Shown here: piece by piece, positions 1-64,000 of the stretch
Numbering within the stretch: position 1 is the stretch's first letter
How the letters are laid out: each line of letters starts with the position of its first letter
Assembly (NCBI RefSeq): GCF_022808855.1
Contig: NZ_JAKZLF010000001.1
Coordinates: forward strand, 308,597 to 372,596
From: Anaeromyxobacter soli
Lineage (GTDB): Bacteria > Myxococcota > Myxococcia > Myxococcales > Anaeromyxobacteraceae
Length of the DNA stretch: 64,000 bases
Direction: 5' to 3'
The notes under the pieces: generated by a model
What the model saw: only the letters and a program-made list of their open reading frames with translations
Databases searched by the model: none
Told to the model about the DNA's origin: nothing
Translations under genes and position numbers: made by a program

Positions 1-1
1 C

Positions 2-1408
2 GCTGGCGAGGACCACGCTGCCGTCCGCCCGCTGCAGGTGACCGTGGTGCCGCTCCTGCGCGACGCAGAGCGGCTCGCCCGCGCGATCGGGGGGGAGGTG
101 GGCGGCGTCGGGCTGGTGGACGTGGCGGCCGCGGGCGACGCGGCGCTCCCCGCGGCCCGGCTGCTCGCGGGCGGGCTCGAGCTCCTCGTGGTCGTCGGGG
201 ACGGCTACCCGGCGCTGCCGCCGCTCGTGCTCGCCACGAACGCTGAGGGCGAGACCGAGCAGCTCGAGCTCGGCTGGTCGCTCGCCCTCGCCGAGGAGGA
301 CCGGCTCGCCGCGGCGGTGCGCACGATCCTCCTGCCGCCCGGCCCGTACCGCGCCGCCTTCGGGCCGCGCGGCGGACCGGCGCTCACCGCCGACCGCGAG
401 CGCGCGCGGCTCGCGGGGTGGGGACGGCTCCTCACGCGCGGCGACCCCGCGGAGGGGGCGGCGCGGCTCCGGGACGCGCTCTTCGCGCGCAGCGCGGGGC
501 TCGTCTCGGCGGCGCTGCGCGAGCGGACGGTCCTCGTCGCCGGCTGCGGGTCGGTGGGGTCGTACCTCGCCGAGGCGCTCGCGCGGAGCGGCGTCGGCGC
601 GTTCGCGCTCGTGGATCCCGAGTCGGTGGAGGCGCCGAACCTCTCGCGCACCGGGTACGAGGTCGGCGATCTCGGCCGGGCCAAGGTCGAGGCGCTCGCC
701 CGGCGTCTCCTCGCCGTCCAGCCCGCGGTCGGCCTCTCGCTCCACGCCGCCGCGCTCGACGCGCTCGGGCCTGCCCCGCTCGACGCGCTGGTCCGGGCGG
801 CCGACCTGGTCGTCGCGGCCACCGACGATCCCGCCGGCCAGCGCCTGCTCGACCGGTTCGCATACGCGCGCGGGCGGCCCGCGCTCTTCGTGGGCCTGTA
901 CGCGGGGGCGCAGGGCGGCGAGGTGGTGATGACGGTCCCCGGCCGGACACCCTGCTACCTGTGCGCGACGCGCACGCGCGGCGCGCTCGCACGGGAAGGC
1001 GGCGGCGCGCGCGAGATCGACTACGGCACGGCGCGGCTCCGCGGCGAGCTCGCGATCGGGCCGGACGTGCACCACGTGGCGAGCGCCGCGGCGAAGCTCG
1101 GCCTCTCGCTGCTCCTCGCCGGGAGCGGCGCGCCGCTCGCCGCGCTCGCGGAGACCGCGCTCTCCGACGGGACGCCTTACCTCACGACCTCCACCGTCCC
1201 CGGCTACTGGTTCTACCCGCAGGTGTTCGGAGACACCCCGGGGCAGCACGCCTACCAGAGCGTGTGGCTCACCCCGGCGCCGCGGCAGGACTGCCCCGTG
1301 TGCGGGGATCCGTCGGGCCGGGTCGACCCGCTCGACGTCCCGCTGCGCGGCCCGCGCGCGGCGTCCTTCGCGGCCGTGCTCCGCGACGGCGAGCCGGCCG
1401 GCTCGTAG
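2..1408 (+). CDS. E1-like (ThiF-family) adenylating enzyme with E2-like N-terminal region, 5' partial
   Basis: This is an adenylating enzyme of the ThiF/MoeB/HesA (E1-like) superfamily. Its frame stays open to the left edge, so the GTG at 38 may not be the true start. Counting from that GTG, the Rossmann nucleotide motif GCGSVGS lies at 169-175, followed by D193, the NLSR element (N201, R204) and K216. Zinc-type Cys pairs are present at C306/C309 and C419/C422. Residues 45-100 resemble the core of an E2 (UBC) fold: a beta strand, then GYPALPP, which is like the E2 YPxxPP signature. No Cys occurs where an E2 active site would follow, and no extra catalytic Cys is obvious in the E1 part. Enzymes of this family adenylate the C-terminal Gly of ubiquitin-like or sulfur-carrier proteins. 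The partner and operon would lie to the left, outside the window. The family call is firm; the E2-like reading is inference. Confidence 0.88.
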   Translation, partial: AGEDHAAVRPLQVTVVPLLRDAERLARAIGGEVGGVGLVDVAAAGDAALPAARLLAGGLELLVVVGDGYPALPPLVLATNAEGETEQLELGWSLALAEEDRLAAAVRTILLPPGPYRAAFGPRGGPALTADRERARLAGWGRLLTRGDPAEGAARLRDALFARSAGLVSAALRERTVLVAGCGSVGSYLAEALARSGVGAFALVDPESVEAPNLSRTGYEVGDLGRAKVEALARRLLAVQPAVGLSLHAAALDALGPAPLDALVRAADLVVAATDDPAGQRLLDRFAYARGRPALFVGLYAGAQGGEVVMTVPGRTPCYLCATRTRGALAREGGGAREIDYGTARLRGELAIGPDVHHVASAAAKLGLSLLLAGSGAPLAALAETALSDGTPYLTTSTVPGYWFYPQVFGDTPGQHAYQSVWLTPAPRQDCPVCGDPSGRVDPLDVPLRGPRAASFAAVLRDGEPAGS

Positions 1409-1425
1409 CGTCGCCCTCGACGCGC

Positions 1426-2076
1426 TCAGCGCGCCGGCGGCTGGATGTGCGACTCGTCCTCGAGGGCGGGGACGATCTTCTCCTGACGCGCCTTCGTCTC
1501 GCGCGTCGCGGCGACGCTGCAGATCGGCGCGAGCGTCTCCGCGAGCCGGACGAACCCCGCGATCTCGCGCTCGAGCCGCCCCGCGAGCCCGGCGTCCCGG
1601 AGCCGGCCGTCGGCGTCGAACGCCTCGCCCGCGTGGGCGAGCGCGAACATGTCGGGGAAGACGAGCGCGCCGCACCCCTCGAGCGGGATGCGGGTCTGCC
1701 ACAGGCCGCGGATCCCGCCCATCGGCGAGGGCGACGCCGAGAGGAGGTACACGCTCCTGCCGCGCCAGGGCATCGGGCGGGCCCGGGACACCCAGTCGAT
1801 CGCGTTCTTGAGCGGCCCGGCGATCGAGTAGTTGTACTCGGGCGCCGCGATGAGGAGCGCCTGCGCGGCCTCGACCCGGCGCTTCAGCTCGAGCGCCCCC
1901 GCGGGGAGGCCGCTCGTCCGGTCGAGATCACCGTCGTAGAGCGGCATCTCGAACTCCGAGAAGCGGGCGAGATCCACGTCCGCCCCCTCGCGCCGCGCGA
2001 TCTCGCATGCGAGCGCGACGAGCTGGTGGTTCAAGGACTCCTTCCGCAGCGACGCGGCGAACGCGAGCAGCCTCAT
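1426..2076 (-). CDS. NADPH-dependent FMN reductase (flavodoxin-like quinone/chromate reductase type)
   Basis: This 216-residue protein is a flavodoxin-like NAD(P)H:FMN/quinone oxidoreductase of the ChrR/ArsH-related family. It starts with the strand and phosphate loop MRLLAFAASLRKESLN, in which the SLRKxSxN segment binds the FMN phosphate. The hallmark PEYNYSIAGPLKNAIDW lies near residues 99-115. Length is normal for the family. The gene is preceded by GGAGG about 7 bases from its ATG. It follows mmsA on the same strand after a 59-base gap, so co-transcription is possible. The natural substrate (quinone, flavin, chromate or other) cannot be read from the sequence. It converges on the E1-like gene, from which it is separated by only 17 bases. 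Confidence 0.92.
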   Translation of the reverse strand: MRLLAFAASLRKESLNHQLVALACEIARREGADVDLARFSEFEMPLYDGDLDRTSGLPAGALELKRRVEAAQALLIAAPEYNYSIAGPLKNAIDWVSRARPMPWRGRSVYLLSASPSPMGGIRGLWQTRIPLEGCGALVFPDMFALAHAGEAFDADGRLRDAGLAGRLEREIAGFVRLAETLAPICSVAATRETKARQEKIVPALEDESHIQPPAR

Positions 2077-2135
2077 GGTGACGCCTCCCGGGCGCGCCCC
2101 CCTGGGCGCCCGGGGGCTACGCCGCGAACTGTCGT

Positions 2136-3623
2136 TCAGGCCCAGCGCTCCATCACCACTCGCGTCTCCGTGTAGAAGCGGACCGCGTCCTCGCCGGTCG
2201 CGTGCAGGTCACCGAAGAACGAGCTCTTCCATCCGGCGAAGGGGAAGAACGCCATCGGCGCGGCCACGCCCACGTTCACGCCGATCATCCCGGCCTCGAC
2301 GTTGCGCCGGAAGTACGCCGCCGCCTTGCCGCTCGTGGTGAAGATGCTCGCGGCGTTGCCGTAGCGGGAGCGGTTCGCGAGGGCGACCGCCTCCTCCACG
2401 CTCCCGGCCCGCACGGTCGCGAGCAGGGGCCCGAAGATCTCGTCCCGGGCGAGCGTCGAGTCCGCCGCGACGCGATCGAGGATGGTGGGGCCGATGAAGA
2501 ACCCGTTTCCGCCGGCGGTCGCCTCGCGCCCGTCCACGACGAGCGCGGCCCCCTCGGCGAGCCCGGCCTCGATGTAGCGGCGCACGCGGGCGCGGCTGTC
2601 CTCGCGGATCACCGGGCCCATCGCCGAGTCGGAGGCGAAGGGATCGCCGACGCGCGTCGCCCGCGCCTCGGAGGCGAGCCGCTCGAGGAGCGGCTCCGCC
2701 GCGCCGCCCACCGGCACGAGCACGCTCCCGGCGAGGCAGCGCTGGCCCGCGGCGCCGAACGCGGAGCCCATCACGGCCGAGACGGTCAGGTCGAGGTCCG
2801 CGTCAGGCAGCACGAGGAGGTGGTTCTTCGCTCCCGCCATCGCCTGGACGCGCTTGCCGCTCGCCGCCGCCCGCGCGTAGACGTGGCGAGCGACCCCCTC
2901 CGATCCCACGAACGACACCGCCCGCACGAGCGGGTGGTCGAGCAGCGCGTCCACGGCGTCGCGGCCGCCGTGCACGACGTTCATCACGCCGGGCGGGAGC
3001 CCCGCCTCCTGGAAGAGCTCGGCCAGCCGGAGCCCGGTCGAGGGCGTCCGCTCCGAAGGCTTCAGGACGAACGTGTTCCCCGCCGCGACGGCGATGGGGA
3101 ACATCCAGAGCGGGATCATCGCCGGGAAGTTGAAGGGGCAGATCCCCGCCACGACGCCCACCGGGACGCGCCAGGTGTGCGAGTCCATGCCGCGGGCGAT
3201 CCCCTCCACCGTCCGCCCCTGCGCGAGCGTCGGCATGCCGCAGGCGAAGTCCACGACCTCGATCCCGCGCCGGACCTCGGCGCGGGCGTCCGGGAGGAGC
3301 TTGCCGTTCTCCCGCGAGACCGAGGCGGCGAGCGAGTCCTGCTCGCGCTCGAGGAGCGCCTTGTAGCGGAAGAGCACCTGGACGCGGTCCGGGACCGGGA
3401 TCGTGCGCCAGCCCGGGAACGCGGCCGCCGCGGCGCGCACCGCGGCGTCCACGTCGGCCGGGCCGCAGAGGGGGACCCGCGCGACGGTGCGGCCGGTCGC
3501 CGGCTCGAGCACGGGCGCGGTCTCGGTGGCCGCCGCCGGGCGCGCCGCGCCGTCGACGAGGAGCGGGAGCGGAGCGGGCTCGGGGCCCGCGCGGCCGGGA
3601 GACGACGAGACGTTCGGGGCCAT
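2136..3623 (-). CDS. mmsA: CoA-acylating methylmalonate-semialdehyde dehydrogenase
   Basis: This 495-residue aldehyde dehydrogenase oxidises methylmalonate semialdehyde (valine catabolism) or malonate semialdehyde (inositol catabolism, IolA) to propionyl- or acetyl-CoA with NAD. The catalytic Cys is C296 in GAAGQRCLAGS. The usual ALDH general-base Glu motif is replaced by the GAKNH sequence at 264-268, which is typical of this CoA-dependent subfamily. ICPFNFP at 161-167 is the conserved cofactor-pocket motif. A strong GGAGG precedes the ATG, and the gene begins 21 bases after the second sugar-type permease, so it is the distal gene of that ABC operon. This context favours a role in catabolism of the imported compound, with inositol one candidate, although no other iol genes are present. 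Confidence 0.95.
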   Translation of the reverse strand: MAPNVSSSPGRAGPEPAPLPLLVDGAARPAAATETAPVLEPATGRTVARVPLCGPADVDAAVRAAAAAFPGWRTIPVPDRVQVLFRYKALLEREQDSLAASVSRENGKLLPDARAEVRRGIEVVDFACGMPTLAQGRTVEGIARGMDSHTWRVPVGVVAGICPFNFPAMIPLWMFPIAVAAGNTFVLKPSERTPSTGLRLAELFQEAGLPPGVMNVVHGGRDAVDALLDHPLVRAVSFVGSEGVARHVYARAAASGKRVQAMAGAKNHLLVLPDADLDLTVSAVMGSAFGAAGQRCLAGSVLVPVGGAAEPLLERLASEARATRVGDPFASDSAMGPVIREDSRARVRRYIEAGLAEGAALVVDGREATAGGNGFFIGPTILDRVAADSTLARDEIFGPLLATVRAGSVEEAVALANRSRYGNAASIFTTSGKAAAYFRRNVEAGMIGVNVGVAAPMAFFPFAGWKSSFFGDLHATGEDAVRFYTETRVVMERWA

Positions 3624-3644
3624 GACCTTCGACCTCCAGCCTCC

Positions 3645-4490
3645 TCACTTCACCGCGCCGACGGTGAAGCCGGCGATGAAGCGATCGAGGAACAGGTTGT
3701 AGACGACGGCGATCGGCAGGCTCGTGATCAGGCAGGCCGCCATGAGCGAGCCCCAGTAGTAGACGTCGCCGCGCACGAGGTAGATGGGCACGCCCACGCC
3801 GACCGTCTGGTGCTCCGCCGAGGAGATGAACGTGAGGGCGTAGACGAACTCCTGGGTCACGAGGGTGAAGGAGAAGATGACCACCGTGAGGATCCCGGAC
3901 ACCGAGATGGGGATGACGAGCTTCACGAACGCGCCGAAGCGCGTGAGCCCGTCCACGAGCGCCGCGTCCTCGAGGTCGCGCGGGATCGCCTTGAAGAAGC
4001 CCATGAGCAGCCAGATCGAGAACGGGACGGTGAAGGTCGGGTAGGTGACGATGATCGCCCAGAGCGTGTCCTGCAGCCCGAGCCAGGAGACCACGCGCGA
4101 CATGGGGATGAAGAGCAGCGTCGGCGGGACGAGGTAGGTGAGGAAGATCCCGATCCCGAGCTGCTGCCCCCACTGGCCGGTGAGCCGCGCGAGCGCCCAG
4201 GCGGCGGGGACCGCCAGCACGAGCGTGATCGCCACGACCGCCGCGCCGGCCACGGTGGTGTTCCAGAACCAGCGCAGGAAGAGCGTCTCGCCGAAGAGGA
4301 GCCGCAGGTGATCGAGCGTGGGCGCCGCGTTGAAGACGAACGGGTCGTGCTCGACGTTGTACAGGTCGCTCGTCTGCTTGAACGTCGTGATCGCCATCCA
4401 GTAGAACGGGAACGCGAGCAGCACCGCGAACCCGATCACGATGAGCCAGCGCCCGAGGCGCGTGAGCGGCGATCTCCGAGGGCCCGCCAT
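3645..4490 (-). CDS. carbohydrate ABC transporter permease (MalG-type)
   Basis: This 281-residue inner-membrane permease has about six transmembrane segments and belongs to the MalG/UgpE half of the CUT1 sugar importers. The cytoplasmic EAA-loop equivalent that contacts the ATPase is the DLEDAALVDGLTRFGAFVKL segment near the middle of the protein. The ATG at 4490 begins two bases after the TAG of the upstream permease, which indicates translational coupling; longer in-frame extensions would overlap that gene heavily. It forms the transmembrane pore together with the gene at 4493-5419. The substrate is not determined by the sequence; sugars, polyols or glycerol-phosphate esters are typical for the family. 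Confidence 0.93.
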   Translation of the reverse strand: MAGPRRSPLTRLGRWLIVIGFAVLLAFPFYWMAITTFKQTSDLYNVEHDPFVFNAAPTLDHLRLLFGETLFLRWFWNTTVAGAAVVAITLVLAVPAAWALARLTGQWGQQLGIGIFLTYLVPPTLLFIPMSRVVSWLGLQDTLWAIIVTYPTFTVPFSIWLLMGFFKAIPRDLEDAALVDGLTRFGAFVKLVIPISVSGILTVVIFSFTLVTQEFVYALTFISSAEHQTVGVGVPIYLVRGDVYYWGSLMAACLITSLPIAVVYNLFLDRFIAGFTVGAVK

Positions 4491-4492
4491 CG

Positions 4493-5415
4493 CTACACCA
4501 CCTCCGCGCGGTGGGCCACGCGCAGCATGAGCGCGGCGACCGCCACGAGGATGGGGACGAGGAACATCGAGATCGCCGCGCCCTCCGCCAGGTCGGAGCC
4601 GAGCACGCCGGTCTGGAACGCGAGCGAGGGCAGGACCTGCGTCGAGTCGTACGGCCCGCCCCGGGTGAGGATGTAGACGACCGTCATGTCGGTGAAGGTG
4701 AAGACCACGCCGAAGAGGAGGGCCACGTTGATGATCGGGCGCATCATCGGGAGCGTGATCTCGAAGTGCGTCCGCCAGAAGCCGGCGCCGTCCACGGCCG
4801 CCGCCTCCGGGAGCTCCTTCGGGATCGAGGTGAGCCCGGCGAGCAGGATCACCGTCGAGAACGGGATCATCCGCCACGAGTGCACCGCGATGACCGACGC
4901 CATCGCGAGCGCCGGCCGACCGAGCCACATCGGCGGGTCGAAGAGGTTCACGAGGTGCATCTTCGCGAGGACCCAGTTCACGACCGAGTAGATCGAGTCC
5001 AGGATCCACTTCCAGCCGATGGCGCCCAGGCTGATCGGCGCGACCCAGGGCAGCAGGATGAGGAACCGGACGAGCCCGCGCCCGCGGAACCGCTCCCGCA
5101 GCGCGAGGGCGAGCGCGTTCGCGCAGACGATGACGATCACCTGCGAGGCGATCGTGAACACGAACGAGTTCACGAGCGCCCGCCGGAAGCTCGGGCTCTC
5201 GACCACGCTCCGGAAGTTCTCGAGGCCGACGAACTCGTAGCCCACCGACCCCACCGTCACGTCGCCGACGCTGTAGAGGAAGGCGAGCACGAGCGGCAGC
5301 CCGAGGAGCGCCAGGATGTACACGAGCGCGGGCGAGAAGAGGGCGACGCCGAGCCGGGTCGCGCCGCTCACCCGGCGGCGCCGGCGGGGCGCCTCCCGCT
5401 CGAGCGCGGCCCCCG

Positions 5416-5419
<4 letters not shown>
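4493..5419 (-). CDS. carbohydrate ABC transporter permease (MalF-type)
   Basis: This 308-residue permease pairs with the gene at 3645-4490. It has an N-terminal membrane anchor followed by the binding-protein-dependent transport domain. The EAA loop is visible as LPEAAAVDGAGFWRTHFEI, and IPFSTVILLAGLTSIPKE just before it is typical of CUT1 MalF-type subunits. The GTG start at 5419 overlaps the stop of the upstream ATPase gene in a GTGA arrangement, so the ATPase and permease are translationally coupled. An earlier in-frame start would lie deep inside the ATPase gene and is not credible. Confidence 0.92.
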
Positions 5420-6459
<1,040 letters not shown>

Positions 6460-6479
6460 CGGGCCCTCCGATCTCACGG

Positions 6480-6667
6480 GGGCTGCCGCCCCCGCCCCCC
6501 CCCGCACACCAACGGCGGGGCCCCCCCCCGCCAGCCCCGGGACCTCCCCCCCCCCCGGGGCCCCGCCCCGGCGGGCTCGCTTCGCTCGCCTCATCTCCGG
6601 CCGCCGCTAGAGGCGGTCTTCCACGTTCACGACGGGGTGCTACCCGCGCTCGCCGGGTCCCTGCGCC
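6480..6667. repeat. C/G homopolymer-rich spacer with possible G-quadruplex on the transcribed strand
   Basis: The spacer between the solute-binding-protein gene and the ATPase gene contains uninterrupted C runs of 9 (6495-6503), 9 (6521-6529) and 11 (6546-6556) bases plus shorter ones. On the transcribed (minus) strand these are G runs close enough to fold as G-quadruplexes in DNA or in the mRNA leader of the ATPase gene. A 14-base direct repeat, AGGCGGTCTTCCAC, occurs at 6611-6624 and again at 6670-6683, where the second copy overlaps the 3' end of the binding-protein gene. The runs are directly visible; any regulatory or phase-variable role is inference, and length errors in sequencing are possible. 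Confidence 0.6.
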
Positions 6668-7999
6668 TCAGGCGGTCTTCCACTTGTCCCAGATCCGCTT
6701 CAGCTCCTTCTCCGCGGCCTTCGCCGAGTCCTCGGGCGAGAGCTCGTCGCGCGCGACCTTCGCGAACATGGTCGGGAGCACGAAGGTGTTGAACGCCTCG
6801 TCCACCGCGGCGGTGGCGTAGCCGGGGTACCCGACGTTCGTCGCCCACTCCAGCACGTTGCCGAGCACGGCGTACTTGTCCGGCGGCGAGCCCTTGGGGT
6901 CGTTCGCGATCTGCTGCTTCAGGTCGGGCACTGTCTTCGGGAAGCACGGGAAGTTGTAGAACTCGCTCGCCTTGAAGGCCTCCGCGAACGCGTCGATGTA
7001 GTCGACGAGGAACTGCTTCGCGCCCTCCGGGTTCTCGGCGAACCGCCAGATCGCGTAGCAGTCCATCACGTGCTCGGCGGCCATGCGGCGCACCGGCCCC
7101 TTGAGCGCGGGGACGATCTGGATCTTCTTCGACATCTCCGGGTTCTCCTTCTCCGCGGTGCGCGTGACGGAGATGGCGTTCGCGACGAAGGAGAGCTTTC
7201 CGGCGAGGATGCCGCGGTTGTTGGACGAGGGATCCCAGGTGAAAATCTCGCCCGTCTCGGCCTCCTTGTAGAGCGCGCGCATGTACTTGAGCGCCTCGAT
7301 GGTCTGGGGGGAGTTGATGACGACGCGCCCCTCGGCGTCCTGCTCGGACGCGCCGAACGACCACATGACCGCACGCACGGCCATGTTGGTGTCGAGCTCC
7401 TGCGACAGCCCGATGCCCACCGGGTTCCCGAACTTGTCCTTGATGGCCTTGCCGCCCTTGCGCAGGTCGTCCCAGGTGTCGGGGCCCTTCGGGAAGCCCA
7501 CCTGCGACCAGAGGTCCTGGCGGTAGTTGCCGGGGTCCGGGACGTAGCTGTCGGAGAAGGCGAAGTACTTCTTCGTCTTCGGGTTGAAGGTGGACTTGTG
7601 GCCGAGGTCGATCGGCTTGCCCCACTTCTTCTCCACCGACTGGTAGATCTCGGTGTGGTCGATGACCTGCTTCTCGTAGGCCGCGGGCGGCGAGAGGAAC
7701 ATGAAGAGGTCGTGGCCGCGCTGCGCCGAGACCTCCGCCGCTGCGCGCGCGTTGATCTCGCCGATGGCGATGTGATCGACCACCACCTGCGTGCCGTGCT
7801 TCGCGCCCCACTGCTTGCAGAACACCCCGTCGAACCACTTGTCGTAGCCGGGGACGAAGTGGCTCCACTGCACGATCTTGAGCGTCTTCTGCTGCGCGCG
7901 TGCGCGCCGCGGAGCTCCCGCCGCCGCCGCGAGCGCGCCGACGCCCGCCGCCTTGAGGATCTCCCTGCGCGTCAGGCCGCGCCTTCCATCGCTCGCCAT
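6668..7999 (-). CDS. ABC transporter extracellular solute-binding protein, Tat-exported
   Basis: This 443-residue family 1 solute-binding protein delivers substrate to the adjacent CUT1 importer. It begins with a twin-arginine signal, TRREILKAAG, followed by an Ala-rich hydrophobic stretch ending near RARAQ. It is therefore probably folded in the cytoplasm and exported by Tat, which is less common than Sec for this family. The mature part has the two-lobed binding-protein pattern, with YVPDPGNYRQDLWSQVGF near the hinge. It lies upstream of the ATPase and permease genes on the same strand. The 208-base spacer probably contains a processing or attenuation element that keeps the binding protein in excess. 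Confidence 0.92.
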   Translation of the reverse strand: MASDGRRGLTRREILKAAGVGALAAAAGAPRRARAQQKTLKIVQWSHFVPGYDKWFDGVFCKQWGAKHGTQVVVDHIAIGEINARAAAEVSAQRGHDLFMFLSPPAAYEKQVIDHTEIYQSVEKKWGKPIDLGHKSTFNPKTKKYFAFSDSYVPDPGNYRQDLWSQVGFPKGPDTWDDLRKGGKAIKDKFGNPVGIGLSQELDTNMAVRAVMWSFGASEQDAEGRVVINSPQTIEALKYMRALYKEAETGEIFTWDPSSNNRGILAGKLSFVANAISVTRTAEKENPEMSKKIQIVPALKGPVRRMAAEHVMDCYAIWRFAENPEGAKQFLVDYIDAFAEAFKASEFYNFPCFPKTVPDLKQQIANDPKGSPPDKYAVLGNVLEWATNVGYPGYATAAVDEAFNTFVLPTMFAKVARDELSPEDSAKAAEKELKRIWDKWKTA

Positions 8000-8136
8000 G
8001 CCCGCCTCCCTCCGTCACACGATGGGTGACGTACGGAGAGGGCCCTAACGGCGGCGCCGGAGGCGGCACGCGCCGGACGGGGCCCCTGCGGCGCGTCAAC
8101 GGCGGTCCGGCCGAGCGCCGCCTCGGCCGCCGCGCT

Positions 8137-8619
8137 TCACAGCTTGTAGCCGAACCGCCGGAGGAGCCCCTTGCGCTCGGCGACGTCCGCGTCGCTCTCC
8201 ACGCCCGCCGGCGCGCCGCCGTCCACCACGCCGAGGATCCCTCGCCCGGCGTCGGTGCCGGCGACCACCACCTCGACCGGGTTCGCCGTCGCGCAGAAGA
8301 TCGTGCACACCTCCGGCACGAGCTTGACCGCGTTGAGCACGTTCACGGGGAAGCCCTCGCGCAGGAACACCACGAAGGAGTGACCGGCGCCGATCGCCTC
8401 CGCGTTCCTCACCGCGAGCGCCACGAGCGCCGGGTCGTTGCCGGAGCGGCGGACGAGGCGCGGGCCGGACGACTCGCAGAACGCGAGCCCGAACTTGAGG
8501 TGCGGCGAGGAGCCGGCGAGCACCTCGTGCAGGTCCTCCACCGTCTTGATGAAGTGCGCCTGGCCGACGATCACGTTCACGTCGTCGGGCTTCTCGATTC
8601 GGACGGACGAGAGCTCCAT
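8137..8619 (-). CDS. adenosine-specific kinase family protein (PF04008)
   Basis: This 160-residue protein matches the small archaeal/bacterial adenosine-specific kinase family in length and motifs. The recognisable parts are FCESSGPRLVRRSGND near residue 50, a central GAGHSFVVFLREGFPVNVLNA segment, and VCTIFCATANPVEVVV. Structural studies of the family describe nucleoside binding and a proposed adenosine-to-AMP phosphorylation; the activity here is inferred from the family. GGAGG sits 6 bases before the ATG. It lies between the unrecognised gene at 8759-10528 and the ABC importer, all on the same strand but with gaps of about 140 bases, so operon membership is uncertain. Confidence 0.85.
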   Translation of the reverse strand: MELSSVRIEKPDDVNVIVGQAHFIKTVEDLHEVLAGSSPHLKFGLAFCESSGPRLVRRSGNDPALVALAVRNAEAIGAGHSFVVFLREGFPVNVLNAVKLVPEVCTIFCATANPVEVVVAGTDAGRGILGVVDGGAPAGVESDADVAERKGLLRRFGYKL

Positions 8620-8758
8620 CGCTGCCTCCGCGGGCGGACGGCGCGATCATGGCCGCGCCCGCGGCGCGCGGGCGGCGCGAGGTGGGTTGCCTCCCTCGGA
8701 CGGCGAGCCCGGCGCGCCTGCCGGCGGCCGGGCCCCGTGGAGCGCGCGGGCGAGCCGG

Positions 8759-10528
8759 TCAGCCGAGCTCGAGCCAGGAGAACCACACCGGGTGGTTCGT
8801 CTTGTACCACTCCAGCACCCGGCGGATGGCGGCCTGCTTCTCCCGCGGCATGACCCGCTCGTCCACCCGGTCGAGGTGCACGCGGATCCTCTCGCCGTCG
8901 TGCTCGAGCGCCTGGGAGAGCATCGTCTGCAGCTCGTTCCGGATGCGGCCGGAGTCGGAGATCTTCACCGCGCGGCTCGCGGGATCCACGCCGGAGAGGA
9001 AGCGCGAGAGGAGCGGGCTGAAGATGAGCCGCGTCTCGTCGAACGACTCCATGAGCCGGAAGGTGAAGGTCATCTTCGCGGAGGCCTGCCGGGTGGCGAG
9101 CCGGGTCGTCACCTTGTAGACGCCCTCGCGCACCTGGGTGACGCCGGGCGCGCCGGAGTACGGGTCGTCGCACATGTAGCCGAGGCTCGCGAGGACGCCC
9201 CACTTCTTCTCGGGCAGGAAGTCGTCGGCCCGGATGACGCGCTGCTTGAGCGGCATCGCGGCGGCCTCCGCCTCCTCGATGGCCTCGGCGTAGGACTTCA
9301 CCTCCCCCGCCTCGAGCACCCTCCCGCCGAACAGCTCGCCGAGCCGGCGCGCGAAGTCGGCGGCCCGCGGGTCGAGCTGCATGAGCTTGCCCTCGGCGTC
9401 GCAGGGCAGCGTGAACGCCGGCGAGAACGTGGCCATGGTCGTGTCCACGTCGAGCACGGACGAGAGGCTCGCGGCCTGCATGGCCTCGGCGGTGGCGGCG
9501 TAGCCGTCGCAGAGGAAGACGTGCGTCGCGCCCGCGCCGTCCGCCCAGCTCCCCACGAGGAAGGTCGGCGCGTAGGTGCCGGAGTCGGTGAAGACCTCGA
9601 GGCCGGACGGCGCCTTCCACCCGTCCTCCACGAGGTGGGCGCCGAGCGCCTTCCACTCCTCCCAGAGCTTCCCGAGCCGGCCCACGCGGCTCTTCCCGCG
9701 CAGCGTCCAGACGTGGACGTTCTCACGCCGGATGCCGGGGTAGGTCGCCTCGATGGCCTCCATCACCTGCTTGCGGGGCGTGCGGTAGTCGAGCAGGACC
9801 GAGTCGCGCTCCGCCGCGGCGGCGACCTTCCGCGGCAGCGTGAGGCAGCCCATGTACGACTCGTACGGCCGCGACACGGTGAGCGGCGAGTCGAACAGGT
9901 GGAACACCGCCATCGGGCCGGACGGCTTCCCCTCGGCGAAGCGGGAGGTGTTCTCGAGCGTGTCCACCGCGGCGCCCCACACCGTGATGCCGCGGTCCTG
10001 GAGCCAGCCGTAGAACTGCTCGAAGGTGTGACCCGGCTCGTTGAGCAGCCGGCGCACGCGGCGGTCCACGATGCGCGCCACCTCGGGCCGGGCGTAGACG
10101 CGGCCGAAGCCGAGCAGCGGGTTCGCGCCCATCTCCGGCGTCTCGCCGGCCTTGGGCATGAGCCCCTCGCCGAGGGAGACCATGATGGCGTGGTTCTCGG
10201 GGAGCGTGCGCGTGGTGGTCCAGAGGCCCTCGCTCATCACGTAGGCGCTGATGGCGTCGGCGTTCTTCTTCACCTGGTTGTAGGCCGCCTTGTCCTTGCC
10301 CGCGCCGGCGCCGTAGTCGCCGAAGAGCTTCGTGCCGAGCGCGGTCGCCGCCGAGGTCATGGCGAGGCAGCGGGCGATCCCGCGGGGCGTGAAGCTGTGG
10401 GCCGACACCGGATCGGCCTGGTAGCGCTCGACCTCGACGTCCTCCAGCCAGAGGTGGAAGCGCAGGAGCACCGGCCGGGTGTCGAAGGCCCACTGGGCGA
10501 TGAGGTTGCGCTTTTCGATGTCTTGCAC
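8759..10528 (-). CDS. conserved-looking protein of unknown function, about 589 aa
   Basis: I do not recognise this protein. It is a long gene with strong G+C-type codon bias and no signal peptide or membrane segment, so it is presumably cytoplasmic. Blocks that look constrained include KRNLIAQWAFDTRPVLL at the N-terminus, a Gly/Ala-rich central region GSWADGAGATHVFLCDGYAA, and a C-terminus rich in aromatic residues (YKTNHPVWFSWLELG). The mixed alpha/beta central part could be a nucleotide-binding or transferase fold, but I see no P-loop or other named motif. The GTG at 10528 has GGAG seven bases upstream and is preferred. An ATG at 10567 would add 13 residues but has no visible ribosome site. 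It is divergent from the small gene at 10726. Confidence 0.75.
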   Translation of the reverse strand: MQDIEKRNLIAQWAFDTRPVLLRFHLWLEDVEVERYQADPVSAHSFTPRGIARCLAMTSAATALGTKLFGDYGAGAGKDKAAYNQVKKNADAISAYVMSEGLWTTTRTLPENHAIMVSLGEGLMPKAGETPEMGANPLLGFGRVYARPEVARIVDRRVRRLLNEPGHTFEQFYGWLQDRGITVWGAAVDTLENTSRFAEGKPSGPMAVFHLFDSPLTVSRPYESYMGCLTLPRKVAAAAERDSVLLDYRTPRKQVMEAIEATYPGIRRENVHVWTLRGKSRVGRLGKLWEEWKALGAHLVEDGWKAPSGLEVFTDSGTYAPTFLVGSWADGAGATHVFLCDGYAATAEAMQAASLSSVLDVDTTMATFSPAFTLPCDAEGKLMQLDPRAADFARRLGELFGGRVLEAGEVKSYAEAIEEAEAAAMPLKQRVIRADDFLPEKKWGVLASLGYMCDDPYSGAPGVTQVREGVYKVTTRLATRQASAKMTFTFRLMESFDETRLIFSPLLSRFLSGVDPASRAVKISDSGRIRNELQTMLSQALEHDGERIRVHLDRVDERVMPREKQAAIRRVLEWYKTNHPVWFSWLELG

Positions 10529-10647
10529 GGGGGTCTCCGGTGGGCGCGGTTCGGAAGGCTGGGGCATTTTATGAACTCGCGCCGGACCCGGAGCCACTTT
10601 GCGGCCTTCCGACCCCACGCGAGACGGAGCGAAGAAATCCAGGAAGC

Positions 10648-10661
10648 GACGCGGTCGCGTC
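10648..10661. promoter_or_regulatory. 14-base palindrome in a divergent intergenic region
   Basis: GACGCG and CGCGTC are separated by two bases in the 197-base gap between the divergent genes at 10528 and 10726. The dyad is perfect and the surrounding 60 bases are less G+C-rich than the genes. It may be a dimeric regulator site; no sigma-factor consensus is clear. Confidence 0.25.
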
Positions 10662-10725
10662 AAGCGAAAGCGTTGCGCGCTGCGCCACGGGAGCGGCGCG
10701 CTCGCGAGCGCGTTAACCTCGCGCC

Positions 10726-11118
10726 GTGCACGACCTCCCGCCCCTCGCCGCGCTCCTCGCCCAGGATCCCCTCTGGTCGCCCTCCCCGGCCGACGCCGCC
10801 CGCCTCGAGCGGGACGCCGGGGCGAGCCCGCCGCCCGCGCTCGCGGCCGAGCTCCGCTGGTGGCGCGCCCTCGCGGCGGGCCGGGCGCAGCGCTGGGACG
10901 AGGTCTCGGTGCTCGCGGAGACGGGCCTCGGTGAGCCGGCCTCGGAGCGCGAGACGGTCCGGCTCGCGTTCCTGCACTGCCTCTCCGGGGACCTCGCCCA
11001 GGCCGAGCACCTCGTCGCGCAGGCGGTGCAGACCGGCAGCGACGAGGCCCTGCCACGGCGCTTCGCGGGCTGGTGCGAGCGGGAGGGGCTCTCCGCGGCC
11101 GCGGCACGGTTCCGCTGA
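10726..11118 (+). CDS. small helical hypothetical protein (TPR-like)
   Basis: This 130-residue protein begins at a GTG. It is Ala/Leu/Glu-rich and predicted to be all-helical. Two approximate helix-turn-helix units, around residues 45-75 (LAAGRAQRWDEVSVLAETGL) and 77-110 (RETVRLAFLHCLSGDLAQAEHL), fit a short TPR or TPR-like repeat. There is no signal peptide or membrane helix. It has codon bias like its neighbours and converges on cydB with a 17-base gap. I cannot assign a function; protein-protein interaction is the usual role of such repeats. Confidence 0.6.
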   Translation: MHDLPPLAALLAQDPLWSPSPADAARLERDAGASPPPALAAELRWWRALAAGRAQRWDEVSVLAETGLGEPASERETVRLAFLHCLSGDLAQAEHLVAQAVQTGSDEALPRRFAGWCEREGLSAAAARFR

Positions 11119-11135
11119 AGGCGCGTCCGGACGGA

Positions 11136-12164
11136 TCAGTACCCGTGCCCGCCGCGGTGCTCCCCCTCGCGGATCTTCCCGCGGAACACCCAGTAGATGA
11201 GGCCGGTGTAGCCGAGCACGAACGGCATCCCCATGGCGGCGATGATCGCCATGTTGCGCAAGGTCGGGCCGGTGGAGGAGCCGTTCCGGATCGTGATCGA
11301 CAGGGCGGGATCGAGGCTCGAGGTGACGAGGTTCGGCCACTGGGCGAGCCCGAACAGCACCACGAGCCCGGCGACCGTCAGGGCGGAGGAGGCGAACGCC
11401 TGGAAGTAGCGGCGCAGGAACACGGCGCGCGGGACGTTCCCCGCCGCGAGGACGTTCAGGACGACGATGCCCCACGCCCACGGCAGGTGGGCGAAGTTCG
11501 CCGTCGCGCGCGGGATGGCCACGAGCGTGAAGATCGTCGTGAGCAGGTAGAGCACCGAGAACACGCCGGCGGCGCTCCAGGCCCAGCGGCGCACCTCCTC
11601 GTGTAGCTCCCCCTCGGTCTTGATGAGGAGCCACACCGCCCCGTGCAGCGCGAAGAGCGAGAGCGCGAAGACGCCGACGAGGAGCGCGTACGGCGAGAGG
11701 AGCCCGGAGAGCGCCACCTGCGCCTCGCCGTCGGCGCGCACCGGCAGCCCCATCATGACGTTACCGACCGCGGCGCCGAACAGGATGGGCGAGAGCGCGC
11801 TCGCGGCGAAGAAGGCGACGTCCCAGGTGTTGCGCCAGGCCCGCGACGGGCGGCGGCTGCGGAACTCGATCGCCACGGCCCGGAAGATGAGCGCGAGGAT
11901 GAGCAGCATGAGCGGCGTGTAGAGCGCGCTGAACGCCGTCGCGTACGCCCGCGGGAACGCGGCGAAGAGCGCGCCGCCGAACGTGACGAGCCAGACCTCG
12001 TTCCCGTCCCAGACCGGCCCGATCGCGTTCAGCATCACGCGGCGCTGCTCGTCTCGCCGCGCGAGGAGGTAGAGCGTGCCGACGCCGAGGTCGAACCCGT
12101 CGAGCACCGCGTAGCCCGCGAGCAGCACGCCGAGGAGGACGAACCAGAGCACCTGCAGGTCCAT
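11136..12164 (-). CDS. cydB: cytochrome bd ubiquinol oxidase subunit II
   Basis: CydB is the second membrane subunit of the bd-type quinol oxidase, which reduces O2 to water with high affinity in the cytoplasmic membrane. The 342-residue protein starts MDLQVLWFVLLGVLLAGYAVLDG, the canonical CydB N-terminus, and has eight or nine hydrophobic segments. GPVWDGNEVWL near residue 50 is diagnostic of the family. The ATG overlaps the cydA stop in a TGATG arrangement, so the two are translationally coupled. No cydX-type small gene follows: only 17 bases separate it from the convergent neighbour. Confidence 0.97.
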   Translation of the reverse strand: MDLQVLWFVLLGVLLAGYAVLDGFDLGVGTLYLLARRDEQRRVMLNAIGPVWDGNEVWLVTFGGALFAAFPRAYATAFSALYTPLMLLILALIFRAVAIEFRSRRPSRAWRNTWDVAFFAASALSPILFGAAVGNVMMGLPVRADGEAQVALSGLLSPYALLVGVFALSLFALHGAVWLLIKTEGELHEEVRRWAWSAAGVFSVLYLLTTIFTLVAIPRATANFAHLPWAWGIVVLNVLAAGNVPRAVFLRRYFQAFASSALTVAGLVVLFGLAQWPNLVTSSLDPALSITIRNGSSTGPTLRNMAIIAAMGMPFVLGYTGLIYWVFRGKIREGEHRGGHGY

Positions 12165-13582
12165 CACCGCCTCCCCTCGCCTGCGAGGTGGGAGCGCCCC
12201 GGCTCCTCGTAGGTGGCCGCGACGTCCACGAGCTCCTTGCCCCTGGTCGGACCATGGGGCGGGACCGCCGGCGGCGGCCCGGCCTGGATCTTCGCGTTCA
12301 TGACGTAGACCCAGACGAGGAACAGGCCCGCGTAGACGAGCCCGAACAGCGCGAGGGACTGGAGCACCTGGCCGTCCGTCACGGACAGCGAGAACGAGTG
12401 CTCGGTGCGGAGCAGGTTCCACACCGTCCAGGGCTGCCGCCCCACCTCCGCGACGATCCAGCCGAGCTGGTTCGAGGCGTACGTCCCGAGCACCGCGAAG
12501 ACGAAGATCCACAGGAGCCAGCGCGTGCGGAAGAGCGTCCCCCTCCGGCGGAGCCACAGGCCGAGGAGCGTGAGCGCGATGAACGCCGTGCCGAGCGCGA
12601 CCATCAGGTGGAAGGCGTAGAACGGCACGGCGACCGGCGGGCGCGCGTCGGGCGGCACCGACGCGAGCCCCGGGATGGAGGCGTGGGGGTCGCGGTGCAC
12701 GAGCAGCGAGAGACCGCCGGGGATGGCGACGCCGAGCGCGACCCGGCCCTCCTCGGGCCTCGGCACGCCGAACACGTGGAGGTCCGCCGGGCCGTCCTCG
12801 AAGTGTCCCTCCATGGCGGCGAGCTTCGGCGGCTGGTGCTCGGCGACGATGCGCGCGCTCTGGTCGCCCGTGACGAGGAGGAGCACGGAGAAGATCGCCC
12901 CGAACGAGAGGGCGACCGAGAAGCTCCGCCGCGCGAACTCCTCGTGCCTCCCGCGCAGGAGGTAGAAGGCCGAGATGCTGAGCACGAAGAACGCGCCGAG
13001 CACGTAGGCGCCGTTGAGGGTGTGCAGGAGCCGGCCTATCGTCGACGGGTTCAGGACCGCGTCCCAGAACCCGGTGATCTCGGCGCGGCGCGCCGCGCCC
13101 TCGCCGACGACCCGGAACCCGGCGGGCGTCTGCTGCCAGCTGTTCGCGACGATGATCCAGACCGCCGAGAAGACCGAGCCGAGCGCGACCAGCACCGCCG
13201 ACACGAAGTGCATCCGCGGCGACACCCGGTCCCAGCCGAAGACCAGCACGGCGAGGAAGCCCGACTCCAGGAAGAACGCGAAGATGCCCTCCGCCGCGAG
13301 CGCCGAGCCGAAGATGTCGCCCACGAAGACCGAGTAGCGCGACCAGTTCGTGCCGAACTGGAACTCCATGACGACGCCGGTCGCGACGCCGATGGCGAAG
13401 TTCGCCGCGAAGAGCCCGGTCCAGAAGTGGGCGGCCGAGTGATAGACGGGATCCTTGGTCCGCAGGTACTTCCAGAGCAGCACCGCGATCACCGCCGCGA
13501 GCCCGATGGTGAGCGGCGGGAACAGATAGTGAAACATGATCGTCAGCGCGAACTGCACGCGCGAGAGCGTGAGGACGTCCAT
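12164..13582 (-). CDS. cydA: cytochrome bd ubiquinol oxidase subunit I
   Basis: CydA carries the haems b558, b595 and d and the quinol site of the bd oxidase. In this 472-residue protein, H18 in FHYLFPP and H187 in LLHTLNG fit the conserved haem ligands. M327 in FYAFHLMVALG fits the b558 Met ligand, and E98/E106 in AAEGIFAFFLESGF are the conserved proton-path acids. The quinol-binding Q-loop around HQPPKLAAMEGHF is of the short type, so this is not the long-loop E. coli-like form. The gene heads the cydAB pair. AAGGAG stands before the ATG, and a strong hairpin lies about 20 bases upstream. Confidence 0.97.
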   Translation of the reverse strand: MDVLTLSRVQFALTIMFHYLFPPLTIGLAAVIAVLLWKYLRTKDPVYHSAAHFWTGLFAANFAIGVATGVVMEFQFGTNWSRYSVFVGDIFGSALAAEGIFAFFLESGFLAVLVFGWDRVSPRMHFVSAVLVALGSVFSAVWIIVANSWQQTPAGFRVVGEGAARRAEITGFWDAVLNPSTIGRLLHTLNGAYVLGAFFVLSISAFYLLRGRHEEFARRSFSVALSFGAIFSVLLLVTGDQSARIVAEHQPPKLAAMEGHFEDGPADLHVFGVPRPEEGRVALGVAIPGGLSLLVHRDPHASIPGLASVPPDARPPVAVPFYAFHLMVALGTAFIALTLLGLWLRRRGTLFRTRWLLWIFVFAVLGTYASNQLGWIVAEVGRQPWTVWNLLRTEHSFSLSVTDGQVLQSLALFGLVYAGLFLVWVYVMNAKIQAGPPPAVPPHGPTRGKELVDVAATYEEPGRSHLAGEGRR

Positions 13583-13601
13583 CGGGCGCTCCTTCGCGGG
13601 G

Positions 13602-13624
13602 GGCCCCTCGCCACGGGAGGGGCC
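13602..13624 (-). terminator. hairpin in the cydA leader (terminator or attenuator)
   Basis: GGCCCCTC and GAGGGGCC form a perfect 8-base-pair stem with a 7-base loop about 20 bases upstream of the cydA start. It could end transcripts arriving from alkB or act in the cydAB leader. There is no U-tract on either side. Confidence 0.4.
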
Positions 13625-13744
13625 GCTAGAATGTGCGCCCCTCGCGCAGGAGCGTGAAGGAGAACCGCGCGTTCCCGGGGGGCCCCGCCGAACGGGCGTG
13701 CGCGCGTGCGCGCGCCGCCGGCGCCCCCGGTCGGAGGTGATGCG

Positions 13745-14434
13745 TCAGCGAGCGGGCCCGCCGGGCTCCCGGTCCGGCGCCTCGCCCTCGCCGTCCTCCA
13801 CCTCGACCCCGTAGCCGCGCGGATCGAGGCCGTGGCGGAAGGCGATGCTGATCCGCGGCCCCGCCCGCGCGACCTTGGGGACGGAGTGCTGCCACGTTCG
13901 CTGCGTCCGGCCGCCGGTGACGAGCAGGTCGCCGCGGCCGAGCGCGAACGCCAGGGGCCGTCCGGCGCCCTTCCGGCGCAGGAGGAACCGACGCGGCTCC
14001 CCGAGCGACACCAGCGCGACGATCGGCTCCGCGACGCGCTTCTCGATCCGGTCGCCGTGCCAGGCCACCCCATCCGCGCCGTCGCGGTAGAGGTTGAACC
14101 CGGCGGAGTCGAGCTCGACGCCGTACCGGCGCGAGAGCGCCCGTCGCATCTCGTCCACGATCGCCGGCTCGAGCGGCACTCCGGACGCGGCGCTCCAAGG
14201 CGCCGTGAGCCGGGGCTCCTCCACCTCGCGGTCGTACAGCCTGCGCTTGCGCCGGCCCCAGCGGCGCGTGCGGAGGAGCTCCTCGAACAGCGCGTCCGAG
14301 CCGGAGACCCACCCCGGCGCGACGTCGATCCAGGACTCCGCGTCGAGCTCGATGCGGCGCACGCCGCCGAACGAGCGGTCGAACGACGGCGCGGCCGAGT
14401 CGAACAGCGTGGGCTGGAAGCGGACCGACGTCAT
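13745..14434 (-). CDS. alkB: AlkB-like 2-oxoglutarate/Fe(II)-dependent dioxygenase
   Basis: This 229-residue protein is an AlkB-type oxygenase, a family that repairs alkylated bases by oxidative demethylation. The iron ligands are the HxD pair H126/D128 in WHGDR and the distal H183 in QHSVPKV. The RxxxxxR motif that grips 2-oxoglutarate and the lesion is R194/R200 in RISIAFR. NLYRDGADGVAWH before the HxD is also typical. The N-terminus is close to that of AlkB homologues which start near a DNA-flipping beta hairpin. The ATG at 14434 is chosen because homologues begin close to it, although no strong ribosome site precedes it. It follows the quinone oxidoreductase gene closely and may be co-transcribed. 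Confidence 0.92.
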   Translation of the reverse strand: MTSVRFQPTLFDSAAPSFDRSFGGVRRIELDAESWIDVAPGWVSGSDALFEELLRTRRWGRRKRRLYDREVEEPRLTAPWSAASGVPLEPAIVDEMRRALSRRYGVELDSAGFNLYRDGADGVAWHGDRIEKRVAEPIVALVSLGEPRRFLLRRKGAGRPLAFALGRGDLLVTGGRTQRTWQHSVPKVARAGPRISIAFRHGLDPRGYGVEVEDGEGEAPDREPGGPAR

Positions 14435-14476
14435 GCCAGAACCGATAACCGGGCCCGGCGCCGCCGCCACGCCGCG

Positions 14477-15430
14477 TCACCGTCCGATGGCGAGGACGAG
14501 CTTGCCGCGCCCGTGCCCGGACTCGAGCCGGCGGTGGGCCTCGGCCGCCGCCTCGAGCGGGAGCACCGCGTCCACGAGCGGCCGGAGCTTCCCCTGCTCC
14601 ACGAGACGCGCGAGCTCCTCGAGCCGCCGCCCCTCGCGCGTGAGGAACACGCCGTGGAGCGTCTGGTTCTTGAGATAGAGCGAGGTGAGGTCGCCGTCGC
14701 AGCCGAGGATCGTGGCGATCCGGCCGAACGGGCGCGTCGCCTCGGTCGACCCGGGCACCGTGGCGCCTCCCACGGTGGTGAGCACCGCGTCCACCCCCTG
14801 CCCCCCCGTCTCGCGGAGCGCGGCCTTCACGACGCTCTCGCCGCGGTAGTCCACGCAGACGTCCGCGCCGAGCGCGCGCAGCGTCTCCTGGTTGTCCGGG
14901 CCGGCGGTCGCGATGACGCGCGCCCCGGCCGCCTTGGCGATCTGGACCGCGAACGAGCCGACGCCGCCCGCGCCGCCGTGGATGAGCACGGTCTCGCCGA
15001 CCTGCACCGCGAGGCGCCGCACGAGCGCCTCGTACGCGGTCCCGCCCGCGAGCGGGATCGCCGCCGCCTCGGCGTGCGTGAGCCGCGGCGGCTTCCGCGC
15101 GGCGATCGCCGCCTGCACGACGGCGTACTCGGCGTACGTACCGTGCGGGTTGCCGAAGATCTCCGGGGTGTAGAACACCTCGTCGCCCTCGCGGAAGCGC
15201 GTGACACCCGGGCCGACCGCCTCGACCACGCCCGACGCGTCGTAGCCGATCACGGCGGGGAGCTCGAGCTGCGCCCAGGTCCCGGAGTGCCGGATCTTCG
15301 CGTCGACCGGGTTCGTGCCCGAGGCGATGACGCGGACGAGGAGCTCGCCGGGGCCGGGCGTGGGCCTCGGGACGTCGCGGAGCTCGAGGACGTCGGGACC
15401 GCCGAACTTCGGGACCACCATGGCGCGCAT
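14477..15430 (-). CDS. NADPH:quinone oxidoreductase-type MDR family protein
   Basis: This 317-residue protein is a zinc-independent medium-chain dehydrogenase/reductase of the quinone oxidoreductase group. The N-terminal GroES-like domain carries the signature SGTNPVDAKIRHSG, and the Rossmann domain has GGAGGVGSFAVQIAKAAGARV for NADPH. The Cys and His zinc ligands of alcohol dehydrogenases are absent, as expected. It reduces quinones or activated alkenes in the cytoplasm; the substrate is unknown. It lies 42 bases upstream of the alkB-like gene on the same strand. Starts at 15430 or four codons later (MVVPKF) are both possible. Confidence 0.93.
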   Translation of the reverse strand: MRAMVVPKFGGPDVLELRDVPRPTPGPGELLVRVIASGTNPVDAKIRHSGTWAQLELPAVIGYDASGVVEAVGPGVTRFREGDEVFYTPEIFGNPHGTYAEYAVVQAAIAARKPPRLTHAEAAAIPLAGGTAYEALVRRLAVQVGETVLIHGGAGGVGSFAVQIAKAAGARVIATAGPDNQETLRALGADVCVDYRGESVVKAALRETGGQGVDAVLTTVGGATVPGSTEATRPFGRIATILGCDGDLTSLYLKNQTLHGVFLTREGRRLEELARLVEQGKLRPLVDAVLPLEAAAEAHRRLESGHGRGKLVLAIGR

Positions 15431-15546
15431 GCGGGCGAAGTAGCCGGGCCGCGGCGCCGCCGCGGGCCGTCCTTGGGGCTGCGGCGACGCGCCCCGAGGG
15501 CCCGTCCTCGCGCGCCGGCGCGCCCGGGAGGACCTAGGATTGACTC

Positions 15547-16050
15547 GTGTCCAAGGCGTTCACGAGCGAGGAGACGCCCGACCTCGGCCCCGTCGTGCGG
15601 GCGCCGCCCCGGGTCGCCCCCGGCGAGGTGAGGTACGTCACGCCGGAGGGGCAGGCGGCGCTGCGCCAGGAGCTCGAGCGGCTGCGCGAGGCCCGGGCGG
15701 ACGCGGCGGCGCTGCCGGAGCACGCGCGCGCCGCGCGGCGTGCCGAGCTCGACAGGCGGGCCGCGCTCGTCGAGGGGACGCTCGCGGCCCTGACGGTGCT
15801 CGGTCCCGAGAGCGCGCCCGAGGGCCGGGTCGGGTTCGGGACCTGGGTGCTCGTGGAGGACGAGGACGGGCGCACTCACTCCTGGCGCATCGTCGGGCCG
15901 GACGAGGCCGACGCGCGGCGCGGCCTCGTCAGCGTCAGCTCACCGGTGGCGCAAGCCCTCCTCGGTCACGAGGCCGGAGACACCGTGGAGGTGGATCTCC
16001 CCGCGGGCGTGCGCGAGTTCACGGTGCTCGAGGTCCGGCGCCGGAGCTGA
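15547..16050 (+). CDS. GreA/GreB-like transcription factor with degenerate tip
   Basis: This 167-residue protein has the Gre architecture: an N-terminal helical hairpin (about residues 32-85, YVTPEGQAALRQELERL onward) and a C-terminal FKBP-like domain. The latter shows the signature IVGPDEADARRGLVSVSSPVAQALLG followed by GDTVEV. Gre factors enter the RNA polymerase secondary channel and stimulate cleavage of backtracked RNA through an acidic Asp/Glu pair at the hairpin tip. Here the tip segment reads ADAAALPEHARAARRAEL and lacks a clear Asp-x-x-Glu pair, so it may bind polymerase without full cleavage activity. The start is a GTG. A hairpin lies right after the stop. Confidence 0.85.
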   Translation: MSKAFTSEETPDLGPVVRAPPRVAPGEVRYVTPEGQAALRQELERLREARADAAALPEHARAARRAELDRRAALVEGTLAALTVLGPESAPEGRVGFGTWVLVEDEDGRTHSWRIVGPDEADARRGLVSVSSPVAQALLGHEAGDTVEVDLPAGVREFTVLEVRRRS

Positions 16051-16054
16051 GGCG

Positions 16055-16069
16055 GCCCCGCTTCGGGGC
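16055..16069 (+). terminator. short stem-loop after the Gre-like gene
   Basis: GCCCCG, a CTT loop and CGGGGC form a 6-base-pair stem four bases after the stop codon. No T-rich tail follows. Confidence 0.4.
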
Positions 16070-16222
16070 GTCCCGCGCCCCTCACCCGTGGCGCCCGTCC
16101 CACGAACACGGGCCGGGGCCCCCCTCGCGCCCTCGCTCGCATCCCGCTAGCATCGTTCCACCGTCCGGCGACCTTCCCGCTTCCTCGCGCTCGGGCGGCA
16201 TCCGCCGGACCGTGGGCGTCAC

Positions 16223-16990
16223 ATGAGCGGAGCGAGGACGATCGCCGGCAGGTGGGCGCGGGGAGTGACCGCCGCGGCGGCGCTCCTCGCCGCGTGCATG
16301 GCGGGCCACGCCGCGCCTCCGCGAGACGCGGCGGTCCCGGACGCGCCTCAGGTGATCTTCTTCGGCTCGAGCACGACCGCGGGCACCGGCGCGTCCCGCC
16401 CCGAGCGGCGCTGGACCACGCTCCTCGCGCGTCACGCCGGGTGGAGCGAGGTGAACGAGGGGCTCCCCGGCTCGACGCTCACCGACGTGACCGGCCGTCC
16501 CGCGCCGTCGGGAGAGCTCCGCTGGCGGGCGCTCGCGGGGAGCGGCCTCCGCCCCGGCGTGGTGGTCGTGATGTACGGCGCGAACGACGCGATCGCGGGG
16601 GTGCCGCTCGGCGAGGCCGATGCGCCGGGGACGTTCCGGCATGCCGCCGCGTCCGTGCTGCGCGGTCTCCGCGCCGCGTTCCCGCGGGCGGTGCTCGTCG
16701 TCTGCACGCCGCAGCCCGGGCGGCGGCTCGACCGCGCACGGCGCGCCCCGTACGACGCCGCGCTCGCGGACGAGGCGCGCGCCGTCGGCGCCGTCGTGGT
16801 GCGCGGCGACGAGGCGTTCGCGCCGGAGGCGCTGCCGCGCTTCGCGGCGGACACGATCCACCTCAACGATGCCGGACACGCCGCGCTCGCCGCGTACGTG
16901 GAGCGCGCGCTCCTCGACGCGCGCGTAATCTCCCGGCCGCACGTCGCGAAGGGCGCCGGCTTCGGCGTCGACGGCGCGATGATGCCCTGA
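16223..16990 (+). CDS. SGNH/GDSL hydrolase, probable lipoprotein
   Basis: This 255-residue protein is an SGNH-fold esterase or lipase-like hydrolase. The nucleophile block is FFGSSTTAG (Ser about 50, with the family's usual GDS replaced by GSS), the oxyanion Asn is N121 in YGANDA, and the catalytic D210/H213 pair is in DTIHLNDAGHAAL. The N-terminus has an Arg-containing n-region, a hydrophobic stretch and LLAAC at 21-25, a plausible lipobox, so the enzyme is probably anchored in a membrane facing the periplasm. The target (acyl esters on glycans, lipids or peptidoglycan) is not evident. It is followed, 214 bases on, by the PRC/DUF2382 gene. Confidence 0.88.
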   Translation: MSGARTIAGRWARGVTAAAALLAACMAGHAAPPRDAAVPDAPQVIFFGSSTTAGTGASRPERRWTTLLARHAGWSEVNEGLPGSTLTDVTGRPAPSGELRWRALAGSGLRPGVVVVMYGANDAIAGVPLGEADAPGTFRHAAASVLRGLRAAFPRAVLVVCTPQPGRRLDRARRAPYDAALADEARAVGAVVVRGDEAFAPEALPRFAADTIHLNDAGHAALAAYVERALLDARVISRPHVAKGAGFGVDGAMMP

Positions 16991-17204
16991 AGGCTCCGCG
17001 AAGGCAGCCGTACGGCGAGGAAGCCCCACGCCCGTGCGGAGCTCCGGCGAGACTGAGCGCGCGCCGGGTCCCCGCGCGTGCGGCGGCGCGAGGGTCCGCC
17101 GGCGAGGGCGCGTGCCCGTGGCGCTCGCCCGCCGCCCTCTTGCCGCGTGGCCGCGCGCACCCCAACTCAATGGGGACACCGCACATCCAAGGAAGGGGAT
17201 CCGC

Positions 17205-17885
17205 ATGTTCGAGAAGCAGGCGGTACGGGAAGGGATGAAGGTTCGCGCGCGTGACGGAGAGGATCTCGGGAAGATCGTGAGCGTCTCGTCGACGGGGATC
17301 GTGATCGAGAAGGGCTTCTTCTTCCCCCGCGATTACGAGGTGCCGATGCATCTCCTGAGCGACGTCCGCGACGACGAGCTCTGGCTGTCGTGCACGAAGG
17401 AGGACCTGAAGGTCGAGGGGGCGCTGACGGGCGGCGCCGCGACGACCTCGGAGCTGCGCTCGCCGGAGGCGGGCACGCGCGAGGAGGGGCGCATGCAGCT
17501 CTCCGAGGAGGAGCTCGAGGCGCGCAAGCACGTGCGGGACAGGGGTGAGGTCCGCGTGACGAAGGAGGTCGTCACCGAGCACAAGCAGCTCGACGTGCCG
17601 GTGATGCACGAGGAGGTCCGGGTGGAGCGCATTCCGGCCTCGGGGACCGAGCACACCGCGACGGGCGCGTTCGAGGAGAAGACGATCTCCGTCCCGGTGC
17701 GCGACGAGGAGGTCGAGGTGGTGAAGCGCCCGCGCGTCCGCGAGGAGGTCCGGGTGTCGAAGACCTCGCGGGTCCAGGAGCAGCGCGTCTCGGGCGACGT
17801 TCGCCGCGAGGAGGCGCGCATCGAGGGCGAGGGGGACCTCGAGCGCGACCCGCTCAGCCCGCGCCGCGATCCGGACGAGCGCTGA
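17205..17885 (+). CDS. PRC-barrel-like plus DUF2382 (YsnF/AvaK) stress-response protein
   Basis: This 226-residue cytoplasmic protein joins an N-terminal PRC-barrel-like domain (about residues 5-70, with REGMKVRARDGEDLGKIVSV) to a C-terminal DUF2382 domain (about 105-200). The latter has the repeating pattern VTKEVVTEHKQLDVPV and ISVPVRDEEVEVVKR. Proteins of this YsnF/AvaK group are linked to general stress responses, but no biochemical function is established. The many alternating Glu and Arg/Lys residues are typical. The ATG at 17205 has GGAAGGGG upstream; an earlier in-frame GTG would add a low-complexity leader. A compact palindrome begins at the stop codon. Confidence 0.88.
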   Translation: MFEKQAVREGMKVRARDGEDLGKIVSVSSTGIVIEKGFFFPRDYEVPMHLLSDVRDDELWLSCTKEDLKVEGALTGGAATTSELRSPEAGTREEGRMQLSEEELEARKHVRDRGEVRVTKEVVTEHKQLDVPVMHEEVRVERIPASGTEHTATGAFEEKTISVPVRDEEVEVVKRPRVREEVRVSKTSRVQEQRVSGDVRREEARIEGEGDLERDPLSPRRDPDER

Positions 17886-17902
17886 CGGCCGGGGCCGGCC
17901 GT
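17885..17902. terminator. palindromic stem-loop between convergent genes
   Basis: ACGGCCGG and CCGGCCGT flank two G bases directly at the stop of the DUF2382 gene. The gene on the other strand ends at 17977, so the element could end transcription from both sides. No U-tract is present. Confidence 0.4.
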
Positions 17903-17976
17903 TGCCCGCGAGAGCGGGGAGCGGCCGGCCGCACCGCGCGAGGCGCGGCCGCCGCGACGGCGGCGGCCCGGCGCGG

Positions 17977-19176
17977 CTACCGGTGCTCGACCGCGAGCGG
18001 AGCGCCCCTCGGCGACTCGCCGCGGGCGTGCGCCTCCGGCTCTGCGCCCTCCCCGGGCCTCGCCACGATCCACTCTCCGTCCGGACCGGGCCGGAAGATG
18101 GCGTGGACCTTGAGCGAGATGCGCGAGGAGCGCGGATCGATCTCGTGGTGCTGCGGCAGATTCAGGTAGTAGAGCCGCGTCGGGGTGCCGAAGCGCAGGC
18201 GGCAGACCGGCGCCCCGCCGAAGTCGTCCACCGAGAACTCCTCGTTGCGCACCGGCGCGAGCCGGTGGTGCGGACCGAGGACGACGGACGACACGCCGTG
18301 GGTGGCGCCCGGATCGCGCTCGCCCATGACGCTCTCGGCGGAGCAGTTGCCGAACACGGTCACGGTGTCGCGCACGCCGGGGGTGTCCTCGAGGTACTCG
18401 CCGTAGAAGCCGGAGAGGACGTCGCGGTAGACGCGGTGCTCGGGCTTGGGGTTGCTCTGCACGACGAAGAGCGCGTCGAGCGTCTGGCGCGACCGGAAGA
18501 AGAGCTGGTTCGCGTGGTCGATGATCGCGCGGATGTTGGACTCGTACAGGTTGCGGTACACGTAGTCGAGGCAGACGAGGACCATGAAGTTGAAGGGCGT
18601 CGCCTCGTTCCGGAACAGGTAGAAGTGCCGGCCGCGGTACTGGTCCTCGTACTTGTCGAGGAACTCCTCGGCGCGGAACGGGTGGGTCTTCGCCTCGAGG
18701 AACACCCGCAGCCGACCCTCCGCGTCCTTCACGGCCACGCACCCGACGTTCACCGGCACGCCGAGCACGTCGCCGGAGTCGATGTCGCGATCGACGAGCG
18801 GGATCGCCTCAGCGTTGTCGGCCTTGAAGCGCTCGAGCAGCCCGCGGTAGGTCCTGAGCCGCACGTGCTCGAGGCCGAACATCGTGACGGTGCTCGGGCG
18901 GAAGCGCGCCGCGACGAGATCGAGCAGGGCGTCCAGGCGCTCGATCGGAACGCAGCTCTCGGGGAGCATGAGGAAGTGGAGCTTCTTGAGATTCCCCGGG
19001 CCCTCGTCCACGAGGTCGAGGACGGAGCGGATGGTCCGCCACTGCCCCTCGGGATCGGCGATCCGCCACCCCTCCTGCGTCCGGCGGAGGTGGTTCGGGA
19101 TCTGCGCGATGAGGCAGTGCAGGTGATGCCCGAGCGGGTACGCGAGCCTCAGCCGCTTGTCGATGATGCGGACCAT
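17977..19176 (-). CDS. nitrilase-superfamily (carbon-nitrogen hydrolase-like) protein
   Basis: This 399-residue protein has the Glu-Lys-Cys triad of the carbon-nitrogen hydrolase superfamily: E73 in LMLPESCVP, K163 in FLEAKTHPFR and C202 in VLVCLDYVYRN. The spacing (90 and 39 residues) fits the nitrilase fold. Family members hydrolyse nitriles or amides or transfer acyl groups through a Cys thioester. Overall similarity to known branches is weak, and the C-terminal 150 residues (IIDHANQLFFRSRQTLDALFVVQSN and onward) are longer and different from classical amidases. There is no signal peptide. It is a lone gene that starts 92 bases downstream of the acyl-CoA synthetase. Substrate and role are unknown. 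Confidence 0.75.
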   Translation of the reverse strand: MVRIIDKRLRLAYPLGHHLHCLIAQIPNHLRRTQEGWRIADPEGQWRTIRSVLDLVDEGPGNLKKLHFLMLPESCVPIERLDALLDLVAARFRPSTVTMFGLEHVRLRTYRGLLERFKADNAEAIPLVDRDIDSGDVLGVPVNVGCVAVKDAEGRLRVFLEAKTHPFRAEEFLDKYEDQYRGRHFYLFRNEATPFNFMVLVCLDYVYRNLYESNIRAIIDHANQLFFRSRQTLDALFVVQSNPKPEHRVYRDVLSGFYGEYLEDTPGVRDTVTVFGNCSAESVMGERDPGATHGVSSVVLGPHHRLAPVRNEEFSVDDFGGAPVCRLRFGTPTRLYYLNLPQHHEIDPRSSRISLKVHAIFRPGPDGEWIVARPGEGAEPEAHARGESPRGAPLAVEHR

Positions 19177-19212
19177 CCGCTGACGCTACGGTCCGCCTCA
19201 TCCCGCCGTGAA

Positions 19213-19241
19213 CCACCCCCGGCGGGCCCGTGGCGGGGTGG
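19213..19241 (-). terminator. weak stem-loop after the acyl-CoA synthetase gene
   Basis: CCACCCC and GGGGTGG can pair over a 15-base loop 28 bases beyond the stop of the minus-strand synthetase gene. It also lies just upstream of the nitrilase-like gene. Confidence 0.3.
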
Positions 19242-19268
19242 GCTCACCGCGCGCGGGCACCGGCCCCG

Positions 19269-20972
19269 TCACGCGGAAGCTCGCTTGTCCCACTTGCCCT
19301 GCCTGCGCAGGCCCTCGACGATCTCCTGCGCCCGTTCGCGCAGCGCGAGGTAGTCGGTCTTCGCGACGCGGTTCAGGGGGAGCGTCCCCGCCTCCACCAC
19401 CTCGACGTGGCTCGGCCGCGCGTAGGAGGCGATGCCCGCGCAGGCCTGGCTGACCTCCTCGGGCGTCACGTCCTCGCCGGCGGCGCGCTCGACGAACATC
19501 ACGACGGCCTCCACCCAGACGGCGTGCTCGACGCCGACGCACGCGGCCGCGCTCGCCCTGCCTCCGAGCGCGCCGACGACGTGGTTCTCCACGTCGCCGG
19601 GGAACACCTGGAACCCCTTTGGCTTGATGGTCAGCTTGGCGCGCCCGGCGAGCCGGAGCCCCTTCTCCGTGTACGCGCCGAGGTCTCCCGTGTAGCAGAC
19701 CCCGTCTCGCGAGACGGCCTTCGCGCTCGCCTCCGGATCGTTCAGGTAGCCGAGGAACACCTGCGGGCCGGAGAAGCAGATCTCGCCGATCTCGCCGGGC
19801 GAGAGCTCCGGCCCGGCGGCGCCCTCGGCGCTCATGGGGCCGCGGATGGTGAGCGGGCAGAGCGGCGAGTCGAACCCGATGCCCTCGGCGAGGTCGTCGG
19901 CGGTCGCCCCGAGCGCGGTGTACGTGCAGAACCCGGAGGTCTCGGTGAGCCCGAGGCCGGTCCCGATCTCGGCCGCCATCTCGCGCAGCCGGTCGAGGAA
20001 CGCGCGCGGCACGCCCTGGCCGCCGTAGATGGCGGCGCGCAGGCTCGAGAGGTCGACCTCGCGGTAGCGCCGGTGGTTCCACTCCAGGTTGAAGAGCGCC
20101 GGGATCTGCCCGACCACGGTGACGCGGTGCTGGGCGATCGCCTCGAGGCTCTTCTCGGCGTCGAAGACGTGCAGGAGCACCGAGGTGAGCCCGGCGTAGA
20201 TCCCCGTGCCGAGCAGCTCGGTCGTGCAGCCGACGTGCGACGGCGGCAGGTTCACGAGGAGCCGGTCGCCCTCCTTCAGGCCGAAGCCGACCGCGAGCCC
20301 GACGTTCTGCACGAGGATGCTCTCGTGGCACAGGAGCGCGGGCTTCGGGGAGCCGGTCGAGCCGGTCGTGAAGATGACGAGGCAGCCGTCGCGCCGGCCG
20401 ACCTTCCGGCGCGCGCGCCGCACCGTGCCGAGGAGCCGCGCGCGGACGTAGCCCGCCTTGATCCCCTTCGTGAAGTCCTTCACCCAGGTCGCGCCGGGCA
20501 GGATCCCGCCTGGCTCCTTCTGGAACTGCACCCAGTGCCGCACGCTCGCGCAGCCGCCGACCACCTCGCGGAGCACGGGCAGGAGCGCCGGCGCGCCGGC
20601 GAAGAAGTAGCCCTTCGGCTGGAGCTTCTCGAGGCACGCGCGCAGCTCGCCCGCGCGGAGGCGCAGGTCGAGCGGAGCGGCGACCACGCCGATGCGGTAG
20701 CAGGCGAGGACGAGGAAGACGTGCTCCTTGAGGAGCGGCAGGCTCGTCGCGAGGACGTCGCCCTTGCGGAAGCCGCTCGCGAGGAGCTTCGCCGCGAACG
20801 CGTCCACCGCGGTGTCGAGCGCCTTCCACGTGACCGTCTCGCCGGTGTTGTGCTCGACGAGGGCGATCGCGCCGGGGGCCCGGCGCGCGTGCAGGGTCAC
20901 GCAGTCGGCGATGTTGTCGGGAAGCGCGGCGGCGCGAGCGCGGCAGTCGGCGTCCTGGGCGGGCGTCTTCAT
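19269..20972 (-). CDS. AMP-dependent acyl-CoA synthetase/ligase family protein
   Basis: This 567-residue ANL-superfamily enzyme activates a carboxylic acid as an acyl-adenylate and usually passes it to CoA. Motif A3, the phosphate loop, is FTTGSTGSPKP. The A5 region is GLGLTETSGF. A7 is YTGDLGAYTEKG and A8 is RLAGRAKLTIKPKGFQVFPGDVENHV. The C-terminal A10 Lys is probably in PLNRVAKTDYL. The hinge TIKPKGFQV has the expected shape. The substrate (fatty acid, aryl acid or other) cannot be inferred. GAGGAG precedes the ATG. It is a single gene with the yceI gene 121 bases upstream. Confidence 0.93.
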   Translation of the reverse strand: MKTPAQDADCRARAAALPDNIADCVTLHARRAPGAIALVEHNTGETVTWKALDTAVDAFAAKLLASGFRKGDVLATSLPLLKEHVFLVLACYRIGVVAAPLDLRLRAGELRACLEKLQPKGYFFAGAPALLPVLREVVGGCASVRHWVQFQKEPGGILPGATWVKDFTKGIKAGYVRARLLGTVRRARRKVGRRDGCLVIFTTGSTGSPKPALLCHESILVQNVGLAVGFGLKEGDRLLVNLPPSHVGCTTELLGTGIYAGLTSVLLHVFDAEKSLEAIAQHRVTVVGQIPALFNLEWNHRRYREVDLSSLRAAIYGGQGVPRAFLDRLREMAAEIGTGLGLTETSGFCTYTALGATADDLAEGIGFDSPLCPLTIRGPMSAEGAAGPELSPGEIGEICFSGPQVFLGYLNDPEASAKAVSRDGVCYTGDLGAYTEKGLRLAGRAKLTIKPKGFQVFPGDVENHVVGALGGRASAAACVGVEHAVWVEAVVMFVERAAGEDVTPEEVSQACAGIASYARPSHVEVVEAGTLPLNRVAKTDYLALRERAQEIVEGLRRQGKWDKRASA

Positions 20973-21010
20973 CGGTCGGCTCCTCTAGCGAGCCGCGCGG
21001 GGAGGCGGGG

Positions 21011-21028
21011 CCCGGTCGAACGACCGGG
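21011..21028. promoter_or_regulatory. 18-base palindrome upstream of the acyl-CoA synthetase gene
   Basis: CCCGGTCG, AA and CGACCGGG form a perfect dyad 39 bases before the start of the synthetase gene and 66 bases beyond the stop of yceI. It may be a regulator site for the synthetase or the terminator of yceI. Confidence 0.4.
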
Positions 21029-21093
21029 GTTCTACCCCACCTCCGCCGCACGATGAAGCGCTGCGGCACGATCCGGCGCCTGCCCGGGCGCCC

Positions 21094-21645
21094 CTACGCC
21101 GCGACCGTCGCCCCGGCCGTCTTCCGCACCGCCTCGAGCTCGATCGCGATCTCCACCTTCTCGCCCACGAGCACGCCGCCGGTCTCGAGCGCCGCGTTCC
21201 AGACGAGCCCGTAGTCTCGCCGGTCGAGCGACGCCTTCGCCGAGAAGCCCGCGCGCTCGTTGCCCCACGGGTCCTTGCCGGTGCCCGCGAACTCGGCCTC
21301 GAGCGTCACCTCGCGCACGACGCCGTGGAGCGAGAGGTCGCCCACGATCCGGAGCGCGCCGCCCACCTGCTCGACGCGCCTCGAGCGGAAGCTGATCTCC
21401 GGGTGCGCCGCGACGTCGAGGAAGTCCGGCGAGCGGAGGTGCGCGTCGCGGTCGGCGACGCCGGTGTCGATCGAGGCGGGGTCGATCGTGACCTCGACCG
21501 AGGAGCGGGCGAGGTCCTGCGGGTCGAGCTGCACGGTGCCCGTCCAGCGGCCGAACCGGCCGTGCACCTTGGAGATGACCATGTGGCGCACGGAGAAGTG
21601 CACCGCGGAGTGTCCGACGTCGATGTCCCAGGGGGTGGCTGCCAT
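21094..21645 (-). CDS. yceI: YceI family protein (cytoplasmic type)
   Basis: This 183-residue YceI-domain protein folds as a lipocalin-like barrel that in the family binds isoprenoid or other amphiphilic chains. It begins MAATPWDIDVGHSAVHFSVRHM, the classical YceI start, and has the usual HPEISFRS and KVHGRFGRWTG blocks. No signal peptide is present, unlike the second YceI protein in the window (40226-40900). It is divergent from a LysR-type regulator across 118 bases, the standard layout for a regulator and its target. A role in solvent or acid stress, or in binding a quinone-like lipid, is inference. Confidence 0.93.
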   Translation of the reverse strand: MAATPWDIDVGHSAVHFSVRHMVISKVHGRFGRWTGTVQLDPQDLARSSVEVTIDPASIDTGVADRDAHLRSPDFLDVAAHPEISFRSRRVEQVGGALRIVGDLSLHGVVREVTLEAEFAGTGKDPWGNERAGFSAKASLDRRDYGLVWNAALETGGVLVGEKVEIAIELEAVRKTAGATVAA

Positions 21646-21763
21646 TTCGGTTCCGTCCTTTCGTGGGGCGCGCCTGCCGCGCCGTTCGTGTCCGCAGTCT
21701 TGCTATCGTTCCTCGTCAGGCGCAATCTGGACGCTGGCACATGTCTGTTCCATGGGAGGAACG

Positions 21764-22666
21764 ATGGATCTCAACCTCCTCACCGTCTTCGAGGCCGTGG
21801 CGCGGAGCCGCAGCTTCTCCGCCGCCGCGAAGGAGCTCGGGCTGCCCAAGTCGTCCGTGAGCCGCGGCGTCGCGCGGCTCGAGGGGGAGCTCGGGGCGCA
21901 GCTCCTGCTCCGCACCACCCGCCAGGTGGCGCTCACGACGGCGGGCACCGCGCTCTACGACCGGGCGGCGCCGCTCTTGCGCTCGGTCCAGGCCGCCCTC
22001 GGCGAGGTGCCGGCCCAGGAGGAGGAGCCGAGGGGCCTCCTCCGCGTGACGGCGCCCGTCGACCTCGGGGTCCTCTTCCTCGCGCAGGTCGTGACCCGCT
22101 ACACGGCGCGCTATCCGTCGGTGTCGGTGGACCTGCACCTCACCGGACGCGTGGTGGACCTCGTCGCCGAGCGCTTCGACGTCGCGCTGCGGGTCGGCGC
22201 CAGGCTCCAGGACTCCACGCTCGTCGTCCGCAAGGTGGCGCCGATCGTGCTGCGGCTCTTCGCGTCGCCGCTGTACGTCGCCCGCCGCGGCACGCCGCGC
22301 GCGGACGCCGAGCTCGCAACGCACGACCGCGTCGTGTTCCGCGGCGGGGCGGAGAAGCTGCGCATCGGAGGCGCGCGCGAGCCCGCGGACGCGAGCGGCC
22401 GGGCGCGGATCGTCTGCGATGATCTCCTCTTCGCGCGCGACGCCGTCCGCGCCGGCGCGGGGATCGGCCTCCTCCCCTCCTTCGTGGCCGAGCCCGACGT
22501 GGTGGCCGGCCGGCTCGTGCGGATCCTCCCGCGCCACGAGCGCCTCGCGGGCGCGCTCCACGTGGTGACGCCCGCGGCGAAGCACGTCCCGCGGAAGGTC
22601 AGCGCCTTCCGCGATCTCGTGGTGGAGCTCGCCGGCGCGCCGAGCGGCCTGCTCGGGGCGGGGTGA
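21764..22666 (+). CDS. LysR-type transcriptional regulator
   Basis: This 300-residue LysR-family regulator has an N-terminal winged helix-turn-helix (residues 1-60, MDLNLLTVFEAVARSRSFSA; recognition part near LGLPKSSVSRGVARLE). A two-lobed co-inducer domain (about 88-295) resembles those of the AaeR/DsdC-like short-branch group. GGGAGGA lies four bases before the ATG. It is transcribed divergently from yceI, so it probably controls that gene and itself from the shared 118-base region. The inducer is not known. Confidence 0.93.
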   Translation: MDLNLLTVFEAVARSRSFSAAAKELGLPKSSVSRGVARLEGELGAQLLLRTTRQVALTTAGTALYDRAAPLLRSVQAALGEVPAQEEEPRGLLRVTAPVDLGVLFLAQVVTRYTARYPSVSVDLHLTGRVVDLVAERFDVALRVGARLQDSTLVVRKVAPIVLRLFASPLYVARRGTPRADAELATHDRVVFRGGAEKLRIGGAREPADASGRARIVCDDLLFARDAVRAGAGIGLLPSFVAEPDVVAGRLVRILPRHERLAGALHVVTPAAKHVPRKVSAFRDLVVELAGAPSGLLGAG

Positions 22667-22717
22667 GCGGTGCGCGGATAGACGCCGGTCGGGGTCGAGG
22701 CCGGGGCGCCGCTCCGA

Positions 22718-23230
22718 TCACCTTCCCCCGTGGCTCAGCGCGGATTGCCGGAGCGCGGCCTCGGCGGTGCGCAGGACGCGCGGCCCGTCTGCGTAGGGGG
22801 CGACCCGCACCGGCGGGTAGGCCCGCATGCGCTGGACGAGCTCCTCCGCCTCGGCCGCGAGCAGCGCGTCGCACTGGTCGTACACGCCGCCCGGCTCCTC
22901 CTCGCGCGCGTCGTGCGGCACGAGGATGGACCGCAGCTCCGTCACGAGCTCCGCGGTCGGGGTCGGGACGAGCAGCGAGGCGAGCGCGCCGTGCTCGATG
23001 CGGAGCTGGCGCGCGGCGGGGAGCGGCTCGCCGCCGCGCGCCCGCCGGGCCGCGGGCAGCAGGATCTTCTCCTCGAGCGCGATGTGGCGGAGCAGCCCGG
23101 CGCGGAAGGCGTCGAACGCGGTCCGCTCCAGCGCGCCCGCCGAGCGGACGGCGCGGTCGAGCAGCGCGTCGAGCCGGGCGTGGTCGTCGGTGAGGTGCCG
23201 GGCGATCGGCGTGGCGGGGGTGAGCGGCAT
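22718..23230 (-). CDS. hemerythrin-like HHE-domain protein
   Basis: This 170-residue protein has the four-helix hemerythrin cation-binding pattern: HLTDDHARLDALL near the start, LLRHIALEEKILLPAA, and IEHGALASLL further on. These supply the His and Glu/Asp ligands of a di-iron site, although the C-terminal histidine (VPHDAREEE) is less regular. Family members sense or store O2, NO or iron. Its ATG overlaps the stop of the upstream gene in a TGATG arrangement, so it is translated together with that unrecognised 153-residue protein. It converges with the LysR gene. Confidence 0.85.
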   Translation of the reverse strand: MPLTPATPIARHLTDDHARLDALLDRAVRSAGALERTAFDAFRAGLLRHIALEEKILLPAARRARGGEPLPAARQLRIEHGALASLLVPTPTAELVTELRSILVPHDAREEEPGGVYDQCDALLAAEAEELVQRMRAYPPVRVAPYADGPRVLRTAEAALRQSALSHGGR

Positions 23231-23691
23231 CAGTCCTCCTCGTCCTCGGCGGCGCCCATGAGCAGCCGGTGCTGGGCCTCGCGCACCATCCGGTCCACCA
23301 CGCGGAAGACCGCGGCGGAGAGCTCCTCGTCTGGGCGGCCGGCGTCGCCCGCGTGCCCGGCGGCGAAGAGGGCGAGGAGGGTCCAGTCCTCGGCGGAGAC
23401 GGCGAGGTGCGTGTCGGGGCGGTAGCCGTCCGCCGTGGCGCGGAACGGCTCGAGGTCGCCGTGGACCGGGCGGAGCACGAGGAACCGGCCGCGGCGGCGC
23501 TCCCGGTGCGCGTCGACGATCCACTCGCGCCGCGCGGAGTCGCGGGTCCGCGCCGAGCCGAGGAGACCCGCGTCCGAACGCTGCAGCGCGCGGAAGGCGG
23601 CCTGCGCGTCCGGCGCGAGCGCCTTCCCGTTCGGATGGGCGGCGGCGCCGCTCTCGTAGCGCTCGAGGATCTCCGCGGGTTCGTAGGGCAT
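23230..23691 (-). CDS. hypothetical protein coupled to a hemerythrin gene
   Basis: I do not recognise this 153-residue protein. It is hydrophilic, with no signal peptide. It has a basic central region (RREWIVDAHRERRRGRFLVLRPVHG) and an acidic C-terminus ending in EDEED. The ATG at 23691 is used: an upstream extension to 23841 is Ala/Arg-rich noise, and GAGGAGCG precedes this ATG. The stop overlaps the start of the hemerythrin-like gene, which suggests that the two proteins work together, perhaps in iron, oxygen or redox sensing. That link is inference from coupling only. Confidence 0.65.
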   Translation of the reverse strand: MPYEPAEILERYESGAAAHPNGKALAPDAQAAFRALQRSDAGLLGSARTRDSARREWIVDAHRERRRGRFLVLRPVHGDLEPFRATADGYRPDTHLAVSAEDWTLLALFAAGHAGDAGRPDEELSAAVFRVVDRMVREAQHRLLMGAAEDEED

Positions 23692-23924
23692 CGGGCGCTC
23701 CTCTGGGGCGGCACCGGACCGGGCGAACGTCGTGCACGCCGTGCGAGGGTCTCTAGGCAGGCGGCCGCCCGCAGTCAACGCGAGCCGCGGGGCGGCGGCG
23801 GACCACGCGAAGGACGTGTCCGGCCGGGGAGCGACGGACAACGATGGGACGGTGGCCCGGAACGACGTGAGCGATTTGTCCAGCGCGCGGACCCGTGCGG
23901 CCGGCGCGCCGAGGGAGGTCCCGG

Positions 23925-24905
23925 ATGGCTTACGCGGCGGGTGAGCTGGGCGTGGTGGGGCTCGGGAGGATGGGCGGAGGGCTCGCGCTCCAGGCGCGCG
24001 AGGTCGGGCTCCGGGTCGTGGGCCTCGACGCGCACGGGCTGCGCGCGGAGCTCCTCGCGGCGGGCGTGGAGGAGGCCCGAACGCTCGACGCGCTCGTCGC
24101 CGCGCTCGCGCCGCCGCGCGCGGTGTTCCTGTACGTCCCGGCAGGGCCCCCGGTGGACGCGCTCCTCGACGCGCTCGCGCCGCTCCTCGCCCGGGGGGAC
24201 GTCGTGGTGGACGGCGGAAACTCGTACTGGGGCGACTCCATCCGTCGCCACGACCGGCTCGCGGGCCAGGGGATCGAGCTCGTCGATCTCGGCACGAGCG
24301 GCGGGGTCGAGGGCGCGCGGCGCGGCGCCTGCTTCATGGCGGGGGGTGAGGCCGCGGCGGTCGCGCGCGTCGAGCCGCTGCTCCGCGCGCTCGCGGTCGA
24401 GGACGGCTACGTCCACGCGGGCCCGCCCGGCGCCGGCCACTTCGTGAAGCTCGTCCACAACGGCATCGAGTTCGGGATGCTGCAGGCGATCGGCGAGGGC
24501 GTCGACCTCCTCGAGCGCTACCACGACCGGCTGGACGTCGCGGCCGTCCTCTCCGCGTGGCGGCACGGCTCGGTCATCCGCGGCTGGCTCATGGACCTCA
24601 TGCACGCCGGGTACGAGTCGGAGGGCGGGCTCGAGGCCGTGCCGCCGTACGTGGAGGACACGGGCGAGGTCTCCTGGCTCGTCGCCGACGCGCTGCGGCT
24701 CGAGGCGCCGATCCCGGTCATCGCCCAGGCCGTCCTGCAGCTCTTCGCCTCGCGCGACGGCGAGAAGCGCTGGGCGCGCGCCGTCGCGATGATGCGCCAC
24801 GGGTTCGGCGGCCACCCCTACGGTCCGAGCGCCCCCGTCGCGGAGGAGCGGCGCACCGGCCAGGTGGGCGGGACCTGGCGCGACGAGCACGACCGCCCCC
24901 GGTAG
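23925..24905 (+). CDS. gnd: 6-phosphogluconate dehydrogenase, NAD-type short form
   Basis: This 326-residue enzyme belongs to the short, YqeC-like branch of 6-phosphogluconate dehydrogenase, which makes ribulose 5-phosphate, CO2 and NAD(P)H. The Rossmann motif is VVGLGRMGGGLA, the substrate loop is DLGTSGGVEGARRG, and the active-site helix KLVHNGIEFGMLQ carries the catalytic Lys, Asn and Glu. A length near 300, not 470, marks the decarboxylating short form, usually NAD-dependent. GAGGGAGGTC stands before the ATG. No zwf or pgl neighbour is seen, so it is a separate gene. Confidence 0.93.
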   Translation: MAYAAGELGVVGLGRMGGGLALQAREVGLRVVGLDAHGLRAELLAAGVEEARTLDALVAALAPPRAVFLYVPAGPPVDALLDALAPLLARGDVVVDGGNSYWGDSIRRHDRLAGQGIELVDLGTSGGVEGARRGACFMAGGEAAAVARVEPLLRALAVEDGYVHAGPPGAGHFVKLVHNGIEFGMLQAIGEGVDLLERYHDRLDVAAVLSAWRHGSVIRGWLMDLMHAGYESEGGLEAVPPYVEDTGEVSWLVADALRLEAPIPVIAQAVLQLFASRDGEKRWARAVAMMRHGFGGHPYGPSAPVAEERRTGQVGGTWRDEHDRPR

Positions 24906-25136
24906 AGAGGCGCGTGGCGCCACCTCGCCGCGCCCGCAGGAGCCGATCGCTCTGGAGGTGAAGCCCGCGGGGCGATCCCGGCGCGCGGCGCGCACCCACA
25001 ACCGCGCACCCGTCCGCACCTCCGAGGGGCCTCCGGACGGAATGTGGCGCGCGCGCCCGGCTGTTCAACCGGGGTCACCAAGAACCCGTCGTGCCCGCCC
25101 CGGCGTCCGCGCATGCGGACGTGGAAGGAGACGTCC

Positions 25137-26507
25137 GTGCGCCTCACCTCGCGCCTCCCCGCGCTCGCCGCGGCCCTCGCGCTCCCGCAGCTCGCGCTCG
25201 CCACGAGCATCGTGCGCGGGCCCTTCCTGCAGCAGACCACGCCCACGTCCACGATCGTGGTCGTCTCGACCGACGCGGCGGCGCACGTCGAGGCGGTCGC
25301 GGACCTCCCCGGCGGCGGCACCGCCCAGGCGAAGAGCGACGGCACGCACCACCTGCTGCGCCTCTCCGGCCTCCCGGCCGCGGCGACCATCCCGTTCCAC
25401 GTGACGCTGGACGGCGCACCCGCCGGCGACGGCTCCGTGCGGACGCCCGCCGTGCCCGGCACCGAGGCCGCGCGCCACGCGGTGATCGGGGCGACCGCGG
25501 ACACCGGCTCGGCCGGCCCGAACGCGCGCGCGAACGTCGCGCGCATGGAGCTGCGCGGCGTCGAGGCGGTGCTCACCATGGGTGACAACTCGTACCCCGA
25601 CGGTGCGGCCGGCGAGTGGGACACGACGTTCTTCGGCGTGTGGAAGGACCTGATGCGGTCCGCGACGATGTGGACGGGCGTCGGCGACCACGAGTACCGG
25701 ACGCCGTTCGCGCAGCCGTACCTCGACGCGGTCGAGCTGCCGCAGGGACCGCAGGGCGAGCGCTACTACTCGTTCGACTGGGGCGACCTCCACGTCGCCG
25801 CGCTCGACACGAACTGCATCGTCCCGATGGACGCGAGCCAGATGGGCTGCGACACGGCGACGATGGTCGCCTGGCTCGAGGCGGACCTCGCGGCGTCGAA
25901 GGCGCCCTGGAAGCTCGTCACGATGCATCGGCCCGCGCTCGCCACGGGTAAGTACGGCGTCTTTCCGGAGATCCCGCGGGCGCTCCTCGGCCCGTTCGAG
26001 AAGTACGGGGTGGACCTCGTCCTCCAGGCCCATAACCACCTCTACGAGCGCACCTGGCCGGCGCGGCAGGGTGCGGTCGTGAAGAAGGACTACGACCACC
26101 CGGGCGCCCCCGTGTACCTGACCGCCGGCGGCGGCAGCGACTACCTGTACGAGTCCGTCCTCCCGGCGGCGGAGTGGACCGCGTTCCGCGCGACCGAGTA
26201 CCAGCACCTCATCCTCACGCTCGACGGCGGGACGCTCCTCGTGGAGTCGGTCCGGCCGGACGGCTCGCTCCTCGACAAGTTCCAGATCGTGAAGGACGTC
26301 CCGCCGCCGAGCGCCGACCCGCTCACGCCGCCGGCTCCCGGCGACACGACGACGCCGCCCCCCGTCCCGGAGCAGTCGGTCGCCGGCCCCAAGGGAGCGG
26401 GCGGAGGCGGCGGCTGCGGCTCGGGCCCCGGCGGCGCGCTCGCCCTCGGGATCGTCGGCGCGGTGCTCGCGTGGACGCGCCGGGGCGCCCGCGCCCGCCG
26501 GCCGTGA
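25137..26507 (+). CDS. secreted metallophosphoesterase with MYXO-CTERM-like tail
   Basis: This 456-residue purple-acid-phosphatase-like enzyme acts outside the cytoplasm. The GTG at 25137, preceded by GGAAGGAG, gives an ideal Sec signal (MRLTSRLPALAAALALPQLALA). Metal motifs are D122 in TADTGS, D150/N151 in TMGDNSYPDG, H185 in GVGDHEY (where the usual GNHE has Asp in place of Asn), and MHRPA and QAHNHLYER further on. After a Pro/Thr linker the protein ends in a Gly-rich stretch with a Cys (GGGGGCGSG), a hydrophobic helix and an Arg cluster. This resembles the MYXO-CTERM sorting signal of Myxococcota and suggests processing and surface anchoring. A strong hairpin follows the gene. Confidence 0.9.
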   Translation: MRLTSRLPALAAALALPQLALATSIVRGPFLQQTTPTSTIVVVSTDAAAHVEAVADLPGGGTAQAKSDGTHHLLRLSGLPAAATIPFHVTLDGAPAGDGSVRTPAVPGTEAARHAVIGATADTGSAGPNARANVARMELRGVEAVLTMGDNSYPDGAAGEWDTTFFGVWKDLMRSATMWTGVGDHEYRTPFAQPYLDAVELPQGPQGERYYSFDWGDLHVAALDTNCIVPMDASQMGCDTATMVAWLEADLAASKAPWKLVTMHRPALATGKYGVFPEIPRALLGPFEKYGVDLVLQAHNHLYERTWPARQGAVVKKDYDHPGAPVYLTAGGGSDYLYESVLPAAEWTAFRATEYQHLILTLDGGTLLVESVRPDGSLLDKFQIVKDVPPPSADPLTPPAPGDTTTPPPVPEQSVAGPKGAGGGGGCGSGPGGALALGIVGAVLAWTRRGARARRP

Positions 26508-26516
26508 GCGGGCGCT

Positions 26517-26536
26517 CCCGGCGCGACATCGCCGGG
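26517..26536 (+). terminator. stem-loop after the MYXO-CTERM phosphoesterase gene
   Basis: CCCGGCG and CGCCGGG form a perfect 7-base-pair stem with a 6-base loop ten bases after the stop. The following bases include TTCC, not a T-run. Confidence 0.5.
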
Positions 26537-26561
26537 CCGTTCCGCTAATCTGCCGCGCCTC

Positions 26562-27173
26562 ATGGACACCGTCCTCCCGGCGGAGAGCCACAGCGCGTTC
26601 GACGACGCCCAGGCCATCCTGACCGCCTCGGCGCTCGTCGCGCTCGGCTACGGCTTCCTCGCGCAGGCGAAGCTCCTGACGGGCGGCACCGCCGGCGTCG
26701 CCCTCCTGCTCGCCCGGGTGACGCCCTTCTCCTTCGGCCAGCTCTTCGTCGCGCTCAACCTGCCGTTCTTCTGGCTCGGCGTCCGGCGGATGGGGTGGCG
26801 GTTCACGGTGAAGACGTTCGTCGCGATCGCGCTGGTGTCCCTCGCGTCCGATCACCTGCCGGCGGTGCTCCACCTCGACCGGCTGCACCCGCTCTACGGC
26901 GCCGTGATGGGCGGGGTCCTCGTGGGCGTGGGGCTCCTCGTGCTCTTCCGCCACCACGCCTGCCTCGGCGGGCTCAACATCCTCTCCATCCACCTGCAGG
27001 AGCGGCACGGCGTCCGCGCGGGCGCGTTCCAGATGGTCGTCGACGCCCTGGTCGTGCTCGCGTCGCTGTTCGTCGCGCCGCTCTCCACGATCGCCCTGTC
27101 GGTCGTCGGCGCGGTCGCGCTCAACCTGGTCCTGGCCGTGAACCACCGGCCGGGCCGCTACCTCGGGACCTGA
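26562..27173 (+). CDS. YitT/DUF161-type membrane protein
   Basis: This 203-residue inner-membrane protein has five hydrophobic segments and the YitT-family features LGYGFLAQAKLLTGGTAGVALLL and GGLNILSIHLQERHGVRAG. The family is widespread and poorly characterised; some members affect metabolite uptake or growth in the presence of particular compounds. No C-terminal cytoplasmic DUF2179 domain is present, so this is the short version. It stands alone, downstream of the phosphoesterase terminator. Confidence 0.85.
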   Translation: MDTVLPAESHSAFDDAQAILTASALVALGYGFLAQAKLLTGGTAGVALLLARVTPFSFGQLFVALNLPFFWLGVRRMGWRFTVKTFVAIALVSLASDHLPAVLHLDRLHPLYGAVMGGVLVGVGLLVLFRHHACLGGLNILSIHLQERHGVRAGAFQMVVDALVVLASLFVAPLSTIALSVVGAVALNLVLAVNHRPGRYLGT

Positions 27174-27505
27174 CCCCGGCCCGAGGCGGCTCGCAGGGCG
27201 GGCCGTACCTCGTGCAGTTCCTCACCCCGGCAGACGGCCGAGCTCCGGCGCGCGCTGGAGCGCCGCGGCTGGCGGCCGGGCGTCGGGCCGGACGGTAAGC
27301 CGGTCTCTGCGTCCGCGGAGCTCGCGATCGGGCAGCCCCCCGGGCGCTAGAAGGCCGGGTCGGAGCCGCCATGCGCGAGCGGCGTGTCCCGCCCGCTCGG
27401 ACATTTCGAGCGAACCCGAACGACCGCCGCCGGCCGTTGAATGCGACAAGGTCTCGGAGCACCGTCTCTTCCCCGGCCGCGTCGGCCGGATGGGAGGACA
27501 TCGCG
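27174..27505 (+). other. 332-base region with possible coding remnant
   Basis: No intact gene is evident. The frame of the upstream YitT gene continues for 58 sense codons after its TGA, to a TAG at 27348-27350, and ends in a segment (QTAELRRALERRGWRP followed by GPDGKPVS) that looks like real protein. A second frame just before it reads YLVQFLTPA. One base of frameshift would join the two into a short conserved-looking peptide. This may be a decayed small gene or chance. The 3' end holds the cupin ribosome site GGGAGGACA. Confidence 0.35.
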
Positions 27506-27916
27506 ATGGCGCGCATCTCGATCAAGCGGTTCTCGTCGCCGGACGAGACCCGTCCGTTCAAGGGCAACGGGCACGCGGAGATCCTGAAGTTCGGCGACGG
27601 GGTGGTGGGAAGGGGCGTGTTCGAGCCGGGCTGGCGCTGGTCGACGCACGTGAAGCCGCTCGCGGGCACCCGGAGCTGCCAGGCCGCGCACTCCGGCTAC
27701 GTCGTCTCGGGCCGGATGCACCTCGTGATGGACGACGGCGAGGAGGCGGAGATCGGGGCCGGCGACTACGCCGTCATCCCGCCCGGCCACGACGCCTGGA
27801 CGGTCGGCGACGAGGCGTGCGTCATCATCGACTTCGCCGGCATGGAGCACTACGCGGAAGGCCGGACCACCCGAGCCCAGCCCGGCGCGGAGTCCCAGGC
27901 CCCCGCCCATCACTGA
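27506..27916 (+). CDS. single-domain cupin protein
   Basis: This 136-residue beta-barrel cupin has the first motif around HVKPLAGTRSCQAAHSGYVVSG and the second at GDYAVIPPGHDAWTVGDE. The metal-binding His positions are only partly kept in motif 1 (a His near 52 and 66) and the second motif has one His. It may be an enzyme or simply a metal- or ligand-binding protein. GGGAGGACATCGCG precedes the ATG; an upstream in-frame start would overlap a region without coding bias. It converges on the SRPBCC gene with a strong terminator hairpin between them. Confidence 0.85.
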   Translation: MARISIKRFSSPDETRPFKGNGHAEILKFGDGVVGRGVFEPGWRWSTHVKPLAGTRSCQAAHSGYVVSGRMHLVMDDGEEAEIGAGDYAVIPPGHDAWTVGDEACVIIDFAGMEHYAEGRTTRAQPGAESQAPAHH

Positions 27917-27932
27917 GCGCTCCCGCTGGGGC

Positions 27933-27956
27933 GAGGCGCCGGGAGGCCGGCGCCTC
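27933..27956. terminator. 10-base-pair stem-loop between convergent genes
   Basis: GAGGCGCCGG, loop GAGG and CCGGCGCCTC form a perfect hairpin in the 52-base gap between the cupin gene and the SRPBCC gene. It can serve both directions. Confidence 0.6.
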
Positions 27957-27968
27957 CGCTCGAGCGCG

Positions 27969-28472
27969 CTAGGCGTGCGGCAACGTCGGCGGCGGCTGCC
28001 TCGAGGGCGGAGCCATCTCTGGCGCCCTCGGGGACGCCCCCGCGGACTCGAGCCGCTCCTTCAGGTTCTCGAGCAGCGTCTCGGCCTCGCGCTCGTTGGA
28101 ATGGCGGAGGAACAGCTCCGCGACGTGCCCGAGCAGCGGCAGCGGGAGCTCGTACTGGATCTTCAGGACCACCTCCGTCCCGGCGTCGCGCTGCTCGAGG
28201 GTCCAGGTGAACGTGCTCGGGATCCCCTTCTCGTTCTTCGTCACGAAGCGGCGGGGCCGCACCGCCTCGACGGTCTCCGACCGTCCGTGAAAGCGCAGGC
28301 CAGCCATCTTGTAGGTCCAGTCCCAGTCCGCCCCGCCGCCCTCCTTGAGCTGGACGTTCGTGACCTCGACCAGGCTCGGCCAGATCTCGAGCAGGTTCCT
28401 CGGATCGTGCAGGTAGTCGAACACCCGCGCTGCCTCCACCTCGACGAGGATCTTCTTCTCGATCCTTTCCAT
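27969..28472 (-). CDS. SRPBCC-family (START-like) protein
   Basis: This 167-residue protein begins MERIEKKILVEVEAARVFDYLHDP, the standard N-terminus of SRPBCC/polyketide-cyclase-like proteins, and has a helix-grip fold with a hydrophobic ligand cavity. It probably binds a lipid or other hydrophobic metabolite. A C-terminal tail from about residue 145 is Pro/Ala-rich and probably disordered. The protein lacks a signal peptide. Nothing in the surroundings identifies the ligand. Confidence 0.85.
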   Translation of the reverse strand: MERIEKKILVEVEAARVFDYLHDPRNLLEIWPSLVEVTNVQLKEGGGADWDWTYKMAGLRFHGRSETVEAVRPRRFVTKNEKGIPSTFTWTLEQRDAGTEVVLKIQYELPLPLLGHVAELFLRHSNEREAETLLENLKERLESAGASPRAPEMAPPSRQPPPTLPHA

Positions 28473-28615
28473 GACACACCCCCACCCAACCCGACTTCGG
28501 TCCGGGCGGAGAACGTAGCCACTCCACCCCCCGCTGCTCGCCTTCTCGGCGGGAGCAATCGCGGGTACGGGCGCGCGGGGGAGGCGGCGGCGCGTGAATC
28601 GCGCGCGCGGCCGCA

Positions 28616-29872
28616 TCAGCGCTCCGCAGACCGCGCGCTCCCTGCGCGCTCCTCGTCCGGCACCACGTTGCGGAAGCTGCGCCACAGCGCGAGGTCGTAG
28701 AGGATCTTGAGGCCGCCCGACAGGAAGAACGGAACGGACGAGAGCGCCGCGATCGCGTAGAGCGGTCCGGCGGCGAGCGGCGCGAGGGCCGCGCCGACCG
28801 TCCGGGCGATGCCGGTCACCCCGGCCGCCGCCGAGCGCTCGTCGGGGTCGACGACCGCCATCGTGTAGGACTGGCGCGTCGGCACGTCCATCTGCGAGAT
28901 GGAGAACCGCACGAGGAGCACCGTGATCGCGAGCGGCAGCGTCGGCATGAGCGGGACGAGCACGAGGAGCACGTTCGAGGGCAGGTGCGTCGCCACCATC
29001 GTGTTCACGAGCCCCACGCGGCGGGCGATCCACGCGGCCGACAGCGCCGAGATCCCGGCGAGCACGTTCGCGCCGAAGAAGATCGCGCCGAGCCTCGCCG
29101 GCCCCACGCCGAAGCGCGCGTGGAACCACCAGGCGACGAAGCTCTGCACCACGAGCCCGCCGGCGAAGGCGTCGACGGAGAACAGCGCGGAGAGGCGGAG
29201 GATCGTGCCCCGCGAGCGGTGCAGGCCGAGGCGCGAGCGGCGGGAGGCGGCCGGCGCCGAGGGCGCCTCCACCGCGGGCGACAGCCGCGTGAACACCGCC
29301 GCGAGCGCGAGCCCCGCCGCGCCGTAGCCCGCCATCACGGCGCGGTAGCTCGCGAGCGGCGCGACGCCGCGCGACTGGAGCGCGCCGGCGAGGCCGCCGC
29401 CGGCGAGCGCGCCGAGGGCCGTCGCCGCGGATCCCGCGAGCTGGTACCAGGCGAACGCGGCGGTCCGCCGCTCCGCGGGGAGCTCCTGCGAGAGCGCCGC
29501 CTGCTCGACGGCGAGGAACGGGCCGACCTCGTTCCCCGAGGGGCTGATCACCCCGACGGTGGCCGCGAGGAGGAGGAGCGCGAACGAGGTCGTGGCGGCG
29601 AAGGCGGCGCCCGCGAGCGCCATGAGGGCCGCGCCGGCGAGGAGCATGCGCCTCCGCCCCCAGCGGTCGGCGTGGGTGGTGATCACGAGCGAGAGCGCGG
29701 TGTCGCCGAGGAGCGTGAGCGTGAGGAGCGCCCCGATCCGCCGCTCGCCGTAGCCCGCCGCGGAGAGGTGGAGCACGAGCACCACCGAGACGAGCCCGTA
29801 CGCGAAGAGCCTCAGGGCACGCGACGCGAAGAGGACCGGGACGTCGCGGAGGGGCGCGGGCCCGGGCGTCAT
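28616..29872 (-). CDS. major facilitator superfamily transporter
   Basis: This 418-residue inner-membrane protein has about 12 hydrophobic segments. The MFS loop 2-3 motif ADRWGRRRML and a second-half equivalent support the family. It is probably a drug or metabolite exporter of the 12-TM type; the substrate is unknown. Its ATG overlaps the DUF3037 stop by 4 bases (ATGA), so it is the last gene of a three-gene overlapping unit with DUF3037 and the HipA-like kinase. An upstream in-frame extension to about 29944 would be Pro/Ala-rich and is not credible. Confidence 0.9.
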   Translation of the reverse strand: MTPGPAPLRDVPVLFASRALRLFAYGLVSVVLVLHLSAAGYGERRIGALLTLTLLGDTALSLVITTHADRWGRRRMLLAGAALMALAGAAFAATTSFALLLLAATVGVISPSGNEVGPFLAVEQAALSQELPAERRTAAFAWYQLAGSAATALGALAGGGLAGALQSRGVAPLASYRAVMAGYGAAGLALAAVFTRLSPAVEAPSAPAASRRSRLGLHRSRGTILRLSALFSVDAFAGGLVVQSFVAWWFHARFGVGPARLGAIFFGANVLAGISALSAAWIARRVGLVNTMVATHLPSNVLLVLVPLMPTLPLAITVLLVRFSISQMDVPTRQSYTMAVVDPDERSAAAGVTGIARTVGAALAPLAAGPLYAIAALSSVPFFLSGGLKILYDLALWRSFRNVVPDEERAGSARSAER

Positions 29873-30273
29873 GGCGCAGGGGCCCGGGGCTGCCGCACCA
29901 TGCGCTCGAGGAGCTTCTCGAGCGCCCGCGCCGGGTCCTCGCACACGCCGGAGTGCACCGGCCCGACCTGGATGACGGTGCTGCGCGGCGCGACGAGCCA
30001 GTGGAAGCGCTCCCGGAGCGAGAGCCGGCCGATGGGCCCGCTCCCCTCCCCGCCCGCCGCGACGCGCGAGAGCGCGGCGAGGTGCTCCTCGACGAGCGGC
30101 AGGTCCACCCCGGGGAAGAGCGCGCGGAGGCGCTCCCGATCGAGCTCCACGCGCGCGGCCAGGAAGTCCCGCTCGAGGCAGAAGAGGATGACGCCCGCGT
30201 TCAGGAACTCCTCGCGCTCGACGCGCGGGACGACGCGGACGACGGCGTAGTCAAACGAGCAGTGCGCGGGCAC
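29869..30273 (-). CDS. DUF3037 family protein
   Basis: This 134-residue protein fits DUF3037: FDYAVVRVVPRVEREEFLNAGVILFC at the N-terminus matches the usual VRYVPDxxRGExxNxGVxL pattern. The rest is helical with FHWLVAPRSTVIQVGPVHSG. Its GTG start lies 23 bases inside the 3' end of the HipA-like gene. DUF3037 genes are commonly found next to HipA-like kinases, which fits this arrangement. The role, possibly as a partner or antidote of the kinase, is not established. The stop overlaps the MFS start. Confidence 0.83.
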   Translation of the reverse strand: MPAHCSFDYAVVRVVPRVEREEFLNAGVILFCLERDFLAARVELDRERLRALFPGVDLPLVEEHLAALSRVAAGGEGSGPIGRLSLRERFHWLVAPRSTVIQVGPVHSGVCEDPARALEKLLERMVRQPRAPAP

Positions 30274-31030
30274 GTTCGGCCTCCTCCACGAAGAGCGGCG
30301 CCGCCGCGAGGCGGCGCTCGAGGAGCCGCACGTACGCCGCGCGGTGCTCCGCGACCGAGGCGAAGCGCGGCTCGCCCTCGAGCCACGCGTCCGGCACCTC
30401 GCCCACCGCGCGCGCGACGGCCCCGCCCTCGAGCCGCGCGGCGAGGCGCGCGCCGGCGGCGGGGAGCTCGGCCGCCCACTGCAGGAGCACGTGGTCCTTC
30501 ACCGCGCGAAACGGGGTGAGCGCGGGGTCCGGCGCGTCCGGCCAGGCGTGGTGGAAGTAGAGGGACGCGCCGTGGTCGATGAGCCAGAGCCGCCGGTGCC
30601 AGCAGAGCAGGTTCGAGTTCCGCGCCGTGCGGTCGACGTTCGTCACGAGCGCGTCGAAGAACACGATCTCCGAGGCCTCCGCGGCGGAGGGCGGCGGCCC
30701 GGCCACCGGATCGAAGGTGGCGCTGCCCGGCAGGTAGTCGAGGCCGACGTTCGCCCCGACGCTCGCCTTGAGGAGATCGCGGATCTCCCCGTCCGGCTCG
30801 TTGCGCCCGAGCTCCGCGCCGACCTCGAGCCGGACGAGCTCGGGGACCGGCAGGCCCGCCGCGCGGGCGAGCTCGCCGGCGATCACCTCCGCGACGAGCG
30901 CCTTCGGCCCCTGCCCCGCGCCCCGGAACTTCGCGACGTACAGGCCGTCGTCGTCGCCCTCGACGATGGCCGGCAGCGAGCCGCCCTCGCGCAGCGCGGT
31001 GACGTAGCGGGTCGCGGTGACGGTCCTCAT
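30251..31030 (-). CDS. HipA-like kinase-fold protein
   Basis: This 259-residue protein resembles the HipA-like PI3/4-kinase fold in shortened form. A possible ATP Lys is K34 in YVAKF. The catalytic loop appears as VTNVDRTARNSNLL, with D133 and N138/N140, and D152 in LIDHGAS is in the place of the DFG Asp. Full-length HipA toxins have about 440 residues and phosphorylate glutamyl-tRNA synthetase; this short form has no HipB-type DNA-binding antitoxin beside it. It is the first of an overlapping three-gene unit with DUF3037 and an MFS protein. Confidence 0.82.
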   Translation of the reverse strand: MRTVTATRYVTALREGGSLPAIVEGDDDGLYVAKFRGAGQGPKALVAEVIAGELARAAGLPVPELVRLEVGAELGRNEPDGEIRDLLKASVGANVGLDYLPGSATFDPVAGPPPSAAEASEIVFFDALVTNVDRTARNSNLLCWHRRLWLIDHGASLYFHHAWPDAPDPALTPFRAVKDHVLLQWAAELPAAGARLAARLEGGAVARAVGEVPDAWLEGEPRFASVAEHRAAYVRLLERRLAAAPLFVEEAERARALLV

Positions 31031-31147
31031 CCGGACAGGTTACCGCGCCGGCGACGCGCCCGCGATCACGCCGCGCCCGCGGCCTCCGGGCAGGACTCCC
31101 GCGCCGCGGGCGGCTCGCGCGGGGCGGCCGCGGGGCCCGCGCCTCGA

Positions 31148-32785
31148 CTAGCGCGCCGCCCCGAGGTGCCGGAGCCCCGGCCCCTCGCGGCCGGTGCGCG
31201 CCACGTACTCCCCGTAGCCGCCGCCGTAGGCGATCGGGCCCTCGGCCGTGAGCTCCAGGACGCGGTTCGTGAGCGCGGAGAGGAAGCGCCGGTCGTGGGA
31301 CACGAGCAGCATCGTCCCCTCGTACCCCGCGAGCGCCCGCACCAGCATCTCCTTGGTCGAGACGTCGAGGTGGTTCGTGGGCTCGTCGAGCACGAGGAAG
31401 TTCGGCGGATCGTAGAGGAGCTTCGCGAGGACGAGCCGCGCCTTCTCGCCGCCGGAGAGCACCTTGCAGCGCTTCTCGATCTCGTCGCCGGAGAAGCCGA
31501 AGCAGCCCGCGAGCGTGCGCAGGGAGCCTATCGAGGCGCGCGGGAAGGCGTCCTGGAGCGTCTCCCAGACCGTCCGGTGGGGGGCGAGCAGCTCCATCGC
31601 GTGCTGGGCGAAGTAGCCCATCTTCACGCTCCCGCCCACCGCGACGGTGCCCGCGTCCGGCGCCGTCTCGCCGGCGACCATCTTGAGCAGGGTCGACTTG
31701 CCCGCGCCGTTCGCGCCGAGCACGCACCAGCGCTCGCCGCGGCGCACGAGGAAGTCGAGGCCGCCGTGGACGACGCGCGCCCCGTACCGCTTGACGACCC
31801 CGGCGAGCTTCGCCACGTCCTCGCCGGAGCGGGGCGCGGCGCGGAACTCGAAGTCGACGGTCTTGCGGACGCGCGGCGGCTCGACCTTCTCGATCTTGTC
31901 GAGCTTCTTCACGCGCGACTGCACCTGCGCCGCGTGGGACGCCCGCGCCTTGAACCGCTCGATGAACGCGAGCTCCTTCTTGAGCATCGCCTGCTGGCGG
32001 TCGAACTGCGCCTGCTGGTGCGCGTCCGCGATGGCGCGCTCGCGCTCGTAGAGGTCGTAGTTGCCGGAGTACGTGGTGAGCTCGCCGCCGTCGATCTCGA
32101 CGATCTTGGAGACGACCCGGTTCATGAACTCCCGATCGTGGGAGGTCATGAGGATCGCGCCGTCGTAGGCCTGGAGGAACTCCTCGAGCCAGATGATCGA
32201 CTCGAGGTCGAGGTGGTTCGAGGGCTCGTCGAGGAGCATCGCGTCGGGCCGCATGAGGAGGATGCGCGCGAGGGCGACGCGCATCTTCCAGCCGCCGGAG
32301 AGCGCCCCGACGTCGCCGTCCATCATCTCCGGCGTGAAGCCGAGGCCGCCCAGGATCTCCCGCGCGCGCGCCTCGAGCGCGTAGCCGCCGAGCTCGTCGA
32401 AGCGGGCCTGCACGTTCCCGAACCGCTCGACGAGCTCCTCCAGCTCGTCGGCGCGGGCGGGATCGGCGAGGGCGTGCTCGAGCGCGTGCAGCTCGGCCGC
32501 GACCGCCGACACCGGGCCGGCGCCGTCCATCGTCTCCTCGACGGCGCTCCGCCCGGACATCTCCCCCACGTCCTGGGAGAAGTGGCCCACGGTGACGCCG
32601 CGGTCGATCGAGACGTTGCCCTCGTCCGGCTCCTCCTCGCGGGTCACGAGCCGGAACAGGGTGGACTTCCCGGCGCCGTTCGGCCCGACGAGGCCGATCT
32701 TCTCGCCGCGGTGGAGGACGGCCGACGCCTCGACGAAGAGGAGCTGCCGGCCGTGCTGCTTGGAGATGCCGTCGAAGCGGATCAC
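31148..32785 (-). CDS. ABC-F ATPase, ribosome-associated type
   Basis: This 545-residue protein contains two ABC domains and no membrane segment, so it is an ABC-F factor. Walker A motifs are GPNGAGKST (about 35-43) and GANGAGKST (about 350). Signatures are LSGGW and LSGGE, and both Walker B regions end in LLLDEPSNHLD or LVLDEPTNHLD. A charged linker (AQFDRQQAMLKKELAFIERF) joins the halves. ABC-F proteins act on the ribosomal E site to ease stalled translation or antibiotic inhibition; this form is closest to the general YbiT/Uup-like group. It starts with GTG. The C-terminal tail after the second domain is short. Confidence 0.95.
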   Translation of the reverse strand: MIRFDGISKQHGRQLLFVEASAVLHRGEKIGLVGPNGAGKSTLFRLVTREEEPDEGNVSIDRGVTVGHFSQDVGEMSGRSAVEETMDGAGPVSAVAAELHALEHALADPARADELEELVERFGNVQARFDELGGYALEARAREILGGLGFTPEMMDGDVGALSGGWKMRVALARILLMRPDAMLLDEPSNHLDLESIIWLEEFLQAYDGAILMTSHDREFMNRVVSKIVEIDGGELTTYSGNYDLYERERAIADAHQQAQFDRQQAMLKKELAFIERFKARASHAAQVQSRVKKLDKIEKVEPPRVRKTVDFEFRAAPRSGEDVAKLAGVVKRYGARVVHGGLDFLVRRGERWCVLGANGAGKSTLLKMVAGETAPDAGTVAVGGSVKMGYFAQHAMELLAPHRTVWETLQDAFPRASIGSLRTLAGCFGFSGDEIEKRCKVLSGGEKARLVLAKLLYDPPNFLVLDEPTNHLDVSTKEMLVRALAGYEGTMLLVSHDRRFLSALTNRVLELTAEGPIAYGGGYGEYVARTGREGPGLRHLGAAR

Positions 32786-32843
32786 GGGACGGGCGTTTTC
32801 GCACGCCGCGGGCCCCGCTTCAACCCGCCCGGGCGCGGGCGCG

Positions 32844-33800
32844 TCAGGAGATCCAGCCCTCCCGCACGGCGAGGAGCGTGGCGCCTCCCATGGCGAGCCA
32901 CAGGAGGACCCCGTGCGCGAGCGGGCGCGCCCCGACCTCGCGGAGCGCCTCGCGCGAGAGGTTCGCGCCGACGAGGAAGAGCGTGAGGACGAGCGCCCGC
33001 CGGGCGGCGAGCGCCAGGGCGCCCGCCACGGGGGCGGCGGCGGGGACGAACGTCGCGATCGCCGCGGCGACGACGAAGCCCGCGATGAACCCGGGGAAGG
33101 AAGCGCGGCCCGCCGCCGCCCGCCCCGCGCGCCGCTCCAGCGCCGCGAGGCCGACCGTGACGGGGAGGATCCAGAGGGCGCGCGCGAGCTTCACCGCCGT
33201 GGCCACCTCCAGCGCGCGCGGCCCGTACTGCAGGGCGGCGCCGACCACCGAGCTCGTGTCGTGGATGGCGAGCGCCGCCCAGACGCCGAAGGGCGCCTCG
33301 GCGAGCCCCGCGGCGTGCCCGAGCGGCGGCGCGACCACGAGGGCCACCGCGTTCAGGAGGAACACCGTCCCGAGCGCGACCGTGACCTCGCGGTCGTCCG
33401 CCTGGATGGCCGGCGCCGCGGCGGCGATCGCGCTGCCGCCGCAGATCGCCGTGCCGACCGTGATGAGGAGGCCGGTCTTGCCGCGCACCCGGAGCGCCCG
33501 GACCATGAGCGTGCCGAGCGCGAAGGCGGCGGCGATGGTGACCACGGTGTACCCGAAGCCGCGCGCCCCGGCCCGGGCGACGGCGCCGAGGTCCATCCCG
33601 AAGCCGAGCCCGACGACCGCGAGCGGCAGCAGCTTCTTCGAGAGGCGGTGCGTGAGCGCCTGGGCGGGGTTCCCGACCGCGAGCGCGATCGCCGCGCCCG
33701 CGAGGAGCGCGCCGGCGGACGAGGCGGCGAGGGCGGCCCACGCGGCGCCGGCGAGGAGGAGCGCGTGCCCGAGCCCCGGGCGACTCGCGTCGTCGGTCAT
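32844..33800 (-). CDS. YeiH/UPF0324-type putative membrane transporter
   Basis: This 318-residue integral membrane protein has about nine hydrophobic segments and the YeiH/UPF0324 hallmarks LLPLAVVGLGFGMDL, GTAICGGSAIAAAAPAI and WAALAIHDTSSVVGAA. The family is suggested to export sulfate or related anions but is poorly studied. It is divergent from the DUF309 gene by 97 bases. There is no sulfonate-degradation gene in view, so the substrate is uncertain. Confidence 0.93.
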   Translation of the reverse strand: MTDDASRPGLGHALLLAGAAWAALAASSAGALLAGAAIALAVGNPAQALTHRLSKKLLPLAVVGLGFGMDLGAVARAGARGFGYTVVTIAAAFALGTLMVRALRVRGKTGLLITVGTAICGGSAIAAAAPAIQADDREVTVALGTVFLLNAVALVVAPPLGHAAGLAEAPFGVWAALAIHDTSSVVGAALQYGPRALEVATAVKLARALWILPVTVGLAALERRAGRAAAGRASFPGFIAGFVVAAAIATFVPAAAPVAGALALAARRALVLTLFLVGANLSREALREVGARPLAHGVLLWLAMGGATLLAVREGWIS

Positions 33801-33897
33801 GGCGCGCAGCCATACCTCCGATCCGCACCTGGACGGGAGCGAAAAACCTCGGCGCCACCGCGTCGCGCCGCCGCGAAGCGCGCGCTAGACGAGGAGG

Positions 33898-34278
33898 ATG
33901 GCACGGCCTCCGGACACGCTCTCCGCGGACACGCGCGCCGCGCTCGACGCGGGCGTGCGCCTCTTCGACGATGGGCGGTTCTTCGACGCGCACGAGGTGT
34001 GGGAGGACGCGTGGCGCGACGAGGCCGGGGCGCCGAGGCTCGCGCTCCAGGGGCTCATCCAGATCGCCGCGGGCTTCCACAAGGGCCTCGTGCAGGGCCG
34101 GCCGGCGGGGATGGTGCGGCTCCTCGGCGCCGGGCTCGGGAAGCTCGAGGCGAGCGGCGGGGTGGGCGGGCTCGCGCTCTCCACGTTCGTGGTCGAGGTG
34201 GAGCGCTGGCGAGCCGCCGCGAGGCGGTGGGCCGAGGGAGGGGAGCAGCCGCGAATGCGGGTCCCCAGGCTGCGGTGA
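33898..34278 (+). CDS. DUF309 family protein
   Basis: This 126-residue protein has the DUF309 signature FDDGRFFDAHEVWEDAWR and a helical second half (LQGLIQIAAGFHKGL). Family members are short helical proteins of unknown role; the conserved His, Glu and Trp residues suggest a binding pocket. GAGGAGG lies directly against the ATG with almost no spacer, so the start may be less efficient or slightly further downstream. It converges on the PabB-PabC fusion gene by 34 bases. Confidence 0.88.
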   Translation: MARPPDTLSADTRAALDAGVRLFDDGRFFDAHEVWEDAWRDEAGAPRLALQGLIQIAAGFHKGLVQGRPAGMVRLLGAGLGKLEASGGVGGLALSTFVVEVERWRAAARRWAEGGEQPRMRVPRLR

Positions 34279-34312
34279 AGCTCGGTGCCCGGCGCAGGGG
34301 CTCGGGACGCCG

Positions 34313-36049
34313 TCACGGCACGTACCGGATCGGCACCCATCCGCGCACCGAGTTCACGAGCCACAGCCGCGCGGCGCGGGCGAGGTCCTCGGGGCGGAGC
34401 ACCGCCTCGCGCACCTCGCCGCGCTCGAGGAGCTCGGCGCGCATGGTCCCGGCGAGGAGCCCGGCGTCGACGGGCGGCGTGAGCCGCTCGCCGCCGACCT
34501 CGACGACCAGGTTTCCGATGGTGAGCTCGGTCAGCTCGCCCTCCGCGTTCTGCAGGATCACGTCGAACGCCTCCGGCCGCTCGGCGCGGCGGGACGCGTA
34601 CACCTCGCGCCGGGTCGTCTTGTGGAAGAGGAGCCGATCGGCGCGATCCACCGGGGCGCGCGCCAGCGTCACGGGGAGCGGGGCCTGCGCGGGCGGCGGC
34701 AGCGGCGCCGCCTCGGTGCGGGGGCGGCCGTCGAGCCCCACGAGGAGGCGAATTCGTGCCCCCTCCGCCGGCGCGCGCGACGCCTCCGCCTCGAGCGCCG
34801 CTCGCACCGCCGCGAGCTCCAGCGGGATGCCGAGGTAGCGCGCCGAGCCCGCGAGCCGGGCGAGGTGCCGCTCGAGGCGCGCGTACGCGCCGCCGAAGAG
34901 CCGGAGCGTCTCGAGGAGCTGGAGGTCGTCCGCGGGCTCCGAGAGCACCGCCGCCTTCGCCATCGCCTCGTCCCACTCGCGCTCCGGGTCCGAGCCCCAG
35001 GTGATCCCGCCGCCGACGCCGTACGTCGCGGCGCCGGACTCGAGGTCGAGGTCCAGCGTGCGGATGGCGACGTCGAACACCGCGTCGCCGCCCGGCGCGA
35101 CCACGCCGACGGCGCCGCAGTACGGGCCGCGCGGGCTCCGCTCCAGGTCCGCGATGAGCTTCGTGGCGGCGATCTTGGGCGCGCCGGTCACCGAGCCGCA
35201 CGGGAACAGCGCGGCGAACAGCTCGGCGAGGCCGGCCGAGGGTCGAAGCCGAGCCTCGACGGTCGAGGTGAGCTGCAGCACGGTGGGGTAGCGCTCGACC
35301 GTGAAGAGCTCCCCCACCCGCACCGAGCCGACCCGCGCCACCCGGCCGAGATCGTTCCGGAGCAGATCCACGATCATGACGTTCTCGGCGCGCTCCTTCG
35401 GCGAGGCCGCGAGCGCGGCGGCGGCCCGCTCGTCCTCGGCGAGGTCGCGCCCGCGCCGGGCGGTCCCCTTCATCGGCCGGACCTCCACCCGATCCCCCTG
35501 CCGATAGAAGAACAGCTCCGGCGAGGCGGAGAGGATCGCCCGCCCGTCCACGACGAGACAGCCAGTGAAGCCGCCTCCCTGGGCGCGGCGGAGGCGCTCG
35601 TACAGCGCGAAGGGATCGCCCGTGAACCGGCCCCGCATCCGGAAGGTGAGGTTCACCTGGTAGGCGTCGCCGCGGCCGAGCGCGGCGCGCACGGCCTCCA
35701 CGTCCGCGACGTGCTGCGCGCGCGTGACCTCCGGCGCGAGGTCATCCACGCGGGCCGCCGCGACCTCCGCCGCGGAAGGAGCCGCTGCGGTCGCGGGCGC
35801 GTCGTGGATCCCGAACCAGACGAGGGGGCCGGAGCCGCGGCGCACCGCGATCGCGGGATCGAGGCCGGGCGCCGCCTCGTACGACACGAACCCCGCCGCC
35901 CAGCGGCCGCGCCGCGCCTCCGCCTCCACCTCGACGAGCGCGGCGCGGACGCGCCGGACGTCGTCGGTCGCGATCACGCGCGCGGGTTCCCCGAAGTCGA
36001 GGCGGCCGAACGGGGCGAGATCGAGGCGGGCGCTACGCACCCCCGCCAT
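34313..36049 (-). CDS. pabB: aminodeoxychorismate synthase component I fused to aminodeoxychorismate lyase (PabB-PabC)
   Basis: This 578-residue fusion performs two steps of p-aminobenzoate synthesis for folate. Residues 1-380 are the PabB/TrpE-like synthase: SPKERAENVMIVDLLRNDLGRV, TSTVEARLRPSAGLAELFAALFPCGSVTGAPKI and YGVGGGITWGSDP are diagnostic. Residues about 385-578 form a class IV aminotransferase fold (PabC) with the PLP lysine in LLFHKTTRREVY and the conserved ELTELTIGN and AGTMRAELLE segments. No glutamine amidotransferase subunit (PabA) is fused. The ATG at 36049 is preferred because the longer frame begins in Arg-rich noise. Confidence 0.95.
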   Translation of the reverse strand: MAGVRSARLDLAPFGRLDFGEPARVIATDDVRRVRAALVEVEAEARRGRWAAGFVSYEAAPGLDPAIAVRRGSGPLVWFGIHDAPATAAAPSAAEVAAARVDDLAPEVTRAQHVADVEAVRAALGRGDAYQVNLTFRMRGRFTGDPFALYERLRRAQGGGFTGCLVVDGRAILSASPELFFYRQGDRVEVRPMKGTARRGRDLAEDERAAAALAASPKERAENVMIVDLLRNDLGRVARVGSVRVGELFTVERYPTVLQLTSTVEARLRPSAGLAELFAALFPCGSVTGAPKIAATKLIADLERSPRGPYCGAVGVVAPGGDAVFDVAIRTLDLDLESGAATYGVGGGITWGSDPEREWDEAMAKAAVLSEPADDLQLLETLRLFGGAYARLERHLARLAGSARYLGIPLELAAVRAALEAEASRAPAEGARIRLLVGLDGRPRTEAAPLPPPAQAPLPVTLARAPVDRADRLLFHKTTRREVYASRRAERPEAFDVILQNAEGELTELTIGNLVVEVGGERLTPPVDAGLLAGTMRAELLERGEVREAVLRPEDLARAARLWLVNSVRGWVPIRYVP

Positions 36050-36217
36050 CCTAGCGGCGGCGACCTCCGCCGTTCGCAGTTCCTCGCGCCGCCTCGGCGA
36101 TCGGTGAACATGCCATGACGCGGAGCGGCATCGCCATCGCCCCCGGCGGCGCCGCGCCACTCGGATTGCGGACCCTGCGTCGCGGCCCCAGGTTGGGGAT
36201 AGGACGAGGGGGGAGCC

Positions 36218-36934
36218 ATGAAAACGTGGAAGAGGTATGCGCTGCCGGGCGCGGCACTCCTGGCAGTGGCGGCGAGCGGGTGCGCGACCGGCCGCCAGGC
36301 GAAGGGTGAGAACCCGGCTGCGGAGCGGGTCTCGGAGTCGCAGCGCCAGTCGAAGGAGGCGCTGAGCGCGGCGCAGAAGGCGCAGGAGAAGGCCACCGAC
36401 CAGCAGAAGCGCGCCGCGACCGCGCAGGCGGACGTGAGGGAAGCGCAGCGCAGGCTGAACGAGGCGCAGCAGCGTGCCCAGCAGGAGACGATGAAGGCCG
36501 AGCAGGCGCAGCGGGAGGCGAACCTCGCGATCCAGCAGTCGACGCAGCAGGCGCAGCAGGCGCAGCAGGAGGCCTCACGGCAGCTCTCCCAGCAGCAGCG
36601 GCTCGTGAGCCGCGGTGAGCAGATCCTGGGTGGCCAGGTGAAGCAGGCGACCGCCAACCAGGTCGTGGTGCAGCCGCCCGGCGGCGACCCGATGACCTTC
36701 CAGATCACGAACCGGACGCGCGTCCAGATCGACGGCCAGCAGGCCTCCGCGGCTCAGATCACCCCGGGTGAAGATGCGCGCGTCGCGTACGAGATGACCG
36801 GCACCCAGCCGACCGCCGTGCTCGTGCAGGTCGTGACCGGCAACCCCGCGGCGCCCGGCGCGTCGCCGCCCGCGAGCCAGACGGGCACCGGCGGCACGGG
36901 CAGCGGCACGACGCCGCCCGCGCCGACGCGTTGA
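36218..36934 (+). CDS. coiled-coil lipoprotein with DUF5666-like domain
   Basis: This 238-residue protein has a signal sequence with lipobox AASGC (Cys about residue 22), so it is probably a lipoprotein of the envelope. Residues 35-130 form a Gln/Ala/Glu-rich coiled coil that resembles other small envelope lipoproteins. Residues 138-205 (GGQVKQATANQVVVQPPG to ARVAYEMTG) match the beta-rich DUF5666 pattern. The C-terminus is Pro/Gly/Thr-rich and disordered. GAGGGGGGAGCC precedes the ATG. A perfect 13-base-pair hairpin lies 19 bases after the stop. Confidence 0.82.
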   Translation: MKTWKRYALPGAALLAVAASGCATGRQAKGENPAAERVSESQRQSKEALSAAQKAQEKATDQQKRAATAQADVREAQRRLNEAQQRAQQETMKAEQAQREANLAIQQSTQQAQQAQQEASRQLSQQQRLVSRGEQILGGQVKQATANQVVVQPPGGDPMTFQITNRTRVQIDGQQASAAQITPGEDARVAYEMTGTQPTAVLVQVVTGNPAAPGASPPASQTGTGGTGSGTTPPAPTR

Positions 36935-36952
36935 GCGCGAGACCGATCGGAC

Positions 36953-36988
36953 GTCCGCTCGTGGCGAGCCGCCGAGCCACGAGCGGAC
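36953..36988. terminator. 13-base-pair bidirectional stem-loop
   Basis: GTCCGCTCGTGGC and GCCACGAGCGGAC form a perfect stem with a 10-base loop between the convergent lipoprotein and SDR genes. It is the strongest hairpin in the window and can stop transcription in both directions. No U-run adjoins it. Confidence 0.65.
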
Positions 36989-37028
36989 CTCGCCGCCGCG
37001 CCGAGCTCGCGTGGGGCATCGTCCCCCG

Positions 37029-38654
37029 TCACCACGGCGTCGGGCGATAGTCCTTGAAGAACAGGCCGGCCTCGTGCCGGCCGGTGCGGAAGCCGTCGAA
37101 GATGGGCGCCACGATCCGGGCCGCCCCGTCGACGATGTCGAGCGGCGGCGAGAAGGCGTGCTCCTCGACCTTGCGCGCGGCGAGGTGGGCGGGGTCCTCG
37201 TCCGTCACCCACCCCGTGTCGACCGCGTTGAGGTGGATGCCGTCCCGCGCGTAGTCGCCCGCGCTCGTGCGCACGATCATGTTGAGCGCGGCCTTGGCCA
37301 TGTTCGTGTGGGGGTGCTTGTCGGTCTTGTGCTCGCGGTAGAACTGCCCCTCCATCGCCGACACGAGCACGACGTGCTTCGCCGGGTCGCCGCTCGTCGC
37401 GGTCTCGGGCGGCGCCGCGCGCGCGCGGAGCATGAGGGCCTTCAGCCGCGCGGTCATCACGAACGGCGCGGTCGCGTTCACGAGCAGCACCTCGAGCAGC
37501 TCGAGCGTGGGGACCTCGTGCAGCGTGAGCCGCCAGGAGTTGTGGCTGCGGAGATCCACCTGCTGGAGATCCTGGTCGAGGACCCCGCGCGGGAAGAGCT
37601 CGAGCGCGCTCTTGCCGGAGAGCAGCGGGCCTTCGTCGCCGGGCGCCTGCGAGAGGAGCGCCGGCCGCGTCACCCCCGCCGCCCGGCGGTGATCCGCGAG
37701 CGCCGCCTTGAGCGCCTCGTGCTCGCGCAGCAGCGCGCGCTCGCCCTCGGGCAGCGCCGCGAGCGGGGCCTCCTCGCGCTCGAGGAGGTGCGCATAGAAG
37801 CCCGGCGGGCGGCGCACGGTCTGGCAGGCGTTGTGGAGCTGGAAGTCGAGCCGCGGGAGGGTCGCGTCCAGCCGCTGGCAGAGCAGCTCGACGCTCGGGG
37901 TGTGGCGGAGGTCGACGCCGTGGATCGTGAGCCGATCCCTCCAGGCCTCGAAGTCCGGCTCGCGCGCGTAGCGCGCGGCGGCGTCCCGCGGGAAGCGCGT
38001 GCAGGCGACCACGCTGCAGCCGGCGCGGAGCAGGAGGATGGCGGCCTGGTAGCCGATCTTCACGCGCGCGCCGGTGACGAGGGCGACCCGCCCGCGGAGG
38101 TCCACCGTCGCGGTGCGCCGCGCGAGGTTCTCGTCGCCGCAGGCGCGGCACAGCTGGTCGTAGAACGGGTGGAGCCGGTGATACGGCGCCTTGCAGACGT
38201 AGCACTTGCGCGGCTCGGAGAGCTCCGGGCCGTCGCCCTCGCCGGCGTCCGGGGGCGCCCCGGCGGCCGGGCGGACCGCCCCCGCCTCCTCGGCGCCCGG
38301 GAGCCGCGGCCACCAGCCCGAGGCGTCGGCGCCCGCGGGCGGGAGCTCGGGGAGCGGCGTCTCGAACACCGGCGCTGCCCGCAGCTGCTGGATGCCGGTC
38401 CCCCTGCGCAGCGCCTCGTCGCGCGCCCTGCGCTCCACCCGCTCGTTCCGCAGGAGCGCCCGCTGGAGCTTCTTCCGCTGCTTGAGGTCCGGCCGCGCCA
38501 CCTCGCCCGCGAGCTTCTGCAGCGTCGTCCGGGTCTCGGCGTCGAGGTCCGCGAGCACCGTCCGGTCGGCGGCGACGCGCGCGAGGACCCTCAGCGCGAT
38601 CGCGAGGTCCTCGCCGGTGAGGGGCCGCCCGCCCTCTTCTCTCCGATCCGACAT
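37029..38654 (-). CDS. SDR-type oxidoreductase with N-terminal helical region and zinc ribbon, catalytic Tyr replaced
   Basis: This 541-residue protein joins a charged helical region (1-90), a Pro/Gly linker, a four-Cys zinc ribbon (C151/C154 and C169/C172) and a short-chain dehydrogenase Rossmann domain from residue 185. The NAD(P) motif is TGARVKIG at 194-201, the structural Asn is N275 in HNACQT and the catalytic-type Ser is S432. At the YxxxK position the sequence reads HTNMAKAAL: K454 is kept but T450 replaces Tyr. The HTNMAKAALNM block itself looks strongly constrained, so this may be a special SDR branch. Substrate unknown. The ATG at 38654 is the last in-frame start before a long low-complexity extension. 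Confidence 0.85.
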   Translation of the reverse strand: MSDRREEGGRPLTGEDLAIALRVLARVAADRTVLADLDAETRTTLQKLAGEVARPDLKQRKKLQRALLRNERVERRARDEALRRGTGIQQLRAAPVFETPLPELPPAGADASGWWPRLPGAEEAGAVRPAAGAPPDAGEGDGPELSEPRKCYVCKAPYHRLHPFYDQLCRACGDENLARRTATVDLRGRVALVTGARVKIGYQAAILLLRAGCSVVACTRFPRDAAARYAREPDFEAWRDRLTIHGVDLRHTPSVELLCQRLDATLPRLDFQLHNACQTVRRPPGFYAHLLEREEAPLAALPEGERALLREHEALKAALADHRRAAGVTRPALLSQAPGDEGPLLSGKSALELFPRGVLDQDLQQVDLRSHNSWRLTLHEVPTLELLEVLLVNATAPFVMTARLKALMLRARAAPPETATSGDPAKHVVLVSAMEGQFYREHKTDKHPHTNMAKAALNMIVRTSAGDYARDGIHLNAVDTGWVTDEDPAHLAARKVEEHAFSPPLDIVDGAARIVAPIFDGFRTGRHEAGLFFKDYRPTPW

Positions 38655-38752
38655 GGGGCCGGGTTCTAACCCGCGAGGGCCTCCCATCCAAAGCGCTGGG
38701 CTCGGGTCGCGGGGCGTGCGGTCGCCAGGCCGCGCGCCGCCACGACGGCCGC

Positions 38753-40111
38753 CTAGGTGTCCGGCCGTTCCGGATCGCTCTCGTTGGGCGGCCAGGCGTC
38801 CACGTCCGGCGGCGCCACCCCCGCGACGGCCCGGAACCGCTCCTCCTCCGGCGTCTCCAGGATGAGGCGCGTGCCGCGCTTGAAGGTCAGGTAGTGCCAG
38901 ATCCACTGGAACATGACCGCCACCCGGTTCCGGAAGTCGATGAGGAACCAGATGTGGATGAAGAGCCAGGCGAACCAGGCGAGGACCCCGGTCAGGCGGA
39001 ACCTCCAGAACCCGGCCACGGCGCGCCCGCGCCCGACCGTGGCCATGACGCCCTTGTCGAAGTAGGCGAACGGCCGGCGCGGCTTCCCCGCGAGCGTCGC
39101 GCGGAGGTTCCTCGCGGCGTGCTTGCCCTGCTGGATCGCGGCCGGCGCGACGCCGGGGATCGGCGTGCCGTCCTTCTTCCGCGCCGCCGCGAGGTCGCCG
39201 ACGACGTAGATCTCCTCGTGCCCCGGGACCGTCAGGTCGGGGTTCACGACGACGCGCCCCGCGCCGTCGAGCGGCACCCCCAGCGTTCGCGCCAGCGGTG
39301 CACCGGCGACGCCGGCGGCCCAGAGCACGGTGCGGGCGGCCACGCGCTCCTCTCCGATCTGCACGCCGCGCGGGTCCACGCCGGTGACGCGCTTGCCCGT
39401 CCAGACGTGCACCCCGAGCCGCTCGAGCTCGCGCTGCGCCGCCGCCGAGAGCTCCGGCGGCAGCGCCGGGAGGATGCGCTCGGTGCCCTCGACCAGGATC
39501 ACGCGCGCACGCTCGGTGGACACCGTCCGGAAGTCGCGCGGGATCGTGAAGCGGGCGATCTCCGCGAGCGCCCCCGCGAGCTCGACGCCGGTGGGGCCGC
39601 CGCCGACGACGACGAAGGTGAGGAGCGCCTCGCGGCGCTGGCGGTCCGGGTCCGCCTCCGCGCGCTCGAACGCGGTGAGCACGCGGCGGCGGATCTCCTC
39701 CGCGTCCTCCAGCGTCTTCAGCCCCGGCGCGAACCGGGCCCACTCGTCGTGGCCGAAGTAGGAGTGCGTCGCGCCGGCCGCCACGACGAGGTAGTCGTAG
39801 TCGAGCGCGAGGCCGTTCACGAGCCGCAGCCGCCTCGCGTCCGGCTCGATCGCCGCCGCCTCCGCGAGCAGCACGCGCGCGTTCCGCTGCCGCGACAGGA
39901 CGTGCCGGATCGGCTCGGCGATGTCGCCGGGGTTCAGGGCCGCGGTCGCCACCTGGTAGAGCAGCGGCTGGAAGAGGTGGTGGTTGCGCCGGTCCACGAG
40001 CGTCACCTGCACCGGCGCGCGCGCGAGCCCCCGCGCCGCGTAGATCCCGGCGAAACCGCCCCCGACGATGACGACCCGTGGCGCTCGAGACTCGACCTGC
40101 TGCCCTTCCAC
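38753..40111 (-). CDS. ndh: type II NADH dehydrogenase / FAD-dependent pyridine nucleotide-disulfide oxidoreductase
   Basis: This 452-residue protein is an NDH-2-like flavoprotein that passes electrons from NADH to quinone at the membrane without proton pumping. The FAD-binding motif VVIVGGGFAGIYAARGL is at 12-28. The NADH-binding motif FVVVGGGPTGVELAGAL lies near 165. The second FAD motif IYVVGDLAA is near 300. Aromatic C-terminal helices (FAWLFIHIWFLIDFRNRVAV) anchor it to the membrane. The gene precedes a yceI/b561/cupredoxin cluster but is separated by a hairpin, so a shared electron path is only a guess. Confidence 0.95.
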   Translation of the reverse strand: MEGQQVESRAPRVVIVGGGFAGIYAARGLARAPVQVTLVDRRNHHLFQPLLYQVATAALNPGDIAEPIRHVLSRQRNARVLLAEAAAIEPDARRLRLVNGLALDYDYLVVAAGATHSYFGHDEWARFAPGLKTLEDAEEIRRRVLTAFERAEADPDRQRREALLTFVVVGGGPTGVELAGALAEIARFTIPRDFRTVSTERARVILVEGTERILPALPPELSAAAQRELERLGVHVWTGKRVTGVDPRGVQIGEERVAARTVLWAAGVAGAPLARTLGVPLDGAGRVVVNPDLTVPGHEEIYVVGDLAAARKKDGTPIPGVAPAAIQQGKHAARNLRATLAGKPRRPFAYFDKGVMATVGRGRAVAGFWRFRLTGVLAWFAWLFIHIWFLIDFRNRVAVMFQWIWHYLTFKRGTRLILETPEEERFRAVAGVAPPDVDAWPPNESDPERPDT

Positions 40112-40164
40112 CGCCGCTCCTCGCCCGGCGCTGCGGCGTTTCGCCGCGCGCCCAGAGCTCGCGA

Positions 40165-40186
40165 GCCGGCCAATTCGCGGGCCGGC
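40165..40186 (-). terminator. stem-loop between the periplasmic yceI gene and the NADH dehydrogenase gene
   Basis: GCCGGCC and GGCCGGC form a 7-base-pair stem around an 8-base loop, 40 bases after the stop of the minus-strand yceI gene. Confidence 0.4.
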
Positions 40187-40225
40187 GTGAAGGGGACTGC
40201 TTTACTCCACTATCGCGCCTGGGCG

Positions 40226-40900
40226 CTACGGCTCTCTTGCCGCGGCGCCCGGGCGCGGCTTCGCGGACGCCCCCCGGGGACCGGCGCGGTGCAACGTGAG
40301 GGCGATCTCGACGACGAGCTCGTCCTTGACGCCGACGGTCCCGCCGAACCCGCTGAACGGCTTGATCCCGAACGCCGTCTGCTTCACGTGCGCGTTCCCG
40401 CGGACGCTCCAGGCGTCCGCGCCCCGCTCCGCCTCGAAGTCGACGTCGGCGGGCGCGCTCCGGCCGCGGAGCGCGAGCGTGCCGTGCAGCGTTCCGCGGA
40501 GGTGCGCCCCGTCGGTCGAGCCGCGCTCGAGCTCGAGGCGCTGCGATCGGAACTCGATCCGCGGGTGATGCTCGGCGTCGAGGACGTCCGGCCCGCTCGC
40601 CTGCGCGTCCACCTTCCGGCGGTCGCCCTCGGACAGGCGCGGCTGCCGGTCGTGCAGCGAGCCGGCCGAGAGGATGACCTCGACCGAGGTGGACGCCGGG
40701 TCTCCGTCGGGGATGACCGCGCTCGCGCGCCACTCCGTGACCTCGAACGCGTGGTCGTGGGCGAAGCCGGAGAAGAGGCCCTTCTTCTGGACGTGCACGA
40801 CGATGCGGCCGCTCGGCGGGAGCGCTTCCCACTCCCCCGCCGACGCCGCCGGAGCGACCGCCGCGAGACCGACCGCGAGCGCGAGCGAGAGGAACCTCAC
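40226..40900 (-). CDS. yceI: YceI family protein, periplasmic
   Basis: This 224-residue protein has a Sec signal (MRFLSLALAVGLAAVAPAASA) and a YceI lipocalin-like domain, so it acts in the periplasm. The family binds isoprenoid chains; in E. coli yceI lies next to yceJ, a cytochrome b561 homologue. The domain shows HDHAFEVTEWRASAVI, FRSQRLELER and VKQTAFGIKPFSGFGGTVGVKDEL. The C-terminal tail is Pro/Arg-rich. The GTG start has GAGGAG upstream. It is divergent from a b561-like gene across 161 bases, which strengthens the comparison with the E. coli pair. Confidence 0.9.
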   Translation of the reverse strand: MRFLSLALAVGLAAVAPAASAGEWEALPPSGRIVVHVQKKGLFSGFAHDHAFEVTEWRASAVIPDGDPASTSVEVILSAGSLHDRQPRLSEGDRRKVDAQASGPDVLDAEHHPRIEFRSQRLELERGSTDGAHLRGTLHGTLALRGRSAPADVDFEAERGADAWSVRGNAHVKQTAFGIKPFSGFGGTVGVKDELVVEIALTLHRAGPRGASAKPRPGAAAREP

Positions 40901-40925
40901 GGGCAGCTCCTCGTCACGGGAGGAT

Positions 40926-40938
40926 CCCTTTCAAAGGG
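40926..40938. promoter_or_regulatory. 13-base dyad in the yceI/b561-like divergent promoter region
   Basis: CCCTT and AAGGG flank TCA in a local A/T-richer pocket 26 bases upstream of the periplasmic yceI start. It may be a regulator site for the divergent pair. Confidence 0.3.
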
Positions 40939-41061
40939 TGAGCGCGCGGGCGCACGATCCTTCGACGGGCCGGCGACGGGGCCGCTCCGGGCGAGACCTC
41001 GCGACCGGGACCGAACGTGGATACACAGCATGCCGGCAGGTGACGCGGCGAGGAGGACGAC

Positions 41062-41781
41062 ATGTTCCACGCGCTGGTGATGTCGGTGGTCTGCGCGACG
41101 GCGGGGAGCCTCTCCACGGCCCCCGCTCCCGCTCGGACGGTGCAGGCGGCGCTCCACCTCGAGCTCCTCGCGCCCGCCGGGGTGACCGCGAGCGCACCCG
41201 GCGACCTCGCGCTCCACCGTCCCGGGCTCGGCGAAGGCGAGCGAGCGCACCAGGATGCCGGCGAGCTCGCGCCGCCGGACGACGCCCGCGTGAGGAGCCT
41301 TCGCCGCTGGGAGCGCGCCCTCAAGTGGAGCACCGCCGGCGCGCTCCTCGCGACGAGCACCCTCGGGACGCTGGCCGCAATCAACCAGCCCACGGCGTTC
41401 GGGGACGGGCGCTGCCAGACCGGCCACCCCGTCCTCGGCACGTACGGCTGCGATCGCGGGCTGTCGACCCTCCACGGCACGAGCGGCGTCCTCTCCGCGA
41501 CGCTCTACACCGCGAACGGCGTGCTCGCGCTCTCGCTCCCCGGCCCGGTGGGCCACGTCAGGCCGGCGGCCCGGCCCTGGCATCGCGCGCTCACCTACGT
41601 CCACCTCGGCGGGATCACCCTGCAGCCGATCCTCGGCCTCGTCTCGGCGTTTCCCCAGGTGATCGGGGTGCGCAACACCGCGCCCGGCGATCGGTTCCCC
41701 AAGAACACGCGCACCATCCACGTCGGCCTGGGCTACCTCACGGCCGCCGCCTACCTCGCGACGCTCGCGCTCGAGCAGTGA
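41062..41781 (+). CDS. cytochrome b561-like membrane protein
   Basis: This 239-residue protein has a signal-like N-terminus and four transmembrane helices between residues 90 and 239 (roughly WSTAGALLATSTLGTLAA, LHGTSGVLSATLYTANGV, YVHLGGITLQPILGLVSAF and IHVGLGYLTAAAY). Histidines at the starts of helices 2, 3 and 4 fit bis-His b-type haem ligation as in cytochrome b561. Cys residues in a periplasmic loop (CQTGHPVLGTYGCD) may form a disulfide. It lies between the periplasmic yceI gene (divergent) and the cupredoxin gene (convergent), so it may pass electrons between quinol and a periplasmic carrier. The haem role is inference. Confidence 0.65.
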   Translation: MFHALVMSVVCATAGSLSTAPAPARTVQAALHLELLAPAGVTASAPGDLALHRPGLGEGERAHQDAGELAPPDDARVRSLRRWERALKWSTAGALLATSTLGTLAAINQPTAFGDGRCQTGHPVLGTYGCDRGLSTLHGTSGVLSATLYTANGVLALSLPGPVGHVRPAARPWHRALTYVHLGGITLQPILGLVSAFPQVIGVRNTAPGDRFPKNTRTIHVGLGYLTAAAYLATLALEQ

Positions 41782-41793
41782 CCGGCGGGCCAC

Positions 41794-42240
41794 TCAGTAG
41801 CCTCCGCCGCCGCTGCCGCCCGGCGGCGCGGCGGGCTGCGCGGCCGCGTCGACGGTGATCGTGCCGTTCGGCGGCTTCATGGTCGCCGCGTGGACCGTGC
41901 AGTAGAAGGGGATCTTCGTCCCGTCGGGCGCGCTCGCGGGGATCGTGAAGGTCTTCTGGCCGTCGAAGGTGCCGGTGTCGAACGACACCCCCGCGACGGC
42001 GCCGGGAGTGAAGGCGTTCGCGGTCGCCTCGCTCGTCACCGAGTGCGGGACCGCGTCCTTGTTGAGGACCGTCACCGTCCCGCCGGGCGGCACGGACAGG
42101 CTCGCCAGGGAGAAGGTCATGTTGGAGATGGTGATGTAGAAGCCGGGCGTGGAGGGCGTGCTCGACGAGCTCGATCCTCCGCAGCCGGCCAGGACGCCCA
42201 TCGCCACGGCGACGAGCCCGGCCCTCGTTCCAGCCTGCAT
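41794..42240 (-). CDS. cupredoxin-domain lipoprotein
   Basis: This 148-residue protein has a lipoprotein signal with LAGC near residue 20 and a Ser-rich linker, then a plastocyanin/azurin-like fold. The type 1 copper ligands are visible as His in AVPHSVTSEA and the Cys-His-Met group in FYCTVHAATM. The signature GGTVTVLNKDAVPHS is typical of bacterial cupredoxins. It probably carries electrons at the outer face of the cytoplasmic membrane or on the outer membrane. It converges with the b561-like gene by only 12 bases, so these two stop codons are nearly back to back. Confidence 0.9.
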   Translation of the reverse strand: MQAGTRAGLVAVAMGVLAGCGGSSSSSTPSTPGFYITISNMTFSLASLSVPPGGTVTVLNKDAVPHSVTSEATANAFTPGAVAGVSFDTGTFDGQKTFTIPASAPDGTKIPFYCTVHAATMKPPNGTITVDAAAQPAAPPGGSGGGGY

Positions 42241-42525
42241 ACGCCCCTCCCTCTCCTCGCGCTTCGGCCCGCGCCTCCGGACCGCGCTCTCAGTCTTGGA
42301 CGCGCGACGGACCGGTCCGGTTTCGCGGCCCGGTTGAGGCAGCCGGTCGTACCCCCCGCGAAGCGAGCGAGCGTGGCACGGCGCGTAGGCGCCGAGGAGG
42401 ACGTGCCCGGCTGGCGCGGCCTCCCGGGCGCGGGCGGGAGGGAGCTTCGCCCTCGCGGCGGCGACCGGGCATCCGGGCGCTCCCGCGCTGTGGCCGTGAC
42501 GACGCGCCGTTATCAAACGTCGCTC

Positions 42526-43428
42526 ATGACGGAGCGCGTCGGGAGATCGATCGAGCGGCGGAGCGGCGCGGTGCGCGTCGCGCTCCTCGCGCTCGCCGCG
42601 CTGACGGTGCAGTGCGCGGGCGCGGCCGTGCGGCCACCGCCGAAGGACCTCGACGCCGAGCCCGTCGCGTTCCCCAGCGCCTCCGGCAGCGACATCCACG
42701 GCTGGTTCGTGCGCGGACGGCCGCGGGCCGGAGCGGTGGTGCTCCTGCACGGCATCGGCGCGAACCGGCTGACGATGGTGGACCGGGCGCGCTTCCTCAG
42801 CGCCGCCGGCTACTCCGTGCTGCTCATCGACTTCCGCGCGCACGGCGAGAGCCCGGGCGAGGAGTCCACCTACGGCGCGCTCGAGAGCCGCGACGCGCGC
42901 GCCGCGGTCGAGTTCGTGCGGAGCGCCCTCCCCGGCGAGCGGGTGGGCGTCATCGGGATCTCGATGGGAGGCGCCGCGGCGCTGCTCGGGGAGACGCCGC
43001 TCCCGGTGGAGGCGCTCGTGCTCGAGTCGGTCTACCCCACCATCCGGGACGCCGTGCGCGACCGGCTGCGCGCCTGGCTCGGGCCCATCGGCCCGCCCCT
43101 CACCTCGCTCGTGCTCCACTCGATCTTCCCGCGCGACGGCGTGCGGGCCGCGGACCTTCGGCCGATCGACCGGATCGGCGAGCAGACGGCGCCGGTGCTC
43201 GTCGCCGCCGGCACCGCCGACCGGTACACGACCCCGAGCGAGTCGCGGGCGCTCTTCGAGCGCGCCCGGTCGCCGAAGGAGCTCTGGGAGGTCGACAGGG
43301 CGGCGCACGTCGACCTGCACGCGTTCGCGCCCGCCGAGTACGAGCGACGCGTCGGCGCCTTCCTCGCGCGGCACCTGCGCGAGGCGGGGAGGGCCGCGTC
43401 ACGCCTGGCTGGCGCGCACGGCGGCTGA
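42526..43428 (+). CDS. alpha/beta hydrolase family protein
   Basis: This 300-residue protein is a serine alpha/beta hydrolase with the oxyanion motif VLLHGIGANRLT, the nucleophile elbow GISMGG (about Ser 147), and a C-terminal catalytic Asp/His set (GTADRY and AAHVDLHAF). The N-terminus has a hydrophobic stretch ending in VQCAG, possibly a lipobox, so it may be exported. It resembles bacterial BAAT-like or prolyl-oligopeptidase-related hydrolases of the YfhR/FrsA type. The 3' end overlaps the convergent acyltransferase gene by 30 bases. Confidence 0.9.
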   Translation: MTERVGRSIERRSGAVRVALLALAALTVQCAGAAVRPPPKDLDAEPVAFPSASGSDIHGWFVRGRPRAGAVVLLHGIGANRLTMVDRARFLSAAGYSVLLIDFRAHGESPGEESTYGALESRDARAAVEFVRSALPGERVGVIGISMGGAAALLGETPLPVEALVLESVYPTIRDAVRDRLRAWLGPIGPPLTSLVLHSIFPRDGVRAADLRPIDRIGEQTAPVLVAAGTADRYTTPSESRALFERARSPKELWEVDRAAHVDLHAFAPAEYERRVGAFLARHLREAGRAASRLAGAHGG

Positions 43429-44619
43429 GCGCCGCTTGAGCCCGAAGATCGGCCGGAGGAGGTCGCTCGAGGCGACGAGCGCGCAGAGGGCGAGCGTTGT
43501 CGCGAGCGAGGCCACGAAGATGAACGCGAACGCGGGCAGGATCCCGAGCCCCGCCCGCACGGCGAGGTACGCGAAGCCGACGACGATCGGCTGGTGCAGC
43601 ACGTAGAACGGGAAGACCAGCTCTCCTGCGCGCAACGCCACCGTACGCCGGACGTCGAGGTGGCGGCGCGCGCCGCCGAGCAGCGCGAGCAGCCAGCAGG
43701 CGGCGCCGAACGCGTAGCCGCCCCACAGGAGCGCGCCGGCCGGGGAGCGCGGCGCGGGCAGGCGGTCCAGGAGGTGGCCGGGCCAGGCCCACACCGCGAG
43801 CGTCGCGGACGTCGCGAGCGCCAGGACGAGGGCCGCCTGCCAGCACCGGTCCAGCGCGCGCTTGAAGCCGTCCTCTCCCGCCAGCGCGAACCCGAACACG
43901 AACCCGGGGAGGAGCAGCGCCCGGTCGGACCAGTCCGCGGAGAGCGGCGGGGTGCCGGGGAAGACGACCTCGATCGCGATCCGGATCGCCACGTACGGCA
44001 GGACGAGCCAGATGAGCCCACCCGGCGCGTCGCACGGCGCCGCGATGCGCGCCATCGTGCGCCGGCCGGCGGGCGTGCGCAGCCACTGGAGGAGCGGCAG
44101 CGTGGCGAGCGAGAACGCGAGCAGGAAGACGACGAACCACAGGTGGTGCCAGCCGAAGTTCCCCCGCGGATAGAGGCCGTCGAAGAAGTGCGGGTAGAAG
44201 TCGAGGAACGACCCGCCGAACTGACCCTTCAGGCGGCGCTCGAGATACACCTGCGGCGGGACGAGCACGAGGAGCCCCGCGGCGAGGGGGAGCGCGAGGC
44301 GCAGGAGCCTGTCTTTGACGTACGCGCGGGTCGAGCGGCGCGCGAGCGCGTACCAGGTGCTCTCCCCGGCGAGCATCATGAAGAGGGGCATGATCCAGGG
44401 AGCGAAAAACAGGATCACCTCCCCCAGCCACTTCGTCCGCTCCGGGCTCGTGACGTGCCAGCTGTCCCAGGGGTTGAAGGGCTCCGCCGCGTGGATGAGG
44501 AACACGAGGAGCGCGCCCGCGACCTTGAGCCACTCCACGTCGGCGCGCCGGCGCGTCACGGTCCGTGCTGCGTCGGGGAGCAGGCGAGCGGGCATCGCTG
44601 CGATCGCCACGACGAACAC
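43399..44619 (-). CDS. membrane acyltransferase (acyltransferase-3 type)
   Basis: This 406-residue integral membrane protein has ten or eleven hydrophobic segments and belongs to the acyltransferase-3/OpgC-like family that O-acylates glycans or lipids. The family His-containing segment VEWLKVAGALLVFLIHAAEPFNP is near residue 30, and FFAPWIMPLFMMLAGESTW is the second conserved block. The ATG at 44619 or one nine codons later could start it. The catalytic detail is not known for this branch, and nothing nearby identifies the acceptor glycan. Confidence 0.88.
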   Translation of the reverse strand: MFVVAIAAMPARLLPDAARTVTRRRADVEWLKVAGALLVFLIHAAEPFNPWDSWHVTSPERTKWLGEVILFFAPWIMPLFMMLAGESTWYALARRSTRAYVKDRLLRLALPLAAGLLVLVPPQVYLERRLKGQFGGSFLDFYPHFFDGLYPRGNFGWHHLWFVVFLLAFSLATLPLLQWLRTPAGRRTMARIAAPCDAPGGLIWLVLPYVAIRIAIEVVFPGTPPLSADWSDRALLLPGFVFGFALAGEDGFKRALDRCWQAALVLALATSATLAVWAWPGHLLDRLPAPRSPAGALLWGGYAFGAACWLLALLGGARRHLDVRRTVALRAGELVFPFYVLHQPIVVGFAYLAVRAGLGILPAFAFIFVASLATTLALCALVASSDLLRPIFGLKRRSAAVRASQA

Positions 44620-44829
44620 GGTACGCTCAGGACGCTCGAGCGCTCAACGCGGGCGCCGGGGCGTGCGCCACCTCGCCCGGGCCGGGCGCTCGTCCGGGGA
44701 GCCCCCAGCGCGAGCGCCGTCCGTCCTCCGGGTTCGGGCGAGACTCGCGCCATGGCGTCCGGGGGCCATGGAGCGGACCCGAGGGAGCGGCCCGCTCGGG
44801 CCCCCGAGCCACGCCGAGGGGATCCGACG

Positions 44830-45924
44830 ATGAACGCGGCGCATCTGAGGAGTGGCTCGGTCGCGCTCGTGGCCGCCGCGTTGCTCGCCTGCGTCCACGA
44901 CGTGTACCGGGCCGAGCCGCTCGGCCCGCGCCCGGCCTCGCGCTCCGAGACGGAGCGCGTCCTCGTCTTCGGAGACTTCGGCTTCCAGTCGATCCCTCAG
45001 CGGCTCGTGGCGGGCGCGATGCGCCGCGCCACCCGCGCGCGCCCGTTCGACCTCGCGCTGGAGCTCGGCGACAACATCTACCACTGCGGCCCGGAGCCCA
45101 CCCGACCGGGAGCGGAGACCTGCCGCTTCGCCGAGGACGGCCTGACCGTCGCGCCCGGCGCCTCGCCGCCGGACGACCCGCTCTTCCGCGTGAACGAGGC
45201 GCCGCTCGCGGGGCTGCGCGGGCGCCACGGCGGTCCTCTGCCGATCTACCTCGCGCTCGGGAACCACGACGTCGGCCTCGGGGGCGGGAGCTGCGCGCGG
45301 CCGGCGCTGGGCGAGGTCGAGGCCATGCGGCGGCGCGCGTGCCTCGCGGTCGCGCGCCGCTCGCCCGAGTGGCTCCAGCCGGCGCGCCACTACGTGCTCG
45401 ACCGGGGCGACGTCCGCTTCGTCGTGCTCGACACGAACGTCGTCGTCCGGGACTACGGCGGCTTCACGCTCGAGGAGGAGCTCGCCTTCGTCCGCGAGGC
45501 GACCGCGCCGTGCGGCGCCGGGCGACTCTGCTTCCTCGTCGGCCACCACCCGCCGGCGGCGGTGCACTGGTACGGCACGCGCCGCCCGCTCCCCTACGGC
45601 GCGCGCATGGCGCGGCTCCTCGCCGCCGCCGGGGGCCGCGCCCGCGCGTTCTTCGCCGGCCACGTCCACGCCCTGGAGCACCTGACGCTCGACGGTCTCG
45701 AGGTGTTCGTCTCCGGCAGCACCGCGATGGGCAGCTTCGCGCACTTCACGACCCGCACGCCCGCCCGCGCCCAGGTCCGCTTCGCGACGACCGCCTGGGG
45801 CTACGCGGTGCTCGAGACGGACGGCCACGGCTACCGCGTCGACTTCTTCGACACGAGCGGGGTGGCGCTGCACTGCTGCCAGGCCGGCGCGGCGGGGGCC
45901 TGCCGGCCGGTCGCGTGCAAGTGA
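44830..45924 (+). CDS. metallophosphoesterase, probable lipoprotein
   Basis: This 364-residue acid-phosphatase-like enzyme has a lipobox (LLAC, Cys about 20) after a hydrophobic signal. The calcineurin-like metal motifs are VFGDFG, LELGDNIYH, ALGNHD, GHHPP and FAGHVHALEHL, all with expected ligands. Compared with the phosphoesterase at 25137-26507, GNHD is normal here. The C-terminus contains CCQAGAAGACRPVAC, a Cys-rich end that may form disulfides. It is probably an extracytoplasmic phosphatase; the substrate is unknown. Confidence 0.92.
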   Translation: MNAAHLRSGSVALVAAALLACVHDVYRAEPLGPRPASRSETERVLVFGDFGFQSIPQRLVAGAMRRATRARPFDLALELGDNIYHCGPEPTRPGAETCRFAEDGLTVAPGASPPDDPLFRVNEAPLAGLRGRHGGPLPIYLALGNHDVGLGGGSCARPALGEVEAMRRRACLAVARRSPEWLQPARHYVLDRGDVRFVVLDTNVVVRDYGGFTLEEELAFVREATAPCGAGRLCFLVGHHPPAAVHWYGTRRPLPYGARMARLLAAAGGRARAFFAGHVHALEHLTLDGLEVFVSGSTAMGSFAHFTTRTPARAQVRFATTAWGYAVLETDGHGYRVDFFDTSGVALHCCQAGAAGACRPVACK

Positions 45925-45952
45925 CCCGCGCCAGGGAGTCCGAGCGCAGGGA

Positions 45953-45968
45953 GCCCGCCCGGGCGGGC
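45953..45968. terminator. 16-base palindrome between convergent genes
   Basis: GCCCGC and GCGGGC flank CCGG, giving a perfect dyad in the 51-base gap between the phosphoesterase and transglycosylase genes. Confidence 0.4.
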
Positions 45969-45975
45969 GGCGCGA

Positions 45976-46740
45976 TCAGAGGTCCACCGCCGCCATGCGC
46001 GCGAACGTCCGCGAGAGCGCCTCCACGCGATCCAGGTAGCCGCCGAGGTCGGTGTCTCCGCAGCGCTCGCCGGGCAGCGCCCGGAACCCGCGCGCCGCGA
46101 AGGCGGGGGCCCGCCCCCGGCCGCACAGATGGACGAGGGCGGCGAGGCGCGCGCCCTGCGCCACCGTCGCGCTGCGTCCTCCGAGCGCCTCCGCGATCGC
46201 CTCGTGCAGGAGCGCCGCCGTCATCTCGATGGCGTGGCTCGGGACGGTGCGGAAGTAGAGCGCGTTGAGCCAGCAGGCGCGCGGGTCGTACCAGGCGCCC
46301 TCGTGCGCCACCGCGTGGTCGTGAATGCAGAGGCGGCTCGCCTCCACGAACGTGCCGTCGGTGATCTGGAGGATCCCGACGGCGCTCGAGGCGGGCGCGT
46401 AGAGCTCGAGGGGGTTCCAGCTCCACCGCCAGCGCCAGTAGGTGCGCGCGAGCGGGTCTCCCGCGCTCTCGACCTGGACGAGCGCGGCGAGGAGCTCCGG
46501 ACGGACGAGATCGGTCGAGTGCTCCTCGAAGAGCGCGCCGTACTCGGCCCAGGTCGCCTCGGGGGGCTTCGGGGAAGTCGGCGCGACGAGCCCGAGCAGC
46601 TCGGTCGGCTTGCGGATGACCTGGTAGGCGAAGTTGACCGCCGCGAGCGACGCGACGGCGAGGAGCACGACCACCGCGAGCGGCGGCGCCTCGCGCCGCC
46701 GGCTCCGGGCAGGCCTCCGCCTCGCGCGCCGTCTCGCCAC
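45976..46740 (-). CDS. membrane-anchored lytic transglycosylase (SLT-like)
   Basis: This 254-residue protein starts with a basic region and one membrane helix (PLAVVVLLAVASLAAVNFAY), then an SLT-type lysozyme-like domain. The probable catalytic Glu is in LLAALVQVESAGDP, and SSAVGILQITDGTF is the usual following motif. It would cleave peptidoglycan at the outer face of the cytoplasmic membrane. The GTG at 46740 is the first in-frame start in a region of good coding bias; the ribosome site is weak. The small peptide gene at 46812-46958 lies just upstream on the same strand. Confidence 0.85.
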   Translation of the reverse strand: MARRRARRRPARSRRREAPPLAVVVLLAVASLAAVNFAYQVIRKPTELLGLVAPTSPKPPEATWAEYGALFEEHSTDLVRPELLAALVQVESAGDPLARTYWRWRWSWNPLELYAPASSAVGILQITDGTFVEASRLCIHDHAVAHEGAWYDPRACWLNALYFRTVPSHAIEMTAALLHEAIAEALGGRSATVAQGARLAALVHLCGRGRAPAFAARGFRALPGERCGDTDLGGYLDRVEALSRTFARMAAVDL

Positions 46741-46811
46741 GGCGCGAATGGTACCGCCACCCGACCCGGGCGCTACGATCTGGTGATCGCGGCGCGGGAT
46801 CCAGCGACGGA

Positions 46812-46958
46812 TCAGCGTCGATTGACGATGTTGAGGACGAGAGCCATCCGGCCCCCGGAGACCTTCAGCCTGGCGAAGCGACGGCGCGCGCGGATTCTCT
46901 GGCCCACGACGATGGCGGCAGCGGCGAGGACGAGCGCGGGCAACAGCGCGGACTGCAT
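46812..46958 (-). CDS. small single-pass membrane peptide, 48 aa
   Basis: An ATG at 46956-46958, with AGGAG nine bases upstream, opens a 48-codon frame ending in TGA. The peptide begins MQSALLPALVLAAAAIVVG, a single hydrophobic helix, followed by a basic tail (QRIRARRRFARLKVSG). This fits a small bitopic membrane protein of unknown role. It stands 71 bases upstream of the transglycosylase gene on the same strand. No family can be assigned. Confidence 0.45.
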   Translation of the reverse strand: MQSALLPALVLAAAAIVVGQRIRARRRFARLKVSGGRMALVLNIVNRR

Positions 46959-47191
46959 GGTCGGACCACTCCTGCAACGACGATCGCCGGTGTGAGCGCC
47001 GCGGGGCGCCTCTCGCGCTCCGCGACGCCCGGAGCCGGGCGACGCTCGGGTCGTTGTGATCGGGATCGTCCGCGGACGCGGCGCAGCACCCGCTGCGCTT
47101 CGTCCGAGGAACGTCGCGAGGCTAGTCCCGCGCGCCGCGTCGAGTCAAGCTACCGGCTGCTCGTCTGCCGGGGCGCGCGCGCATCCGTCCT

Positions 47192-48877
47192 TCACGGCAA
47201 CGGGACGCCGCGAAGCTCCAAGATCCGGCGCGCGACGCGCTCGCGCGCGGCCATGAGCCGGGCGACGCCGGGGTCGGTCGAGGAGGCCGTCGGGAAGAGG
47301 TCGCTCGCGACGGCGGCCGCGAGGCCCGGGTCCCCGAGCCGCGAGAGCAGGCTCAGGTACTCGTAGTCCTCCATCCCCTCCCGGATCATCTTGAGGCGGA
47401 TCGACGCGACTGGGACGTGGGTCGCGCCGCCGATCTTGGCCGGCGTGCCCGGGTAGAAGAGCGTCCCGTCGCCGTTGCCGTCGAACTCCCACTGGCTCGT
47501 CCAGGGATCGCCGGAGAGGTACGCGTAGGTCGTGTCCCAGTACAGCTCGCCCGTCGCCCGGTACACGAAGTCGAGCCACTGCATGGCTCGGTTCCGCACC
47601 GCCGACGCGTCGATCATGTAGCTCGGCCAGCCGGTGTCGTACGCGGAGCTGCTCCCGCAGCCGTGGCTCATGCAGCTCTGGTAGAGCCAGACCTCGTTCA
47701 GCGGATCGGCGGCGAGGAACGGGTCGTACTTGCTGCGCTGGTTCCCCGCGTAGGTGCCGGACTTGTCGTCCATGAAGTTCACCACCGGCACGAGGAGATC
47801 CAGCACCGGGGAGATCCCGTTCGCGTCCGCCTGCTGGATGGTGGTGGTGACGAGCGTCCGGAACTCCCGGTCGGCCGTCTTCGCCGCCCGGGCGCGGGTG
47901 AGCACGTCCGCGAAGGTGCAGCCCTGGTACGGCGGCTCGTCGCACGTGTACTGGAAGAGCCGCTCGAACCAGCCCGGCCGTGACCGGTAGCGCGTCGCCC
48001 AGCGCGCGAGGTTCGCCACGTCCTCGAGGTTGCCGAGGTACTCGACGGCGGTCAGCCGCGCGCCGGCGAGCCGCGTCGGGGCGGTCCCGTCCATCAGCGG
48101 ACGGTAGTAGCGGTCGAAGTGGTCGAGGTCGTTCCACTGTCCGTCATCGTGACGCGAGAGGGAGAGGCGGTGGTCGAGCGCGAGCTGGCCGTAGCGAGCG
48201 CGCAGCGTCGCGAACGCGGCCACGTCCGACGCGCTGATGCCGTGGCCGGCGGGGAGCGTCCCCCACATGAGGCCGAAGGCCGTGCGGAGCGTCGAGGTCG
48301 AGGGCAGCTCGAAGTCCCACACCGTGAGCTCGACCGGCACGACCGTGGAGCGCCCCGAGGCGTCCACGCGGAGCTCCCCTCGGTAGAGCCCGGGGGCGGC
48401 GCCGCGCGGCACGAACACCTCCACCCAGATCGCCCGGCTCTCGCCGCCCCGGACGTCGAAGGGGAACGCGTTCCGCCGCTCCCCGACGATCTCGTCCACG
48501 TCCGGGACGAGGGCGTCGGGGAAGCGCCCGGTGGCGCCGTCGGGCGCGGACGGCCGCGTCAGGTTGATGAGGGCCTCGCGGTAGAGCCGGACGCCGGCGA
48601 TGACGGCGCCGCCCGGGCCCGAGAGCGTGGACGCGCTCGCGCGCACGCCCCGGGCGTTGCCGGTGACGACCACCTGGAAGGCCTCGAACTCGTTCCGGGC
48701 GGCGGAGATCCGTGCGACCGAGGTCGCGCGCGCGGGGTCGCCCGGACGGATCTTCTCGGTCGCCGAAGCGACCCAGATCTTCGCGGCCGGCGCGGCCCGG
48801 GCGTGCGCGGGGAGCAGGGCGAGGATGAGGAGCGCGCACGAGGCCAGCGCGCGGGATCGACTGCCGTGACTCGTCAT
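47192..48877 (-). CDS. DUF4091-containing glycosidase-like exported protein
   Basis: This 561-residue protein has a Sec signal (MTSHGSRSRALASCALLILALLPAHARA) and a large domain like the GH123-related DUF4091 family. A beta-sandwich half (about 30-220) is followed by a catalytic-type TIM barrel. DGNGDGTLFYPG and SIRLKMIREGMEDYEYLSLL are strong family motifs. Such proteins act on N-acetylgalactosamine-containing glycans or are uncharacterised. GGAG precedes the ATG. It is a lone gene, and the region to its right is 322 bases without a gene. Confidence 0.9.
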   Translation of the reverse strand: MTSHGSRSRALASCALLILALLPAHARAAPAAKIWVASATEKIRPGDPARATSVARISAARNEFEAFQVVVTGNARGVRASASTLSGPGGAVIAGVRLYREALINLTRPSAPDGATGRFPDALVPDVDEIVGERRNAFPFDVRGGESRAIWVEVFVPRGAAPGLYRGELRVDASGRSTVVPVELTVWDFELPSTSTLRTAFGLMWGTLPAGHGISASDVAAFATLRARYGQLALDHRLSLSRHDDGQWNDLDHFDRYYRPLMDGTAPTRLAGARLTAVEYLGNLEDVANLARWATRYRSRPGWFERLFQYTCDEPPYQGCTFADVLTRARAAKTADREFRTLVTTTIQQADANGISPVLDLLVPVVNFMDDKSGTYAGNQRSKYDPFLAADPLNEVWLYQSCMSHGCGSSSAYDTGWPSYMIDASAVRNRAMQWLDFVYRATGELYWDTTYAYLSGDPWTSQWEFDGNGDGTLFYPGTPAKIGGATHVPVASIRLKMIREGMEDYEYLSLLSRLGDPGLAAAVASDLFPTASSTDPGVARLMAARERVARRILELRGVPLP

Positions 48878-49199
48878 GGGGGCTCTCCTGCAGGCGAGTC
48901 GCCGTCTACCCGACCCATCTACCCTCGCTCGCCCGTCCCATGGCCTTCGCATGGACGGAGCGCGCGAAGCCTCCCCCGTTCGCCTCCCTGCCGACCCGGT
49001 TCGCTCTCCTCGAGCGCGGCTCGAAGCGAATACGAGCTGTTTCAGCTCACGCCGGATGCCTCGTGGATTTCGGGCGCTCGCCGGCCGTGGCCGCGAGCGA
49101 TGGCTCGCCCGGCCGCCCGTGCCACGGGCGAGCGAGGAAGCGGCCAGGCGGCCGCGGCGTGTTGGGGCGGGATGGCGACCGGCCGCGCCGGCCGCTGGC
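48878..49199. other. 322-base non-coding region with stem-loop
   Basis: This gap holds the promoter side of the DUF4091 gene and the 3' side of the ABC-2 exporter operon. I see no gene. A strong inverted repeat is at 49103-49133 (see separate entry), and a Glu-tRNA or similar RNA is not present. A mixed A+T pocket around 49022-49060 (tacgagctgtttcag) could hold a minus-strand promoter, but no consensus is clear. Confidence 0.4.
49103..49133 (-). terminator. 9-base-pair stem-loop after the ABC-2 exporter genes
   Basis: GCTCGCCCG and CGGGCGAGC can pair over a 13-base loop that itself contains a smaller 6-base-pair alternative (GCCCGT with ACGGGC). It lies 67 bases past the stop of the permease gene on the minus strand. 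Confidence 0.4.
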
Positions 49200-50012
49200 T
49201 CAGCTCACGCTCTCGGCGCTGTAGCGCGCGATGAGCCCGGTCCGGACCGCGTGGCGGTGGACGCGCACGAAGACCCAGCTCGCGAGCAGGATGTAGAGGA
49301 CCGCGAGGCCGCCGCCCCAGGCGAGCGCCGCGCCCGAGAAGGCGCGGCCGGCGACGATCGCGCGCATCGCCTCGAAGACGTGCGACGGCGGCAGCGCGCG
49401 CCCGACCGCGCGCATCCAGGGCGGGAGCGTGGCGAGCGGGTAGAACACCCCCGCGAACGGCGACAGCACCGCCGGGATGGGCCAGACGAACCACTCCGCG
49501 GCCGGCCCGAGCCGGAGGACGAGGGCCGAGCCGGTGATGCCGAGCGCGATGCCGAACAGGAACAGCACGAGCAGGAACGGGACGAGCAGGAGACCGTAGC
49601 CGAGGAGCGACAGCCCGAACACGCCCGTCGCGATGGAGAGCATCACGGCGAGGCCGAGCGTGCTCGTCGCCACGCTCGCGAGCACGAGCCCGGAGACGTA
49701 CTCCGCGATCGAGATCGGGGTCGCGAAGACGTTGAGGAAGTTGCGCGACCAGACGTCCTCGAAGAACGCCATCGTCACGCCCTGCATGACGCGGGCGAGG
49801 AAGTCCCACAGGAGGACCGCCCCGAGCAGCGTGGGGACGAAGCTCCCGCCCGGCGCGGCGACGCTGTCGAGCCAGCGCGTGATGAAGCCCCACAGCACGA
49901 CGTCCACCGCCACCCACGCGAAGAGCGGCACGATCCGCGAGAAGCTCCCGCGGACCAGGTACCACTGCCGGAGGACGACGGCGAAGACGCGCCCGGCCCG
50001 CAAGGTCATCAT
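49200..50012 (-). CDS. ABC-2 type exporter permease
   Basis: This 270-residue membrane protein has six hydrophobic segments of the ABC-2 permease family and pairs with the ATPase at 50012-50791. The conserved IPAVLSPFAGVFYPLATLPPWMRAV segment near the end is typical. It starts at the first ATG of an ATGATG pair, which overlaps the ATPase stop by one base. The transported molecule (a lipid, glycan or drug) cannot be inferred. Confidence 0.9.
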   Translation of the reverse strand: MMTLRAGRVFAVVLRQWYLVRGSFSRIVPLFAWVAVDVVLWGFITRWLDSVAAPGGSFVPTLLGAVLLWDFLARVMQGVTMAFFEDVWSRNFLNVFATPISIAEYVSGLVLASVATSTLGLAVMLSIATGVFGLSLLGYGLLLVPFLLVLFLFGIALGITGSALVLRLGPAAEWFVWPIPAVLSPFAGVFYPLATLPPWMRAVGRALPPSHVFEAMRAIVAGRAFSGAALAWGGGLAVLYILLASWVFVRVHRHAVRTGLIARYSAESVS

Positions 50013-50791
50013 CAAGCCCCCTCGAGCGCGAGCGGCTCGCGCGCCACGGTGATGAACAGCTCCTCGAGCGTGGCCTTGCCGTGCTCCCCGGGCAGCGTCC
50101 GGGGGTCGCCCTCGAGCAGGATCCGCCCGCGCGAGAGGAAGAGGACGCGGTCGCAGACCTCCTCGACCTCGTACATGTTGTGCGACGTCCACAGCACGCC
50201 GCCGGTGCCCGCCGCCGCGCACGCCCGGATCTTGGCCCGCACGTCGCGTGCCGTGGCCGGGTCGAGCGACGCGGTCGGCTCGTCGAGCAGGAGGAGCTGC
50301 GGCTCGTTGAGGAGGGCCTTCGCGAGCGCGACGCGCGTCTGCTCTCCCGACGACAGCACGCCGCAGCGCGTGTCCCGGAAGCGCCGCAGGTCGAGCTGCG
50401 CGAGGAGCGCCTCGATCCGGTCGGAGAGCCGCCTCACGCCGTAGAGCAGCCCGAACACGCGGAGGTTCTGGGAGACCGTGAGGTTGCCGGGGAGCGGGGC
50501 GTACACCGCGGCGAAGTTGGTGCGCGCGAGGGCGCGCGATCGCTCGGCGGCGAGATCCACGCCCTCGATCCGGATGGTCCCCGCGCTCGGCTGGAGGACG
50601 CCGAGCAGCATGTTGATGGTGGTGGTCTTCCCCGCGCCGTTCGGACCGAGCAGGCCCACGATCTCGTTGCGGCCGACCTCGAACGACACCCCGTCCACCG
50701 CGACCGTCGCGCCGAAGCGCTTCTCGAGCCCGCTCACGGAGAGCACGTGCGCGGCCGGGCCGGCGGTCGCGGTGCGGGGTGCCGCGCTCAC
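50012..50791 (-). CDS. ABC transporter ATP-binding protein (ABC-2 exporter)
   Basis: This 259-residue ATPase has Walker A GPNGAGKTT, Q-loop region AAVYAPLPGNL, signature LSSGEQTRVALAKA and Walker B LLLLDEP, all in order. The signature has LSSGE in place of LSGGQ, a frequent variant in exporters. Its ATG overlaps the dienelactone hydrolase stop by four bases (ATGA), and its own stop overlaps the permease start, so all three genes form a tightly coupled unit. Confidence 0.93.
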   Translation of the reverse strand: MSAAPRTATAGPAAHVLSVSGLEKRFGATVAVDGVSFEVGRNEIVGLLGPNGAGKTTTINMLLGVLQPSAGTIRIEGVDLAAERSRALARTNFAAVYAPLPGNLTVSQNLRVFGLLYGVRRLSDRIEALLAQLDLRRFRDTRCGVLSSGEQTRVALAKALLNEPQLLLLDEPTASLDPATARDVRAKIRACAAAGTGGVLWTSHNMYEVEEVCDRVLFLSRGRILLEGDPRTLPGEHGKATLEELFITVAREPLALEGA

Positions 50792-51585
50792 CTCCCGAAG
50801 ACCGCCTTCAGGTACTTCAGCAGCTCGTCCCAGGACCTGCGGTCGGCCTTCGCGTCGTAGGCGAGCCCGGCCATGCCCGCCTTGTCGGCGTCGGGGTTCG
50901 TGAACCCGTGCTTCGCGGCCGGATAGGTGATGACGCGCGCCTTCACCCCGGCCGCCTTCATCTCCTTCTCGAGCGCCGCCACCTGCTCCTTCGGCACCAT
51001 GGGATCGGCGCCGCCCGTCTGGACGAGGATGCTGCGCGGTCCGAACGACCCCTCCTTCGCGGGCTCGCTCGACCTCGCGAGGCTGCCGTGGAAGGTCGCG
51101 AGCGCCTTCAGGGGCTCGCCTTCCCGCGCCATGTCGAGCGCCACCCCGCCGCCGAAGCAGTAGCCGATGACCCCGATCTTCTCACGGTCCACCTGCGGCT
51201 GCGCCACGAGCTGCTCGAGCGCCGCCTCGAAGCGGGCCTTCTTCACGGCGGGGTCCTTCGTCGCCTCCGCCACGAACGCCTTCGCGTCCTCGGGGTGCGT
51301 CGTGGACTTGCCCTCTCCGAACATGTCGAGGGCGAACCCGACGTAGCCTGCCTTCGCGAGCTTCGTCGCCGCGTTCCGCGCGTGGGCGTTGTTCCCCCAC
51401 CACTCGTGCACGACGAGGATGCCGGGCCGCTTCCCCTTGGCCGCGTCGTCGTACGCGAGGAACCCCTTCAGCACCGTGTCGCCCTGCCGGTACTCGATCT
51501 CCTGCGTCTTCACCTCGGCGCGCGCCGCGCCGGCGATCGCGAGCGCCGCGGCCACGATGGTCACCGTCGTTCGGGTCATGCCCAC
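50788..51585 (-). CDS. dienelactone hydrolase family protein, exported
   Basis: This 265-residue alpha/beta hydrolase has a Sec signal (MGMTRTTVTIVAAALAIAGAARA) and the dienelactone hydrolase triad C143 in GYCFGG, D194 in TGGADP and H226 in KHGFTN. The nucleophile is Cys, not Ser. It would act in the periplasm on lactones, esters or related compounds. Translation is coupled to the ABC-2 exporter that follows, so it may process an exported product; this is inference. It is the first gene of that three-gene unit. Confidence 0.9.
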   Translation of the reverse strand: MGMTRTTVTIVAAALAIAGAARAEVKTQEIEYRQGDTVLKGFLAYDDAAKGKRPGILVVHEWWGNNAHARNAATKLAKAGYVGFALDMFGEGKSTTHPEDAKAFVAEATKDPAVKKARFEAALEQLVAQPQVDREKIGVIGYCFGGGVALDMAREGEPLKALATFHGSLARSSEPAKEGSFGPRSILVQTGGADPMVPKEQVAALEKEMKAAGVKARVITYPAAKHGFTNPDADKAGMAGLAYDAKADRRSWDELLKYLKAVFGR

Positions 51586-51694
51586 CTCCCGTGTGGTGCC
51601 CGGATCTGCGCGCCGCGGGCGGCCCGCGCACGGACGGATGGCGGAGGTACCCGACAGGCGCTCCCGACCGCGGGCCCTGGCCCGCTCCAGCGAC

Positions 51695-52525
51695 TCACAG
51701 GAACACGTCGCGCCGCACCCCGGCGGACGCGGGGTTCATCCGCGCGTACACGTCGAGCAGCGTCTCGACCGCTCTCCCCCCTGCGTCGCCGACGTCCACC
51801 GAGAAGTCGTTCACGTACAGGTCGATGTGCTGGCGCATCACCGCCTCGTCCATCTCCTGCGCGTGCCGCCTCACGTACTCGGTCACGAGCGGCCGCCGCG
51901 CCAGCGCGTGCAGGGTGCTCTCGCGGACGAGGCGCTCGAGCGCGCGGAGCACGTCGCGGTCGAGGGTCCTGCGCGCGACGATGCCGCCGAGCGGGATGGG
52001 CGCGCCCGTCTGGCGCTCCCAGTGCTCGCCGAGGTCGAGCAGCTTCACGAGCCCCTTCGCCGCGTAGGTGAAGCGACCCTCGTGGATGATGACGCCCGCG
52101 TCCACCGCGCCGCCGAGGACGGCGTCCTCGATGTCGGAGAACACCCGGAACTGCTTGTGCGCCGCCGCCGGGTAGGCGAGCGAGAAGAGGAGGTGGGCGG
52201 TGGTGTCTCGGCCTGGCACCGCCACCCGCATCGTCTCCGGCCGGAACGCGTCGACGCCGGGCCGCGCGACGAGCAGCGGCCCCACGCCGCGGCCGAGCGC
52301 GCCGCCCGACCGGAGGAGCGCGTAGTCGCCCGCGATGGCCGGCACGACGCCGTAGCTCACCTTGCTCACGTCGAGCCGGCCCGCCCTCGCCCACTCGTTC
52401 AGCGTCTGCACGTCCTCGTGGACGACGTCGAGGCGGAGCTCGCCCGTGTCGATCGCGCCGTTCACCAGCGCGTCGAAGATGAAGGTGTCGTTGGGACAGG
52501 GCGAGATGCCGAGCGTGAGTCTCAT
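51695..52525 (-). CDS. mqnD: menaquinone biosynthesis enzyme MqnD (1,4-dihydroxy-6-naphthoate synthase)
   Basis: This 276-residue protein is MqnD, which converts cyclic de-hypoxanthinyl futalosine to 1,4-dihydroxy-6-naphthoate in the futalosine pathway to menaquinone. SPCPNDTFIFDALVNG at 8-23 is the MqnD signature, and VSKVSYGVVPAIAG and PGRDTTAHLL (substrate loop) follow. The other futalosine genes are elsewhere. An A/T-rich segment (tatatgat) about 50 bases upstream of its ATG is a good -10 candidate. Confidence 0.93.
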   Translation of the reverse strand: MRLTLGISPCPNDTFIFDALVNGAIDTGELRLDVVHEDVQTLNEWARAGRLDVSKVSYGVVPAIAGDYALLRSGGALGRGVGPLLVARPGVDAFRPETMRVAVPGRDTTAHLLFSLAYPAAAHKQFRVFSDIEDAVLGGAVDAGVIIHEGRFTYAAKGLVKLLDLGEHWERQTGAPIPLGGIVARRTLDRDVLRALERLVRESTLHALARRPLVTEYVRRHAQEMDEAVMRQHIDLYVNDFSVDVGDAGGRAVETLLDVYARMNPASAGVRRDVFL

Positions 52526-52570
52526 CGCGTGCCGGTCGATCGAGTGGAGCCGCACGGGCGCGGCCGGGCG

Positions 52571-52580
52571 CATCATATAC
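52571..52580 (-). promoter_or_regulatory. possible -10 element of mqnD
   Basis: On the minus strand the bases read GTATATGATG, an A/T-rich island in very G+C-rich sequence 46-55 bases upstream of the mqnD ATG. A matching -35 element is not obvious. Confidence 0.3.
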
Positions 52581-52643
52581 GCGGCGGCGGCGGGGCGCGT
52601 CCGGAGCCGCTCGCGGCGCGCGCCCGGCCGGGCGAGCGCCCCG

Positions 52644-54386
52644 TCAGCGCAGCCCGACGGTGTAGGCGATCCCGAGCGACGGCGCGAGCTTCGTCCAGGA
52701 GAGCTCCGGGACGTTGGAGAGCTCCTTGTGCCCGGCGACGCCGAGCCGGAGCGACCAGCGATCGGCGAGATCGAGCTCGAGCGTCGCCCCGGCCGCGAGC
52801 GCCGTGTCGGCGCGGACGGCGCGCAGCCCCGGGTCGAGCGCGTCGTACGTGCGCCAAGCGAGGCTCGCGTCGAGGCCGGCGCGCGCCCGCGGCCCGAGCT
52901 CGAGGCGCAGCCCCACGCGCGGCCCCTGCTCGAAGGACGCCAGCGCGGGCTCGCGGGCACCGTCCCGGACGCCTCGCCAGGCGAGGGTCGCGCTGCCGCG
53001 CCCGCCGAGGAGCAGGGTGAGGTCGACCTCGCCGAGCTGGCGCAGGCCACCGTACGGCGCGGCGATCTCGGTGTGGAACGACTCCCACCGGGCGAGATAG
53101 GTCGCGCCCAGGGAGGTCTCGGTGGAGAGCGGGACCCGCGCCGCGCCGAGCGCGCGCGGCGCCGTGAGGTACGGTGCGCCGCCGAGGTCCTGGCGATCGT
53201 AGCCGCCCTCGGCGAGGAGGTAGCGGGCGCCCCTCCCCGCCTGCCACCCCGCGGCCACGCCGCCGCCGCGCAGGTCGAGCACGTCGTAGCGCGCCTGCTC
53301 GCGGAGCTGGGCGGTCGCGCGCAGGAACGGGCCGCTCTCGCCGGCCGGCGAGAAGCGTCCCACCGCGGTGATCCCGGTGTCGGCGTCGCCCGTCCCGCTG
53401 CGGACGCGGCTCGCGTCGGGCGTGAGATCGACGTTCGAGTCCCAGCCCGACTCGGCGAAGATCGACAGGCCGAGGCGGCCGCCGCGGCGGGCGAGTCGCG
53501 CGAGCCCGAGCGCGGTCTGGCCGAGCTCCGGGTCGGTGCTCGCGCGCTCGAGCAGCCGGGCCGCGTCGTCGGAGCGGCCGGCGCGCAGCGCCACGAGGCC
53601 GCGGTAGAACTCGGCCGCCTCGCGGTGCTCGGCGGAGCGCTCGGCGACGGCGAGGGACGCGTCGGCGCGCGAGTCCTCCCCGAGCTCGTACAGGCAGATG
53701 CCCTCGAGCAGCGCCGCCGCCCCGCCCCCGTCCCCGCGCGCCTCCGCGAACGCCGCGGCGGCCGCGCGCCGATCCCCGGCGCGCATGAGCCGGAGCCCGC
53801 GCTCGAAGGGCTCCTCCGGCCCGGCGTGCGCCACGCCGTAGCGATCCGCGCGCCGCTCGCCGAGCACCCGCGCCTCCTCGCAGTAGGCGCGCGCAGAGGC
53901 CGCCCGGCCGCGGCGGCCCTGCTCCTCGCAGCGCGCGAGGTACCAGGAGATCGCGTCGCGCGGCGGCTCGCCCGCGAGCAGGGCCGCGAGCTGGCCGCGC
54001 AGGCGCGTCGCGAGCTCGCGGAGGTGCGGCTCCCCGCGGGCCTCCACGCCGGCGAGCAGCCGGTCCGCGCGCGCGTAGAGGCGGGCGCCGTGGCACGCGA
54101 GCGCGTGGTAGTAGTCGAGCAGCGCGTCGCCGCCCGGGGCCGCTCCCCACGACTCGAACTGGTCCAGCGCCTCGCCGGCGCGGCCGAGCTTCGCGAGCGC
54201 CGCGCCCGCGTAGCCGCGCGCGCGCTCCGAGCCGAGCTCCTCCGCGCGGCGGAACTCGGCGAGCGCCTCCTCGTAGCGGGACTCGCGAAAGAGCCGGGCG
54301 CCGGCGAGCACGTGCTCGTCGGCGCCCGAGCCTCCGCTCGCGAGCGACAGCCCGAGCAGGGCGACCGCGACGGCGGGGGCGAGCAT
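52644..54386 (-). CDS. outer-membrane protein with N-terminal TPR repeats and C-terminal beta-barrel (Slam-like)
   Basis: This 580-residue protein starts with a signal (MLAPAVAVALLGLSLASG), continues with TPR-like helical repeats to about residue 310 (for example LAGARLFRESRYEEALAEF) and ends in alternating beta strands from FAESGWDSNVDLTPD to residue 580. The order fits TPR plus outer-membrane barrel proteins such as the Slam/DUF560 type or similar export pores. The last residues, TVGLR, do not end in the usual aromatic residue, so the barrel assignment is moderate. It begins five bases after the stop of the Ala-rich exported protein gene, so the two are cotranscribed and may act together. 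Confidence 0.7.
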   Translation of the reverse strand: MLAPAVAVALLGLSLASGGSGADEHVLAGARLFRESRYEEALAEFRRAEELGSERARGYAGAALAKLGRAGEALDQFESWGAAPGGDALLDYYHALACHGARLYARADRLLAGVEARGEPHLRELATRLRGQLAALLAGEPPRDAISWYLARCEEQGRRGRAASARAYCEEARVLGERRADRYGVAHAGPEEPFERGLRLMRAGDRRAAAAAFAEARGDGGGAAALLEGICLYELGEDSRADASLAVAERSAEHREAAEFYRGLVALRAGRSDDAARLLERASTDPELGQTALGLARLARRGGRLGLSIFAESGWDSNVDLTPDASRVRSGTGDADTGITAVGRFSPAGESGPFLRATAQLREQARYDVLDLRGGGVAAGWQAGRGARYLLAEGGYDRQDLGGAPYLTAPRALGAARVPLSTETSLGATYLARWESFHTEIAAPYGGLRQLGEVDLTLLLGGRGSATLAWRGVRDGAREPALASFEQGPRVGLRLELGPRARAGLDASLAWRTYDALDPGLRAVRADTALAAGATLELDLADRWSLRLGVAGHKELSNVPELSWTKLAPSLGIAYTVGLR

Positions 54387-54391
54387 CGTCG

Positions 54392-54817
54392 CTAGCGGCG
54401 GCCGGTGTTGGTGGGCGGGACGTACGGGGTCGGCTGGCTCCGCGTCGTGCGCGCGGTCTCCGCCCGGGTCTGGCCCGCGGCGGCGTGCGCGTCGGAGCTC
54501 GCGGCGCCCGCGGCGCTCGCAGCGGCGGCGTGCGCGGCGGCGTTCGCAGCGTGCGCCCGCGCGTCGCGGGCCGAGTCCTGCGCCTGGGCGTGGGCGGCGC
54601 GCTGCGCGTCGCCCTGCTTGCCGAACGCGATGTTCTCGTGGACGTAGGTGGCGCGCTCCGAGGCCTGGCTCGGCAGCGTGGGCGGCGTCGCGGGCGCGTC
54701 GGCCTTGTCGGCGAGGGCGCCGTCCGCGGCGTCCTTCGTCTCCACGTCGTCGGCGAGCCCGGCCCGGGCGAAGAGGATCCCTGCGAGTGCGGCGGTGATG
54801 ACCCACATGCGCTTCAT
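54392..54817 (-). CDS. small Ala-rich exported protein
   Basis: This 141-residue protein has a Sec signal (MKRMWVITAALAGILFARAGLA) and a mature chain rich in Ala, His, Ser and Asp (AAHAAAASAAGAASSDAHAAAG), probably helical or disordered. AAGGAGAGACAAGC gives an excellent ribosome site for the ATG at 54817. I recognise no family. The neighbouring TPR/beta-barrel gene follows at once, so this protein may be its substrate or partner. An upstream start would add non-coding-like sequence. Confidence 0.7.
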   Translation of the reverse strand: MKRMWVITAALAGILFARAGLADDVETKDAADGALADKADAPATPPTLPSQASERATYVHENIAFGKQGDAQRAAHAQAQDSARDARAHAANAAAHAAAASAAGAASSDAHAAAGQTRAETARTTRSQPTPYVPPTNTGRR

Positions 54818-54919
54818 GCTTGTCTCTCCTTTTTGGCCGCACCGAGCGGCCGGCTGCCCGGAGAGCAACCGGTATGCCGCGCGGATCCTCGCGAGATCAC
54901 GTGCCCTCCCTCGATGCGC

Positions 54920-54959
54920 CCGTACGCCGCGGTACAGGTGTTCGTACCGGTGCGTACGG
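54920..54959. promoter_or_regulatory. 16-base inverted repeat between divergent envelope-protein genes
   Basis: CCGTACGCCGCGGTAC at 54920-54935 and GTACCGGTGCGTACGG at 54944-54959 are inverted copies that match at 14 of 16 positions, separated by 8 bases. The element is centred 122 bases from the start of the Ala-rich protein gene and 54 bases from the start of the gene at 54994. It is the best operator candidate in the window and could control both divergent units. Confidence 0.5.
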
Positions 54960-54993
54960 CCCGGGCTCCCACGCGGGGCGCTCGAGCCGAGGG

Positions 54994-55803
54994 GTGAGCA
55001 CCTTTGGGCTCGTGAGCCGTACCGCCGCGGCCTTGCTGCTCCTCGCCCTCGCCTCCCCGGCGACGGCGGTCGAGGTGCGCTCGCCGCCCGGCGCGCTGCA
55101 CGGCTTCCCCTCCATGTCCGACGCGCGGGGCGCGGTGGTCGCCGACGGCGAGCTCTCCCAGGAGCGCCGCGGAGACCGGCTCGTCGTTCACGCCCGATGG
55201 GTGTTCCGCGACGGGCGGCGGGCGGAGGAGACCGACACGTTCCGGGTCGGGGCCGAGCTCGAGCAGGAGCGGTTCGCCTGGATCGAGACGCTGCGCGGCG
55301 AGGAGCAGCGCCGGTTCGAGGTGGACTTCGCCACCGGCGAGGCGCGTTCGGTCGTCCGGCGCGGAGATCGGATGGAGCGAGAGCGCGCGAAGCTCGACCT
55401 CCCGGCCGGCCGCTCGTTCGCAGGCTACGGCACGGCCCTCGCGGCGAGTCAGCTCCCCCTCGAGCCGGGTGGAGCGTCGGAGCTCACCTTCGTCGCGTTC
55501 ACGCCGAAGCCGCGCGTGGTGACCCTCGTGGTACGCGACGACGGCCCGGAGGACATCCCTGCGGCGGAGCGGCGGATCGCGTGCGACCGCTTCACGCTCC
55601 ACCCGAAGCTCCCCCTCCCCCTCCGCCCGTTCGTGCACGCGCCGGACGCGCACCTCTGGTTCACGCGGCGTGCGCCGCGGGCGCTCGTCCGCGCCGAGCA
55701 GGAGCTCGTGGCGAAGGATGATCCGCGGGTCGTCATCGACGTGATCCCGCGCGGAAGCGTTCAGGCGCGCTCCCCTGGCCGCCGCTCGCCAGCCGGCCGC
55801 TGA
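54994..55803 (+). CDS. exported protein of unknown function
   Basis: This 269-residue protein has a signal peptide (LVSRTAAALLLLALASPATA) from a GTG start; a second GTG six codons later would also give a signal. The mature part is rich in beta-forming stretches (ERRGDRLVVHARWVFRDG, LEPGGASELTFVAF, FTLHPKLPLPLRPFVHAP) and may be a DUF3108- or DUF6134-like domain, but I cannot assign it firmly. It lies divergently from the TPR/beta-barrel pair across the inverted repeat at 54920-54959, which suggests linked control. Confidence 0.65.
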   Translation: MSTFGLVSRTAAALLLLALASPATAVEVRSPPGALHGFPSMSDARGAVVADGELSQERRGDRLVVHARWVFRDGRRAEETDTFRVGAELEQERFAWIETLRGEEQRRFEVDFATGEARSVVRRGDRMERERAKLDLPAGRSFAGYGTALAASQLPLEPGGASELTFVAFTPKPRVVTLVVRDDGPEDIPAAERRIACDRFTLHPKLPLPLRPFVHAPDAHLWFTRRAPRALVRAEQELVAKDDPRVVIDVIPRGSVQARSPGRRSPAGR

Positions 55804-55928
55804 TCCCCCAGGGGTCCTCGCCGGCACCCCGATCGCGCCTGCCCGAACAGACCCCGTGCCCTAGGATCCGGACGGGCGCCCGCCTCGGCGTGGTTCGGGC
55901 GGGATCTCGACCGGCCCGGGGGTGAAGG

Positions 55929-57236
55929 ATGGGCATCGACCTCGTCGGCAAGGCGAAGCGCGTCCGCGTCTACACGAGCGAGGACGACCGCGTCGGGCGG
56001 AGCCCGGCGGCGCACGCGGTCCTCGAGTACCTGCGCCGGGAGAACGCGCAGGGCGCGACGCTCCTCCGCGCGGCGAGCGGCTTCGGCGCCGCGGGGGAGC
56101 TCCACACCGCCGGGCTCGTCGACATCGCGCCTCACCTGCCGGTGATCGTGGAGTGGATCGACCGGCCCGAGGTGGTCGAGCGGCTCCTGCCCCGGGTGAA
56201 GGAGCTCGTGCCGCACGGCCTCATCACCGTGGACGACACCGAGATCGTGCTGCACGCGCCGCACCCGGTGCGGGACCTCCCCGCGACGATGACCGCCGCC
56301 GACGTGATGTCGCGCGACGTGGTCTCGGCGGCGAGCGACACGCCCCTTCGCGAGGTCGTGGAGGCGCTGCTCGGCAAGCCGTACCGCGCCGTGCCGGTCG
56401 TCGACGACGGCGTGCCCGTCGGGATCGTCACGGGCTCGGATCTCGTCCGCAAGGGCGGCCTCGGCGTGCGGCTCGATCTCGCCGCGACCCTCGAGCGCCC
56501 GGAGCTGCAGGAGCTCCTGCAGCGGCTCTCCCGCTCGAGCCTCGTCGCCGCCGACGTCATGACGAGGCCCCCGGTGACGGTCGAGGCCGGGACGCCGCTG
56601 CCGGACGTGGCCGCGCGGATGGCGCGACTGCGCCTGAAGCGGATGCCGGTCGTGAGCGACCACGGCAAGCTCGTCGGCGTCGTGGCCCGCGTCGATCTGC
56701 TCCGGGCCGCGGCCCGCAGCCTCGACACCGCCGCGCCGGGCTCGGGGGCGGCGGCGCGGGCCCTCGGCCTCGCCCGGGACACGCCGCTCGCGCGCGTGAT
56801 GCGGCGCGACTTCCCCCTCGTGCGGCCGGAGACGCCGCTCGCGGAGGTGTTCCAGGCCGTCGTCGCGACGCGGCTGAACCGAGCCCTGGTGGTGGACGCC
56901 GAGCACCGGGTGGTGGGGCTCGTCACGGACGCGGAGCTGCTCGAGCGGATCACCCCCGCGCTCAGGCCGGGCGCGCTGCGCTCGCTCATGAGCCGGCTCC
57001 CGTTCGCGCACCCGGGGCCGGAGGAGATCACGCTGGAGCGTCACGCCCACGCGCGCACGGCGGCGGATCTGATGACGAGCGAGGTCGCCCTCGCCCGCGA
57101 GGACACGCCCGTCGCCGAGGCGATCGGCCTCATGCTGGCGGGTAACCACAAGGTCCTCGCCGTGACCGACGCGGGCGGGCACCTCGTCGGCATGGTGGAC
57201 CGCTCGGACCTGCTGCACGGCCTCATCCCAGGCTAG
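55929..57236 (+). CDS. DUF190 domain fused to four CBS domains
   Basis: This 435-residue cytoplasmic protein has an N-terminal DUF190 (UPF0166) domain (about 1-115, [24 protein letters not shown]) and four CBS motifs. These occur as two pairs, with [11 protein letters not shown] and [12 protein letters not shown] starting the first pair, a third around [12 protein letters not shown] and the last around [18 protein letters not shown] pairs bind adenosyl ligands such as AMP, ATP or SAM and often control enzymes or channels. DUF190 in stand-alone form is linked to PII-like or fluoride-channel (CrcB) partners. No channel lies next to it. Confidence 0.9.
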
Positions 57237-57346
57237 CAGGCGCGAAGGGCGCGGGCGCGCGGAGCTTGCGCGCGGGTGGCCGTGTGAGATATCCGCCCGT
57301 CCGGGGGCGCGAGGGACGGCCTCGCCCCGCGCCGAGAGAGGGACGC

Positions 57347-58069
57347 ATGGGACGCATCTTCGAGACTCGCAAGGCCACGATGTTCGCCCGCTGGAACCGG
57401 ATGGCGAAGGTCTTCACCCGGATCAGCAAGGACATCGCCATCGCCGTGAAGGGGAGCGGGCCCAACCCGGACAACAACCCCGCGCTCCGGCGCGCGCTGC
57501 AGAACGCCCGCGGCGCCAACATGCCGAAGGACAAGGTCGAGGCCGCCATCAAGCGGGCGAGCGGCCAGGACCAGCAGGCGTACGAGGTGGTCGTCTACGA
57601 GGGCTACGCGCCGCACGGCGTCGCCGTGATGGTGGAGACCGCCACCGACAACGTGGTCCGGACCGTGGCGAACGTCCGGATGCACTTCAAGAACAACGGC
57701 GGCAACCTCGGCACGACCGGCAGCGTGGCGTTCCAGTTCCGCAGGATGGGCGTCTTCCGCCTCGCGCCCGAGGGGATCGACCTCGACGCGATCGAGCTCG
57801 ACCTCATCGATCACGGCCTCGAGGAGATGGGCGAGGGGACCGGCGAGAAGGGCGAGAAGCAGATCGTCATCCGCAGCGCGTTCGAGAGCTTCGGCCAGCT
57901 CCAGGCGGCCATCGAGGAGCGGAAGCTCCCCCTCCTCTCCGCCGAGTCGGAGTACGTGGCCCAGACGCCGGTCGAGCTCCCGGAGGACCAGGCGAAGGAG
58001 GTCCTCGAGCTGGTGGACGCGCTGGAGCAGGACGAGGACGTCCAGCGGGTTTTCCATAACCTCGCGTGA
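57347..58069 (+). CDS. yebC: YebC/PmpR-type transcription regulator or translation factor
   Basis: This 240-residue protein is in the YebC/TACO1 family, whose members regulate transcription or assist translation of proline-rich stretches. The N-terminus ([21 protein letters not shown]) and the block [29 protein letters not shown] are strongly conserved. GAGAGAGGGACGC precedes the ATG. It is 110 bases downstream of the CBS gene on the same strand and converges on the methyltransferase gene. Confidence 0.93.
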
Positions 58070-58125
58070 GGTGCTCGGCGCACGATACCGGGCCTGCGAC
58101 GGGCGTCCTCGCTCGTCGCGCCTGC

Positions 58126-58146
58126 GGCGTACGGAAGCAGTACGCC
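58126..58146. terminator. stem-loop between convergent yebC and methyltransferase genes
   Basis: GGCGTAC and GTACGCC can pair over a 7-base loop in the 165-base gap. No U-tract adjoins it. Confidence 0.3.
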
Positions 58147-58234
58147 TCGGCGCTCCTCGCTGCGGGTGCCCGTCTCGGCTCCGGTCTCATGCGCCTCGAA
58201 GGCAGCGACCGCGCTTCGAGCCGAACGCCGTGCT

Positions 58235-58663
58235 TCAAGGGACCTGCCGCTCCGGGATGATCCAGAGGAACACCCGCGCGCCGCCGGCGACGGCGGTGCG
58301 CTGGGGCTCCCAGTCGCCCATGTCGTGGGCGTGGGAGACGACCCGCGTGCCCGGCCGGAGCTCCCGGAGCAGCTTCGGCCGGAGCCGCAGGTTCACCTCG
58401 GGCCACAGGTACAGCATCACGACCGTCGCCGGCCCGAGGTCGGTCTCGAAGAGATCGCCCTCGCGGAGCTCCACCTTCTCCTCGACGCCCGCGGCGCGCG
58501 CGTTCTCCCGCGCCTCGCGGATCCGCTGGGGATCGAGGTCCACGCCGACCGCGCGGGCGCCGCGCTTCGCCGCGGCGATCACGATCCGCCCATCGCCGCA
58601 GCCGAGGTCGTAGACCACGTCCCCGGCCCGGACGTCCGCGAGCGCGAGCATCCGGTCGACCAC
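58235..58663 (-). CDS. class I SAM-dependent methyltransferase, N-terminus uncertain
   Basis: The last 142 residues form a Rossmann methyltransferase domain: SAM motif VYDLGCGDGRIVIAAA, acidic loop GVDLDPQRIR, and LWPEVNLRLRPKLLRELRPG. Related proteins start about 50 residues earlier with DVPYEPSAPEVVDRML. Here DVPYEPSAPE is readable in the same frame upstream of the GTG at 58663, but no start codon is visible in that frame. A signal-peptide-like sequence (RALLALALLG) lies in another frame about 45 codons upstream. The 5' end may be broken by a frameshift in a G+C-rich stretch, or use a start I cannot see. The true gene is longer than the interval given. Confidence 0.75.
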   Translation of the reverse strand: MVDRMLALADVRAGDVVYDLGCGDGRIVIAAAKRGARAVGVDLDPQRIREARENARAAGVEEKVELREGDLFETDLGPATVVMLYLWPEVNLRLRPKLLRELRPGTRVVSHAHDMGDWEPQRTAVAGGARVFLWIIPERQVP

Positions 58664-58954
58664 CTCGGGGGCGCTCGGCTCGTAGGGGACGTCCAGCTTC
58701 GGCGCAGGCGCGGCGCTGCCCCGTCCCGGCGCGGCGAGGGCAGCCCCGCCCGAGCCCGGCGCGGCGACCGAGGAGCGCGAGCGCCAGGAGCGCGCGCGGC
58801 GCTCCTCCTCCGCGGAGCGTCCCGATCCCCGGCCGAAGACCGCACGGCCCCTTCGCCCGCCATGACCACCTCCGCGCCTCGCCCTGTCGGCGCGAAGATG
58901 CGTTGCGGCCTCGCGCGGCGCATCCCGCAGGAGAGGCGTCGCCCCGGACGCGAA

Positions 58955-59521
58955 CTACCGCGCCGGCGGCGCCGCGCGCGCAGCGGGGCCCGGCGGCTCG
59001 ACCACGCCGCGGCGCGCGCGGATCTCCCGGACGATCTCGCCGTCCACGGACCTTTCGAGGAGCCGGCGCATGGCGGGGAAGATGACCTTCTCCTCCCGCT
59101 CGAGGTGCGCGACGAAGTGCCGCTCGAGCTCCGCCGTGGCGGCGCCGACGACGGGCGCGAGCGCCGCCAGGCGGCCCGGCTCGCGCGCGAGCTCCTCGCA
59201 CGCGCCCACGAGGATCGCGAGCGGCGCATCGTGCTCGGCGTGCTCCCGCGTCATCGTGTCGAGCTCCGCATCCACGGCCGGGTCGCGCCCGCGCAGCCGC
59301 GGCAGGATCGAGCGCTCCTCGTCCTGCGCGTGGAGCGGCAGCGCCTGCGTGAAGTAGCGGCGCACGCGGGCCGCCGCCTCGGGGACCGCGGCTGCTTCGG
59401 CCGGACCCGCCTCGGCGATCCGGCGCGCGAGGCCGAGGAAGGAGCGGATGCGCTCGTGGCATTCGAGCAGGAGGTCGACCGAGTCTCCGGGCGCCGCGGT
59501 GCCTCCGATGCGGGTCAGCAT
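58955..59521 (-). CDS. hemerythrin-like HHE-domain protein
   Basis: This 188-residue protein has the hemerythrin cation-binding helices: LLECHERIRSFL, ALPLHAQDEERSILPRLRG, REHAEHDAPL and FVAHLEREEKVIFPAM, which provide His and Glu ligands for a di-iron site. It fits the HHE family more clearly than the protein at 22718-23230. The gene is monocistronic, with GAGGAGGCG before its ATG. Oxygen, NO or iron handling is the likely role. Confidence 0.88.
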   Translation of the reverse strand: MLTRIGGTAAPGDSVDLLLECHERIRSFLGLARRIAEAGPAEAAAVPEAAARVRRYFTQALPLHAQDEERSILPRLRGRDPAVDAELDTMTREHAEHDAPLAILVGACEELAREPGRLAALAPVVGAATAELERHFVAHLEREEKVIFPAMRRLLERSVDGEIVREIRARRGVVEPPGPAARAAPPAR

Positions 59522-59726
59522 GTGCTCGCCTCCTCGTCCGTCCGGGACGCTTCGCACGGCGGCGTGCCGCGCTCGCGCGATTCAATGCGAAGCCCCTGCC
59601 ATCCGCAGGATCCCGCCGGATCCGTGGGATCTTGCGCGGGCCACGCGAGCGAGGCACCCGGATTTCGGTGAGGCAGCACGCGCCGTCGGTGGTGCACTGT
59701 CCCCGCGGTGCTCGCCGCCCGCGCCG

Positions 59727-61154
59727 CTACGGGGCGGGGCGGATGTTCTGGTTCAGGCGGAAGAGGTTGTCTGGGTCGTACTTCGCCTTGATCCTGGCGA
59801 GCCGCTCGTAGTTCGGGCCGTAGGCGCCTTGCACGCGCTGGGCCTCGTCGTCCGGCATGAAGTTCACGTAGACGCCGCCGGTCGCGTGCGGGGTGAGCGC
59901 GTCGAAGAGCGAGCGCGTCCAGCGCACGCACTCCGCGTCCTGGCCACGGTCGGTCCAGCGGGTGTGGACGTTCACGAACAGGCGCACGTCACGGCGCGAG
60001 TAGGCGGTGGCCTCCGCCGGCACCCGGCTGATCGCGCCCCCGAGCGTGCCGATGAACACCTCGCACTCTGGAGACGGCAGCCGCCGGACGTGGTCCAGCA
60101 GGATGTCGATCGCCGCGTCGTCGAGCTCGCGCAGGTCGTGGGACTTCCAGTAGTTGCGGGCGCCGGGGGCGAGGAGCGGGTCGAAGGCCGTCTGCCACGC
60201 CACGAAGGGCGCGGGGCCGATCACGTCGGCGATGGGCTGCCCCAGGGCGCGGAGCGGAGCGAGCGCCTTCACTCCCTCCTCCGGCACCTCGCCCACGTAG
60301 CATGCGGCGAACACCAGGACCTCCTTGCCGTGGACCTCCGGAGGGAGGAACGGGAGCGGCGGCGCCTTGCGCATCACCACCCAGGCGGTCACGTCGTCTG
60401 GGGCGCCGGCGACGAAGCCTCGATAGCCCTTCAGGAGCTCCTTCGCGCGGGAGAACGGGTGGACGACCAGCCCGGCGAGCACCATCGGCCCGAGCGGATG
60501 GAGGCGGAACTCGAACGACGTCACCACGCCGAAGTTCCCGCCGCCGCCGCGGATCGCCCAGAAGAGGTCGGCGTTCTCGTCCTCTCTCGCCTGGAGGAGC
60601 CTGCCGTCGGCGGTGACCACGTCGGCCGAGAGCAGGTTGTCGATCGCGAGCCCCAGCTTCCGGCTCGTCCAGCCGAACCCGCCCCCCAGCGTCAGCCCGG
60701 CCACCCCGGTGGTCGAGTTGATGCCGAGCGGCGTCACGAGCCCGAACGCCTGGGCCTCACGGTCGAACTCACCCAGGGTGACGCCCGGCTCGACGCGCGC
60801 GGTCCGCCGGGCGGCGTCGATCCGCACCGACTTCATCGGCGTGAGGTCGAGGGTGAGGCCGCCCTCGCACACCGCGTTCCCGGCGACGTTGTGCCCGCCC
60901 CCACGCACCGACAAGAGGACCCCGTGCTCGCGCGCGAAGTCTACCGTCCGCATGACGTCGGCCGCTCCGGCGGCGCGCACCACCGCGCCGGGGTGCTTGT
61001 CCACCATGGCGTTCCACAGGGTGCGCGCCTGCTCGTAGCCCGGCTCGCCCCGGAGGCAGAGCGCGCCGCGCAGCTTCTCGCGGAGCGGAGCCAGCAGCTC
61101 CGGGGTCAGCAGGGGAACCTCGGCGCGATCGGGCTTCACCATCACGTTCGCCAT
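59727..61154 (-). CDS. FAD-binding BBE-type oxidoreductase
   Basis: This 475-residue flavoprotein belongs to the berberine-bridge-enzyme-like group of the VAO/PCMH superfamily, which oxidises alcohols, sugars or alkaloid-like compounds with O2. The FAD-binding motif is RGGGHNVAGNAV near 85, where His probably forms the covalent FAD bond. The usual second Cys link is absent in GGGFGWTSRKLGL, so the flavin would have only one covalent bond. The C-terminal BBE motif is visible as YDPDNLFRLNQNIRP. There is no signal peptide. Substrate unknown. Confidence 0.93.
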   Translation of the reverse strand: MANVMVKPDRAEVPLLTPELLAPLREKLRGALCLRGEPGYEQARTLWNAMVDKHPGAVVRAAGAADVMRTVDFAREHGVLLSVRGGGHNVAGNAVCEGGLTLDLTPMKSVRIDAARRTARVEPGVTLGEFDREAQAFGLVTPLGINSTTGVAGLTLGGGFGWTSRKLGLAIDNLLSADVVTADGRLLQAREDENADLFWAIRGGGGNFGVVTSFEFRLHPLGPMVLAGLVVHPFSRAKELLKGYRGFVAGAPDDVTAWVVMRKAPPLPFLPPEVHGKEVLVFAACYVGEVPEEGVKALAPLRALGQPIADVIGPAPFVAWQTAFDPLLAPGARNYWKSHDLRELDDAAIDILLDHVRRLPSPECEVFIGTLGGAISRVPAEATAYSRRDVRLFVNVHTRWTDRGQDAECVRWTRSLFDALTPHATGGVYVNFMPDDEAQRVQGAYGPNYERLARIKAKYDPDNLFRLNQNIRPAP

Positions 61155-61531
61155 GTCCGGACCTCCCGTGCCCGCGCGGCGGCCGCGCAGGGAACTCCCG
61201 CGGCGGAGCGCCGCGCGGTGTGGCCCACGCATGTATCGGCGCCCGGAGCGAGACCAGGTCGCGTCATCGGTTGGTTGGGTCGTAAGCGGACGCTGGGTGC
61301 CGGCCGAGAGATCGCCCACCGAACGAACGGACCGGGCACGCTCCGGGCGCCCGGGTGGGCGAGATCGGGCGCCGTGTCCGTGATCGCCCGTAGCCTCGAT
61401 GGGCGAGGTCGCCGCGGTGTCCGTGATTGCACGGAGCCTCGATGGCGTGCTCGTGCTCCGTGCCCCGAGCGCACTTCACCGGCTCCGGATGTTTGACCGG
61501 CGCGCGTGCTCCGGTGCGGGCGGCGGCGCCC
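61155..61531. other. 377-base non-coding region with imperfect tandem repeat
   Basis: I find no gene here. Two imperfect direct repeats, 61357-61400 (44 bases) and 61401-61443 (43 bases), share the ending GCCTCGAT and most of GTGTCCGTGATYGC. TCGCCCACC (61312-61320) and GGTGGGCGA (61354-61362) are inverted. This stretch is upstream of the flavoprotein gene and downstream of the TSUP gene. It may be a regulatory array or a degenerate repeat. Confidence 0.4.
61357..61443. repeat. imperfect tandem repeat of two 43/44-base units
   Basis: The two units are adjacent and about 80% identical, starting GGGCGAGATCG and GGGCGAGGTCG and ending GCCTCGAT. Only two copies exist, with no spacers, so this is not a CRISPR. 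Confidence 0.5.
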
Positions 61532-62281
61532 TCAGGCGCGCAGCCAGAAGAGCGCCGCCATCAAGAGGCCCGTCGCCACGATCCCTCCGCGCAGCCACGC
61601 GCCCGGGACCCTGCGAGCGGCTCGCGCTCCCAGGTAGCCGCCCGCGATCGAGCCCACCATCATGAGCGCCCCCTCGCGCCACAGGACGATCCCGCCGAAG
61701 GCGTAGAGGCCCACCGCGATCGCGGAGAGGACCGCGGAGAGGAGGTTCTTGAGCCCGTTCATCGCGTTCAGGTTCGTCTGCCCGAGCACCGCGAACAGCG
61801 CGAGGAGCAGCACGCCGAGCCCGCCGTTGAAGTACCCGCCGTAGACCGAGACCGCGAGCACGCCCATCGCCGCTCCGCGCGCTCCGGCGCCGCCGCCCGC
61901 GCGCGCCGCGCGCAGGAGCCGCGGCGCGGCGGCGAAGAGGGCGGTCGCGGCGAGGAGCAGCCACGGGACGATGCGGCGGAACGCGGGCGCCGGCGTGAGG
62001 AGGAGGAGCGCCGCGCCGAGCGCGCCCCCCGCCGCGCCGAGCGCGAGGAGCGCCGGGAACGACAGCCCCGGGGGCGGGCGTAGCTCCTCCCGGAAGCCCC
62101 AGGTGCCCGACAGGTAGCCCGGCAGGAGCGCGAAGGTGCCGGTGGCGTTCGCGGCGAGCGGTGCCGCTCCGGTGAGGACGAGCGCCGGCAGCGTGAGGAA
62201 GCTGCCGCCGCCGGCCACCGCGTTGAGCGCGCCGGCCACGAACGCGGCGGACGACAGCAGGGCGACCTCACCGAGGCTCAT
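61532..62281 (-). CDS. TSUP family transporter (TauE/SafE-type)
   Basis: This 249-residue membrane protein has about eight hydrophobic segments and the TSUP signature at its start: FVAGALNAVAGGGSFLTLPAL. The second-half repeat appears as YFNGGLGVLLLALFAVLG. Members move sulfite, sulfoacetate or other small organic anions. The ATG at 62281 is preferred; an upstream extension to 62359 is Arg/Gly-rich. It is divergent from the branched-chain amino-acid binding-protein gene across 299 bases. Confidence 0.9.
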   Translation of the reverse strand: MSLGEVALLSSAAFVAGALNAVAGGGSFLTLPALVLTGAAPLAANATGTFALLPGYLSGTWGFREELRPPPGLSFPALLALGAAGGALGAALLLLTPAPAFRRIVPWLLLAATALFAAAPRLLRAARAGGGAGARGAAMGVLAVSVYGGYFNGGLGVLLLALFAVLGQTNLNAMNGLKNLLSAVLSAIAVGLYAFGGIVLWREGALMMVGSIAGGYLGARAARRVPGAWLRGGIVATGLLMAALFWLRA

Positions 62282-62580
62282 GCGCGTCGCACCCGCGCCT
62301 GCGCGCAGCATTCGCGTGCCCCGCCTCCCCTGGGGCGCCCGCGACCCATGGGCCGCCACGGCGGTCGACCGTGAGTCCAGAGCCGTCGCGATCCGTCGAG
62401 AACATCCGTGTTCACGCTCGAATCCCTCGCCGTTTTCCCAGGCTCCGATCCCTCGTCGAACCCGCTGCGCGCTCCCGCGCGCCGCGGATCTTTCGTGTTA
62501 CCGTACCGCGCCGCTGCTGGATTTGCGTCTCCCGAACCCGTTTTTTGCGCTCCTCGCGTTCACCCGCTCCAGGGGATCAC
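62282..62580. other. 299-base divergent intergenic region
   Basis: The gap between the TSUP gene and the binding-protein gene is A+T-richer on its right half, with GTTTTTTG at about 62540 and T-runs around 62430-62440. The dyad GAACA-TCCG-TGTTC is at 62400-62413. I see no RNA gene. The promoter of the binding-protein gene is probably here, but no consensus is clear. Confidence 0.4.
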
Positions 62581-63807
62581 ATGACGAAGCTCTTCGGAAC
62601 GCTGCTGCTCTGCGCCCTCTCCCTCCCGGTCTCCGCCGCCGACTCCGTGAAGATCGCCGTCACCGGCCCGTTCACCGGCGGCTCCGCCCCGATGGGCGCG
62701 TCCATGCGCGACGGCGCCAAGCTCGCCATCGCCGAGATCAACGCCGCGGGCGGCATCCAGGTCGGCGACAAGAAGCTCAAGATCGAGGCCGTCGAGCGCG
62801 ACGACGAGGCGAAGAACGAGCGCGGGGCGCTCATCGCCCAGGAGCTCGCCGCCATGCCGGACCTCTCCGGCGTCATCGGCTCCGTGAACACGGGCGTGGT
62901 GCTCGCGGGCGACAAGCACCTCCAGGACCGGGGCATCGTGAAGATCATCACCCCTGCGGCGGGCTCCGCCTCGATGACCCAGTGGGCGAAGGGCGCAGAG
63001 GGCCCGAAGACGCTCTCGATGTTCCGCTTCGCGGCGCACGACGGCATCCAGGCGGCCATGGTGGTCGAGGAGGCGGTCAACCGGAAGTACACGAAGGTCG
63101 CGCTGCTGCACGACGCGACGAACTACGGCGTCTCCGGCCGTGACGACCTCGTCCGCCAGATGAAGCTGCAGGGCGACAAGCTCCAGGTGGTCGCCACCGA
63201 GAAGTTCAACATCGGCGACAAGGACATGACCGCCCAGCTCCTCCGCGCGAAGGCCGGCGGCGCCCAGGCGATCCTGATCTGGGGCATCGGGCCCGAGATG
63301 GCGGCCGTCGCGAACGGCATGGCCAAGCTCGGCATGAAGGTGCCGCTCATCGGCGGCTGGACGCTCTCCATGTCGAACTTCATCGACAACGCCGGCAAGA
63401 ACGGCAACGGCACGCTCATGCCGCAGACGTTCATCGAGGAGCCCATCACCCCGAAGGCCAAGGCCTTCATCGCGGCCTACCACAAGGCCTACGGCGTCAC
63501 GCGCATCCCCTCCCCCGTGTCGGCCGCGCAGGGCTACGACGCGGTGTACATGTTCGCCGCGGCGGTCAAGCAGGCGAAGAGCACCGACAGCCAGAAGATC
63601 CGCGAGGCGCTCGAGGACCTGACGGAGCCGGTGAGCGGCGTCATCGCCACCTGGAAGAAGCCCTACTCGAAGTGGGATCCGTCGAACGTCGAGACCCACG
63701 AGGCGTTCCGCCGCGAGCAGGTCGTGATGGGGATGATCCAGGACGGCCGCGTCGTGTTCGCGAACGAGCGCGATCGCGCCCGCCTGCAGAAGAACGGCAA
63801 CATGTAG
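62581..63807 (+). CDS. branched-chain amino-acid ABC transporter substrate-binding protein
   Basis: This 408-residue periplasmic binding protein of the LivK/LivJ type has a Sec signal (MTKLFGTLLLCALSLPVSA) and then ADSVKIAVTGPFTGGSAPMG, the standard start of Peripla_BP_6 proteins. Further family features are DGAKLAIAEINAAGGI and IGSVNTGVVLAG. The next gene is a LivH-type permease, so this is the first gene of a LIV importer. Substrate could be Leu/Ile/Val, amides or aromatic compounds. A terminator-like hairpin follows, which would raise binding-protein levels over the permease. Confidence 0.93.
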   Translation: MTKLFGTLLLCALSLPVSAADSVKIAVTGPFTGGSAPMGASMRDGAKLAIAEINAAGGIQVGDKKLKIEAVERDDEAKNERGALIAQELAAMPDLSGVIGSVNTGVVLAGDKHLQDRGIVKIITPAAGSASMTQWAKGAEGPKTLSMFRFAAHDGIQAAMVVEEAVNRKYTKVALLHDATNYGVSGRDDLVRQMKLQGDKLQVVATEKFNIGDKDMTAQLLRAKAGGAQAILIWGIGPEMAAVANGMAKLGMKVPLIGGWTLSMSNFIDNAGKNGNGTLMPQTFIEEPITPKAKAFIAAYHKAYGVTRIPSPVSAAQGYDAVYMFAAAVKQAKSTDSQKIREALEDLTEPVSGVIATWKKPYSKWDPSNVETHEAFRREQVVMGMIQDGRVVFANERDRARLQKNGNM

Positions 63808-63817
63808 CCTCCGGCGA

Positions 63818-63844
63818 GGGGGAGGAGGGCCGCCCTCCTCCCCT
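63818..63844 (+). terminator. strong stem-loop between the binding-protein and permease genes
   Basis: GGGGAGGAGGG and CCCTCCTCCCC form an 11-base-pair stem with a 3-base loop 11 bases after the binding-protein stop. It is followed by a pyrimidine-rich run. It probably stabilises the upstream mRNA or partly ends transcription. Confidence 0.5.
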
Positions 63845-63900
63845 CCCCCGTTCTCTTCGTTCTCCTCCGGTCTCCTCCCCGCACCTCGGATCCCGCGCCC

Positions 63901-64000
63901 GTGCCCGCCTCGATCGTCGCCCAGATGGCCATCAGCGGGGCGCTGATGGGCCTCGTCTACGCCCTCATCGCCTACGGCTTCCAGCTCACCTACGCCACGA
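63901..64000 (+). CDS. branched-chain amino-acid ABC transporter permease (LivH-type), 3' partial
   Basis: A GTG at 63901 opens a frame that runs off the right edge. The 33 visible residues (MPASIVAQMAISGALMGLVY and further hydrophobic residues) match the first helix of LivH-type permeases, and ALIAYGFQLTYAT is typical. The gene follows the binding-protein gene by 93 bases. Only the first transmembrane segment is visible. Confidence 0.75.
   Translation, partial: MPASIVAQMAISGALMGLVYALIAYGFQLTYAT

Follow-up and report, generated by a model that had tools for sequence, protein, structure and literature searches.

A Glu-variant b561-like protein flanked by YceI and cupredoxin genes in Anaeromyxobacter soli, a candidate derivative of an envelope redox module of Myxococcota

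The 64,000-nucleotide stretch of the Anaeromyxobacter soli genome analyzed here (the window) carries, side by side, genes for a YceI-family protein, a b561-like membrane protein and a type 1 cupredoxin lipoprotein (Table 1). From its gene content, linkage and residue patterns we lean, by a modest degree, towards considering this cluster a derived form of an envelope redox module of Myxococcota. The standard module would have three parts: a four-helix b561-type protein that probably binds two haems, a YceI lipocalin and, in the periplasm, a carrier of single electrons, most often a double Rieske protein and in other cases a CxxCH protein or a cupredoxin. The lineage of the window lacks the usual YceI, and its membrane protein is flanked by a different YceI and a cupredoxin.

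Table 1 Features of the cluster and its adjoining gene in the window.
Feature	Coordinates	Strand	Evidence
NDH-2-like NAD(P)/FAD oxidoreductase, 452 aa	38753..40111	-	PF07992 178 bits; PF22366 24.2 bits (cut-off 27.7)
Periplasmic lipocalin-like protein of the YceI family, 224 aa, GTG start codon	40226..40900	-	PF04264 54.7 bits
Divergent intergenic region, 161 bases, YceI / b561-like	40901..41061	.	Alignment with A. terrae L051
Four-TM b561-like membrane protein, 239 aa, Glu84 variant	41062..41781	+	PF03188 17.9 bits (below cut-off); His pattern
Type 1 cupredoxin lipoprotein, 148 aa	41794..42240	-	PF00127 23.4 bits; four Cu ligands

The three genes were found as the initial annotation had described them, with matching open reading frames and strands and with orthologous frames kept intact in A. 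terrae (identities of 83% for the b561-like protein, 78% for YceI and 81% for the cupredoxin); the nearest named relatives of the window genome are A. terrae SG22 and A. oryzisoli SG63. The YceI and b561-like genes are divergent, and the b561-like and cupredoxin genes are convergent with the 12-base gap noted previously. The assignments of the two flanking proteins also stood, the YceI protein scoring well above the PF04264 cut-off (23.7 bits) and the copper lipoprotein passing that of PF00127 (21.2 bits), with a full ligand set and a lipoprotein-type start. Alignment of the YceI/b561-like intergenic region with that of A. terrae L051 revealed conserved blocks by both start codons, suggesting that it probably holds two back-to-back promoters. 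The NDH-2-like gene lies 114 bases downstream of the YceI gene on the same strand, is 95% identical in A. terrae L051, where the gene order is the same, and is possibly a quinone-linked neighbour of YceI. Close homologues were found neither in viral contigs nor in plasmids, both of which were searched. No NCBIfam family was assigned to the YceI or b561-like proteins and the cupredoxin matched only far below the cut-offs, while PADLOC had no match for the three cluster genes; its 17.6-bit match to the NDH-2-like neighbour was weak and was treated as chance. A second, canonical YceI gene (21094-21645, minus strand; PF04264 173 bits), with no obvious signal peptide, is present elsewhere in the window and has no b561-like gene close by.

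The lipoprotein-type start of the cupredoxin is at Cys20 and its ligands are His66, Cys114, His117 and Met121, which are occupied by the same residues in 33, 33, 31 and 22, respectively, of 33 members of its family. The protein matched plastocyanin in sequence (1fa4, E 7e-6) and, in a Foldseek search with a predicted model of mean pLDDT 65.7, in fold (2gim, E 2.7e-6). Members of this family are present in 44 of the 195 Myxococcota genomes, mostly remote from b561-like genes, and a second copy was detected in the window genome (C1:296591-297022). A single cupredoxin lineage travelling with the b561-like gene was considered but not supported, as the cupredoxins found beside such genes had no common group in a poorly resolved tree; their scatter in this weakly supported tree would fit repeated recruitment.

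Searching with the sequence of the membrane protein alone identified it in 3 of 60 genomes, counting that of the window, and a 4-row profile identified it in 5 of 195 Myxococcota genomes. With a distant member (L010) added and the threshold lowered, weak matches appeared that lay beside genes for YceI, Rieske, CxxCH and cupredoxin proteins, and a 15-row profile (E ≤ 0.01) had relatives in 94 of the 195 genomes, or 79 of the 149 with completeness of 90% or more and contamination of 5% or less. From 96 loci passed through our own GC-frame gene-calling script, which gives approximate starts in relatives, three (L167, L202 and L215) yielded no called b561-like gene; the resulting 93 members form 36 clusters at 65% identity, most loci coming from related genomes and not being independent. 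Eight weak or short profile matches (G034:C126, G193, G117, G030, G154:C287, G049, G062 and G170) were left out of the loci. Beyond Myxococcota, one degenerate-pattern scan of genome contigs for the close family returned three loci, all with myxobacterial titles.

In its usual form (H-type) this family has a His at the start of each helix, and among the 93 members the four His columns (H1 to H4) hold His in 88 (four Glu, one gap), 92 (one gap), 93 and 92 (one gap), respectively. A hydrophobic N-terminal stretch resembling a signal start is present in 78 of the 93. In eukaryotic b561 proteins (PMC10691727), His 1 and 3 hold the non-cytoplasmic haem and His 2 and 4 the cytoplasmic haem, in a site shaped by Gln at H3+14, Gly at H3+18 and Gly at H4+4. 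The 87 H-type members carry these residues in 74, 86 and 87 cases, respectively; the three positions were examined after that paper, and two of them sit in an earlier set of seven small-residue positions which, used as a b561-fold test, showed no excess as a set (P 0.42). At the outer-haem positions the H-type proteins depart from the eukaryotic features, having Met at H3+4 in 80, Leu at H4+18 in 75 and Leu at H1+20 in 74. No Pfam b561 cut-off was reached by the window protein or by the relatives scanned: for PF03188 (cut-off 23 bits) the best relative scored 20.9, PF01292 gave no match to the window protein at E ≤ 10, and the weak single matches among 36 representatives at E ≤ 0.01 numbered seven for PF03188 and six for PF01292. 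The best sequence match in the PDB was a plant b561 (E 0.61). On its anatomy we regard the family as b561-type, short of proven membership. An acidic, D-x-D-L-L-like short motif, a possible docking site, was seen upstream of TM1 in 76 of the 93 members.

Using a YceI profile built without the window sequence (E < 1e-5), we found a YceI gene within three genes of 80 of the 93 members, as a direct neighbour on the same strand in 74, nearby on the same strand in five and on the opposite strand in one (L051). A one-electron carrier was encoded near 77 of the 93, namely a Rieske protein (56), Rieske and CxxCH proteins (3), a CxxCH protein (14), a cupredoxin (3) or a cupredoxin and a CxxCH protein (1), with none in 16, and the common order on one strand was b561-like, YceI and double Rieske. 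Rieske and CxxCH assignments in relatives are motif matches save for the proteins scanned with Pfam, which recognized three of three YceI proteins, three of three Rieske proteins and, as Copper-bind, the cupredoxins of L094 and L055; one of two CxxCH lipoproteins matched Paired_CXXCH_1 and the other had no match. Applied to 342 kb of control sequence, from 35 loci that surround other cupredoxin genes, this YceI profile and the Rieske motif had no match, and no b561-like gene was present either. The proposal that the b561-like protein belongs with YceI and a one-electron periplasmic carrier was thus borne out by operon-like clusters in many Myxococcota. Within the phylum the b561-like gene recurs with YceI and a carrier; the full three-gene set is conserved only in A. 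terrae. That three envelope genes came to lie together by chance of place, sharing no function, is scarcely credible in view of this family-wide linkage and its absence from the controls, even if their mixed orientations imply at least two transcription units and A. terrae alone retains all three together. The link between the b561-like and YceI genes is better supported than first thought, but the window copy is atypical. A b561-type protein and YceI linked to interchangeable Rieske, CxxCH or copper carriers across a large bacterial group suggest that the little-understood YceI lipocalins belong to a real electron-transfer chain.

Linkage at the window gene itself is represented by one close relative and two separate cupredoxin cases. 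L094 has a tandem of cupredoxin, b561-like, YceI and CxxCH-pair lipoprotein genes, in which the cupredoxin gene lies 10 bases upstream of the b561-like gene and the other junctions are a 9-base gap and a 4-base overlap. A metagenome-derived Myxococcaceae genome (L006/L055) has a cupredoxin gene on the same strand as the b561-like gene, 22 bases upstream of it. In A. oryzisoli (L052) the b561-like gene sits between histidine-kinase-like and transporter-like genes with no YceI or cupredoxin gene beside it, and neither was seen at L054, whose contig begins 463 bases upstream.

Other arrangements were noted around these genes. In four further Anaeromyxobacter loci (L163, L172, L174 and L176) an opposite-strand pair of ECF-type sigma and anti-sigma-like genes lies between the b561-like and YceI genes; the L172 sigma factor matched Pfam Sigma70_r2, and a further ECF-like gene lies after the L054 member. 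Such sigma factors, found at 10 of 95 b561-like loci and 6 of 35 controls, were not specific and were rejected as a regular part of the module. Another recurrent YceI neighbourhood was found in distant genomes (L045, 5383-7550; L061, 1545-3882), where YceI accompanies a cupredoxin-fold-like protein lacking Cys-x-x-His and a repeat protein of about 370 residues. At L046 (5184-6856) the gene beside YceI encodes a possible further partner, a lipoprotein-like secreted protein that carries internal repeats.

The YceI protein of the cluster scored only 17.5 bits with a profile of the operon YceI proteins and is of a divergent subfamily, not that of the operons. For none of the members from the window, A. 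oryzisoli, L055 and L054 was an operon-type YceI found nearby. By profile search, operon YceI was present in all six Anaeromyxobacter genomes with an H-type b561-like protein (in one, G008, which is 66% complete, the match was more distant) and in none of the three with the Glu-bearing type described below, and each of the nine genomes had a single b561-like match. These patterns suggest that in this genus the Glu-bearing protein replaces the standard module and is not added to it.

The Glu-type proteins, those of the window, A. terrae, A. oryzisoli and L055, form a single clade (support 99/92) that stands beside L054 (99/98) and is separated by a long branch from the 87 others. In all four the first His is replaced by Glu (Glu84 in the window protein) and the Gly at H1+4 by Lys (Lys88); Asp at H3-5 is Ala, H3-2 is Pro, and three of the four have His at H3+7. 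The b561-like histidines reported initially were confirmed in part: H138, H174 and H220 are conserved, but the TM1 position is Glu84, with which the protein departs from the eukaryotic pattern of one His per core helix, and H181, the second His of TM3, was rejected as a haem ligand, being Ala in 89 and Asn in one of the 93 members. All four proteins retain the cytoplasmic-haem signature (Q188, G192 and G224 in the window protein), and their outer-haem positions H3+4, H4+18 and H1+20 are Thr, Glu and Leu/Val, again departing from the eukaryotic features. An AlphaFold2 model of the window protein, made from four sequences, had a mean pLDDT of 33 and was discarded. Two Cys residues in the TM1-TM2 loop (Cys118 and Cys130 in the window protein) occur in only 5 of the 93 members, the Glu-type four and L054.

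From these residues we infer that Glu-type proteins most likely have an intact cytoplasmic-side haem site (H138/H220) and an outer site that was rebuilt around Glu84 and Lys88 or lost. The signal-like start suggests an outside N-terminus, and with this topology the altered site would face the periplasm, where the cupredoxin would be. The window protein may function with a single haem, with a haem held by Glu and His or with a different metal. A more radical departure, in which the Glu-type membrane protein binds one haem or none and has taken on another task, such as redox sensing or quinone binding, and its neighbours are not functional partners, would agree with Glu84/Lys88 in all four, with the long branch and with the missing operon-type YceI at these loci and at L054; we regard it as unlikely, given that all four retain three His and the complete signature of the cytoplasmic side and that a cupredoxin neighbour recurs at L055 in another orientation. 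Very improbable, in our estimation, is that the outer site became a periplasmic-face metal site, possibly for copper, formed by Glu84, His174, His181 (in Anaeromyxobacter) and Lys88, with the protein reducing or loading copper for the cupredoxin instead of passing electrons from haem to a Rieske protein; if true, copper in place of haem in a b561-type protein would make a new kind of membrane redox protein.

In the favoured reading as a derived redox module, the b561-like protein would draw on the membrane quinone pool or on the cytoplasmic side for electrons and pass these to a YceI-bound isoprenoid or quinone, to the carrier, or to both. The module would serve to quench damaging envelope radicals, a role proposed for LcoA-BcnA, or to supply an acceptor in the periplasm. 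The route from quinol to a periplasmic copper protein put forward initially gains from the recurrence of same-strand cupredoxin genes at L006/L055 and L094, but the loss of the outer-site His and the gain of Lys in the whole clade could break the path to the periplasm, which leaves a simple wire from quinol to copper plausible for the family and doubtful for the window protein. Its fuller version, a transmembrane conduit for respiration or extracellular electron transfer in which quinol is oxidised, electrons cross the b561-like protein to the cupredoxin and YceI carries quinone, is given little weight by us: b561-like and cupredoxin genes adjoin in three separate settings (window/A. terrae, L055 and L094), other family members are paired with Rieske or CxxCH carriers and a possibly quinone-linked NDH-2-like gene lies beside the window YceI, yet the outer site is altered in the very clade where three of four members have cupredoxin neighbours, the two genes are convergent in the window, and A. 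oryzisoli has the membrane protein with neither neighbour. Read as a derived module, the clade amounts to a natural experiment, with the first haem ligand replaced, the usual YceI absent and a carrier that is mostly a copper protein.

Among known proteins, the window cupredoxin is like the type 1 cupredoxins plastocyanin, amicyanin and pseudoazurin in sequence, in its four ligands and in predicted fold, and differs from them as a lipoprotein of a Myxococcota family. With eukaryotic b561 proteins of the CYBDOM type (PMC10691727), the b561-like family shares four core helices each with a His, the cytoplasmic-haem signature, an outer redox partner and, as expected from its signal-like start, an extracytoplasmic N-terminus. 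It differs in scoring below the Pfam cut-off, in lacking the outer-haem Gly and the Arg/Lys at H1+20 and in having its partner as a separate protein, and the window protein further differs in having Glu as H1.

The adjacency of yceI and yceJ in E. coli, invoked in the initial annotation, was verified (one strand, 3 bases apart), whereas the use of YceJ as a homologue of the b561-like protein did not hold. YceJ belongs to PF01292 (105 bits), and an hhalign comparison of 36 family members with YceJ and four PF01292 proteins of the window genome gave a probability of 0.4%, so that YceJ is, on this profile comparison, better described as an analogue of the Myxococcota family. In the literature collection searched, no paper joined YceI, Rieske and b561. 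The closest known system is LcoA-BcnA/YceJ-YceI, which likewise has a b561-type gene beside a YceI lipocalin gene. In Burkholderia cenocepacia, the b561 protein LcoA and the YceI lipocalin BcnA protect against lipid peroxidation, as supported by mutants, LcoA being proposed to re-reduce a quinone in BcnA, and Escherichia is among the genera with the two-gene operon (PMC9113575); the text of that paper makes no mention of Myxococc* or Rieske. In Shewanella, PMC8981235 places YceJ-YceI in an electron chain from co-expression and earlier cited work. In contrast to the LcoA-BcnA operon, the window pair is adjacent but divergent, and the 74 of 93 relatives with same-strand direct neighbours belong to a different b561 family, with one His per helix and operons that add a Rieske, CxxCH or cupredoxin gene. 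By analogy, the Myxococcota module would fit an LcoA-BcnA-like role to which a dedicated carrier has been added.
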